Part shown: positions 1-64,000 of the stretch, in pieces | Numbering within the stretch: the stretch's first letter is position 1 | Layout of the letters: each line of letters opens with the position of its first letter | Source: Streptomyces sp. PCS3-D2 | GTDB lineage: Bacteria > Actinomycetota > Actinomycetes > Streptomycetales > Streptomycetaceae | Direction of reading: 5' to 3' | NCBI RefSeq assembly: GCF_000612545.2 | Contig: NZ_CP097800.1 | Coordinates: forward strand, 62,001-126,000 | DNA length: 64,000 bases | Position numbers and translations under genes: made by a program | The notes under the pieces: generated by a model | Database searches by the model: none | The model's input: only the letters and a program-made list of their open reading frames with translations | What the model was told of the DNA's origin: nothing

Positions 1-628
1 GGTGGATTGGCCGAAACGCCGACGTTCCGCCGCAGCGGCAGCACGCGGTCAGCAACAGCTCTCGCCTGATCCCTCGCTTGTGCGTTGTCGCCAGCCGACC
101 CGTGCGCGGGGGGCCGGGGTGACCAGGGGCACCTGGCCCGTGAGGGGCATCGGTCTGTGTCCAGCCGTTCGTGGGACACTTCGCCGGGGATTCCAGGTCC
201 TGTTGGAACCGATGGGTCGCGTAGCGACGGAGACGGCTCAGACCGCGGTCGATGGTGGCCGGGGTTTAAGCGAGGTTGATCCGCCGGAGCCGACTACCGG
301 ATGACAGCGCCTCCCGGGTGGCGGTGGTGCCGCCGTAGGCAGCAGTCGGCACGGTTGCCCGGCCGTTCCGCGGGGAGGCGGGCCCGAATCGCCTGGTTCC
401 TCGGCCCGAACACCGGCTCCGAACCCCCCAGGGCTACGGAGCCGGCCCGGCTGGAGTCGGGCCCGTACCCGCCTTATCGAGTCGTCCGCACCCTCGGGGC
501 CGGTTGCGCGCGGGGGACGGCGCCGGCTCATGCAGGGCTCCGACGATGGTGCGTAGGGGGCGGACACACACGGCGCATCCCGCCCTGACGAAGGCGCCCC
601 GGGGACGGGAACAGCGACGGGGAGGAGG
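1..628. other. No supported gene; cluster flank
   Basis: I see no convincing gene in this stretch. Open frames exist on both strands, but their translations are Arg/Pro/Gly-rich, lack recognisable domains and lack a ribosome binding site. One plus-strand frame is open from base 1 to a TGA at 67-69 and could be the last 22 codons of a gene entering from the left, but that is too short to judge. The minus-strand ligase gene ends at 629, so this region would contain its 3' untranslated sequence and possibly the cluster boundary. Confidence 0.6.
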
Positions 629-1726
629 TCAGTACAGGCCTTCGGGGGCCGAACTGGTGGTCTGGAGGGGGCGGACGTTGGCGACGCCGTCGGAGGGCCA
701 GTGTCCGCTGCGATGGCGGAGCGCCTGGTCGCGTTCCAGGATGTTGGGGAGGAAGAGGTCCTCGTGGAGGACGGTCAGCCGGACCTGGCCGACCGAGCCG
801 GGCGCGACCGGGGCGGCGGGGTCGTCCTTGTCCACCACCGCCATGGTGACCTCCGGGTAGTTCGGGACGTAGCTGATGAGTTCGCCGTCCCGCTCGACGT
901 CCAGGCAGGCCGCGTTGCCGAAGGTGTTGCCGTACGTCAGTCCGCAGATCCCGCCCTCCAGGGCGGCGGTGAAGGTCCGGTACATGTCGCCGCTGATCTG
1001 GGTGCCGCTCAGGCGTACGCCGTCGAGGGCGGCGACCAGTTCCGGCCGGCGCTGGCGGAGGGCCTGGAAGAGGGCGGGGGTGGTGTTGAGGTAGTGGACC
1101 CGGCCCTGCCGGAGCACGTCGGTGATCTGCTCCAGCAGGTGGGTGGTGTAGTCGCCGACCTCGGCCAGCCGTCCGGCCCGGATGAGGCGCTTGACCCACC
1201 GCGGGTCCATGTCCACGGCGTACACCTGGCCGGCGTGGAGTTCCGAGACCTCCCGGACGCCGTTGCCGATCAGGTGCGGTCCGGTGGGGGTGGCCTGGAG
1301 CCAGGCGCGGCCCGGCGCGAAGCCCTCCCGTACGAAGGACCAGCGGCGCCAGATCGCCCGGTGCAGCAGCATGTCCGAGGTGTAGAACACCCGGCAGGGG
1401 GTGCCGGTGGTGCCGCCGCTGTCCCAGACCCGCCCGGCGAGCGGCCGGGGCACGGCCAGCGGGACGAGGTCCGCCGGGTCCTCCTCGCGGAGGCGGTCGA
1501 GCGGGAACGGGCCGAAGGCCGTGAGCTCGTCGTAGCGGGTGATGTCGCGCGGGTCGAAGTCCAGCTTGGCGGCGCGGCCCAGCCAGTAGGGGCTGCCGGC
1601 CACCGGGTCGAAGTGCCGCCGGACCACGGTACGGGTCCACGCGTCGAGGTCGGTGTCCAGCCGGCGCGCGACGTAGGCGTCCGGGTCGACGGGGGTGCCG
1701 GGGTCGGCGCGGGTGGCGGCGGTCAT
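629..1726 (-). CDS. PaaK-like adenylate-forming enzyme, putative fumarate adenylyltransferase
   Basis: This 365-residue protein has the fold signatures of the phenylacetate-CoA ligase branch of adenylate-forming enzymes. A Ser/Thr/Gly phosphate loop (SGGTTGTP) lies at residues 103-110 and an aromatic adenine-pocket motif (TYGNTFGN) near 264-271. The C-terminal lid subdomain of about 100 residues found in full-length PaaK ligases appears to be missing, which fits an enzyme that releases or hands over an acyl-adenylate rather than making a CoA thioester. The ATG at 1726 overlaps the stop of the upstream acyltransferase gene by ATGA, so the two are translationally coupled. From memory, the bafilomycin cluster of Streptomyces lohii has a comparable pair (Orf3 fumarate adenylyltransferase, Orf2 fumaryl transferase). 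By analogy this protein would activate fumarate for esterification of the macrolide. The fold is well supported; the substrate is inference. Confidence 0.85.
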   Translation of the reverse strand: MTAATRADPGTPVDPDAYVARRLDTDLDAWTRTVVRRHFDPVAGSPYWLGRAAKLDFDPRDITRYDELTAFGPFPLDRLREEDPADLVPLAVPRPLAGRVWDSGGTTGTPCRVFYTSDMLLHRAIWRRWSFVREGFAPGRAWLQATPTGPHLIGNGVREVSELHAGQVYAVDMDPRWVKRLIRAGRLAEVGDYTTHLLEQITDVLRQGRVHYLNTTPALFQALRQRRPELVAALDGVRLSGTQISGDMYRTFTAALEGGICGLTYGNTFGNAACLDVERDGELISYVPNYPEVTMAVVDKDDPAAPVAPGSVGQVRLTVLHEDLFLPNILERDQALRHRSGHWPSDGVANVRPLQTTSSAPEGLY

Positions 1727-2685
1727 GACAGCGCCGTGGCGCCGGTGAGGTCGATGCCGAGGTCGTAGGCGGTGGTCAGGGCCTGCTCGATGTGCTCCGG
1801 CCGCTCGATGTGCACCACCGGGAAGGGGAACGCGAGGATGCCTTCGGGGATCGACGGGCCCATCACGAGGCCGAGCTGTACACCGTGCTCCTTCATGCCG
1901 TCGTAGACGTCGACCAGGCTGATCGGATCCGTGGAGTTGCGCTGGAAGAGGTCCCGGACGTCGTCCGCGGAGCGCAGGACCTTGGGTTCCAGGCAGGACA
2001 GCAGGGGGATTTCGGGGTCCGTGAAGGGAATCGCATCGATGCGCGGGGCCATGAACTCGCGGTAGGGGCGGCGCAGCGGGGTGTGGACGGCGATGGTACG
2101 CCCCGGGAGCGGGACGACCGTGCCCGGGGGGACCTCGGCGGCGAGGGCGCCGAGGGCGTCGGCCCGGCCGGCGAGCATCATGATGCGCTGGGTGCCGTCG
2201 ACGGTGGGGCCGAAGTCGCCCGCCAGGTAGACGCCGGGGACGTTCTCGCCGGGGTGGGCGGGGGCGCCTTCGGCGAGGGAGCCGAAGGCGATGGCTATGC
2301 CCTGCTGCGGGGCGTCGGCGGGCGGTTCGGGGGTGTCGCGTGAGCCCGCCAGCATCTCGAAGAGCTCGCGCCGTCCCAGCGATCCGGCGAGGCAACTGGC
2401 GGTCATCGCGCCGAGGCTGAGGCCGCCGATGGCCGCGGGGCGCAGGCCGAACGACGCGAGGACGTCATGGACGCCGATCGCGAGGGCGGCCTCGCGGACG
2501 GTGCCGACGCTCTGGCGCTCCTCCTGGGGGGTCGGCAGGTCCTCCTTCAGGATCTGTCCGACCGTGAGCCCCGTCCAGGCAGAGACCTGCTCGTACCAGC
2601 TTTGCACGACCGGGTAGGTCCGGTAGAGCTCCAGGCCGTGCGGTTCGGTCCCGACGCCGCCGCCGAACAGGTACCCCAAACTCAT
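1723..2685 (-). CDS. Discrete FabD-like acyltransferase, putative fumaryl transferase
   Basis: This 320-residue stand-alone acyltransferase resembles malonyl-CoA:ACP transacylase. The nucleophile motif is GLSLG (Ser near residue 90, Leu in place of the usual His before it), and a histidine in AVHTPL near residue 201 aligns with the catalytic His of HAFH/YASH motifs. The ATG at 2685 follows GGGAG at a good distance; an upstream TTG at 2721 in the same frame lacks a comparable site. The gene ends inside the start of the adenylating enzyme (ATGA overlap), which implies a joint function. It could in principle be a trans-AT, but every PKS module here has its own AT. The better explanation is transfer of an activated acyl group, probably fumarate, to the C21 hydroxyl of the macrolide, as described for bafilomycin C1. 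The acyltransferase family is clear; the acceptor and donor are inferred. Confidence 0.82.
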   Translation of the reverse strand: MSLGYLFGGGVGTEPHGLELYRTYPVVQSWYEQVSAWTGLTVGQILKEDLPTPQEERQSVGTVREAALAIGVHDVLASFGLRPAAIGGLSLGAMTASCLAGSLGRRELFEMLAGSRDTPEPPADAPQQGIAIAFGSLAEGAPAHPGENVPGVYLAGDFGPTVDGTQRIMMLAGRADALGALAAEVPPGTVVPLPGRTIAVHTPLRRPYREFMAPRIDAIPFTDPEIPLLSCLEPKVLRSADDVRDLFQRNSTDPISLVDVYDGMKEHGVQLGLVMGPSIPEGILAFPFPVVHIERPEHIEQALTTAYDLGIDLTGATALS

Positions 2686-2730
2686 GACAGCTCCCGTGAA
2701 TTGTGTGAAAGGAGGGAACAATGCCGCCCC

Positions 2731-2760
2731 ACCGTAGTGCAGTCGGGCTTCCGCTGCCAG
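2731..2760 (-). promoter_or_regulatory. Candidate promoter for the acyltransferase-ligase pair
   Basis: On the minus strand a CTGGCA (-35-like, 2755-2760) and a TACGGT (-10-like, 2731-2736) are 18 bp apart and about 45 bp upstream of the ATG at 2685. They lie in a 256-bp gap between the LuxR-type gene and the acyltransferase gene that is clearly less GC-rich than the surroundings, as expected for a promoter region. The match to the housekeeping consensus is only partial. Confidence 0.25.
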
Positions 2761-2941
2761 CAGCCTGCCGCAGAATCCGACCTTCGACAGGAAGATCGGA
2801 CGGCCGTCTCGTGGCGCGATATCGATACGCTATTCCGGTCTGGGAAAATACGTCGGACGCATACCGCCGGAGGGCGCTTCCGGACCTTCGGAAGAGCATT
2901 TAGGAGGTTGACCCGGGGGCGGTCCGTCCGTACGCGCTTCC

Positions 2942-3322
2942 CTACGCCTCAAGAAATTCCGGGAGGACGCGGGGTGGCCAGGTGCCGACGCTCAGGACGC
3001 CGAGGGAGTGCGCCCGGGAGACCAGAGCGGCCCGGTTCACGACCTGGAAATGACGGAGCATCAAACCGATGCGGTATTCGACACCTTGTCGGCTCAGATA
3101 AAGCGATGCCGCGAGCCGGGCGGTCGAGGTGCCGATCGCGATGCCTTCGAGGATGCGGACGTCCAGGGCGGCCAGCCGTCCGATGCCCGCGCGGTCGGGA
3201 GACCCCCCGGCCGCCGGCCCCCGGTCCCGCAGTCCGGCGTCGTGCGCGTGCCCGGACCGCGCCGTCGGCCCGGACCGGGGCCGGGCGTCGCTTGCGGTGG
3301 ACAACGGCGTCATCCTCGGCAC
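2942..3322 (-). CDS. Small LuxR-type HTH transcriptional regulator
   Basis: This 126-residue protein consists of a short basic/disordered N-terminus followed, from about residue 50, by a LuxR/NarL-type four-helix HTH domain. The region LAALDVRILEGIAIGTS is followed by ARLAASLYLS, VEYRI and a C-terminal helix, matching the usual LTPRE...EIA..L.LS..TVE...L pattern. No receiver or signal-binding domain is visible, so it is an orphan DNA-binding protein. The GTG at 3322 is preferred because AGGAG lies six bases upstream; an in-frame ATG at 3313 would be too far from it. The gene follows the type II thioesterase by 42 bp on the same strand and probably shares its transcript. Small LuxR-type regulators are known from plecomacrolide clusters. 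Its target promoters cannot be read from the sequence. Confidence 0.75.
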   Translation of the reverse strand: MPRMTPLSTASDARPRSGPTARSGHAHDAGLRDRGPAAGGSPDRAGIGRLAALDVRILEGIAIGTSTARLAASLYLSRQGVEYRIGLMLRHFQVVNRAALVSRAHSLGVLSVGTWPPRVLPEFLEA

Positions 3323-3330
3323 CCCCTGCT

Positions 3331-3357
3331 CCTGCTGTTCCTGCTGTTCCTGCTGTC
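3331..3357. repeat. Three tandem 9-bp repeats upstream of the LuxR-type gene
   Basis: The unit CCTGCTGTT is repeated at 3331-3339, 3340-3348 and 3349-3357 (the last copy ends in C). A partial copy (CCTGCT) precedes it. On the minus strand each unit reads AACAGCAGG, so the array sits directly before the start of the LuxR-type gene and provides several overlapping CAGGA-like ribosome binding sequences. Slippage here could change translation initiation. Confidence 0.7.
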
Positions 3358-3364
3358 CTAGGCC

Positions 3365-4126
3365 TCAGGCGCGCGGCGTGGCGGCGAAGTGCTCGCGCAG
3401 CGTGCCGATCACGCCGTCCGGGCGGCTGCTCAGGTAGAAGTGGCCGCCGGGGAAGACCTTGAGGTCGAAGGCGGCCGTGGTACGGGCGCGCCAGGCGGCG
3501 GCTTCGGGCAGCGGCGTCCAGGGGTCCTGGTCCCCCGTCAGGGCGGTGACCGGGCAGGTGACGGCGGAGCCGTGGTCGGCCCGGTAGGCCTGCAGCGCCC
3601 GGTAGTCGCCGCGCAGCGCGGGCAGCACCATGCCCAGCAGCTCCTCGTCCTCCAGGAGGCGCGCGTCGGTGCCGCTCATGGCCTTGACCTCGGCGATGAT
3701 GCCGTCGTCGTCGAGCGGGTGGGACGGTTCCGGGCCGTCGGCGGCAGGGCCAGGGCGGCCGGAGACGAAGAGGTGGTCGACGCGGCCGCCCGCCCGCTCG
3801 ATGCGCCGGACCACCTCGAAGGCGACGAGCGCGCCCATGCTGTGCCCGAAGAGGGTGAGGGGGAGGTCGTCCCAGCGGGCCAGTGCCCGGGCCACCTCGT
3901 CGGCCATCAGGTGCAGGTCCTCGGCGGCACGCTCCCCCCGGCGGTCCTGCCGTCCGGGGTACTGCACGGCCAGCAGGTCGACCGTGTCGCGCAGTTCGGC
4001 GGAGACCGGGAAATAGAAACTCGCCGAGCCGCCGGCGTGCGGAAAGCAGACCAGCCGCCGGGTGGCCGTCGGCGAGGGATGGAAGCGGCGGCACCACAGG
4101 TCGCTGTCCAGAGAGAGGGAAGTCAT
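3365..4126 (-). CDS. Type II (editing) thioesterase
   Basis: This 253-residue alpha/beta hydrolase matches the size and pattern of PKS/NRPS type II thioesterases, which remove stalled or wrongly loaded acyl groups from carrier proteins. Motifs include FPHAGGSA near the N-terminus, the nucleophile elbow GHSMG (Ser near residue 96), an acidic residue in the TGDQDPW region and the catalytic His in GGHFYL near residue 229. The ATG at 4126 follows AAAGGAAAG at about ten bases; upstream in-frame starts lack such a site. It is the first gene of the leftward minus-strand group and diverges from the metallophosphoesterase gene. It is distinct from the chain-releasing thioesterase fused to PKS E. Confidence 0.93.
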   Translation of the reverse strand: MTSLSLDSDLWCRRFHPSPTATRRLVCFPHAGGSASFYFPVSAELRDTVDLLAVQYPGRQDRRGERAAEDLHLMADEVARALARWDDLPLTLFGHSMGALVAFEVVRRIERAGGRVDHLFVSGRPGPAADGPEPSHPLDDDGIIAEVKAMSGTDARLLEDEELLGMVLPALRGDYRALQAYRADHGSAVTCPVTALTGDQDPWTPLPEAAAWRARTTAAFDLKVFPGGHFYLSSRPDGVIGTLREHFAATPRA

Positions 4127-4478
4127 GTAGGTCGTTCTTTCCTTTCGGCGAAATCCGCTCGGTGCCGGTGGGCGGAGTGTGGTGATCATGCGCAACGTCA
4201 TCCGTACCGACCGGTAGGCGCTATTGAGGGCGCGGTGATCAGCCGGTCACGTGCCGCGCATATCCCACCCTGCCATGCCACTTGTAAAGTCAGCAAGGGC
4301 GCGTCGTGCAGACCGGCCAGTTCACAGGTCGCGTTCAGTTCCGGCTATTTCCGCGGTGAATGGCGGGATCGTTGCGGTGCGCGGCAGTCCTGTGGGATTT
4401 ACTGGGCGCCCACTTCAGCAGCAACGGTCCGGCCGGGCCGCGCGCCGCGGATCCGGCCGAGGAGGCGAGGAACACCTC
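4127..4478. promoter_or_regulatory. Divergent intergenic region (352 bp)
   Basis: This gap separates the minus-strand thioesterase gene from the plus-strand metallophosphoesterase gene, so it must contain promoters for both directions. It is less GC-rich in the middle (about 4215-4400) and contains short palindromic stretches such as TGATCA and GTGATCAGCCGGTCAC near 4234-4249. I see no convincing -35/-10 pair and no coding sequence. Confidence 0.45.
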
Positions 4479-5315
4479 ATGGCAAGGCTGTACGCCGTCA
4501 GCGACCTCCACGTGGCCCATCCGAAGAACAGGGCGATCGTCGAGGGAATGTTCCCCGTCGACGAGGAGGACTGGCTGCTGCTGGCCGGGGACGTGGGCGA
4601 GCTGGCCGCGGACGTGGAGTGGGTGCTGCGGCTGCTGGCCGACCGGTTCTCGACGGTGGTGTGGGTGCCGGGCAACCACGAACTGTGGACCCATCCGTCG
4701 GACCCGGTGCGGCTGCGCGGCGATTACCGGTACCGGTATCTGGTGGACCTGTGCCGGAGCCTGGGCATCCGTACGCCCGAGGACCCGTACCCGGTGTGGA
4801 CCGGGCCGGGTGGGCCGGTGACGATCGCGCCGCTGTTCCTGCTGTACGACTACAGCTTCCTGCCGCCCGGGGTGGCGGACGCGGGGGCCGCGCTGGCATT
4901 GGCCGAGACGGCCGGGGTGGTGTGCAGCGACGAGTTCCTGCTGCACCCGGACCCGTACCCGACGCGGGCCGCCTGGTGCCGGGAGCGGGTCGCCGCCACC
5001 GAGGCGCGCCTGGCCGCCTGCGACCCCGCGCTGCCGACGCTGCTGGTGAACCACTTCCCGCTGATCAGGAAGCCCACGGAGGTGCTGCGGCACCAGGAGT
5101 TCGCGCTGTGGTGCGGGACCACGGCGAGCGCGGACTGGCCGGTGCGCTACCGGGCGTCGGCCGTGGTCTACGGGCACCTGCACATTCCGCGGACCATCCA
5201 CGCGGATGGGGTCCGGCACCAGGAGGTGTCCCTCGGCTACCCGCGCGAGTGGCAGCACTGGGGCAAGCCGGACCCGCTGCTGCGCGAGGTCTTCCCCGCC
5301 GGGGAGCGGCCGTGA
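4479..5315 (+). CDS. Metallophosphoesterase, possible phosphopantetheinyl hydrolase (PptH-like)
   Basis: This 278-residue protein has the full calcineurin-like metallophosphoesterase signature: DxH (Asp9, His11), GDVGE (from residue 37), GNHE (65-68), a lone metal-binding His in NHFPL (about 191) and GHLH (about 231-234). All metal ligands appear intact. No signal peptide is visible, so it is cytoplasmic. The ATG at 4479 follows GGAGGCGAGG. The phosphopantetheinyl transferase gene begins 13 bp downstream, so the two are almost certainly co-transcribed. In Mycobacterium tuberculosis the PPTase PptT is encoded next to PptH, a metallophosphoesterase that removes phosphopantetheine from carrier proteins. 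By analogy this protein may reverse or proofread carrier-protein activation. The enzyme family is clear; the substrate is inference from context. Confidence 0.88.
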   Translation: MARLYAVSDLHVAHPKNRAIVEGMFPVDEEDWLLLAGDVGELAADVEWVLRLLADRFSTVVWVPGNHELWTHPSDPVRLRGDYRYRYLVDLCRSLGIRTPEDPYPVWTGPGGPVTIAPLFLLYDYSFLPPGVADAGAALALAETAGVVCSDEFLLHPDPYPTRAAWCRERVAATEARLAACDPALPTLLVNHFPLIRKPTEVLRHQEFALWCGTTASADWPVRYRASAVVYGHLHIPRTIHADGVRHQEVSLGYPREWQHWGKPDPLLREVFPAGERP

Positions 5316-5328
5316 CGGGTGGCCGCCG

Positions 5329-6024
5329 ATGATCGAGGACCTGTTGTCGGCGTCGGTCGAGGTGGCGGAATCGCTGGGGGACCCTCCGGGGTCGGAGCTG
5401 TTCCCGGAGGAGGAACTGCTGGTGGCACACGTGGTGGAGCAGCGCCGGCGGGAGTTCACCACGGGCCGGCGGTGCGCCCGGCAGGCGCTGGCCCGACTGG
5501 GGCTGCCCCGGACGCCGCTGCTGGCCGGTCCGCGCGGGGAGCCGCTGTGGCCCGACGGGGTGGTCGGGGCGATCAGCCACTGCGACGGGTACCGGGCGGC
5601 CGCGGTGGCCCGCCGCAGCGACCTGCTGGCCCTCGGGATGGATGCGGAGCCGGACGGTCCGCTGCCGGACGGGGTGCTCGACGCCGTGACCGTCGCCGGG
5701 GAGCGGGCCGCGCTGGCGAACTGCCGGCGGGCGGCGCCGGGGGTGTGCTGGGACCGGGTGCTCTTCAGCGCCAAGGAGTCCGTGTACAAGGCATGGTTCC
5801 CGCTGACGGGGCGGCCGCTGGACTTCCTCGACGCGTTCGTGCGGCTGGACCCCGTACGGGGCGTGTTCTCCGCCGCGTTGACCGTGCCCGCCCACCGGGT
5901 CGCGGACGGCCCGTCGATCAGCGGTTTCACCGGGCGCTGGGCCGTGGTGGGCGGTCTGGTGCTGACCGCGGTGATGGTTCCCCACAGCGTCAACCCGGCC
6001 CGATGGCAACACATGAGGCTCTAG
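5329..6024 (+). CDS. Sfp/EntD-type 4'-phosphopantetheinyl transferase
   Basis: This 231-residue enzyme is predicted to move the 4'-phosphopantetheine arm of CoA to the conserved serine of carrier proteins. Family landmarks are an ISHC motif near residue 82, GMDAE at 103-107 (Asp105 and Glu107 as Mg ligands) and FSAKESVYKAW with Lys149, Glu150 and Lys154. Length and motif spacing fit the EntD/PptT-like branch. The ATG at 5329 is the first plausible start after the upstream stop at 5315; longer in-frame starts would run inside the metallophosphoesterase gene. Its natural substrates here would be the ACP domains of PKS A-E and the discrete FkbJ-like ACP. A dedicated PPTase inside a macrolide cluster is useful but not universal. 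Confidence 0.92.
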   Translation: MIEDLLSASVEVAESLGDPPGSELFPEEELLVAHVVEQRRREFTTGRRCARQALARLGLPRTPLLAGPRGEPLWPDGVVGAISHCDGYRAAAVARRSDLLALGMDAEPDGPLPDGVLDAVTVAGERAALANCRRAAPGVCWDRVLFSAKESVYKAWFPLTGRPLDFLDAFVRLDPVRGVFSAALTVPAHRVADGPSISGFTGRWAVVGGLVLTAVMVPHSVNPARWQHMRL

Positions 6025-6113
6025 GGATGTGTCTAGACATGACGGGGCCGCGTTGACCCGCACCTGGTCACACAAGACGCTGAAGGCAGTCTTTCCCACC
6101 GGTCGTACGACAC

Positions 6114-6130
6114 AGAGGAATCCCCCCTTG
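6114..6130 (+). promoter_or_regulatory. Ribosome binding site that selects a TTG start
   Basis: AGAGGAA at 6114-6120 lies seven bases before TTG at 6128-6130. The translation from this TTG begins with [10 protein letters not shown], exactly where SARP-type DNA-binding domains normally begin. The only ATG that is in frame upstream (6029) would add 33 residues without family resemblance. Confidence 0.75.
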
Positions 6131-7999
6131 AACTTCCTGTTGCTGGGCCCGCTTTCCGTCCGGCTGAACGCACGTGAGGTGCACGTGTCGGCGCCGAGGC
6201 AGCGCGTGGTCATGGCAGCGCTCCTCCTCAACGCCAACCGGGTGATCTCGGTGGACCGGATCGCCGAGTACGTCTGGGACGGTGCTCCGCCGCCGAGCGC
6301 CGCCGCGACCGTCCGCACCTACGTGATGCGGCTGCGCCAGTCGCTCGGCGAGCACGCCTCCGCCCGGATCCTCACTCGGGCGCCCGGCTACCTCCTCGAA
6401 CTCGGCGAGCACGAGAGCGATCTGGGCCAGTTCACGGCCCACCGCCGGCGCGCGGCCGAGTTGTCCGAGCGCGGGGACCTGGAAGGGGCTTCCGCCGAAC
6501 TGGCCGCGGCGCTCGCCCTGTGGCGCGAGGAGCCGCTGGCCGACATCCCCTCCCGGACGCTGCGCGACGTCGAGGGGCGCTACCTGCAAGAGCTGCGCTT
6601 ACAGACCATGGAGCTGCGCTTCGACGCGGAGCTGGCGCTGCTGCGGCACGCCGAGCTGATGCCCGAACTGGTGCGGATCGTCCGCAAACACCCCTTGCGC
6701 GAGGCCCTGGTAGGCAAGCTGATGCTGGCGCTGTTCCGTTCAGGACGGCAGTCGGAGGCCCTGGACCTCTACCGGCGCACCCGGGTACTGCTCGTCGAAC
6801 AGCTCGGCGCCGAGCCGGGCGCCGATCTACGCGAGATCCAGCGGCACATCCTCTCCGTCCACGACCGCCCCCGTACGCCGGGCCCCGCGGAGCCGTCCGC
6901 GGCGGCGCCGGAGCCGGCCGCAGCACCGGGCTCGGACACCGCCTGGGAGCGGGCGGGCCGGCCCCGGCCGGCGCAGCTGCCCTCGGTGCCGCCGCTGCTG
7001 TCGGCGCACACGGGCGCGATGGCCCGGCTGGAGCACTTCCTCACCACCCGCGCGCAGCCCGCGGGCACGGTGGCGACCGCGGTGGTGACCGGCCGCGGCG
7101 GCGTCGGCAAGAGCGCACTGGCCCTGCACACCGCCCATGCCGTGCGCGAATCCTCGGTGGACGGCCAGCTGTACGCCGACCTCGGCGCGGGCACCCCGCC
7201 GCTGACCGCGCACGCGGTGCTGCCCCGGTTCCTCGCGGACCTCGGAGTCCCCCGGGACGAGATACCCGAGGATGCCTCCGAACGAGAGAGCCTGTACCGC
7301 TCGCTGACCTCGGGCCGCCGACTGTTGGTCGTCCTCGACAACGCGTCCTCGACCGCGCAGATACGGCCGCTGATACCGGGCAGCGGGGGGAGCAGGCTGC
7401 TGGTGACCAGCCGACGGCGGCTGGCCGACCTGGAGGGCGCGCACACCCTCGTCCTCCCCCCGCTGGACGAGGCCGGGTCGCTGGAGCTGCTGGGGAGCAT
7501 CGTCGGACCGGCCAGGGTCGGCGCCGAACCGCGGGCGGCCCGTACGGTGCTGGCGGTGTGCGCGGGTCTGCCGCTGGCCATCCGGATCGCGGGGACCAGG
7601 CTGCTGGAGCGCCCGCACTGGAGCATCGGGCACTTCGCGCGGCGGCTGACGGAGGCGCCGCGGCTGCTGGACGAGCTGTGCGCGGGCGACCTCGGGGTCC
7701 GCCCCTGTCTCGACGCCGACCACGCCGGGCTCCGGCGGCCGGCGTCGGCCGGTGTCGATCCGGCCGAGGTGTTCATCGCGCTGGGGGCCGCCGGGGACTG
7801 CTCCGTGTCCGGCACCCGGGTCGCGGTGCTGTTCGGCTGCTCCGAGGCGCAGGCCGAGGAGGCCCTCGACGCGCTGGTCGAGGCAAATCTGCTGGGCGCC
7901 CCGCACGCGGGCCGCTACCGGCTTGACCCGCTGCTGAGGGCGTACGCCGGCGAGCACGCGCAGGCGGTGCACGACCGCCCGTTCATGCGCGCCGGGTGA
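6128..7999 (+). CDS. AfsR/SARP-type pathway regulator with NTPase domain
   Basis: This 623-residue protein is a probable transcriptional activator of the cluster. Residues about 1-90 form an OmpR-type winged helix (FLLLGPLSV...[14 protein letters not shown]), 95-245 a bacterial transcriptional activation domain, then a Pro/Ala-rich linker and an NB-ARC/STAND NTPase domain with Walker A GRGGVGKS at 322-329 and Walker B-like LLVVLDN. The C-terminal TPR array of full-length AfsR is absent, so it is an intermediate-sized family member. The start is TTG at 6128 on ribosome-site evidence. Codon 158 (6599-6601) is TTA, the rarest codon in Streptomyces, so translation should depend on the bldA tRNA. 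It follows the PPTase gene by 103 bp and precedes the O-methyltransferase gene. A homologous AfsR-family regulator is known from the bafilomycin cluster. Confidence 0.9.
6599..6601 (+). other. TTA leucine codon in the regulator gene
   Basis: The in-frame triplet TTA encodes Leu158 in the context QELRLQTM. Counting from the TTG start (6128) the offset is 471 bases, a multiple of three. TTA codons in Streptomyces regulators usually mark control by the developmentally timed bldA leucyl-tRNA. Confidence 0.9.
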
Positions 8000-8011
8000 C
8001 CTTCCGGGCAC

Positions 8012-8098
8012 GCACCGACCCGTGCGCAGCACCCCGCGCGCTGCACCCCGTACCCACCGCCCTGCCGGCACCGACCCGTACGCAGCACCCCGTACCCA
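8012..8098. repeat. Imperfect direct repeats upstream of the O-methyltransferase gene
   Basis: A 24-bp sequence at 8012-8035 recurs at 8068-8091 with one mismatch (starts 56 bp apart). A 14-bp sequence, GCACCCCGTACCCA, occurs at 8043-8056 and again at 8085-8098 (42 bp apart). The block fills most of the 169-bp gap between the SARP-type regulator and the O-methyltransferase. SARP proteins bind direct repeats, so this is a candidate operator, although the periods are longer than the 11- or 22-bp spacing typical of SARP sites. Confidence 0.7.
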
Positions 8099-8168
8099 GC
8101 ACCCGCACGCACCGTCGCGGCCACGGACGTCCCGTCGGCCGCTCCCGTTCGAGAGGAACCCCTGCGCC

Positions 8169-8831
8169 ATGGCCCACCAGACGGCTGCCACCCCCGACCT
8201 GCTCGCCTACGTCCGGGACGTCTCCCTCCGCGACGACGATCTGCTCAGGGAGCTGCGGGAGACCACCGCGGACCTGCCGGGCGGGACCGCGATGCAGGTG
8301 ATGGCGGAGGAGGGCCAGCTGCTCGCCCTGCTGGTCGGGCTGACGGGGGCGCGGGCAGTGCTGGAGATCGGGACCTTCACCGGCTACAGCACCCTGTGCA
8401 TGGCCCGCGCGCTCCCGGCCGACGGGGTGCTGGTGTCCTGCGACATCGAGGAGCGGTGGCCGTCCGTCGGCGCCGACTATTGGAAGCGGGACGGGGTCGA
8501 CGGGCGGATCGACCTGCGGATCGGCGACGCGGCCGGGACCCTGGACGCCCTGCTGACGGAGCGCGGGCCGGAGAGCTTCGACCTGGTGTTCATCGACGCG
8601 GACAAGGCCAACTACGTCCGCTACTACGAGTCCTCGCTCGCGCTGGTCCGCACCGGCGGTCTGATCGTGGTCGACAACACCCTCTTCTTCGGCAGGGTCA
8701 CCGACCCGGCCGCTGTGGATCCCGACACCGAGGGGGTCAGGGCGCTGAACCGGCTGCTGTGCCGGGATCCGCGGGTGGAGCTGTCGATGCTGGTGATGGC
8801 GGACGGGATCACGCTCGCCCGCAAGCGCTGA
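8169..8831 (+). CDS. fkbG: SAM-dependent O-methyltransferase for methoxymalonyl-ACP
   Basis: This 220-residue protein belongs to the caffeoyl-CoA-type class I O-methyltransferases. The SAM-binding motif EIGTFTGYS lies at residues 66-74 and the Mg-binding motif FIDADKANY begins just before Asp143. With the FkbH, FkbI, FkbJ and FkbK homologues nearby it completes the methoxymalonyl-ACP set, in which FkbG methylates the 2-hydroxyl of hydroxymalonyl-ACP. The ATG at 8169 follows GAGAGGAA at ten bases; earlier in-frame starts lie inside the repeat block. It is the only gene of the set on the plus strand, transcribed towards the others and away from the regulator. It could instead methylate the finished macrolide, but size and context favour FkbG. 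Confidence 0.9.
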
Positions 8832-8845
8832 GGGCGGCGGGCCGG

Positions 8846-8893
8846 GGCCCGGGAGCGCGGTGGCCGCCGGGGCGGTCACCGCGCTCCCGGGCC
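8846..8893. terminator. Bidirectional hairpin terminator
   Basis: Bases 8846-8862 pair perfectly with 8877-8893 (17 bp, all or nearly all G/C) around a 14-base loop. It sits between the convergent O-methyltransferase and fkbH-like genes and covers the last codons of the latter. Streptomyces terminators often lack a U-tract, so such a stem is a plausible terminator in both directions. Confidence 0.75.
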
Positions 8894-9976
8894 TCCTTCC
8901 GGCTCGGTGAGGTCGGGTGCGTCCACGCTCATGACGGTGGACACCGTGCGGGGGCCGGGGGCCAGGTGCAGGCGCTGGAGACCCGGTTGGTCCGCCAGCG
9001 CCTCCAGGCCGGCGGCGCACGGGCACGGGTTCTCCTCGATGCCCTCGAAGCCGGCAAAGCGGTAGGCGATCTCCATCATCCGGTTGCGTTCGGTGGCCCG
9101 GAAGTCCGCCACCAGGTGGACGCCGGACCGGGCGGCGGCATCGGCCAGCCAGTTCAGCAGGGTCGCGCCGGCGCCGTAGGCGACGACCCGGCAGGAGGTC
9201 GCGAGCAGTTTGAGGTGCCACAGTCCCGGGTGCCGCTCCAGCAGCAGCACGCCAACCGCGCCGTGCGGCCCGAACCGGTCGGTGAGGGTGACCACCAGGA
9301 CCTCGTGCCGGGGGTCGCTGATCAGACCGCGCAGCACCGCGTCCGGATAGTGCACCCCGGTCGCGTTCATCTGGCTGGTGCGCAGGGTGAGTTCCTCGAC
9401 CCGGGACAGCTCTTCGCCGGTGCCCCGGCCGATGCGCATCCGCAGGTCCAGGGAGCGCAGGAACTCTTCGTCGGGTCCGGGGGCGGCCGCCCGCTCGGCC
9501 TCGCGGCGGAAGCCCGCCTGGTACATCTGGCGGCGCCGCCGGGAGTCGACGGTGCTGGTCGCGGGGGTGAACTCGGCCAGGTCGGGCAGGGCGAGGACCT
9601 GTTCGGCCGGGTAGCACCGTACGTCGGGCAGGTGAAAGGCGACCTCGGCGCGTTCGGCGGGCCGGTCGTCGACGAACGCGATGGTGGTGTGCGCGAAGTT
9701 CAGCCGGTCGGCGATCCGGCGCACCGAATCGGACTTGGCGCCCCAGCCGATCTCCGGCAGGACGAAGTACTCGGCCAGGCCGAAGGCTTCCAGCCTGGCC
9801 CAGGCGTGCTCGTGGTCGTTACGGCTCGCGACGGACTGGAGGATGCCGCGGGAGTCGAGTTCGATCACCACCTTGCGCACTTCCTCCGGCAGGTGCACCT
9901 CGCCGTCCTCCAGCAGGGTTCCCTGCCAGAGGGTGTCGTCCAGGTCCCAGACCAGGCACTTGACCGTCGCTGCCAT
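8876..9976 (-). CDS. fkbH: FkbH-like glyceryl-ACP synthase (HAD superfamily)
   Basis: This 366-residue protein starts the methoxymalonyl-ACP pathway. In the family it takes the three-carbon unit of 1,3-bisphosphoglycerate, dephosphorylates it and loads glyceryl onto the discrete ACP. The N-terminal HAD-type phosphatase motif is LVWDLDDTLWQG (Asp11, Asp13, Thr15). Further HAD signatures follow (SRNDHEHAW, FVDDRPAERAE), and the C-terminal half (about 185-340) is the acyltransferase-like region with VVTLTDRFGPHGAVG. The ATG at 9976 follows GAGGAAGG. It is the last gene of the long minus-strand operon, 35 bp after the acyl-ACP dehydrogenase, and its end lies in the terminator hairpin. Confidence 0.96.
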   Translation of the reverse strand: MAATVKCLVWDLDDTLWQGTLLEDGEVHLPEEVRKVVIELDSRGILQSVASRNDHEHAWARLEAFGLAEYFVLPEIGWGAKSDSVRRIADRLNFAHTTIAFVDDRPAERAEVAFHLPDVRCYPAEQVLALPDLAEFTPATSTVDSRRRRQMYQAGFRREAERAAAPGPDEEFLRSLDLRMRIGRGTGEELSRVEELTLRTSQMNATGVHYPDAVLRGLISDPRHEVLVVTLTDRFGPHGAVGVLLLERHPGLWHLKLLATSCRVVAYGAGATLLNWLADAAARSGVHLVADFRATERNRMMEIAYRFAGFEGIEENPCPCAAGLEALADQPGLQRLHLAPGPRTVSTVMSVDAPDLTEPEGGPGAR

Positions 9977-10011
9977 GTCGGCCTTCCTCGGCTCGTCGTC
10001 CGCGGGCCCGG

Positions 10012-11127
10012 TCACGGGGTCACCGCGGCGGAGAGGGCGTGCTGGGCCAGCATCAGCCGGCACATCTCGTTGCTGCCCTCGATGATCTCCATCAGCTTGG
10101 CGTCCCGGTACGCCCGGGCCACCGCGTGCCCGTCCCGGGACCCGGCCGAGGCCAGTACCTGGACGGCCGTCGCCGCGCCCCGGGCGGCCTGGGTCGCGCT
10201 GACGTGTTTGGCGAGTACGGTCGCGACCACCTGGTCGGGCGACCCCTCGTCCCAGCAGCGGCTGGCGTGCTCGCAGGCCAGGGTGGCCGTCTGCGCGGCC
10301 GTGTAGAGGTCGGCGAGGTGCCCGGCGACGAGCTGGTGCTCGCCGAGCGGTTTCCCGAACTGCTCGCGTCCGGCGGCGTGTGCGGCTGCCGCGGCCAGAC
10401 AGGCACGCAGGATGCCCACGCAGCCCCAGGCGACGGACATCCGCCCGTAGGCCAGTGCGGTCGTCACCAGCAGGGCGGGCGGCAGGCCGTATCCACCCAG
10501 GACGCTGTCGGCCGGCAGCCGCACCCCGTCGAGGTGGACGTCGGCGTGTCCGGCCGCGCGGCAGCCGAGCGGGTCGGCGATCCGCTCGATCCGGACGCCG
10601 GGTGCGTCGGCGGGCACGACGACGGCCGCCGCGCCGTCCTCGTAGCGGCCGACGATGACCAACAGGTCGGCGTAGTGGGCGGCGGTCACCCACTTCTTGT
10701 GGCCGTCCAGAACGACCGAGTCGCCGTCGCGGCGCACGGTCGTCCGCATCGCCGCAAGGTCGCTGCCGGCAGCGGGCTCGCTGAAGCCGACCGCCGCCAG
10801 CCCGCCCCCGGTGAGCCGGGGGAGGTGGGCGGCGGCCTGCTCGGCGGTACCCAGGCGCTGGATGGTCCACGCGGCCATGCCCTGGGAGGTCATCACACTG
10901 CGCAGGGAGCTGCACAGCGCGCCCACGTGGGCGGTGTAGGCGCCGCTGCGCAGGCTGCTCAGCCCCCAGCCGCCGTACTGCTCGGGGACTTCGGCGCACA
11001 GCCGGCCCTCGGCGCCCAGTTCGCGCAGCAGGTCGAGGGGGATCAGGCCGGTGCGGTCCCACTCCCCCGCCCGGTCGCCGACCCGCAGGGTGACGGAGGT
11101 GCGGGCGGCGTTCAGGTCCTCACCCAT
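10012..11127 (-). CDS. fkbI: FkbI-like acyl-ACP dehydrogenase
   Basis: This 371-residue flavoprotein belongs to the acyl-CoA dehydrogenase family. Visible features are the FAD-contact motif GFSEPAAGSD, a central beta domain (GHKKWVTAAHYADLLVIVG), the helical region REQFGKPLGEHQLV and the C-terminal IIEGSNEM, whose Glu (about residue 350) occupies the catalytic-base position. In methoxymalonyl-ACP biosynthesis this enzyme is proposed to oxidise the aldehyde-level intermediate on the ACP to hydroxymalonyl-ACP. The ATG at 11127 lies inside the end of the ACP gene (8-bp overlap with its stop at 11120), so translation is coupled. Confidence 0.95.
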   Translation of the reverse strand: MGEDLNAARTSVTLRVGDRAGEWDRTGLIPLDLLRELGAEGRLCAEVPEQYGGWGLSSLRSGAYTAHVGALCSSLRSVMTSQGMAAWTIQRLGTAEQAAAHLPRLTGGGLAAVGFSEPAAGSDLAAMRTTVRRDGDSVVLDGHKKWVTAAHYADLLVIVGRYEDGAAAVVVPADAPGVRIERIADPLGCRAAGHADVHLDGVRLPADSVLGGYGLPPALLVTTALAYGRMSVAWGCVGILRACLAAAAAHAAGREQFGKPLGEHQLVAGHLADLYTAAQTATLACEHASRCWDEGSPDQVVATVLAKHVSATQAARGAATAVQVLASAGSRDGHAVARAYRDAKLMEIIEGSNEMCRLMLAQHALSAAVTP

Positions 11128-11419
11128 GCAGGCCTCCGGTGGCGGGCACGCGCAGCCGGTCCACCAGCTCCGCCATCCGCCGTACGGTGCGGAAGTTGTC
11201 GAGCCGCAGGTCCGCACCGCGGACGGCTATCGCGTACGTCTTCTCCAAGTGCACGACCACCTGCATGGCGAACAGGGAGGACAGGCCGCCGGCTCCGAAC
11301 AGGTCGGTGTCGGCGTCCCAGGGGGTTCCGGTGTGTCCTTCGAGGAAGCCCAGGAGCTCCTTCTCCAGGTCGTTGATGTTGGGGGTGTCGTGGGTGTCGG
11401 GCGTGTTGTCCGTGGTCAT
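11120..11419 (-). CDS. fkbJ: Discrete acyl carrier protein of the methoxymalonyl pathway
   Basis: This 99-residue stand-alone ACP carries the glyceryl, hydroxymalonyl and finally methoxymalonyl unit. The phosphopantetheine site is in GGLSSLFAMQ with Ser48 as the likely attachment residue. The usual DSL is SSL, a replacement typical of FkbJ-type ACPs as I recall them. The N-terminus is a short acidic, Thr-rich tail. The ATG at 11419 is preceded by GAGGAG. It lies between the fkbK-like gene (24 bp upstream) and the fkbI-like gene (overlapping). Confidence 0.95.
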   Translation of the reverse strand: MTTDNTPDTHDTPNINDLEKELLGFLEGHTGTPWDADTDLFGAGGLSSLFAMQVVVHLEKTYAIAVRGADLRLDNFRTVRRMAELVDRLRVPATGGLHG

Positions 11420-11443
11420 GGCTGTCTCCTCGGTGCGGTGGGG

Positions 11444-12313
11444 TCAGGTGTAGTCGTAGAAGCCGCGTCCGGACTTGCGGCCGAGCCGGCCTTCGCGGAC
11501 GAGCCGGAGCAGCAGCTCGCAGGGGCGGCAGCCGTCGTCGCCGGTCCGTTCGTGCAGCACCCTGAGGGAGTCGACGAGGTTGTCGATGCCGATCAGGTCC
11601 GCGGTGCGCAGCGGTCCGGTGGGGTGGCCCAGGCAGCCCTGCATCAGGGCATCTACGTCCTCGGCGGTCGCCGTGCCCTCCTGTACGACGCGGGCCGCGT
11701 CGTTGATCATCGGGTGCAGGATCCGGCTGGTCACGAATCCCGGCGCGTCCCGGACCACCACGGCCCGCCGCCGCAGCGCCCCGAGCAGCGACCGTACGGC
11801 GGCCATCGCGGGATCGCCGGTGCGGGCGCCGCGGACCACTTCGGCGGTCCCGATCAGGTAGGGCGGGTTCATGAAGTGGGTGCCGACCAGTTCCTCCGGC
11901 CGCTCCACGGCCCCGGCGAGTTCATCGACGGGGATGGAGGAGGTGTTGGTGACCAGCAGGGTGCCGGGCCGGACCAGGGCGGAGACCTCGGACAGTACGG
12001 CGGCCTTGGTGGCCGCGCTCTCGGTGACGGCCTCGATGACGGCGGTGGCCGTGGCCGCGGCCTTCGGCGAGGTGTCGGTGACCAGGGTGCCGAGGGGAGT
12101 GCCGGCCGGCAGCGCGCCCATCAGCTCGGCCAACCGGAGTTCGGAGTCGATCCGGTCCCCGGCCCGGTCGAGCCGGTCCCGGTCCACGTCGACCAGGTGG
12201 ACCGGCAAGCCGTGCCCGAGGGCGAGGACGGTGATGCCGACGCCCATCACTCCGGCCCCCAGCACGGTGAGGGCGTGCGGTATCGGCGGCTCTTCGTACG
12301 GATCGGTGGTCAC
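11444..12313 (-). CDS. fkbK: FkbK-like 3-hydroxyacyl-ACP dehydrogenase
   Basis: This 289-residue enzyme of the 3-hydroxyacyl-CoA dehydrogenase family has an N-terminal Rossmann motif GAGVMG (residues 19-24) with an acidic residue (VDVDRDR) after the second strand, suggesting NAD. It also has TNTSSIPVDEL and GTHFMNPP, and a C-terminal domain ending GRKSGRGFYDY. In the pathway it oxidises the terminal hydroxyl of glyceryl-ACP. The GTG at 12313 is chosen because AAGGAG lies five bases upstream; a GTG at 12364 would overlap the PKS E stop and add 17 charged residues without family resemblance. It is the first accessory gene after PKS E, 47 bp downstream. Confidence 0.95.
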   Translation of the reverse strand: MTTDPYEEPPIPHALTVLGAGVMGVGITVLALGHGLPVHLVDVDRDRLDRAGDRIDSELRLAELMGALPAGTPLGTLVTDTSPKAAATATAVIEAVTESAATKAAVLSEVSALVRPGTLLVTNTSSIPVDELAGAVERPEELVGTHFMNPPYLIGTAEVVRGARTGDPAMAAVRSLLGALRRRAVVVRDAPGFVTSRILHPMINDAARVVQEGTATAEDVDALMQGCLGHPTGPLRTADLIGIDNLVDSLRVLHERTGDDGCRPCELLLRLVREGRLGRKSGRGFYDYT

Positions 12314-12360
12314 GGGCGCTCCTTCTTCCTGCTTCTCTTCGCGTGCGGGGGTCGTCGCCT

Positions 12361-15300
12361 TCACAGGTGACCGGGTGTGCGGAGGGTGGTGCCGAGCCAG
12401 TCGGCGACGGCGTCGCCGGTGGTCGCGACGTGCTGCTCCATGATCGAGAAGTGGTCCCCGGGTACGTCGACGACGGTGTCGGCGGTGGCCCAGGACGAGC
12501 GCCAGTCGCCCGCCTCGGCGGACGGGCGGCCGAGCGGCGCGGAGGCGCGCACCAGCAGCACCGGGGCGCGGACCGCCGGGGGCTTCCAGTCGTCGAGCAG
12601 CCGGAAGTAGCCGCCCATCGCGGTGAGCCGGGTGCCGTCCATCGGGGCCGCGCGGTCCTCGCGGGCGAACATCCCGCCCAGCAGAACGTCGTTGAACTGG
12701 GTGATGCCCTGGTTGTCGGACAGGTAGGTGTCCAGCAGGACGACGGCGGCCGGGCCCGCGCCGCGGCGCTCCAGTTCGGCGGCGACCCCGTGGGCGAGGG
12801 TGCCGCCCGAGGAGGAGCCGGCCAGGACCAGCGTCCGTCCGGGCAGTTCGCGCAGGAGCGTCGCCGCCTGGAACTCCACGAGGGCGGACATGTCGGCGGG
12901 CAGCTCCTCCTCAGGGGTGAACCCGGGGGCGTCCAGGGCGGTGACGGCGTACCGGTCCCGGAAGCGGGCGGCGAAGCGGGCGTACTGGTGTGCGCCGCCG
13001 AGGGCGACGATCGAGCCGAAGCAGACGATCACGGGGGCGTCGGCGCGCTCGTTGAGCCGCAGGATCCGCGGGCCCGTGCCGGCTGCCGCGAGGTCGTCGC
13101 CGCTGTGGAACGCGGGGCGCAGCGCGGAGGCGTTCTTGAGCAGTGCGATGCCCTCGTCGATCCGGCCGAGCGCGCAGGCCTGCCGGAACAGCACGCTTGC
13201 GGGGTCGGCGTCTTCGGTGTGACCCGTGTCTTCGGTGTGGTCGGTGTCAGGAGCTGCGGGTCCGGGGCTGGCGGTGCCCTCGGTGGCGGCGGTGGCGAGG
13301 CGGGCGGCGAGCTCGGCGGGGGTGCCGCTGTCGAAGACCGCCGAGGGGCGCAGCCGCAGGCCGGTGACGGCGGCCAGCCGGTTGCGGAGCTCGACCGCGG
13401 TCAGCGAGTCGAAGCCGACCGAGAGGAACGGCACCGTCGCGGACAGCGCTCCGGCATCGGCGTGGCCGAGGACTTCGGCGGCCTGGGCCAGGACGAGTTC
13501 GCTCAGGATCAGCTCCCGCTCCTGCGCGTCGGCGGCAGTGTCGAGCCGGTGCCGCAGGGCCGCGGCGGCCGTTCCCGGCATCCCCTTCGCTCCGGCCGCC
13601 GCGCCCGGACGGCGCCGGACCAGCGGGCGGAGCATCGGGTGCACCGGGCCGTCGCCGCGCACGGTGAGGTCGAGGTGGGCCAGGACCACGGGGCTGCCGT
13701 CTCCCGGGTCGGAGGCGTCCGCGGCGCACACGGCGTCCAGCAGGGCCATGGCCTCCTCGTCGGAGAGGCCGCGGGCGCCACGCCGGTCGATGCGGCGCCG
13801 TTCGGCGCCGTCGAGTTCCGCCGTCATCCCGCTCTGCCGCTCCCAGGGCCCCCAGGCCAGGGACAGGCCGGGCAGCCCGAGCCGTCGGCGTTCCGCGGCG
13901 AGGGCGTCGAGCGCGGCGTTCGCGGCCGAGTAGGACGCCTGGCCCGGGCTGCCCAGTACACCCGCGGCGGAGGAGAACACGACGAACGCCGAGAGGTCCG
14001 CGCCGCGCGTCAGCCGGTCGAGGTGCCGGGCCGCGTCGAGCTTGGGGCGCAGTACCGCGGCCATCCGCTCCCCCGTCAGCCCCTCCAGCAGGCCGTCGTC
14101 GAGCACTCCGGCGGTGTGGACGACGGCGCAGAGGGGATGGCGTGCGGGGATGTCCGCCAGGGCGGCGGCCAGTTCCTCGCGGTCGGACACGTCGCACCGG
14201 GTGGCGGTCAGTTCGGCGCCGGCCGCGGCCAGTTCCGCCGTCAGCTCCGGTATGCCGGGGGCGTCGGCGCCGCGGCGGCTCAGCACCCGGAGGTGGCGCA
14301 CCCCGTGAGCGGCGACGAGGTGGCGCGCCAGGACGGCCGCGAGGGCGCCGCCGCCGCTCAGCAGCACCGTCCCCTCGGACGAGCCGAACGCCCGGGATCC
14401 GGACGGGGCTTCGGGGGCCGAGGCCACGGGGGCGATGGCCGCGAGGGCGGACGGCCGGATCAGCCGGGGCGCGTACAGGACACCATCGCGCAGGGCCGCC
14501 TGCGGTTCGCCCGCGGCGAGGAGGCCGGACAGCGCGTCGGCGAGACCGGCCGCATCCGGCCCTTCGGTGTCCAGCAGCACGAACCGGTCGGGGTGTTCGA
14601 GCTGGGCGGCCCTGAGCAGGCCCCAGACGGCCGCCGCGCCGAGGTCCGCGGACTGCGGCCGCGTGCCGAGCGGGCCGGTCGCGCCCCGGGTGAGCACCAC
14701 CAAGGGCGTACGGGCGGTGGTGTCGTCGGCCAGGTGGGCCTGGAGACGGTCGAGGACCTGGGACGCCACCGCGTGGACCGCCGTGGGGTCCGGGCCCGGG
14801 GCGTCCGCGCCGGGGCTGTCCGGGGTCCCGCTGCCGGCGGATGGGGGGCAGATCAGCAGCAGCGCGTCGGGGGTCACGGGCGGGGGCTCGACGGGGAAGC
14901 CGTCCGGCAGCAGCCGCTCGTCCCGCGGGCCGAGGAGGCCCCAGCGGGTGACCGGGCGCGGGCCGCTCGCGGCGGTGACCGGCGTCCAGCCGACGTGGAA
15001 GACGGAACCCGAGGACGCGCGCAGCGCGGCGGCGGACGCCGTGCGCAGGGTGAGCGAACCGACCGTCGCCACGGTGCGCCCGGAGGGGTCGGTGATCCGC
15101 GCGGTGACAGCGTCGGGGCCGTCGGAGCGCAGGTGGACGCGCAGGACGGGCGCGTCGGAGGTGTCGATCGCGACGCGCTGCCAGGAGAAGGGCAGCGGGA
15201 CGCCGTCGGCGTTCTCGACGGTCGCGGCGCCTTCGCGCAGGCCGGTCGTCTGGAGGGCCGCGTCCAGGAGGGCCGGGTGCACGCCGAAGCCGGCGGGTCC

Positions 15301-18300
15301 GGTGCCGGGGAGCTCTTCGGGCAGGGCCACTTCGGCGTGGATGCCGTCGGCGGCGCGCCAGGCGGCGTTCAGGCCACGGAACGCCGGGCCGTAGGCGACG
15401 CCCCGGACTTCGAGCAGCTCGTACAGTGCCTCCACGTCCAGGGGGACCGCGCCGGGCGGGGGCCACGCGCCCGGCGTGTCGGCTTGGTCGGCTTGGTCGC
15501 CCGAGGGGTCCCAGGGACCGAGGGTGCCGGTCGCGTGCCGGGTCCAGGGCTGGTCGGCGGCGGTCTCGGGCCGGGAGTGGAACTCCACCGGACGCCGGCC
15601 GGTGCCGTCGTCGGCACCGACCCGTACGCGCAGCTGGACGGCGTGGTCGTCGGCGGCGTCGCCGGGCAGCACCAGCGGTGCGGCCAGGGTCAGTTCCTCC
15701 ACGAGGGCGCAGCCGAGGCTGCGGCCCGCGTGCGCGGCCAGTTCCACGAGGGCTGCACCGGGCACGATCACGGATCCGGCGACGGCGTGGTCGGCGAGCC
15801 AGGGGTGGACGGCCAGGGAGAGCCGGCCGGTGAAGAGGGTGCCCGCTTCCTCGGGCAGTTCGACGGCGGCGCCGAGCAGCGGGTGGTCCGCCGCGGCCTG
15901 TCCGGTGGCCGCCGGGTCGCGGTCGGCGGGCAGGGAGTCGAGCCAGTAGCGGCTGCGTTGGAAGGCGTAGGTGGGCAGGTCGACCCGTCGGGCGCCGGTG
16001 CCCTCGAACAGGGCCTGCCAGTCGACCCGCAGGCCCCGGACGTGGGCCTCGGCGAGGGCGAGCTGCAGCCGGCGGGGCCCTCCGGCCCCGCGCCGCAGCG
16101 TGCCGAGCACCACCGTCTCGGGGGCGCCGGCGTCGGCGGCCGTGTCCTCGATCCCGTACATCAGGGCGGGCTGGGGGCTGGACTCGATGAAGACGCGGTG
16201 TCCGGCCGCGAGGAGCGCGCGGGTCGCCCGCTCGAACTCGACGGTCTGCCGGAGGTTGCGGTACCAGTACTCGGCATCCAGGGCCTTCGTGTCGAGCAGG
16301 CCGCCGGTCACGCTGGAGTAGTACGGCACAGCGCCGGAGCGGGGGGTGATGTCCTCCAGATCGGCGAGCAACTGCTCGTGGATCTCCTCCACGTGCGAAG
16401 AGTGCGAGGCGTAATCGACCTCGATCAGGCGCGCCCACACTCCCTCCTCCACGAACTCCGCCACCAGTTCCGCGACCGCGTCCGCGTCACCCGACACCAC
16501 CGTGGAGGAAGGTCCGTTGACCGCGGCCACCGACAGACGACCAGTCCACCCGGCAAGACGTTCCCGCACCGCGTCCACCGGCAGCGGCACCGACGCCATC
16601 CCACCCCGACCCGCCAACACCCCCACCGCACGCGAACGCAACGCCACCACCCGAGCCCCATCCTCCAGGCTCAAACCACCCGCCACACACGCAGCCGCGA
16701 TCTCACCCTGCGAATGACCCACCACCGCATCCGGAACAACACCGAACGACCGCCACACCTCCGCCAACGACACCATCACAGCCCACAACACCGGCTGCAC
16801 CACATCAACCCGCCCCAGCAACTCCCCCGACCCCAACGCCTCCACCAACGACCAATCCACAAACGGCGACAAAGCCCGCTCACACTCCGCCATCCGCCCC
16901 GCAAACACCACCGACCCAGCCAACAACTCCGCAGCCATCCCCACCCACTGCGAACCCTGACCCGGAAACACCAACACCGTGCGGCCCGGGACCGGTCCGC
17001 TGCCGGTCGTCACATCGGCCGACGCCGCACCCCGCGACAGCGCGGCGATCCCGGCCAGCAACTCGCCCCGGTCCGCCCCCACCACCACGGCACGCTCCGC
17101 GAAGCGCGAACGCCCGGCCGTCAGCGAGTGGCCGATGTCCGCCGCGCTCAGCCCCGGCTCCGCCACCACCCGCTCGTGCAGGGCCGCCGCCTGGTCGCGC
17201 AGCGCCCCGGGCGTACGCGCCGAGAGGACCCAGGGGACGGCGGCGGGTGCCGGTACCGGCTCGCCGGGCTCGTCAACCGGCGTGCCGGTGGCGTCTGTCG
17301 AGCCGGCCGGGGCAGATGGGGCCTCTTCGAGGATGAGGTGGGCATTGGTCCCGCTGGCGCCGAAGGAGGACACGCCCGCCCGGCGCGGCCGTCCCGTCTC
17401 GGGCCAGGGGGTGGCCTCGGTGAGCAGCGCGACGGCGCCCTCGGTCCAGTCAACGCGGGGCGAGGGGCGGTCCACGTGCAGGGTGCGCGGCATCGTGCCG
17501 TGCCGCATCGCGAGCACCGACTTGATCACCCCGCCGACGCCCGCGGCGGCCTGGGTGTGGGACAGGTTGGACTTCAGCGACCCCAGCCACAGCGGCCGGC
17601 CGGCGGGCCGGCCCTGCCCGTAGGTGGCCAGCAGAGCCTGCGCCTCGATGGGGTCGCCGAGGGTGGTGCCGGTGCCGTGCGCCTCCACCATGTCCACCTC
17701 GTCCGGGGCGAGTCCGGCATGGGCGAGCGCCCCGCTGATGACGCGCTGTTGCGCGGGACCGTTCGGTGCGGTCAGCCCGTTGCTCGCGCCGTCCTGATTG
17801 ACGGCCGAGCCGCGGATGACTGCCAGTACGGGGTGCCCGGCGCGCCGGGCGTCCGAGAGCCGTTCCAGCAGGAGCAGGCCCAGGCCCTCGCCGAAGCCGG
17901 CGCCGTCCGCCGTGGCCGAGAAGGACTTGCTGCGCCCGTCGGGTGCCAGGCCGCGCTGGCGGCTGAATCCGACGTACAGGCCTGGGGTGGACATCACGGT
18001 CACGCCGCCGGCCAGGGCGAGGGTGGTGTCGCCGGAGCGCAGCCCCTGGCAGGCGAGGTGGACGGCGACCAGGGACGATGAGCAGGCGGTGTCGAGGGTG
18101 ATCGCCGGGCCTTCCAGGCCCAGGGCGTAGGCGATCCGGCCGGAGGCCACGCTGGGGATGGTGCCGGTGCCGAGGAAGCCTTCGAGTTCGTCGGGCACCC
18201 GGCCGAGCCGGGACGCGTAGTCGCTGTTGATGACTCCGGTGTAGACGCCGGTGCGGCTGCCGCGCAGGGTCAGCGGGTCGATGCCGGCGCGTTCCACGGC

Positions 18301-18702
18301 TTCCCAGGAGGCTTCGAGGAGCAGCCGCTGCTGCGGGTCCATGGCCAGGGCCTCGCGCGGGGAGATGCCGAAGAAGCCGGGGTCGAAGGCGGTCGCGTCG
18401 TGGAGGAAGCCGCCCTCGCGGACGTAGAAGGTGCCGGGGGCGTCGGGGTCGGCGTCGAAGCCTCCCTCGACGTCCCAGCCGCGGTCGTCGGGGAACGGCG
18501 AGACCGCGTCGCGTTCCTTGAGCAGCAGCTCCCACAGGTCTTCCGGGGTACGTACGCCGCCGGGGTAGCGGCAGCTCATGGCCACGATGGCGATGGGTTC
18601 GGCGGAGTCGTCGCGGAGCCGCCGGTTCTCCTGCCGCAGGCGCTGGTTGTCCAGCAGCGAGGCGCGCAGGGCGGCGACCACCTGGTCCGTGTCGGTGGGC
18701 AT
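12361..18702 (-). CDS. Type I PKS E: final module KS-AT-DH-KR-ACP-TE (module 11)
   Basis: This 2113-residue protein performs the last extension and releases the macrolactone. Order and rough residues: N-terminal docking coiled coil 1-30; KS 36-456 (Cys207, with NLSHT where NIGHT is usual); AT 576-919 (GHSQGE, Ser664; YASH at 764, methylmalonyl type); DH with HxxxGxxxxP from His972 and Asp1147; KR from 1445 (LDD B-type motif, Tyr1591); ACP Ser1766; thioesterase with GSSSG (Ser1964) and His2084 in GDHFS. The KR nucleotide loop reads SGGGALAA instead of the usual TGGTGALG, one residue short. Expected chemistry is C2-methyl with a C2=C3 double bond, then lactonisation. The ATG at 18702 follows AAGGAG and gives a normal-length docking region. 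A GTG at 18741, overlapping the PKS D stop by 8 bp, is the alternative start. The AT core belongs to a nearly identical set shared with modules 4, 8 and 10. Confidence 0.96.
16389..16980 (-). repeat. Homogenised AT-domain tract, copy in module 11
   Basis: This part of the module 11 acyltransferase is almost identical at DNA level to tracts in modules 10, 8 and 4. Long stretches, for example from about 16590 to 16970, match nearly base for base, while the flanking KS-AT linker and AT C-terminus diverge. Codons inside the tract favour TTG, TTT, TGT and GAT, unlike the C-ending codons around it. Confidence 0.85.
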
Positions 18703-18733
18703 GGCGTTCGGCTTCTCCTTCTGCGGCTGTCGG

Positions 18734-21700
18734 TCAGTCACGTGTGCCGCCCAGGGCCATCCGGACGAGGTCGTCGACGGTCATGCCGTCGATGTCGGCG
18801 GCGGGGGCCGGTGTCTCCGGCCGGTCGGCGAGGCTCAGGAGGGCGTCGAGCAGGCCTGCCCGGCGCAGTGCGGCGGGCGGGATGGTGGCGAGCAGCGAGC
18901 TGATCTCGTGGTCCCCTGGGTCCGCCGTGACCGCCGTTCCTGCCGTCCCCGTGCCGCCGGGTGCGTCGGGTACGAGGCGCCCGGCGAGGTAGCCGGCGAC
19001 GGCGGCCGGGGTGGGGTGGTCGAAGACCAGGGTCGCGGGCAGCCGGCGGCCGGTGGCGGCGCTGAGCCGGTTGCGGAGTTCGACCGAGGTGAGCGAGTCG
19101 AAGCCGAGGTCCTTGAACGCCTGGTCGGGGTCGACGGTCCCGGCTCCGCCGTGGCCGAGGACGTCCGCGACCCGGCCCTGTACCAGTTCGAGCAGGGTGG
19201 CGACGCGTTCCTCGGAGGTGAGGGCGGTGAGCCTGCGGCGCAGCGAGTCCGCTTCGGCAGCGTCCGCTCCGGAGGCCGGGCGGCGTGCGGTGCCGGGGAC
19301 GAGGCCGGAGAGCAGGGCCGGGACGGGTGCGGTCCGGGCGGCCGTCCGCAGCCGGCCGAGGTCGATCTTGACCGGGACGAGCAGCGGTTCGTCGAGGGTG
19401 AGCGCCGCGTCGAGCAGGGCCAGGCCCTCGTTGCTGCCGATGGCCGCGGTACCGTCCCGGGACATGCGCCGCAGGTCGGCGGCGGTGAGCGTGCCGGTCA
19501 TGGCGCCGCGGCGCTCCCACAGGCCCCAGGCGAGGGACTGGGCGGGCAGCTGCCGGGCCCGGCGCTGCTGGGCGAGCGCGTCGAGGAAGGCGTTGGCTGC
19601 CGCGTAGTTGCCCTGTCCGGCGTTGCCGACCGTGGCGGACGCGGAGGAGAACAGGACGAAGGCGGACAGCGGCAGGTCGCGGGTGAGGGCGTGCAGGTGG
19701 AGGGCGGCGTCGACCTTGGGCCGCAGTACGTGGCCCATCCGCTCGGGGGTCAGCGACTCGACCGTTCCGTCGTCCAGGACGCCGGCCGCGTGCACGACCG
19801 CGCTCAGCGGACGCTCGGCGGGGATCGCGGCGAGCAGGGCGGCGAGGGCGTCCCGGTCCGCGACGTCACAGGCTGCCACGTCCACCAGGGCGCCGAGTCC
19901 GCGCAGTGCGGCCGCGAGGTCGGCGAGGCCCGGGGTATCGGCGCCGCGCCTACCGACGAGCAGCAGGTTCCGCACCCCGTGCACGGTCACGAGGTGCTGC
20001 GCCACCAGGCTGCCGAGGGCTCCGCCGGCCCCGGTGACGAGGACGGTTCCGCCTGCGGCGGCGATGCCGGACGGCGTCTCGGGGTCCGGGTCCGGGTCCG
20101 GGTCCGAGGGGCTGGTGGCCCTGGTGAGGCGGGCGGCGAGGAGTTCTCCGTCGCGTATGGCCAGCTGGGGTTCGGCTGCGGCCAGGGCCCGGGGCAGCAG
20201 GCCGGTCACGGCGGCCGGGTCGTCGGTATCGATGAGCAGGAAGCGGTCCGGGTGCTCGGACTGGGCGGAGCGGACGAGCCCGCGGACCGCGGCACCGGTG
20301 AGGTCGGTGACGTCCTCACCGGCCGCCGTGGCGACCGCGCCCCGGGTGACGAGGACGAGCCGGGTGCCGTCGTCCCACCGCGGGTCGGCCAGCCATTCCT
20401 GGATGAGCCGCAGGGCATCGTCCAGCGCGGCGTGCACGGACGCGGCGTCGGGCGGGGACGGGAGCTGCGGGGTGTGGTCGCACCAGGACAACACCGCGGC
20501 GGGCGACGGAGCTCCGCCGTCGACCGCGGCGGCGAGCGCGGCCAGGTCCGGATGGCTGTCCGAGAAGAGGTCCGGGCCCCCGAGGACGGTCCAGTGTCCG
20601 AGCGGGTCGCCGGGTGCGCCGACGGGCGCCGCCGACCACTCCAGCCGGTAGAGGGATTCAGGGCCGCCAGGGCGGAGGGCGTCGAGGTCGATCGGGCGGA
20701 CGGCGAGCGCCTCGACGGACGCGACCGGGAGGCCGTTCGGGTCGGCCGCGTCGATCGACACCGACCCGTCCGGCCGGAAGCCGAGCCGTACCCGGAGCGC
20801 GGTGGCGCCGGAGGCGTACAGCCTGACTCCGCTCCAGGAGAACGGCAGTCCGGCGGAAGGACGCTCCCGGCCCGGCCCGGCCTCCGGATCGGCGCGCAGG
20901 AACAGTCCCTGGAGGGCTGCGTCCAGCAGCGCCGGGTGCACGCCGAAGGCGGAGGCGGACCGGTGCTGGTCCTGGGGCAGGCGAACCTCGGTGAAGACCT
21001 CATCGCCCCGGCGCCAAGCGGTGGTGACCCCGCGGAAGGCGGGTCCGTACCTGTAGCCGGAAGCGTCGAACCGCTCGTACAGGTCGTCGACCGGGATCGG
21101 GACGGCCCCGGGCGGGGGCCAGGAACCGGCGTCGTCGGGTGCGGGCGCGGGCTTGCGCGGCGTGGCGTCGGCGGTGAGTGCGCCGGTCGCGTGCGCGGTC
21201 CACTGCGGGGTCGCCGCGTCCTCGCGGCAGGAGAACAGATCCAGGGAGCGGCTGCCGTGCGCGTCCTCGGCGCCGACCCGCACTTGCAGCCGTACGGCGG
21301 TGTCGGCGGGAATCAACAGCGGTGTCTGGAGCGTCAGTTCCTCGACCGTGTGGCAGCCGACCTCATCCGCGGCGCGTACGGCCAGTTCCGCGAAGGCCGC
21401 CCCGGGGAGCAGGACCGTTCCGGCCACGGCGTGGTCGGCGAGCCAGGGGTGCGTACGCAGCGACAGCCTCCCGCTGAGCAGCAGTTCGCCCGTGTCCGCC
21501 AGCTCGATGGCAGCCCCGAGGACGGGGTGGTCGGCCGGGTCGAGCCCGGCCGCACCCACATCGGCCGCCGCGGTGGGCGCCGGCTCGGGCCAGTAGCGGG
21601 TGCGTTGGAAAGCGTACGTCGGCAGCTCGACCCGCCGCGCCCCCGGAAACGCCCCCGACCAGTCCACGCCCACACCGCGTTCCCAGGCCCGGCCCACCGC

Positions 21701-24700
21701 ACGCAGCACCTGATCGAGACCACCCTCACCACGACGCAGAGTGCCGAGCACCGCGGCGTCCACACCCGCGGCCTCCACCGACTCCGCCACGGCCACGCCC
21801 AGCACCGGGTGGGCGCTGGCCTCGATGAAGACGCGGTGCCCGCTGTCCAGCAGCGCACGGGTCGCCTCCTCGAAGCAGACCGTCTCCCGCAGGTTGCGGT
21901 ACCAGTACTCCGCATCCAGAGCCTTCGTATCCAGCCAACCACCCGTCACCGTCGAGAAGAACGGCACCGAACCCGAGCCCGGCGCCACCCCGGCCAGATC
22001 CGCGAGCAACTGCTCACGGATCTCCTCCACATGCGAAGAATGCGAGGCGTAATCGACCTCGATCAGGCGCGCCCGCACCCCCTCCTCCACGAACTCCGCC
22101 ACCAGTTCCGCGACCGCGTCCGCATCACCCGACACCACCGTGGACGAAGGCCCGTTGACCGCGGCCACCGACAGACGACCATCCCACCCGGCGATCCGCT
22201 CCCGCACCGCGTCCGCAGGCAGCGGCACCGACGCCATCCCACCCCGACCCGCCAACACCCCCACCGCACGCGAACGCAACGCCACCACCCGAGCCCCATC
22301 CTCCAGGCTCAAACCACCCGCCACACACGCAGCCGCGATCTCACCCTGCGAATGACCCACCACCGCATCCGCCGTCACGCCATAGGACCGCCACACCTCC
22401 GCCAACGACACCATCACAGCCCACAACACCGGCTGCACCACATCAACCCGCCCCAGCAACTCCCCCGACCCCAACGCCTCCACCAACGACCAATCCACAA
22501 ACGGCGACAAAGCCCGCTCACACTCCGCCATCCGCCCCGCAAACACCACCGACCCAGCCAACAACTCCGCAGCCATCCCCACCCACTGCGACCCCTGCCC
22601 CGGAAACACCAACACCGTGCGGCCGTCCACCGTGCGCCCGCCGTCCCAGGCCTGTGCGTCGGCGTCGGCGTCGGCCAGTTGGTCCAGCAGGGTGCGGAGT
22701 CGGTCTGCGTCGCCGATCAGGGCTTTGCGGTGCTCGAAGGAGGTGCGGGCGTGCAGCGCGGAGCCGATGTCGCGGGGGTCCGCTGCGGGGCTGCCGTCGA
22801 GGTGGCGGCGCAGGCGGTCGGCCTGGGCCCGCAGGGCCTGCGGGCTCTTGGCCGACAGCAGCCAGGGCACCGCGGGCAGCGGGGTGCGGGCGACCGGCGG
22901 GCCGTCGTCCTCAAAGGGGGTGTGTTCGAGGATGGTGTGGACGTTGGTACCGCTGAGGCCGAAGGAGGACACACCGGCCCGGTACGGGCGGTCGTGCGCC
23001 GGCCAGAGCTGCTGCTCGGTCGCGAGGGCGAGCGCGCCGCGGGTCCAGTCGACGTGGCCGGACGGCCTGCCGACGTGCAGGGTGCGGGGCACCTCGCCGT
23101 GTCGCATGGACAGCACCGTCTTGATGACCCCTGCCACGCCCGATGCCGCCTGGGCGTGGCCGAGGTTGGACTTGAGCGAGCCGACCAGCAGGGGCCGGTC
23201 GGCGGGCCGGTCCTGCCCGTACGTCGCCAGCAGGGCCTGCGCCTCGATGGGGTCGCCGAGGGTGGTGCCGGTGCCGTGCGCCTCCACCACGTCCACCTCG
23301 GACGCCGTCAGGCCCGCGTCCGCGAGCGCCGCCCGGATGACCCGCTGCTGGGAGGGGCCGTTGGGCGCGGAGAGGCCGTTGCTGGCGCCGTCCTGGTTGG
23401 TGGCCGAACCACGGACCACGGCCAGGACGGGGTGCCCGTTGCGCCGGGCGTCCGAGAGACGTTCCAGCAGCAGGACGCCGACGCCTTCGCCCATGCCCAT
23501 GCCGTCCGCGTCGTCTGAGAAGGCCTTGCAGCGGCCGTCCTCGGCGAGTCCGCGCTGACGGGAGAAGCTGATGAAGGCGCCGGGGGTGGCCATCACGGCG
23601 ACGCCGCCGACCAGGGCGAGGGAGCAGTCTCCGCCGCGCAGGGCCCGGCCGGCGAGGTGCATCGCGACGAGGGAGGAGGAGCAGGCCGTGTCGATGGTCA
23701 CGGCGGGGCCTTCCAGGCCGAGGGTGTAGGCGACCCGGCCGGACACGACACTGGGGGCGCTACCGGTGAGGAGGTGGCCGTCGCCTTCTTCCGACTGGGC
23801 GACGACGGCGGCGTAGTCGGCGTAGTTGACGCCGGTGAACACTCCGGTGCGGCTGCCGCGCAGGGCGACGGGGTCGATGGAGGCGCGCTCGATGGCTTCC
23901 CAGGTGGTTTCCAGGAGCATCCGCTGCTGGGGGTCCATGGCCACCGCTTCGCGCGGGGAGATGCCGAAGAATTCGGCGTCGAAGTCGGCGGCGTCGTGCA
24001 GGAAGCCGCCGCGCCGGGTGGTGGAGGTGCCGGGGTGGTCGGGGTCGGGGTCGTAGAGCGCTTCGATGTCCCAGCCGCGGTCGGTGGGGAAGTCCGAGAC
24101 GGCGTCGCCGCCTTCGGCGAGCAGCCGCCACAGGTCTTCGGGGGTACCGATGCCGCCGGGGAAGCGGCAGGCCATGGACACGATCGCGATCGGCTCGTCG
24201 TCGGGTACGGGGGCGGGCGCGGCGGTGCCCGAGGGGTCGGTGTGCGCCGTGGCGGTCTGCAGGCCGAGGAGTTCCGCGCGGATCTCCTCGGCGAGGGCGG
24301 TGGACGAGGGGTGGTCGAAGATCAGGGTGGACGGCAGCCGCAGTCCGGTGGCGGTGTTGAGCCGGTTGCGGAGTTCGACCGCGGTGAGGGAGGCGAATCC
24401 CATGTCCTGGAAGGCCTTGCCGGGCCGGATCGCGTCCACGGTGGGGTGGCCGAGGACGGCGGCGGCGTGGGTGCGGACCAGGTCGAGCAGCAGGCGGCGC
24501 TGTTCGGATGCGCCGAGGGCGGCGAGCCGTTGCCGCAGCTGTGCGGCGGCGGGTGCCTCGGTGTCGCCGGTCGTCTCGTCCAGGGCGCGGCGGGCTTCGG
24601 GGATGCCGGTGAGCAGCGGGCTGGGGCGGGTGGAGGTGAAGACGGCGGCGAACCGCTCCCAGTCGACGTCGGCGACGGCGAGTACGGTCTCGTCGTCGTC

Positions 24701-27700
24701 CAGTGCCTGTTGCAGGGCGTGGACGGCGAGGTCGGGGGCGATCCGGGGCAGGCCGTGCTGCTCCAGTTTGAACAGGTCGGCGTCTTCTCCGGCGATGCGG
24801 TCCTGCCACGGGTTCTCGGCCTGCCAGATGCCCCAGTCGACGGTGGTGGCGGTGAGGCCGCGGGCCCGGCGGTGCTGGGCGAGGGCGCCGAGGTAGGCGT
24901 TGGCCGCGGCGTAGGCGCCGTGGTCGCCGCTGCCCCAGACTCCGGCGATGGAGGAGAACAGGACGAAGGCGTCGAGTTCCCGGTCGAGGAGGGCGTCGAG
25001 GTGTTCGGCTCCGGAGGCCTTGGCGGCGACGATCTGTTCGAACGCGGACATGGGTGTGCCGTCGAGCGGTGCGAGCGCGACGAAGGCGGCGGCGTGGACG
25101 ACGGCGGTGACCGGGTCGCCCGCCGTCTCCAGGCCGGTGAGCAGGGCCGCCACGTCCTGGCGGTCCGCCAGGTCGCAGACGGGCAGGGTGAGCCGTACGC
25201 CGAGGGCGTCGAGTTCGGCGGCGAGTTCGGCCGCGCCGGGTGCCTGGGGGCCGCGGCGGCCCGGCAGGACGAGGTGGGTGGCGCCGCTGCGTGCGAGCCA
25301 GCGGGCGAGGTGCGGGCCGACGGCGCCAGTGCCGCCGGTCAGCAGGACGGTGCCGCGGGGCTTCCAGGGCTTCGTACGGCCGTCGTTCCGGGGGGCGTGG
25401 CGGAGGCGGCGGGCCAGCAGGCCGGAGGCGCGCAGGGCGAGCTGGTCCTCGCGGCCGGTGCCGCCGTCCGGGCCGGGGCCCGCGCCGGAGGCCGTGAGGA
25501 CGGCGGCGAGCCGGGTCCGGGCGCGGGCGTCGAGGTCCGACGGCAGGTCGACGAGTCCGCCCCAGCGGGCGGACAGTTCGAGCGCGGCCACCAGTCCGGT
25601 GCCCCAGACCAGCGCCTGGCGAGGGTGGGTGACCGGGTCGTCCGCGCCCGTGGACACGGCTCCGGTGGTGGCGCACCAGAGGGGTGCCGTGAGGGCGAGG
25701 TCGCCCAGGGCCTGGACGAGGGCGACGGTGAGGGCCGTTCCGGTGGGCAGGGCCGGGTGGTTCGGGTGGGGCCGGTCGGCGACGGCGAGCAGCGAGAGCA
25801 CGCCGGTCGGGACGCGGTCGCCGAGCGCGGCGGCGAGGGTGTCCGCGAGGTCCGCGCGGCGGACGGCGCCGGCGCTGGCTTCGGCCGTCACGACGGTGGC
25901 GCCCGCTTCGGTGAGGGCCAGGACCGGGCCGCGGACCCGTTCGTCGTCGCCGTGTCCGGCGGGCAGTACGACGAGCCAGGTGCCTGCGGTAGTGGCGGCG
26001 GGCGGGTCGGGCAGGGGCTGCCAGTCGATGCGGTAGCGCCAGGAGTCGATGATGCTCTCGTCGCGCCGCTGCCGGCGCCAGTCGCGCAGGGCGGGCAGGA
26101 CGGGGGCGAGGGCGTCCTGGTCGACGGCCAGGTGGGCGGCGATCTCGCCCGGGGCCTCGTGGTCGATCATGTGCCAGAAGGCGGTGTCGTGCGGGTCGGC
26201 GGCCGGGCGGGCGTCGGGCGACGGCTCTGGCTCCAGCCAGTAGCGCCGCAGCTGGAAGGGGTATCCGGGCAGGGCCGTGGGGCGGGCGCCGGTGCCGGCG
26301 AACACCGCGGACCAGTCGACGGCCGCACCCGCCACCCACAGTTCGGCCGCCGAGCGCAGCGCCCGGCGCAGTCCGCCGTCGTCGCGGCGCAGGGTGCCGA
26401 CGACGACGGGCGGCTCCGCGACGCCGGTGGCCTCGGCGGTGTCCTGGAGGGCCATGGTCAGCACCGGGTGCGGCGACACCTCGACGAAGACCTCGTGGCC
26501 CTGCTCGACGAGGGACCGTACGGCCGCGTCGAAGCGGACGGTGCCGCGGAGGTTGCGGTACCAGTAGTCGGCGTCCATGGCCGTGGTGTCGAGCCGGTCG
26601 CCGGTGACGGTGGAGAACAGCGGGATGCGGGCCGCCAGCGGGCGTACGCCGGCCAGCGCGGCCAGCACCTCGGACCTGATCCGCTCGACCTGCGCCGAGT
26701 GCGAGGCATAGTCGACGGGGACCGCCCTGGCCCGTACGCCCCGGGTCGCGCAGTGGGTGAGCAGTTCGGCGAGTGCCCCGGTCTCCCCCGAGACGACCAC
26801 GGCGGCGGGCCCGTTGACGGCGGCCACGGACAGCTTCTCGGCCCAGGGGGCGATCTCGGCGCGGACCCGGTCCTCGGGCAGGGACACGGCGACCATGCCG
26901 CCGAGTCCGGCCAGCGCCCGGATGGCCCGGCTGCGCAGGGCGACGACCGTCGCGCCGTCCTCCAGGGACAGGGCTCCCGCCACCACGGCGGCGGCGATCT
27001 CGCCCTGGCTGTGCCCGACCACGGCGTCGGGCCGGACGCCCCAGGAGTCCCAGTGCGCGGCCAGGGACACCATCACCGCCCACAGCACCGGCTGCACCAC
27101 GTCCACCCGTTCCAGGGAGGGTGCCCCGGGCGCGCCGTCCAGGACGTCGAGGAGCGTCCAGTCGACGTGGGCGGAGAGGGCCGCGTCGCAGGCGGCGAGC
27201 CGGTCCCGGAAGACGGGGCTGGTGGCGAGCAGGTCCCGGGCCATGCCGGCCCACTGGGAGCCCTGGCCGGGGAACACCAGGGCGGTCCGGCCCTCGACGA
27301 CCCGACCGGTGCCGGTGACGACGTCGGCGGGCACGGCCGGGACGGGGCCGGGGGCCATGCCGCCGGGAAGGTCCAGGTCCGGCACGGACAGGGCGGCGAG
27401 CCCGTGCAGCAGGGCGGGGTGTCCGTCGCCGATCACCACAGCCCGGTGTTCGAAGGCGGCCCGGGTGGTCGCCAGCGAGAACCCGATGTCGGCCGGCCGG
27501 GCGGGCGCGTCCGTGGCGAGGCGGGCGCGCAGCCGGGCCGCCTGGTCACCGAGCGCGGCCTCGGTACGGCCGGACAGCACCCAGGGCAGCACGGCGGCGG
27601 GCTGACGGCCCGCATCGGCCGCGGGTTCCGGGCCGCCGGCCGCGGGTTCCTTCCCGGCGGCCGGTTCCGGCTCCGGCGCCTGTTCGAGGACGACGTGCGC

Positions 27701-29032
27701 GTTGGTGCCGCTCATGCCGAAGGAGGACACACCGGCCCGGCGCGGCCGGTCGACGGCGGGCCAGTCGCGGGTCTCGGTGAGCAGTTCGACGGCGCCCGAG
27801 GACCAGTCGGCGTGCGGGGTGGGCGCGTCCACGTGCAGGGTGCGGGGCAGGACGCCGTGGCGGAGGGCGAGGACGGTCTTGATGACCCCGGCGACCCCGG
27901 CGGCGGCCTGGGTGTGGCCGATGTTCGACTTCAGCGACCCCAGCCACAGCGGCCGCCCCTCGGGCCGGTCCTGACCGTACGTGGCCAGCAGCGCGTCGGC
28001 CTCGATCGGGTCGCCGAGGGTGGTGCCGGTGCCGTGCGCCTCGACCGCGTCCACGTCTTGGGCGGCGAGGCCCGCGTCGGCGAGGGCGGCCCGGATGACG
28101 CGCTGCTGGGAGGGGCCGTTGGGGGCGGTGAGGCCGTTGCTGGCGCCGTCCTGGTTGACCGCCGAGCCGCGCAGTACGGCCAGGACCGTACGGCCGTTGC
28201 GCCGTGCGTCGGACAGCCGCTCCAGCAGCAGCATCCCCACGCCCTCGCCCCAGCCGGTGCCGTCGGCCGCCGCCGCGAACGGCTTGCAGCGGCCGTCGGG
28301 GGACATCGCGCCCTGCCGGCTGAACTCGACGAACACCGCGGGCAGCGCCATCACGCTGACCCCGCCGGCGAGCGCGAGCGAGCACTCGCCGGCCCGCAGC
28401 GCCCGCGCCGCCAGGTGCAGCGCCACCAGCGAGGCCGAGCAGGCGGTGTCCACGGTGACGGCGGGGCCTTCGAGGCCGAGCGCGTAGGACACCCGCCCGG
28501 ACATCACGCTCATCGAGTTCCCCGTCATCAGGAACCCCTGGACGGCTTCGGCGGCGCCGGCGCCCAGCGTCGCGTACCCCTGGTCGATGGCCGCCGCGTA
28601 CACGCCGGTGCGGCTGCCCCGCAGGGTGAGCGGGTCGATGCCGGCCTGCTCGACGGCCTCCCAGGACGCCATCAGCAGCAGCCGCTGCTGCGGGTCCATG
28701 GCGACCGCCTCACGGGGCGAGATGCCGAAGAATTCCGGGTCGAAGTCCGCCGCGCCGTCCAGGAACGCCCCCCGGCCGGGGACCGTGCCGCCGGCCGGCC
28801 AGGCGGCCTCCCAGCCCCGGTCGCCGGGAACGGGCCCGATGGTGTCGCGGCCTTCGGCGAGCAGCTCCCACAGGTCTTCCGGGGTGCGGACGCCGCCGGG
28901 GAAGCGGCAGCTCATCGCCACGATCGCGATCGGCTCGCTGCTCCGGGCCTCGGCCTTCCGGAGGCGCTGCCGGGTGTCCCGCAGGTCGATGGTCACCCGG
29001 TTGAGGTAGTCGCGCATCCTCTGGTCGCTCAC
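18734..29032 (-). CDS. Type I PKS D: modules 9 (KS-AT-KR-ACP) and 10 (KS-AT-DH-KR-ACP)
   Basis: This 3432-residue protein starts with GTG at 29032, giving a docking helix (RMRDYLNRV) before the first KS. Module 9: KS about 33-460 (Cys198 in TACSAS), AT 581-930 with GHSQGE (673) and YASH (775), a dimerisation element (FWHMID...) instead of a DH, A-type KR from about 1000 (NADPH motif 1227, Trp in GVWGS, Tyr1372) and ACP Ser1548. The usual DSL of this ACP is ASL. Expected: C6-methyl, C7-hydroxyl. Module 10: KS about 1610 (Cys1784), AT 2137 with Ser2228 and YASH 2328, DH with HxxxGxxxxP from 2534, B-type KR (LDD) from 2994, ACP Ser3313. Expected: C4-methyl, C4=C5. The C-terminus ends in a short DDLVRMAL docking tail different from the tails of PKS A-C, matching the different N-terminus of PKS E. 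Confidence 0.96.
21905..22618 (-). repeat. Homogenised AT-domain tract, copy in module 10
   Basis: This is the second member of the nearly identical AT tract. Similarity to the module 8 copy continues further downstream in the reading direction, through the AT C-terminus to about 21607, so modules 8 and 10 share the longest tract. The sequence around the YASH codons also matches module 4 closely. Confidence 0.85.
23217..23497 (-). repeat. KS-domain tract of module 10 shared with module 4
   Basis: About 280 bp of the module 10 ketosynthase (around the HGTGTT motif and the NQDGASNGL region) matches 55150-55430 in module 4 with only scattered differences. Both copies share the less common replacement RGSATNQDG where most KS domains here have RGSAVNQDG. 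This looks like a recent conversion or duplication between these two modules. Confidence 0.7.
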
Positions 29033-29150
29033 TGGACACCGCTGCTTTCGTCTCGGGCTGCTCGTACTCGGGTCTCGTCTCGGGGTGCGCGGGGTGCGCG
29101 TACGGCTTCTACGGCGGGTGCGGCGCGGGCGGCGCGGTCCGGTCGGCCGG
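29033..29150. other. 118-bp spacer between PKS C and PKS D
   Basis: This is the widest gap inside the visible PKS operon. It holds small direct repeats (TCGTCTCGGG at 29048-29057 and 29075-29084; GGGGTGCGC twice around 29082-29099) but no hairpin of note and no clear ribosome binding site for the GTG start of PKS D. An internal promoter is possible but unsupported. Confidence 0.5.
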
Positions 29151-32100
29151 TCATGCGGAGCCCAGCTGACGGTCGATGTAGTCGAACATCTCGTCGTCGC
29201 TGGCCGCCTCGATCAGCTCGGGGGCCAGGTCGTCCGCGTCGCCCGCGGCCGGGCCGGCGGGCGGTGTCCCGCCGGGCAGCGGGCGCGACAGCACGTCCCG
29301 TATGCGGGCGGCCAGTTCGTCGCTGATGCCCTCCGGCGGCAGCGCGTCGAGCAGGGCCTCCAGGGTGTCGAGCCCGGCCCGGACCGCCTCGTCGCCGGTG
29401 GGGCGGGCTGCGGCGGTCCGCTCGGCGAGGTGGCGGGCCAGGGCTTCCGGTGTGGGGTGGTCGAAGACGAGCGCGGCGGGCAGCCGCAGCCCGGTCGAGG
29501 ACACCAGCCGGTTGCGCAACTCGACCCCGGTGAGGGAGTCGAAGCCGACGTCCTTGAACGGGCGGGCCGGGCGGATCAGGTCCGGCGAGCTGTGGCCCAG
29601 CACCGCGGCGGCGTTGCCGCGCACCAGGTCGAGCAGGGTCCGGTACAGCTCGGCCTCAGGCAGCTCGGCGAGCTGCTGCGCCATCGAGCGGGCCGGTGCC
29701 GCGGACCCGCCCGTACCGGTACGGGCCGGGCGGACCAGGCCGCGCAGCACCGCGGGCAGCCGGTCATCCGCCCGCAGCACGGCCGGGGCGATCCTGGCCG
29801 CGAGCCGGTAGGCGTACGGGGAGTCCAGCGCCGCGTCGAACAGGGCCAGGCCCTCCGCCGAGGTCAGCGCGCCCGCCCCGGCGCCCCGGCCCGCGGTGAC
29901 CGCTGCGGTCATCTCGCTTCGCTCCCCCCACAGGCCCCAGCCGATGGACAGACCCGGCAGCCCCTCGGCGCGGCGTTCGACGGCGAGTGCGTCGAGGACC
30001 GCGTTGGCGGCGGCGTAGTTGGCCTGCCCGGCCGCGCCGAACTGGGCGGCGCCCGAGGAGAACAGGACCAGCGCCGCGAGGTCGAGGTCCCGGGTGAGGT
30101 CGTGCAGGGCGAGCGCAGCGTCCGCCTTGGGCCGCACAACGCGGTCGAGCCGGTCCGGGGTCAGCCCGGCGATGGTGGCGTCGTCGAGGACCCCGGCCGC
30201 GTGCACGACGGCGGTCAGCGGACGACCGGCGGGCACCGCGCCGAGCAGGTCGGCGAGCGCGGTGCGGTCGGCGACGTCGCAGGCGGCGACCGTCACCGAC
30301 GCCCCCAGCCCGGTCAACTCCCTTACCAGCTCGGGCATTCCGTCGGCGGAGCCACCCCGGCGACCCGCCAGCAGCAGGTGCCGGGTGCCGTGCGCGACGA
30401 CCAGGTGCCGGGCCAGCAGCCGCCCCAGGGTGCCGGTGGCCCCGGTGACCAGGACGGTCCCTTCGGGGTCGAGCGGAGCGGGTAGCAGCAGGACGTTCTT
30501 GCCGGTGCCCCGGGCCTGGCTGAGCGAGCGCAGCGCGGCCGGGGCCTGCCGGACGTCCCAGCCGGTGACGGGCAGCGGACGCAGCACCCCCTGCTCGAAC
30601 AGGTCCAGGATCTCGGCGAGCATTTCGCCGATGCGTTCCGGACCGGCCTCCATCAGGTCGAACGCCCGGTAGCGCACCCCCGGGTACTGCCGGGCGACCG
30701 TCTCCGGGTCGCGGACGTCGGTCTTGCCCATCTCCACGAACCGGCCGCCGTTCGGCAGCAGCCGCAGACCCGCGTCCACGAACTCCCGCGCCAGGCTGTC
30801 CAGGACCACGTCGACGCCCCGCCCGCCGGTGGCCGTCAGGAACGCCTCCGCGAAGTCGGTGGTACGGGTCGAGGCGATGTGCGCGTCGTCCAGTCCGTCG
30901 GCCCGCAGGACGTCCCACTTGGCCGGAGACGCGGTCGCGTACACCTGCGCCCCGGCATGCCGGGCCAGCTGCACCGCCGCCATGCCGACACCGCCGGCCG
31001 CGGCGTGGACCAGTACGGAGTGCCCGCGCCGCAGCCCGCCGAGATCGAACAGGCCGTAGTAGGCGGTGAGGAACACCACGGGCACGGACGCGGCGCGGGC
31101 GAAGGACCAGCCCGCCGGGATCCGGGCGACGGTCCGGCGGTCGGCGACGACGGTCGGGCCGAACGCGCCCCTGAAGATGCCCATCACCCGGTCCCCGGGC
31201 GCCAGGTCCTCCACACCCGGGCCCACCTCGATGACGACCCCCGCGCCCTCACTGCCCAGCCCCTGCTGTTCGGGGTCCGGGTCCAGGCCGAGCGCGGCGA
31301 TCACGTCGTGGAAGTTCAGCCCGGCGGCACGGACCGCGATCCGCACCTCGCCCTTGCCCAGCGGGGCGAGGGCGGCGGGCACGTGCTCCACCGCGATGTC
31401 CTCCAGGCCGCCCCGGCCGTCGGTGGTGAGCCGCCAGGCGGCGCCGTCCGGCAGGGACAGCGTCCCGTCGGGACGGCCGCCGCGGGCCAGCCGCGGCAGC
31501 AGCGCGGTCCCGGCCCGCAGCGCCAGCTCCGGTTCACCGGCGGCGAGCGCGGCGGGCAGGACGTCCGCCGCGTCGGCGGTCCCGGCCGCGTCGATGAGGA
31601 CGAACCGCCCGGGATGCTCGGCCCGCGCACTGCGCACCAGGCCCCACAGAGCGGCCTGGGCCGGATCGACGGGCCGGTCGACCGGCCCGGTCCGGACCGC
31701 GTCCCGGGTGAGCAGGGCCAGCGTCGCTTCGGCGAACCGCTCGTCGGCAAGCCACTGCTGCACGAGGGCCAGCCCGCGGTGCGCGGTGGCGCGCACCCGG
31801 TCGGCGGGGTCGGGCAGACCTGCGGTGGCGACGGCCGCCACGACCACCTCGGGGAGCACCGCGCCCGACCCGAGGGCGTCCGCCAGGGCGTCGAGGTCCT
31901 GCCAGGACTCCACCCCGGCCACGGCACCGCCGAGGGCCGCCCAGGCGGGCACGGCGCTGCCGGCCCGCTCGGTGGCCGGGTCGGTGGCCGGGGTCCAGTC
32001 GAGGCGGTACAGCAGGTCGGCGTGGGCGGTCCCGGCGAGCGGCCCGCCCTCGGCCGGGGGCCGCAGCAGCAGGGACTCCACGCCGAGCACCTGCCGCCCG

Positions 32101-35100
32101 GACAGGTCGTGCGCGTGCAGGGTCACGGCGTCCGGCGCGTCGGCGGCGAGCCGCACGCGCAGCGTGGTGGCCCCGGCGATCCCGCAACTCACCCCGTTCC
32201 AGCTGAAGGGCAGCCGGGCCCGGCCGTCCCGGTCGGGCAGCAGAACGGCGCTCTGGAGGGCCGCGTCCAGCAGCGCGGGGTGCAGCGCGCATCCGGCGGC
32301 GTCGGCGTGCTGCGGCTCCGGCAGCACCACCTCGGCGAACACCTCGCCCCCGCGCAGCCACGCGGCACGGATGCCGCGGAAGGCGGGCCCGTAGTGGTAG
32401 CCGGCCTCGGCGAACCGCTCGTAGAGGTCGTCGGTGTCCACGGGTTCGGCACCGGACGGCGGCCAACTCAGCAGACCGGCCGCGGCCGGGTCCTCGACGG
32501 GCCGGGGGGCCAATGTGCCGGTGGCGTGCTCGGTCCAGGGCCCGTCGGCGCCCCGCGTCGTCCGCGCGAACACGCTGAGCCCGCGGCGACCGTCGCCGTC
32601 GACCGCGGCCACGCGCAGCTGAAGGTGGACGGCTCCCTCGGCGGGGAGTACGAGCGCCGATCCGAGGGTGAGTTCCTCGACCACCGGGCAGTCCGTCTCG
32701 GCCGCGGCGCGCAGCGCGAGTTCGAGAAAGGCCGTGCCCGGGAAGAGGACGACGCCCGACACCGCGTGGTCGGCGAGCCAGGGGTGGGTGTCCAGCGAGA
32801 TCCGGCCGCTGAGCAGCAGCTCACCGGAGTCCGCGACCTCCATCGCCGCACCGAGCAGCGGGTGCCCGGTCGTGGCGAGACCCGCCGAGGCGACATCCCA
32901 GCTCGTCGTCGGAACGTCCAGCCAGTAGCGGCTGCGTTGGAAGGCGTACGTCGGCAGTTCGACCCGCCGCCCGCCCGGGAACGCCCCCGACCAGTCCACC
33001 GCCAGACCGCGTTCCCAGGCCCGGCCCACCGCACGCAGCACCTGATCAAGGCCGCCCTCACCACGACGCAGGGTCCCCAGCACCGCGGCATCCACACCCG
33101 CCGCCTCCACCGACTCCCCCACCGCGACCGACAGCACGGCATGCGCACTCGGCTCCACGAAGAAGCGGAAGCCCTCCCCGAGCAGCGTGTCCGTGGCGTT
33201 GCCGAACTCGACGGTCTCCCGCAGGTTCCGGTACCAGTACTCCGCATCCAGAGCCTTCGTATCCAGCCAACCACCCGTCACCGTCGAAAAGAACGGCACC
33301 GAACCCGGGCCCGGCGCCACCCCGGCCAGATCCGCGAGCAACTGCTCACGGATCTCCTCCACATGAAAGGAGTGCGACGCATAATCGACCTCGATCAGAC
33401 GCGCCCGGACGCCTTCGGCGACCAGCCCGTCCACCCACTCCGCCACCGCGTCCGCGTCACCCGACACCACCGTCGAGGAAGGCCCGTTGACCGCGGCCAC
33501 CGACAGACGACCATCCCACCCGGCAAGACGTTCCCGCACCGCGTCCGCCGGCAGCGGCACCGACGCCATCCCACCCCGACCCGCCAACACCCCCACCGCA
33601 CGCGAACGCAACGCCACCACCCGAGCCCCATCCTCCAGGCTCAAACCACCCGCCACACACGCAGCCGCGATCTCACCCTGCGAATGACCCACCACCGCAT
33701 CCGCCGTCACGCCATAGGACCGCCACACCTCCGCCAACGACACCATCACAGCCCACAACACCGGCTGCACCACATCAACCCGCCCCAGCAACTCCCCCGA
33801 CCCCAACGCCTCCACCAACGACCAATCCACAAACGGCGACAAAGCCCGCTCACACTCCGCCATCCGCCCCGCAAACACCACCGACCCAGCCAACAACTCC
33901 GCAGCCATCCCCACCCACTGCGAACCCTGACCCGGAAACACCAACACCGCACGACCCGAGACCAGCCCGCTGTCGGAGATCGCGGCGCCCTGCGACAGTG
34001 CGTTCAGGCGCTCGGCGAGCTTGTCCTCGGTGCCCACGAGCACCGCGCGGTGTCCCAGCGCGCCGCGGCCGGCGGCCAGGGAGAAGGCCACGTCCGCGGC
34101 GCGGGCACCCGAACCGTCGGTGATCCGGGCCGACAGCGCCGCCGCCTGGGCGCGCAACGCTTCCGGAGTGTGCGCCGAGAGGAGCAAGGGGACGGCGGCG
34201 GGCTCGGTCTCCGGTGTTCCGGTTCCCTCGACCAGCGTGTCCGAGGCCTCTGTTGGGGCCTGTTCGAGGATGACGTGGGCGTTGGTGCCGCTGACTCCGA
34301 AGGAGGACACGCCCGCCCGTCGCGGACGGCCCGCGTCGTCCCACGTACGGGCCTCCGTGAGCAACTGGCCGGCTCCCGCCGACCAGTCCACCTCGGGCGT
34401 CGGGCCGTCCACGTGCAGCGTCTTCGGCATCACTCCGTGCCGCAGGGCCAGCACCGATTTGATGACCCCGGCGACACCGGCGGCTGCCGAGGCGTGTCCG
34501 ATGTTGGACTTGAGCGAGCCGATCCACACAGGCCGGTCCGCCGGACGCCCCTGCCCGTACGTCGCCAGCAACGCCTGCGCCTCGATCGGGTCACCCAGCC
34601 GGGTCCCCGTACCGTGCGCCTCCACCACGTCCACCTCGGCAGCCGACAACCCCGCGTCCGCCAACGCCGCCCGGATCACCCGCTGCTGCGACGGACCGTT
34701 CGGCGCCGTCAACCCATTGCTCGCACCGTCCTGGTTCACCGCAGAACCACGGATCACCGCCAGCACCGGATGCCCGTTCCGCCGCGCGTCCGACAACCGC
34801 TCCACCAGCAGCATGCCCACGCCCTCGCCGAAGGCGGTGCCGTCGGCTGCCGCGGCGAAGGACTTGCAGCGGCCGTCGGGGGCCAGGCCGCCCTGCCGGC
34901 TGAACTCGACGAAGAGTTCGGGGCTGCACATCACATTGACGCCGCCGGCCAGGGCCAGGGAGCATTCGCCGGACCGCAGCGCCCGTACGGCGAGGTGCAG
35001 GGCGACCAGGGAGGACGAGCAGGCCGTGTCGACGGTGACCGCGGGGCCTTCCAGTCCGAAGAAGTAGGCCAGGCGTCCGGAGACGATGCTGCCCGAGTTG

Positions 35101-38100
35101 CCGGTGCCGAGGAATCCTTCGACGTCCTCGGGGATGTAGGGCAGCAGGCGGGCCGCGTAGTCCTGCTGCATCAGGCCGACGTACGTGCCGACCGCGGCTC
35201 CGCGCAGGGTGGCGGGGTCGATGGCCGCGCGCTCGAAGAGTTCCCAGGTGGTTTCCAGGAGCAGGCGCTGCTGCGGGTCCATGGCCACCGCTTCGCGCGG
35301 CGAGATGCCGAAGAACTCCGCGTCGAAGTCGGCCGCGTCGTAGAGGAAGCCGCCCTCGCGGGTGATGGAGGTGCCGACGCGGTCCGGGTCGGGGTCGTAG
35401 AGGGTGTCCAGGCTCCAGCCGCGGTCGGTGGGGAACCCGGAGATGCCGTCGCGGCCTTCGGCCAGCATCCGCCACAGGTCCTCGGGCGAGCGGATGCCGC
35501 CGGGGAGGCGGCAGGCCGCGGCGACGATCGCGATCCGGTCGTCGTCCGCGTCCCGGTCGCGGTCGGCGTCGGCCGGCCTCGCGGGCGCGGCGGCCGTGTC
35601 CGGGTCCGTGTCCGGGTCCGTCTCCGTCAGTCCGGCGGCCAGGAAGTCCGCGAGCGCCGCCGGGGTCGGGTGGTCGAAGACCAGGCTGGCGGGCAGCCGC
35701 AGGCCGGTGGCGGCGTTCAGGCGGTTGCGCAGTTCGACCGAGGCCAGCGAGTCGAAGCCCAGTTCGCGGAAGGCCCGTCCGGGGTCGAGGGTGTCCGAGG
35801 TCGCGTGGCCGAGGACGGCCGCGGCGTGGGTGCGGACGAGTTGGACGAGGAGCCGCGTCCGTCCGGCGCCGTCGAGGGCCGCGAGCCGGCCGCGCAGGGC
35901 GTTGTCGTCGGCCGTCGCGGTCGCGGCCGTCGCCGCCCGGCGGGGCGGTGTGCGCACCAGGCCGCGCAGCAGCGGCGGCAAGGTGCCGTCCGCGGCCGCG
36001 GACTTCAGGGCGGCGGTGTCGAGGCGCATCGGGACCAGGGCGGCCCGGTCCACGGTGAGGGCGGTGTCGAACAGGGCGAGTCCCCGCTCGGTGGAGAGCG
36101 GTGGCATCCCGGAGCGGGCGACACGTCGTACGTCGTCCTCGTCCAGGTGTCCGGTCAGTGCGCTGGGCTGCGCCCACAGGGTCCAGGCCAGGGACTGGCC
36201 GGGCAGGCCCGCCGCCCGGCGCTGGGCGGCGAGGGCGTCGAGGAAGGCATTGGCGGCGGCGTAGTTGGCCTGTCCGGGGCCGCCGAAGGTGCCCGCGGCG
36301 GAGGAGAAGAGCACGAAGTGCGTGAGGTCGCGGTCGCGGGTGAGTTCGTGCAGGTGGAGGGCGGCGTCGGCCTTGGGGCGCAGGACGGCGTCCACCCGTT
36401 CGGGGGTGAGTGCCGTGACGACGCCGTCGTCGAGGGTGCCCGCGGTGTGGATCACGGCGGTCAGCGGGTGTGCGGGCGGCAGGTCCGCGAGGACGGCGGC
36501 CAGGGCGGTCCGGTCGGCGACGTCGCAGGCCCCGAAGGCGGTCTCGGCGCCCAGTTCGGCGAGTTCGGCACGCAGTGCCTCGGCTCCCGGGGCGGCCGGG
36601 CCGCTTCGGGAGAGCAGCAGCAGGTGCCGTACTCCGTGCCCGGTGACCAGGCGGCGGGCGACATGGGAGCCGAGCAGGCCGGTGCCGCCGGTGATGAGGA
36701 CCGTGCCGTCGGGGTCGAAGGCGCGTACGGGCGCGGCCGCGCCTTCCGCGGTGTCCGCGGTGTCCGGGGCGTTCCGCGGGACCCTGGCCAGCCGGGGTAC
36801 GCGGACGTCGTCGCCGCGGACGGCGGCCTCGGGTTCTCCGGAGGCGAGGGCCGCGTCGACGCCCGCGGCGGTGCCGTGTTCGTCGTCGGCGTCGAGGTCG
36901 AGCAGCGCGAAGCGCCCCGGGTGCTCGGACTGGGCCGAGCGGACCAGGCCCCAGAGCGCGCTGTGCGCGGGGTTGCGTACGTCCTCCCCGGCGCTGACGG
37001 CGCCCCGGGTGGCGAACACCAGGCGCGAGTTGGCGAAGCGGTCGTCGGCGAGCCAGGTGCGGACGTCGGCGAGGGCCTGGTGGACGGCGGCGCGGACCGC
37101 CGCGGCCGGACCGCCGGCCGGGTCCGCCGGGTGTTCGGCGCAGGTCAGGAGGACCGTTTCGGGAACCGGCTCCCCGGCGTCGACGGCGGCCGACAGCGCG
37201 GCCAGGTCCGCGGTGCGGTGGACGGGTGCGCCGGTTCCGCGCAGGGCCGCGGTGACCCATTCCGTTGCGTAGAGGTCCTGGTGGCGGCGGCCGTGGGCGG
37301 CGCGGCCGGCGCCGAGGCGTACGGTGCCGGCGGGCCGCAGGACGAGGGCGTCGATGCTCGCCACGGGGGCGCCGGTCGCGTCGGCGACGTCGACGGTGAC
37401 CGCGTCGGGCCCGGCCGGGGCGATCCGGACGCGGATCGTGCCGGCGCCGGTGGCGTGCAGGGTGACGCCGTTCCAGGAGAACGGCAGCCGGCCCTCGGGG
37501 TGGGCGTCCGCGCCGGGGGTGCCGGGCACGCCGGTGGCGTGCAGGGCGGCGTCCAGCAGGGCCGGGTGCAGGCCGAACGCGGCGGCGTCGGAGGCGGGAC
37601 CGACGGGCAGGACGGCCTCGGCGAACAGTTCGTCGCCGCGCCGCCAGGCCGCCCGCAGGCCCTGGAAGGCGGGGCCGTAGGCGAATCCGCCCGCCGCGTA
37701 GCGCTCGTACAGGCCGTCGAGGGCGAGGGGTTCGGCGCCGGGCGGCGGCCAGGGCATCGGGCCGTCGGCCGCGGTCTGGTCCGCGCCGTCGCGGGCCAGG
37801 GCGCCTTCGGCGTGCCGGGTCCACTCGCCGTCATCGTCGTCGGCGTCGCCGCCGGCCGGGCTGTCCGGCCGGGAGTGCAGGCTGAGCGGGCGGTGTCCCC
37901 GATGGTCGGGGGCGCCGACGGTGAGCCGGAGCACGGCGCCGCCGTGTTCGGGCAGCACGAGGGGTGCTTCGAGGGTGAATTCCTCGACCCGCGGGCAGCC
38001 GATTCGGGCTCCGGCCTGGAGCGCGAGTTCCAGGAACGCGGTGCCCGGGAGCAGGGCCCGGCCGCCTACGGCGTGGTCGGCGAGCCACGGGTGGGTGCGG

Positions 38101-41006
38101 GCCGAGAGGCGGCCTGTGAGGAGCAGGCCGTCGCTGTCGGCGAGGACGACGACCGCGCCGAGCAGCGGATGGCCGGCGGGGGTCAGTCCGGCGGAGGTGA
38201 CGTCGGCGGTGGGCGCGGCGCCGTCCTCCAGCCAGTAGGGGGCTCGCTGGAAGGCGTAGGTGGGCAGTTCCACCCGTCCGGGGCGGCGGCCGGCGAAGAC
38301 GGTGTCCCAGTCCGGGGAGACTCCGCGCAGGTGGAGTTCGGCCAGGGACTCGGTGAAGCGGCGCGGTCCGCCGTCGTCGCGGCGCAGGGTGCCGAGGGCG
38401 GTGGCGTCGGCGCCCGCGTCCTCGGCGGTCTCCAGGACTCCGACGGTGAGGACGGGGTGCGGGCTGCTCTCCAGGAGGACCTGGTAGCCGTCGGCGAGGA
38501 GGGCGCGGGTGGCCTGTTCGAAGCGGACGGTGCCGCGGAGGTTGCGGTACCAGTAGTCGGCGTCGAGGGCGGTGGTGTCCTCCATCAGGCCGCCGGTGAG
38601 GGTGGAGTAGAAGGGGATGGCGGCGGGGCGGGGGGCCAGTCCGTCGAGGCGGGCGAGCAGGTCGGCGCGGATGTCCTCGACGTGGGCGCTGTGCGAGGCG
38701 TAGTCGACGGGGATGCGGCGGCTGCGGATGTCCAGGGCCGCGGCCTGTTCGAGAAACGCGTCGAGGGCGTCGGTGTCGCCAGAGACCACGGTGGAGGCGG
38801 GTCCGTTGACGGCGGCGACGGAGAGCCTGCCCTCCCACGGGGCGAGGTGTTGGGCGACCTGTGCGGCGGGCAGGGCCACCGAGGCCATGCCGCCGCGGCC
38901 GGAGAGGGCGCGGATCGCCCGACTGCGTAGGGCGACGACCCGGGCGGCGTCATCGAGGGAAAGGGCGCCCGCGACGCAGGCGGCCGCGATCTCGCCCTGG
39001 GAGTGGCCGATCACGGCGCCGGGGGTGATGCCGTGGGAGCGCCACAGTTCGGCCAGGGAGACCATGACGGCCCACAGCACCGGCTGCACCACGTCGACGC
39101 GTTCGGCGGGCGGGGTGCCGGGGGCGCCGCGCAGGACGGCTTCCAGGGACCAGTCCACGAAGGGGGCCAGGGCGCGTTCGCAGTCGGCGATGCAGGCGGC
39201 GAAGGCGGGGGCGGAATCAAGGAGTCCGACGGCCATGCCGGCCCACTGGGAGCCCTGTCCGGGGAAGACCAGGGCGACTTCGCCGCCGGTTCCGGCGGTG
39301 CCGCGGACCAGGCCGGGGGCCTGGCGGCCGGCCGCGAGGGCGTCGAGTCCGGCGCGGAACTCGTCGGGGTGGGCGCCGATCAGGACCGCCCGGTGCTCGT
39401 GCGCGGCGCGGGTCGTGGCAAGGGCGTGGCCGATCTCGGCCGGGCCGGGCCCGGGGTGGGCGTCGAGGTGGTCGCGGAGCCGTACGGCCTGGGCGCGCAG
39501 CGCTTCGACGGTGCGCCCGGAGAGCACCCAGGGCAGGACGGGCGACGGCGTGCCGGGGCCGGAGGGGGCGTCGGTGTCTACGGGAGCAGTCGAATCGGCC
39601 GGCTCTGCGGGGTCGGCGGGTTCGTCGGCCTGTTCCAGGACGACGTGTCCGTTGGTGCCGCTGACGCCGAAGGAGGAGACCGCGGCGCGGCGCGGGCGGC
39701 CGGTCTCGGGCCAGGGGGTGTTCGCGGTGACCAGGCGTACGGCGCCCGCGGTCCAGTCGATCTGAGGGGACGGGTCCTCGGCGTGCAGGGTGGGCGGGAC
39801 GGTGCCGTGCCGCATGGCGAGGACGGTCTTGATGACGCCGCCGACGCCGGCCGCCGCCTGGGTGTGCCCGATGTTGGACTTGAGCGAGCCGAGCAGCAGC
39901 GGATGCCCGTCCGCGCGGTCCTGGCCGTAGGTGGCCAGCAGGGCCTGGGCCTCGACGGGGTCGCCCAGCGGGGTGCCGGTGCCGTGCGCCTCGACCACGT
40001 CCACGTCGGCGGGGGTGAGTCCGGCGTTGGCCAGGGCGTGCCGGATGACGCGCTGCTGGGCGGGACCGTTGGGGGCGGTGAGCCGGCTGCTGGCGCCGTC
40101 CTGGTTGACGGCGGTGCCGCGGATCAGGGCGAGGACCGGGTGTCCGTGGCGGCGGGCGTCGGAGAGGCGCTCCAGCAGGAGCATGCCGACGCCCTCGCCC
40201 CAGCCGGTGCCGTCGGCGGTGGCGGCGAAGGACTTGCAGCGGCCGTCCCGGGCCAGGCCGCCCTGGCGGCTCATCTCGACGAACGGGACGGGTGTCGACA
40301 TGACCATCGCGCCCCCGGCCAGCGCCAGGGTGCAGTCGCCGGCCCGCAGGGCCTGGGCGGCGAGGTGGATGGCGACCAGGGAGGAGGAGCAGGCGGTGTC
40401 GATGCTGACCGCCGGGCCCTCCAGGCCGAAGGTGTAGGCGACGCGGCCCGAGGCCACGCTGTCGGAGCTGCCGCTGCCGACGTAGCCGGCCACGTCGTCG
40501 GGGACCCGGCGCAGCCGTACCGCGTAGTCCTGGTACATCACTCCGGCGAAGACGCCGGTGCGGCTGCCGCGCAGGGTGGCGGGGTCGATGCCGGCCCGTT
40601 CGAACGCCTCCCAGGTGGTTTCCAGGAGGAGGCGCTGCTGCGGGTCCATGGCGAGGGCTTCGCGCGGGGAGATCCCGAAGAAGCCGGGGTCGAAGTGGCC
40701 GACGTCGTCGAGGAAGCCGCCGAGGGCGGTGTGGCTGGTGCCCTCGCGGAGTTGTTCGGGGTCGTTGAGGTGGTCCAGGTCCCAGCCGCGGTCGTGGGGG
40801 AAGCCGGTGATGGCGTCGGTCCCGTCGGTGACCAGGCGCCACAGGTCCTCGGGGGACCGTACGCCGCCGGGGTAGCGGCAGCTCATCGCGACGACCGCGA
40901 TCGGTTCGCGGGCCGCTTCCTCGGCTTCGGTCAGGCGTCGGCGGGTGTGGTGCAGGTCCGCCGTCACGCGCTTGAGGTAGTCCCTCAGCTTGTCGTCGTT
41001 CACCAT
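29151..41006 (-). CDS. Type I PKS C: modules 7 (KS-AT-DH-KR-ACP) and 8 (KS-AT-DH-ER-KR-ACP)
   Basis: This 3951-residue protein starts at ATG 41006 with a docking coiled coil ([20 protein letters not shown]). Module 7: KS (Cys206), AT 578 with GHSQGE (Ser669) and YASH (769), DH HxxxGxxxxP from His978, B-type KR (LDD) from 1432, ACP Ser1753. Expected: C10-methyl, C10=C11. Module 8: KS from 1824 (Cys1996), AT 2351 with Ser2439 and YASH 2542, DH from His2747, ER about 3186-3482 with the NADPH motif [13 protein letters not shown] (about 3336), B-type KR from 3515 (Tyr3665), ACP Ser3824. Expected: C8-methyl and a fully reduced C9. The ER has ALGLDP where L-methyl-forming ERs usually carry Tyr, so the opposite methyl configuration is predicted by the published rule. 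The C-terminus ([16 protein letters not shown]) is the same docking type as in PKS A and B. This is the only ER module in the window. Confidence 0.96.
33240..33952 (-). repeat. Homogenised AT-domain tract, copy in module 8
   Basis: This is the third member of the set. It is mosaic. The core equals modules 4, 10 and 11; the downstream part (33169-33270) matches module 4 at 53745-53850, including the segment [10 protein letters not shown]; and the far downstream part (32944-33140) matches module 10. Around 33380-33450 it has its own sequence ([12 protein letters not shown]). This patchwork is what repeated partial conversion would leave. Confidence 0.85.
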
Positions 41007-41043
41007 GGGGATCCGCCGTCCTGGTTCGCGTGTCGGGTCGGTG

Positions 41044-56229
<15,186 letters not shown>

Positions 56230-56245
56230 CGGGTCCAGCTCTCTC

Positions 56246-59200
56246 TCAGGCGTTGCCGAAGTTGTTGTCGAGCAGGGCGAACAGTTCGTCCGCCGTGGCG
56301 GTTGCGGTGTCCTCGGCGGGTGCGGGCGGTGGGGCCCCGCCGTCCGGGCCGGCTCCGCGCCGGCCCCAGCCGCGCAGCAGCGCGTCCAGTCGTTCGCCGA
56401 CCCCGTCGGTGCCGGCCGCTCCGGGCGGCACGGCCGCGAGGAGCACGGCCAGCCGGTCCAGTTCGGCCAGCAGCGGCGAGGGCGGTGCGGGCGCGGCGGA
56501 GAGCTCCGCATCCAGGTGTGCGGCGAGTGCGTCGGGCGTCGGGTGGTCGAAGACGACCGTCGGCGGTACGGGCAGCCCGGTCGCCTCGACCAGCACGTTC
56601 CGGAACCGCACCGCGAGCATCGAGTCGAAGCCGACCTCGGAGAAGGAGCGCTCCGCGCGGACCGGACCGGTGCCGGGATGGCCCAGGACCGCGGCGGCGT
56701 GCCGGATGACCAGGTCGAGTACGGCCTGACGGCGGGCCTGCCGGTCCAGTGGGGCCAGCCGGGCGGCCAGGAGGACGGCGGGGGTGTCCTCGTCGTCGCC
56801 CGCGGCCGCGCCCGACTCTACGGGCTCGACGGGCTCGACGGGCTCGACGGGCTCCGTTGGGGTACGGGGGACCGTGGCGGCCGGACGGCCGGGGGTGGGC
56901 AGCCAGTACCGGTCGCGCTGGAAGGGGTAGGTGGGCAGCAGGAAGGGTGTGGCGTCCGGGTCGGCGGTTCCCGTCCAGGGCGTCCAGTCCACCGGGCCGC
57001 CGCCGCTCGCCCACGCTTCGGTCAGGGAGGCCAGCAGGCGGTCCCGGCCGCCGTCGCCGCGGCGCAGCGTGCCGACCGCCGCCACCTCCCGGCCGGCGTC
57101 GTCGGCCACCGCCTCGATCCCGGCGAGCAGCACCGGATGCGGGCCGACCTCGACGAACAGGGTGTGGCCCGCGTCCACCAGGGTGCGGGTCGCACCGACG
57201 AAGTCGACCGGCTCGCGCAGGTTGCGGTACCAGTAGGCGGCGTCGAGCGATTCTCCGGCGACCGGTTCGCCAGTCACCGTCGAGTAGAGCGGGACGGCCG
57301 AGGCCCGCGGGCGGATCCCGGCGAGGGCTTCGCGCAGTTCGTCCTCGATCTCGGCGACCTGGGCCGAGTGCGCCGCGTAGTCCACCGGGATCGCCCGGGC
57401 TCGTACGCCTTCCCGCTCGCAGGCTTCGAGCAGGGCGGCCAGTTCCTGCGGCTCTCCGGCGACGACCACGGCCGCCGGGCCGTTGACCGCGGCCACGCCC
57501 ACGCGTCCGCCGTCGGGCAGCAGGCGGGCGGTCCGCTCGGCGGAGGCGGCGACCGACACCATGCCGCCGCGCCCGGCCAGCCGCAGCAGCGCCCGGCTGC
57601 GCCGTGCCACCACGAGGGCCGCGTCGTCGAGCGAGAGCGCTCCGGCGACGCAGGCGGCGGCGATCTCGCCCTGGCTGTGTCCGACGACCGCGTCGGGGGT
57701 GACCCCGGTGGCCCGCCAGTGCGCGGCGAGCGCCACCATCACGGCGAACAGCACCGGCTGGACGACGTCCACGCGGTCGAGCGAGGGTGCGCCGGGCGCG
57801 CCGCGGAGCACCTCGGTCAAGGACCAGTCGGTGTGCGGGGCGAGGGCGCGTTCGCAGGCGGCGATCGTGGCGGCGAACGCCTCGGAGGTGTCGAGCGCGG
57901 CCACGGCCATCCCGGCCCACTGCGCGCCCTGGCCGGGGAAGACGAAGGCGGTACGGCCGCCGCGCGCCCGGTCCTGTACGGCGTGGGGCGCGGGTTCGCC
58001 GGCGGCGAGGGCGTCCAGCCAGCCGAGGAGCGCGTCGCGGTCGCGGCCGGTGGCGGCGGCCCGGAACGGCAGGGGGGGGCGGGTGGTGGCGAGCGCGCGG
58101 GCCGCTCCGGCGGCGTCCCGGCCGCCGTCGGCGCGCAGGTGCTCGGCCAGCCGGCGGGCCTGGCGGCGCAGGGCCGCGGGGGTCATGGCGGACAGCAGCC
58201 ACGGCACGGTTTCCGCGGTGGCCCCCGTGGCTTCGGTGTCCGCGACGTCGCCGGACCGTTCGTCGGGCGCGCCTTCGGCCGGCGGGGCGCTGTCGGCGGG
58301 GGCTTCCTCAAGGATGGCGTGCGCGTTGGTGCCGCTCATGCCGAAGGCAGAGACCCCGGCCCGGCGCGGCCGGTTCCCGTCCGGGGCGTCCCAGGGGCGG
58401 GCCTGCGCGAGCAGCCGGACCGCGCCGGCCGACCAGTCGACCCGGCTCGACGCCTCCTGGGCGTGCAGGGTGCGGGGCAGGACGCCGTGGCGGAGGGCGA
58501 GGACGGTCTTGATGACCCCGGCGACCCCTGCGGCGGCCTGGGTGTGCCCGATGTTCGACTTCAGCGACCCCAGCCACATCGGCCGCCCCTCGGGCCGGTC
58601 CTGGCCGTACGTGGCCAGCAGGGCCTGTGCCTCGATGGGGTCGCCGAGTACGGTGCCGGTGCCGTGGGCCTCGACCAGGTCGATGTCGGTACCGGCCAGT
58701 CCGGCGGTGGCGAGCGCGGCCTTGATGACCCGCTGCTGTGCGAGGCCGCTGGGGGCGGTCAGGCCGTTGCTGGCGCCGTCCTGGTTGACCGCGGTGCTGC
58801 GGACGAGGGCGAGGACCGGGTGCCCGAGGCGGCGCGCGTCGGAGAGGCGTTCCACGAGCAGCACGCCCACGCCCTCGCCCCAGCCGGTGCCGTTCGCGCC
58901 TTCGGCGAAGGAGCGGCAGCGGCCGTCGGGCGAGAGCCCCTGCTGACGGCTGAACTCGACGAAGACGTCCGGGCTCGCCATCACCGCGGCGCCGCCGACC
59001 AGAGCGAACGAGCAGTCCCCGGCGCGCAGCGCCTGCCCGGCCAGGTGCAGGGCGACCAGCGAGGACGAGCAGGCCGTCTCGACGGTCACGGCGGGGCCGC
59101 CGAGTCCGAGGGTGTAGGAGATGCGACCGGACGCGACGCTGGTGACGGTGCCGCTCAGCAGGTGCCCCTCGACCTCGTCGGACGGGTTCTGCGGGCCGGT

Positions 59201-62200
59201 TCCGTAGCCCTGGGTCGCGACGCCGACGTAGACGCCGCCCTCGCTGCCGCGTACCGACGCGGGGTCGAGTCCGGCCCGCTCCAGCGCCTCCCAGCTGGTC
59301 TCCAGCAGCAGCCGCTGCTGCGGGTCCATGGCCAGGGCTTCGCGCGGCGAGACGCCGAAGAACTCCGCGTCGAACTCGGCCGCCCCGTCCAGGAATCCGC
59401 CTCCGGTGGTGTAGAAGGTCCCGGGGTGCAGGGGGTCGGGGTCGTAGAGGGTGTCCAGCGACCAGCCGCGGTCGGCGGGCAGCGCGGCGACCGCGTCCAC
59501 CCCGTCGTCCACCAGCCGCCACAGGTCCTCGGGCGAGCGGACGCCGCCGGGGAAGCGGCAGGCCATCGAGACGATGGCCAGCGGCTCGTCGTCCACCGCG
59601 GGTCCGGCCGGGCCGCCGACGGCCGCGGCTTCGGCTTCGGTGTCGGCTTCGGTGTCGCTCAGTCCGTCGAAGAGGTGCACGGCGAGGGCGGCTGCCGTCG
59701 GGTGGTCGAAGACGGAGGTGAGGGCCAGCGGCAGGCCGGTGACCTCGACCAGCCGGTTGCGGAGTTCGACGGCGGTGAGCGAATCGAAGCCCGCCTCCCG
59801 GAAGGGGCGTTCGGCCGCGAACTCGCCCGCCGACTCGTGGCCCAGCACCGCCGCCGCCTCGCTGCGGACCAGTTCCGTCAGCAGCTTGCGGCCCTCCGGC
59901 CCGGACAGCCGCTCCAGCCGCTGCCGCCACGACGGGTCGCCGCCCGTACCGGCTCCGGCGGGGGCGTCCGCGGCGGGGCCGCCGTCCGGCGGCGGGGTCT
60001 CCGCGGCGGCCGGCAGTCCGCGCAGCAACGCACTGGCGCGCACGGATCCGAAGGTGGGAGCGAAGCGGCTCCAGTCGACCTCGGCGACCACCGCTTCGGT
60101 CTCGTCCAGGTCCAGTGCCAGCCCGAGCGCGGCGAGGGCCGCCGCGGGGTCCATCGGCACCAGGCCGTGGCGGCGCAGGCCGTCCCCGGTGGCGCCGTCG
60201 GCCATGCCCGCGCCGGACCAGGGGCCCCAAGCCACCGAGGCCGCCGTCAGGCCGCGGCCGCGGCGCGCCGCGGCCAGGCCGTCCAGGTAGGCGTTGGCCG
60301 CCGCGTACGCGCCCTGACCGCCGCTGCCCCAGGTGGCCGAGATCGAGGAGAACAGCACGAACGCGTCGAGTCCGACGCCCTCGAACAGGGCGTCCAGGTG
60401 CGCCGCGCCCCGCGTCTTGGCCGCCGTGTCCGCGGCCAGCTCCTCCGGAGTGCAGTCGGCGAGCGGGGTGTCGGAGGTCAGTCCCGCGGTGTGCACCACG
60501 GCCCGTACGGTGTCGTCCTCGGCGCGTAGTCGCGCCAGGACCCCTTCCAGTGCGGTCCGGTCGGCGACGTCGCAGGCCAGTACGGTGCTCCGGGCCCCGA
60601 GCTCCGCCAGCGCGGCGACGAGGGCGTCGACTCCCGGCGCCTCGGGCCCGCGCCGGCTCAGCAGTACGAGGTGCTCCGCGCCGCGCTCCGCCAGCCAGCG
60701 CGCCACCTGGGCGCCGAGGCCTCCGGTGCCGCCGGTGACGAGGACCGTGCCGCGCGGGGTCCACGGTGCGGGCCCGGGCGCCGCGGGTCCCGGTGCGGGG
60801 ACGAGGCGGCGGCCCAGGAGTCCCGGCGCGCGTACGGCCACCTGGTCCTCGCCGTCGTGTCCGGCCAGCACCGCGCACAGCCCTTCCAGCACGGCTCCGT
60901 CCAGCAGCTCCGGCAGGTCGACCAGGCCGCCCCAGCGCCGCGGGTGCTCCAGCGCCGCAACCCGGCCCAGGCCCCACACCTGGGCCTGCTCGGGGCGGAC
61001 CGGTGTGGTGCCGTCGGCCGCCACCGCACCGCGGGTGGCGCACCACAGGGGTGCGTCGATGCCGCTTTCGCCCAGGGCCTGGAGCAGCAGCAGGGTCCCG
61101 GTCAGGCAGGCGTCGAGCGTGCGCAGCCGCGGATGGGTTCCCTCGGCCAGGCCCAGCAGCGACAGGACGCCCTCCAGGGCGCCGAACTCCGGCAACAGTG
61201 CGGCCAGTTCCGTCCGTTCGACGGTAGCCCCGACCCGGATCACGACCACGTCGGCGCCGTGTCCGGCAAGGGCCTGTTCGCAGGCGAGCGCGGTGTCCTC
61301 GGCGCCGGGTCCGTCCGGGGTGACGAGCAGCCAGCGGCCGGAGAGCCGGGCCTCGGCGGGCGCAGTGAGCGGCTGCCACGCGATGCGGTAGCGCTGCGGT
61401 CCGGCCGGGGCCTCGATCGCCCGGCGGGAGCGCCAGGCTGCGGGGGCCGGGTCGAGGGCGGCTTCCGGCCAGAAGCGCCTGCGCTGGAAGGCGTAGGTGG
61501 GCAGGTCGACCCGGCGTACGTCGGTGCCGCTCCAGCCCGCCGACCAGTCCACCGGTACGCCGTGCAGGTGCAGCGAGGCGAGTGCGGTGCGGACCGCGTC
61601 GGTCTCGGCCCGGCCGTCGCGCAGCAGCGGCACCGTCCGGTGGGCGCTGGAAGCGGAGGCGGAAGCGGTATCGGTGCCAGGGGCGGCTTCTTCGGGACCG
61701 GCTTCGGGGTCGGCGAGGCAGGTGTGCAGCATGCCGGACAGCACGCCGCCGGGGCCGAGTTCGAGGAACGTCGTCGCACCCTCGGCCCGCAGCCGGCGGG
61801 CCCCCGCCAGGAAGCGGACGGTGTCCCGTACGTGGCGCACCCAGTGGTCCGGGGAGCGGAGTTCGGCGGCCGTGGCCGTCCGGCCGGTCAGGTTGGAGAC
61901 GATCTCGATGCCGGGCGCGTGGTAGGTCAGCGACTCGGCCACGTCCCGGAACGCCTCGAGCATCCCGTCCATCCGGGCGGAGTGGAAGGCGTGGCTCACG
62001 CTGAGGCGCCGGATGCGCCGGCCGCGGGAGCGGAACGCCCCGGCCAGCCGCCTTACCGCGTCCTCGTCGCCGGACAGGACCACGGCGAAGGGCCCGTTGA
62101 CGGCAGCGACGTCCACCGCGCCCCGCTCCGGGTCCTGCGCGGCGCGGGCCGCGAGGCCGTCGTGCAGGGCCTCGCGCACTTCCTCCTCCGTGGCCTCCAC

Positions 62201-64000
62201 TGCCACCATCACTCCGCCCGCGGGCAGCGCGTCCATCAGCCGGCCCCGGGCCGCGACCAGCGCGCAGGCGTCGGCGAGGTCCAGTACGCCCGCGGCGTGG
62301 GCGGCGGCGAGCTCGCCGATGGAGTGCCCCATCAGTAGGTCGGGCCGCACGCCCCAGTGCCGGACGAGCCGGAACAGGGCCGTTTCCAGGGCGAACAGCG
62401 CGGGCTGGGTGTAGCGGGTGCGGTCGAGCAGCTCCGCCCCGGGGGTTCCGGGCGCGGCGAACAGGACGTCGCGCAGGGGCAGGTCGAGGTGCGGGTCGAG
62501 CCCGGTCAGCACCTCGTCGAGGGCATCGGCGAACACCGGGTCGTCGCGGTAGAGCCCGGCGCCGGCCCCGGCCCGCTGGCTGCCCTGTCCCGGGAAGAGG
62601 AAGGCGGTCCGGCCGGAGTGCCCGGCGCCGCCGGTGAGCAGCCGGCCCGCCGTGGTACCCCGCGCGAGGGCGGTCAGTGAGCGCCGGACGGACGCCCGGT
62701 CCTGCCCCAGGACGGCGGCCCGGTGTTCGAGCGGGGCGCGTCCGGTGACCAGCGAGTAGGCGACGTCGGCCAGTTCGAGGTCCGGGTCGGCGTCGAGCCG
62801 GCCCACCAGCCGATCTGCCTGCGTCCGTAGCGCCTCCGGCGTCCTGGCCGACAGCAGCAGCGGCACGGGCGGGCCGGTCCGGCGGGCGGTGGGCGTGGTC
62901 GCGGTGACCGCGGCGACGGCCGCGGCGCCAGTGGCGCCATGGGTGCCGGTCTCGTCCGCGGTGCCGGCGTCGGCCGGGTCCGGGGCAGGCACGACCGCGA
63001 TGACGGGCGCCTGCTCGATGATCGCGTGCGCGTTGGTCCCGCTGATGCCGAACGACGACACGCCCGCCCGGCGCGGGCCCCCGGTCCGCGGCCACGGGGT
63101 GTGCCCGGTGAGCAGCCGGATCGCGCCGCCGGACCAGTCGACGTGCGGGTTCGGCGCATCCGCGTGGAGGGTGCTCGGGAGTTCGGCGTGGCGGATGGCC
63201 AGCACCATCTTCATCACCCCGGCCACCCCGGCCGCGGCCTGGGTGTGCCCGATGTTCGACTTCACCGAGCCGAGCCACAGCGGCCGGTCCGCGGGGCGGC
63301 CGGGCCCGTGCACGGCTTGGAGGGCCTGCGCTTCGATCGGGTCGCCGAGCCGGGTCCCGGTGCCGTGGGCCTCGACCGCGTCGATCTGGTCGGCACGCAG
63401 CGCCGCGTCGGCGAGCGCGGCCCGGATGACCTGCTGCTGGGAGGGTCCGTTGGGTGCGGTGAGCCCGTTGCTGGCGCCGTCCTGGTTCACGGCGGTGCCG
63501 CTGATCAGCGCGAGGACCGGGTGGCCGTGGCGCAGGGCGTCGCTGTGGCGCTCCAGCAGCAGGACGCCGGCGCCCTCACCCCAGCCGGTGCCGTCCGCCT
63601 CGGCGGAGAACGCCTTGCAGCGTCCGTCGGCGGCGAGTCCGCGCTGACGGCTGAACTCGACGAAGAGCTTCGGTGTGCTCATCACCGTCACCCCGCCCGC
63701 GAGGGCCTGTTCGCAGTCGCCGCGGCGCAGGGCCTGGACGGCCAGGTGCAGCGCCACCAGGGACGACGAGCACGCGGTGTCCACGGTGAGCGACGGCCCC
63801 TGGAGGCCGAGGACGTAAGAGAGCCGTCCGGACAGCACGCTGGCCGTGTTGCCGGTCAGCAGGTGGCCTTCGGAGATGCCCTCGGCGCCCTCCAGCAGCG
63901 CGGAGTAGTCCTGGCCATTGGTGCCGATGTAGACCCCGACCTGGCGGTCCTTCAGTGCGGTCGGGTCCTGGCCGGCGCGCTCGACAGCCTCCCAGGTGGT
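56246..64000 (-). CDS. Type I PKS A, 3' part: modules 2 (KS-AT-KR-ACP) and 3 (KS-AT-ACP)
   Basis: The gene runs in from beyond 64000, so its start, the loading module and the first extension module are not visible. The last 2584 residues are (numbered from the window edge). Module 2: KS open from residue 1 (Cys77), AT with GHSIGE (Ser560) and HAFH (670), malonyl type; A-type KR (NADPH motif about 1082, Trp in ATWGS, Tyr1232); ACP Ser1407. Module 3: KS from about 1467 (Cys1644, VETACSSS), AT with GHSQGE (Ser2109) and YAAH (2208), a variant of the methylmalonyl motif; then only a short linker with a VEP repeat and ACP Ser2460, with no reductive domain. Expected: C21-hydroxyl with C20 unsubstituted, then C18-methyl with a C19 ketone left for hemiketal formation. 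The tail [17 protein letters not shown] is the docking element for PKS B. Confidence 0.96.
56822..56857 (-). repeat. 9-bp tandem repeat encoding Val-Glu-Pro in the module 3 linker
   Basis: Three perfect tandem copies of GGGCTCGAC (56822-56848), flanked by degenerate copies, encode [13 protein letters not shown] between the AT and ACP of module 3. The reductive domains would sit here in other modules. The tract is a coding minisatellite that can change length in frame. Confidence 0.9.

Follow-up and report, generated by a model that had tools for sequence, protein, structure and literature searches.

Gene conversion appears to have carried a GRINS-type core into the last acyltransferase of a bafilomycin-type polyketide synthase, with a putative selectivity residue kept

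GRINS are described as stretches of about 1 kb in polyketide synthases (PKSs) that are more than 90% identical to sequence elsewhere in the same PKS and have both GC and TA skews above 25% (PMC10394414). A related process is the concerted evolution of acyltransferase (AT) domains, in which ATs are homogenised within a cluster and KS domains hold their place, and for which exchanges in the rapamycin family are described as near-neutral for the product (PMC4256081). In the concanamycin PKS, methylmalonyl-CoA ATs carry the motif RXR(X)5YASH and methoxymalonyl-ACP ATs the motif MXW(X)5YASH, in which further hydrophobic residues can stand at the places of M and W; the RXR place has been tied to carrier recognition (PMC4207774). 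The same paper counts the last ~30 AT residues among the specificity-linked regions. Bafilomycins have methoxy groups at C2 and C14, and in Streptomyces griseus DSM 2608 the last module (module 12 in that paper's count) was deduced from the product to take methoxymalonate; its AT looks like the methylmalonyl ATs, and no significant difference was found there between methoxymalonyl and methylmalonyl ATs (PMC3679948).

The window studied here is a 64-kb stretch of the genome of Streptomyces sp. PCS3-D2. Its minus strand encodes the later modules of a bafilomycin-type PKS, whose first gene extends past the window, up to window-frame position 70738. The cluster has five PKS genes, a loading and 11 extension modules and a methoxymalonyl-ACP gene set, the layout taken as bafilomycin-type after PMC3679948, and S. 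griseus DSM 2608 likewise has five PKS genes, 12 modules counted with loading, and methoxymalonate genes. Twelve AT domains were found in the whole cluster. Those of modules 2 and 6 have the malonyl-type motif HAFH, and AT5 (48808..49761, minus strand) is methoxymalonyl-type by motif (L-T-W ... FAGH) and lies outside the converted set. The last PKS protein, encoded by pksE (12361..18741, minus strand), comprises module 11 (KS-AT-DH-KR-ACP) and the thioesterase, as judged from Pfam matches to KS, AT, DH, KR, ACP and TE. Directly downstream of pksE is a complete methoxymalonyl-ACP gene set, assigned by Pfam: a 3-hydroxyacyl-CoA dehydrogenase (11444..12364), a discrete acyl carrier protein (11120..11419), an acyl-CoA dehydrogenase (10012..11217, the real start probably being lower) and an HAD hydrolase reading frame (8876..10009), all on the minus strand, followed by an O-methyltransferase (Methyltransf_3; 8022..8831, plus strand). 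The HAD protein is presumably FkbH-like, a name based on sequence features and on the gene order in PMC3679948. A complete set would suit an AT11 that still loads methoxymalonyl-ACP, although module 5 alone could account for these genes.

The core of AT11 (16389..16980, minus strand) was found by blastn within the window to match without gaps the cores of AT4 (53937..54528, 96.6%), AT10 (22027..22618, 95.6%) and AT8 (33359..33949, 93.7%), all on the minus strand, and the remaining ATs matched at 66-77% over partial length. The sequence-only reading of this DNA had already pointed out the near-identity to these three cores and the difference of the flanks; both hold, and the flanks follow the AT11 of other species. 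Two points go beyond it: the tract ends shortly after YASH, and AT1, which lies outside the window (genome C1:128784-129375; L009:2784-3375), is by sequence match a fifth copy at 96%. AT4 is nearest to the AT11 core, and AT1 and AT10 are almost equally good as donor. Within the tract, the identity of AT11 to these four sisters in 120-base windows is 92-100% (AT8 drops to 79-83% near the 3' end), compared with 77-90% to the AT11 of five species with the W-A-T/S motif described below, 75-89% to that of S. uncialis and 61-82% to that of cluster G478. Outside the tract the sisters drop to 40-90%. The five AT11 orthologues are 84-98% identical there in the KS, the AT C-terminus and the start of the DH; in the KS-AT linker, which is variable, their range is 71-90%.

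Breakpoints were mapped by a 3SEQ-like maximum-excursion test with 12 parent pairs and 5000 permutations each. With AT4 as one parent, the segment ended at 16981 and 16365 when paired with either of two AT11 orthologues, and at 16980 and 16371 with a third; with AT8 as parent the ends were 17017 and 16469. For all 12 pairs, none of the 5000 permutations was as extreme. The ends against AT4 (16365 and 16981) agree with the breakpoints near 16390 and 16980 that had been predicted for a pasted core. Identity and the AT4 breakpoints give a tract of 592-617 bases, which stops shortly after YASH and leaves the last third of AT11 unconverted; diagnostic columns and breakpoints delimit this AT11-specific C-terminal third at 16036..16377 (minus strand).

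For comparison with other species, genomes were searched with the module 11 C-terminal protein at E values up to 1e-90. Matches were found in 17/395, 15/393, 10/296, 7/70 and 15/392 genomes of overlapping sets, the first three counts including the window's own genome, and a contig scan with the same protein gave 11 loci. Eighteen clusters were taken, 17 with a usable AT11, which together with three partial loci and the window made 21 clusters. Fifteen of these, with a module 11 C-terminal protein at least 83% identical to that of the window, were classed as bafilomycin-type; the six more distant ones are G077, S. varsoviensis, G275, G533, G634 and G677. Loci L020 and L021 did not serve as AT11 orthologues, nor did cluster G476; the matching genomes G024 and G069 were set aside, as were those with 47-49% matches (G351, G433, G450, G525, G537, G548, G696 and G706). 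In two of the distant clusters, G533 (L067-L069) and G634 (L064-L066), the AT5-like AT is followed by seven others, where the bafilomycin layout has six, which may mean a larger ring. Each of the two ends in an AT that reads M-A-W. In the draft assembly of S. varsoviensis (L052-L054), AT1, AT4 and AT8 are fragmented, as expected if near-identical cores were mis-assembled, and AT11 (L052) has GHGPG at the active site, which lacks the catalytic Ser, and HAFH in place of YASH, so that it looks inactive as assembled.

An AT11 core of the sister family was found in 14 of the 15 bafilomycin-type clusters, the window included, with G478 as the exception. One of the 14 is from Kitasatospora cheerisanensis KCTC 2395. 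The AT11 of G180, which we take to be K. setae KM-6054, has a sister-type core too. Bafilomycin derivatives, among them the C1-amide, are reported from K. cheerisanensis KCTC 2395 (PMC4064034), and K. setae is described as a bafilomycin maker (PMC4064034; PMC11117518 for the strain sequenced there). In G177 the catalytic Ser codon of AT11 is intact. SM1 is 97% identical at the thioesterase; the match on its contig C720 ends inside the AT11 core, before the motif, so SM1 cannot date the conversion event.

Comparisons of the trees showed that the core of AT11 has a history different from that of its surroundings. The KS tree has 8 module-label changes, the minimum for nine modules, compared with 58 in the core tree and 31 in the AT C-terminal tree. 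All 19 AT11-module rows are on one side of a branch in the KS tree, as are all 21 AT11 rows in the C-terminal tree, where other modules are also mixed; in the core tree the AT11 rows are scattered, and the largest pure AT11 set has 6 of the 21. With 59 sister rows in the comparison, the AU test rejected a single clade of the 21 AT11 cores (p 1.3e-58), a rejection strengthened by the G478 core and the six distant cores among the 21. This discordance is what the sequence-only reading had expected of separate core and flank trees. The KS tree used 137 of 143 rows, the AT11-module rows of G177 and G533 being lost; no tree or count includes the incomplete AT10 rows of S. halstedii and K. purpeofusca or the fragmented AT1, AT4 and AT8 of S. 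varsoviensis, and G533 and G634 contributed only AT5 and the last AT. In the careful core tree, the window AT11 groups with its own AT1, AT4, AT8 and AT10 (100/100) and stands outside these four (99/95), the AT11 cores of G180 and G151 nest with their own sisters, and those of the six more distant clusters form a clade of their own (100/100). The core phylogeny thus disagrees with both flanks and breakpoints are mapped, as in gene conversion. We infer a recombination act behind this pattern, with a direction from the sisters to AT11 because the AT11 cores of the six distant clusters form their own clade. As in the concerted evolution of ATs, the ATs are homogenised within the cluster and the KS domains hold their place, but the exchange at AT11 crosses between methylmalonyl-CoA and methoxymalonyl-ACP ATs, unlike the rapamycin-family exchanges, described as near-neutral for the product (PMC4256081).

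The base composition of the tract is that of GRINS. Over the 592 bases from the AT start, the coding strand of the AT11 core has a GC skew of +0.44 and a TA skew of +0.51; the cores of AT1, AT4, AT8 and AT10 have +0.45 to +0.47 and +0.49 to +0.51, and those of AT3, AT5, AT7 and AT9 have -0.17 to -0.01 and +0.09 to +0.17. The flanks have little skew, with GC/TA values of -0.10/-0.02 for the AT C-terminus and +0.04/+0.06 for the module 11 linker. Within the AT11 core the skew peaks over the first two thirds and fades before the RXR motif: 150-base windows have +0.21/+0.06 starting at 16521 and 0.00/+0.08 starting at 16446, so that the motif and the bases around it lie beyond the most GRINS-like part. 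With 93.7-96.6% identity within the PKS and both skews above 25%, in a cis-AT actinobacterial PKS and with apparent gene conversion, the tract fits GRINS, length being the less clear point: about 0.6 kb (592-617 bases) compared with about 1 kb (PMC10394414). It differs from the GRINS described there also in that the set includes an AT thought to use another extender and carrier, and in that a residue of the carrier motif is unconverted.

We then compared AT11 with its sisters column by column in 12 bafilomycin-type clusters, that is, with the window, S. uncialis, G478, G077, G677, G275, G533, G634 and S. varsoviensis left out. Only 3 of the 198 core columns fully separate AT11 from the sisters, at AT positions 174, 179 and 181. 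Position 179, the first RXR place, is W in 12/12 AT11 and R in 37/37 sisters, and position 181, the third, is T or S in 12/12 AT11 and R in 37/37 sisters, so that the motif reads W-A-T/S in AT11 and R-A-R in the sisters. Fully diagnostic columns number 13 of 114 in the AT C-terminal part, 12 of 88 in the post-AT part and 30 of 376 in the KS. When labels were shuffled, no diagnostic core column arose in 1999 of 2000 trials, a test that ignores the shared ancestry of the AT11 rows, 8 of the 12 forming one group on the core tree (87/87). A better argument for a kept motif is that the AT11 cores of G180 and G151 nest with their own sisters yet retain W-A-T. In 9 of the 9 W-A-T/S clusters for which the data were complete, divergence from the nearest sister is higher in the island around the RXR place than elsewhere in the core (p<=0.0061, with island limits picked after the diagnostic columns had been seen).

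Across the available rows of all 21 clusters, R stands at the first RXR place in 104 of 105 AT1, AT3, AT4, AT7, AT8, AT9 and AT10, AT5 reads hydrophobic-X-W in 17/17, and AT11 has a hydrophobic residue at the first place in 20/21; the six more distant AT11s read M-A-W (5) or M-A-F (1). The motif MXW(X)5YASH was reportedly set out for the methoxymalonyl-ACP ATs of concanamycin by Haydock et al. in 2005. The bafilomycin-type AT11s resemble it in having a hydrophobic residue where RXR has its first Arg, ahead of YASH, and differ in that the converted AT11s read W-A-T/S (W-A-R in the window), with a hydrophobic residue at the first place only (PMC4207774). Relative to the published account of S. 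griseus DSM 2608, the three diagnostic core columns are a difference, found by comparing 12 clusters that do not include S. griseus KC514471, and they offer an answer to the missing AT difference reported there (PMC3679948). No published description of a retained RXR residue in a converted AT11 was found in a search mainly of open-access papers.

In the window, the carrier-recognition and YASH motifs of AT11 read W-A-R-(X)5-YASH (16402..16437, minus strand; motif rule of PMC4207774). The Trp at AT position 179, the first RXR place, is encoded by TGG (16435..16437, minus strand), where sequence comparison gives CGG in AT4, AT8 and AT10, the differing base being 16437. GHSQG and YASH, both expected of methylmalonyl-CoA ATs, are present, and RXR(X)5YASH is not, the place reading WAR; measured against the methoxymalonyl-ACP motif, the first place is hydrophobic and the third is R. 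Positions 181 (R) and 174 (V) are as in the sisters. In the unconverted part, AT11-type residues stand at 12 of the 13 diagnostic C-terminal columns and at 10 of the 12 post-AT columns. The island of the window differs from AT4 at 2 of 45 bases, compared with 21 of 549 in the remaining core (p 0.53), and none of the other 20 of the 21 clusters has a W-A-R AT11. The AT1 of the window strain also reads W-A-R with TGG, the only one to do so among 59 AT1, AT4, AT8 and AT10 rows; from 16441 to 16402, base 16437 is the sole AT11-like base in AT1 relative to AT4 and AT10, and AT1 is AT11-type at 0 of the 13 C-terminal columns. Apparently, conversion in the window erased the rest of the RXR island while TGG stayed. 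Between 16747 and 16734, nine bases set AT11 apart from each of the four sisters, and six of the nine are the common base (at least 30 of 37) among the sisters of other species, which suggests that AT1, AT4, AT8 and AT10 kept homogenising after AT11 last took part.

Our main reading, with a probability of roughly 0.7, is that GRINS homogenisation has crossed a substrate boundary with the selectivity residue kept, and that the product is mainly C2-methoxy, maybe with some leakiness. The cores of AT1, AT4, AT8, AT10 and AT11 would be GRINS-type repeats, repeatedly homogenised by gene conversion within each genome, and AT11, thought to load methoxymalonyl-ACP in bafilomycin, would have joined the set before the sampled bafilomycin-type clusters diverged, because its sister-type core is so widely shared. 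Conversion of AT11 halts before the C-terminal third and usually spares the short RXR island, which reads W-A-T/S and not R-A-R; selection on extender choice would retain the hydrophobic residue at its first RXR place. A later conversion would have overwritten most of the island in the window lineage, turning T/S into R, with TGG still present. With W179, 12/13 C-terminal and 10/12 post-AT columns kept, C2-methoxy would still be expected, and some C2-methyl leakage is possible. Several points weigh against this reading. W-A-R occurs in no AT11 of the other 20 clusters, so the specificity assumed for it is conjectural; the AT1 of the window strain should load methylmalonyl-CoA yet reads W-A-R, so W alone may not decide; the window shows no contrast between island and core, and TGG could thus have arisen by a chance C-to-T change; and the skew falls off before the motif, so the island may escape conversion without selection.

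A possible, though somewhat unlikely, alternative is that methoxymalonyl-ACP selectivity sits in the unconverted C-terminal third and the linkers, W being incidental. Diagnostic columns are denser there (13/114 and 12/88, compared with 3/198 in the core), the last ~30 AT residues are listed as specificity-linked (PMC4207774), and the AT1 of the window strain has W but none of the 13 AT11-type C-terminal columns; yet the diagnostic columns may reflect plain vertical descent where there was no conversion, and the island inside the converted G180 and G151 cores would be left to explain. This alternative is compatible with our main reading, in that the conversion history and the C2-methoxy prediction stay. 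More doubtful is the narrower proposal that extender choice in AT11 hangs on one selected codon. With little of the island left in the window strain and a matching Trp in AT1, the synthase might then be dual-specific at C2 and possibly C22, and, if so, the sampled species would form a natural series (MAW, WAT/WAS, WAR, RAR and AT5-like replacement) from which a selectivity code could be read.

Hygrolidin is the C2-methyl counterpart among the plecomacrolides. The sequence-only reading had proposed that a methylmalonyl-AT tract was converted into AT11 and thereby swapped C2-methoxy for C2-methyl. Trees and breakpoints bear out the conversion; the swap, by which the AT11 of the window strain would now load methylmalonyl-CoA and the product would be a hygrolidin-like C2-methyl plecomacrolide, we consider distinctly improbable. 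It would fit the core, which carries GHSQG and YASH and shares 93.7-96.6% identity with four methylmalonyl-type ATs, and the third RXR place, which is now R as in the sisters, in a W-A-R unique among the sampled AT11s. But a sister-type AT11 core is present in 14 of 15 clusters, including that of K. cheerisanensis, a reported bafilomycin maker (PMC4064034), and W179 and 12 of the 13 C-terminal diagnostic columns are retained. A literature search for the C2 structure of hygrolidin or hygrobafilomycin did not find it.

An assembly error that mis-joined repeated cores is very improbable: near-identical repeats do break assemblies, and in SM1 the C720 match ends at the same query position in the AT11 core as an AT match on C519, but the window lies within a 7.5-Mb contig of a 3-contig genome, its copies carry private differences, and AT11 cores that nest with sisters of the same genome occur also in G180 and G151, each of which is a single contig. 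Recent module duplication in place of conversion, which core identity alone would fit, was rejected as next to impossible on the KS and C-terminal trees, since on the KS tree the modules group by position with as few changes as possible, and the flanks go with their orthologues even between genera.

Two other clusters have an altered AT11. In S. uncialis DCA2648 (L018, L055-L057), the motif of AT11 is R-A-R, and over AT positions 121-200 this AT is 90-96% identical to AT1 and AT10 of the same cluster. It has the AT11-type residue at none of the 3 diagnostic core columns, at 6 of the 13 C-terminal ones and at all 12 post-AT ones, so the proposed switch from methoxy to methyl fits S. uncialis better than the window strain, and S. 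uncialis may be a candidate for a real C2-methyl switch. A second tract was seen in its module 11 KS-AT linker (L055), where AT positions -99 to -40 are 86-100% identical to the linker before AT1. In G478 (L058-L060), the AT11 core is AT5-like (GVLTW...FAGH), as if replaced by the other methoxymalonyl-type AT.

GRINS conversion is known; here it spanned two kinds of AT that are believed to differ in extender and carrier. Of the three core columns that withstood it in the 12 clusters, two are the RXR places proposed for recognition of the ACP carrier. Identity of the core to methylmalonyl ATs, with GHSQG and YASH, is by itself not predictive of a C2-methyl product. The window strain, S. uncialis and G478 amount to natural experiments that bear on the part of the AT responsible for extender choice, and the residues retained in converted AT11s provide an evolutionary test of those needed for choosing methoxymalonyl-ACP, a choice that PKS engineering seeks to control.
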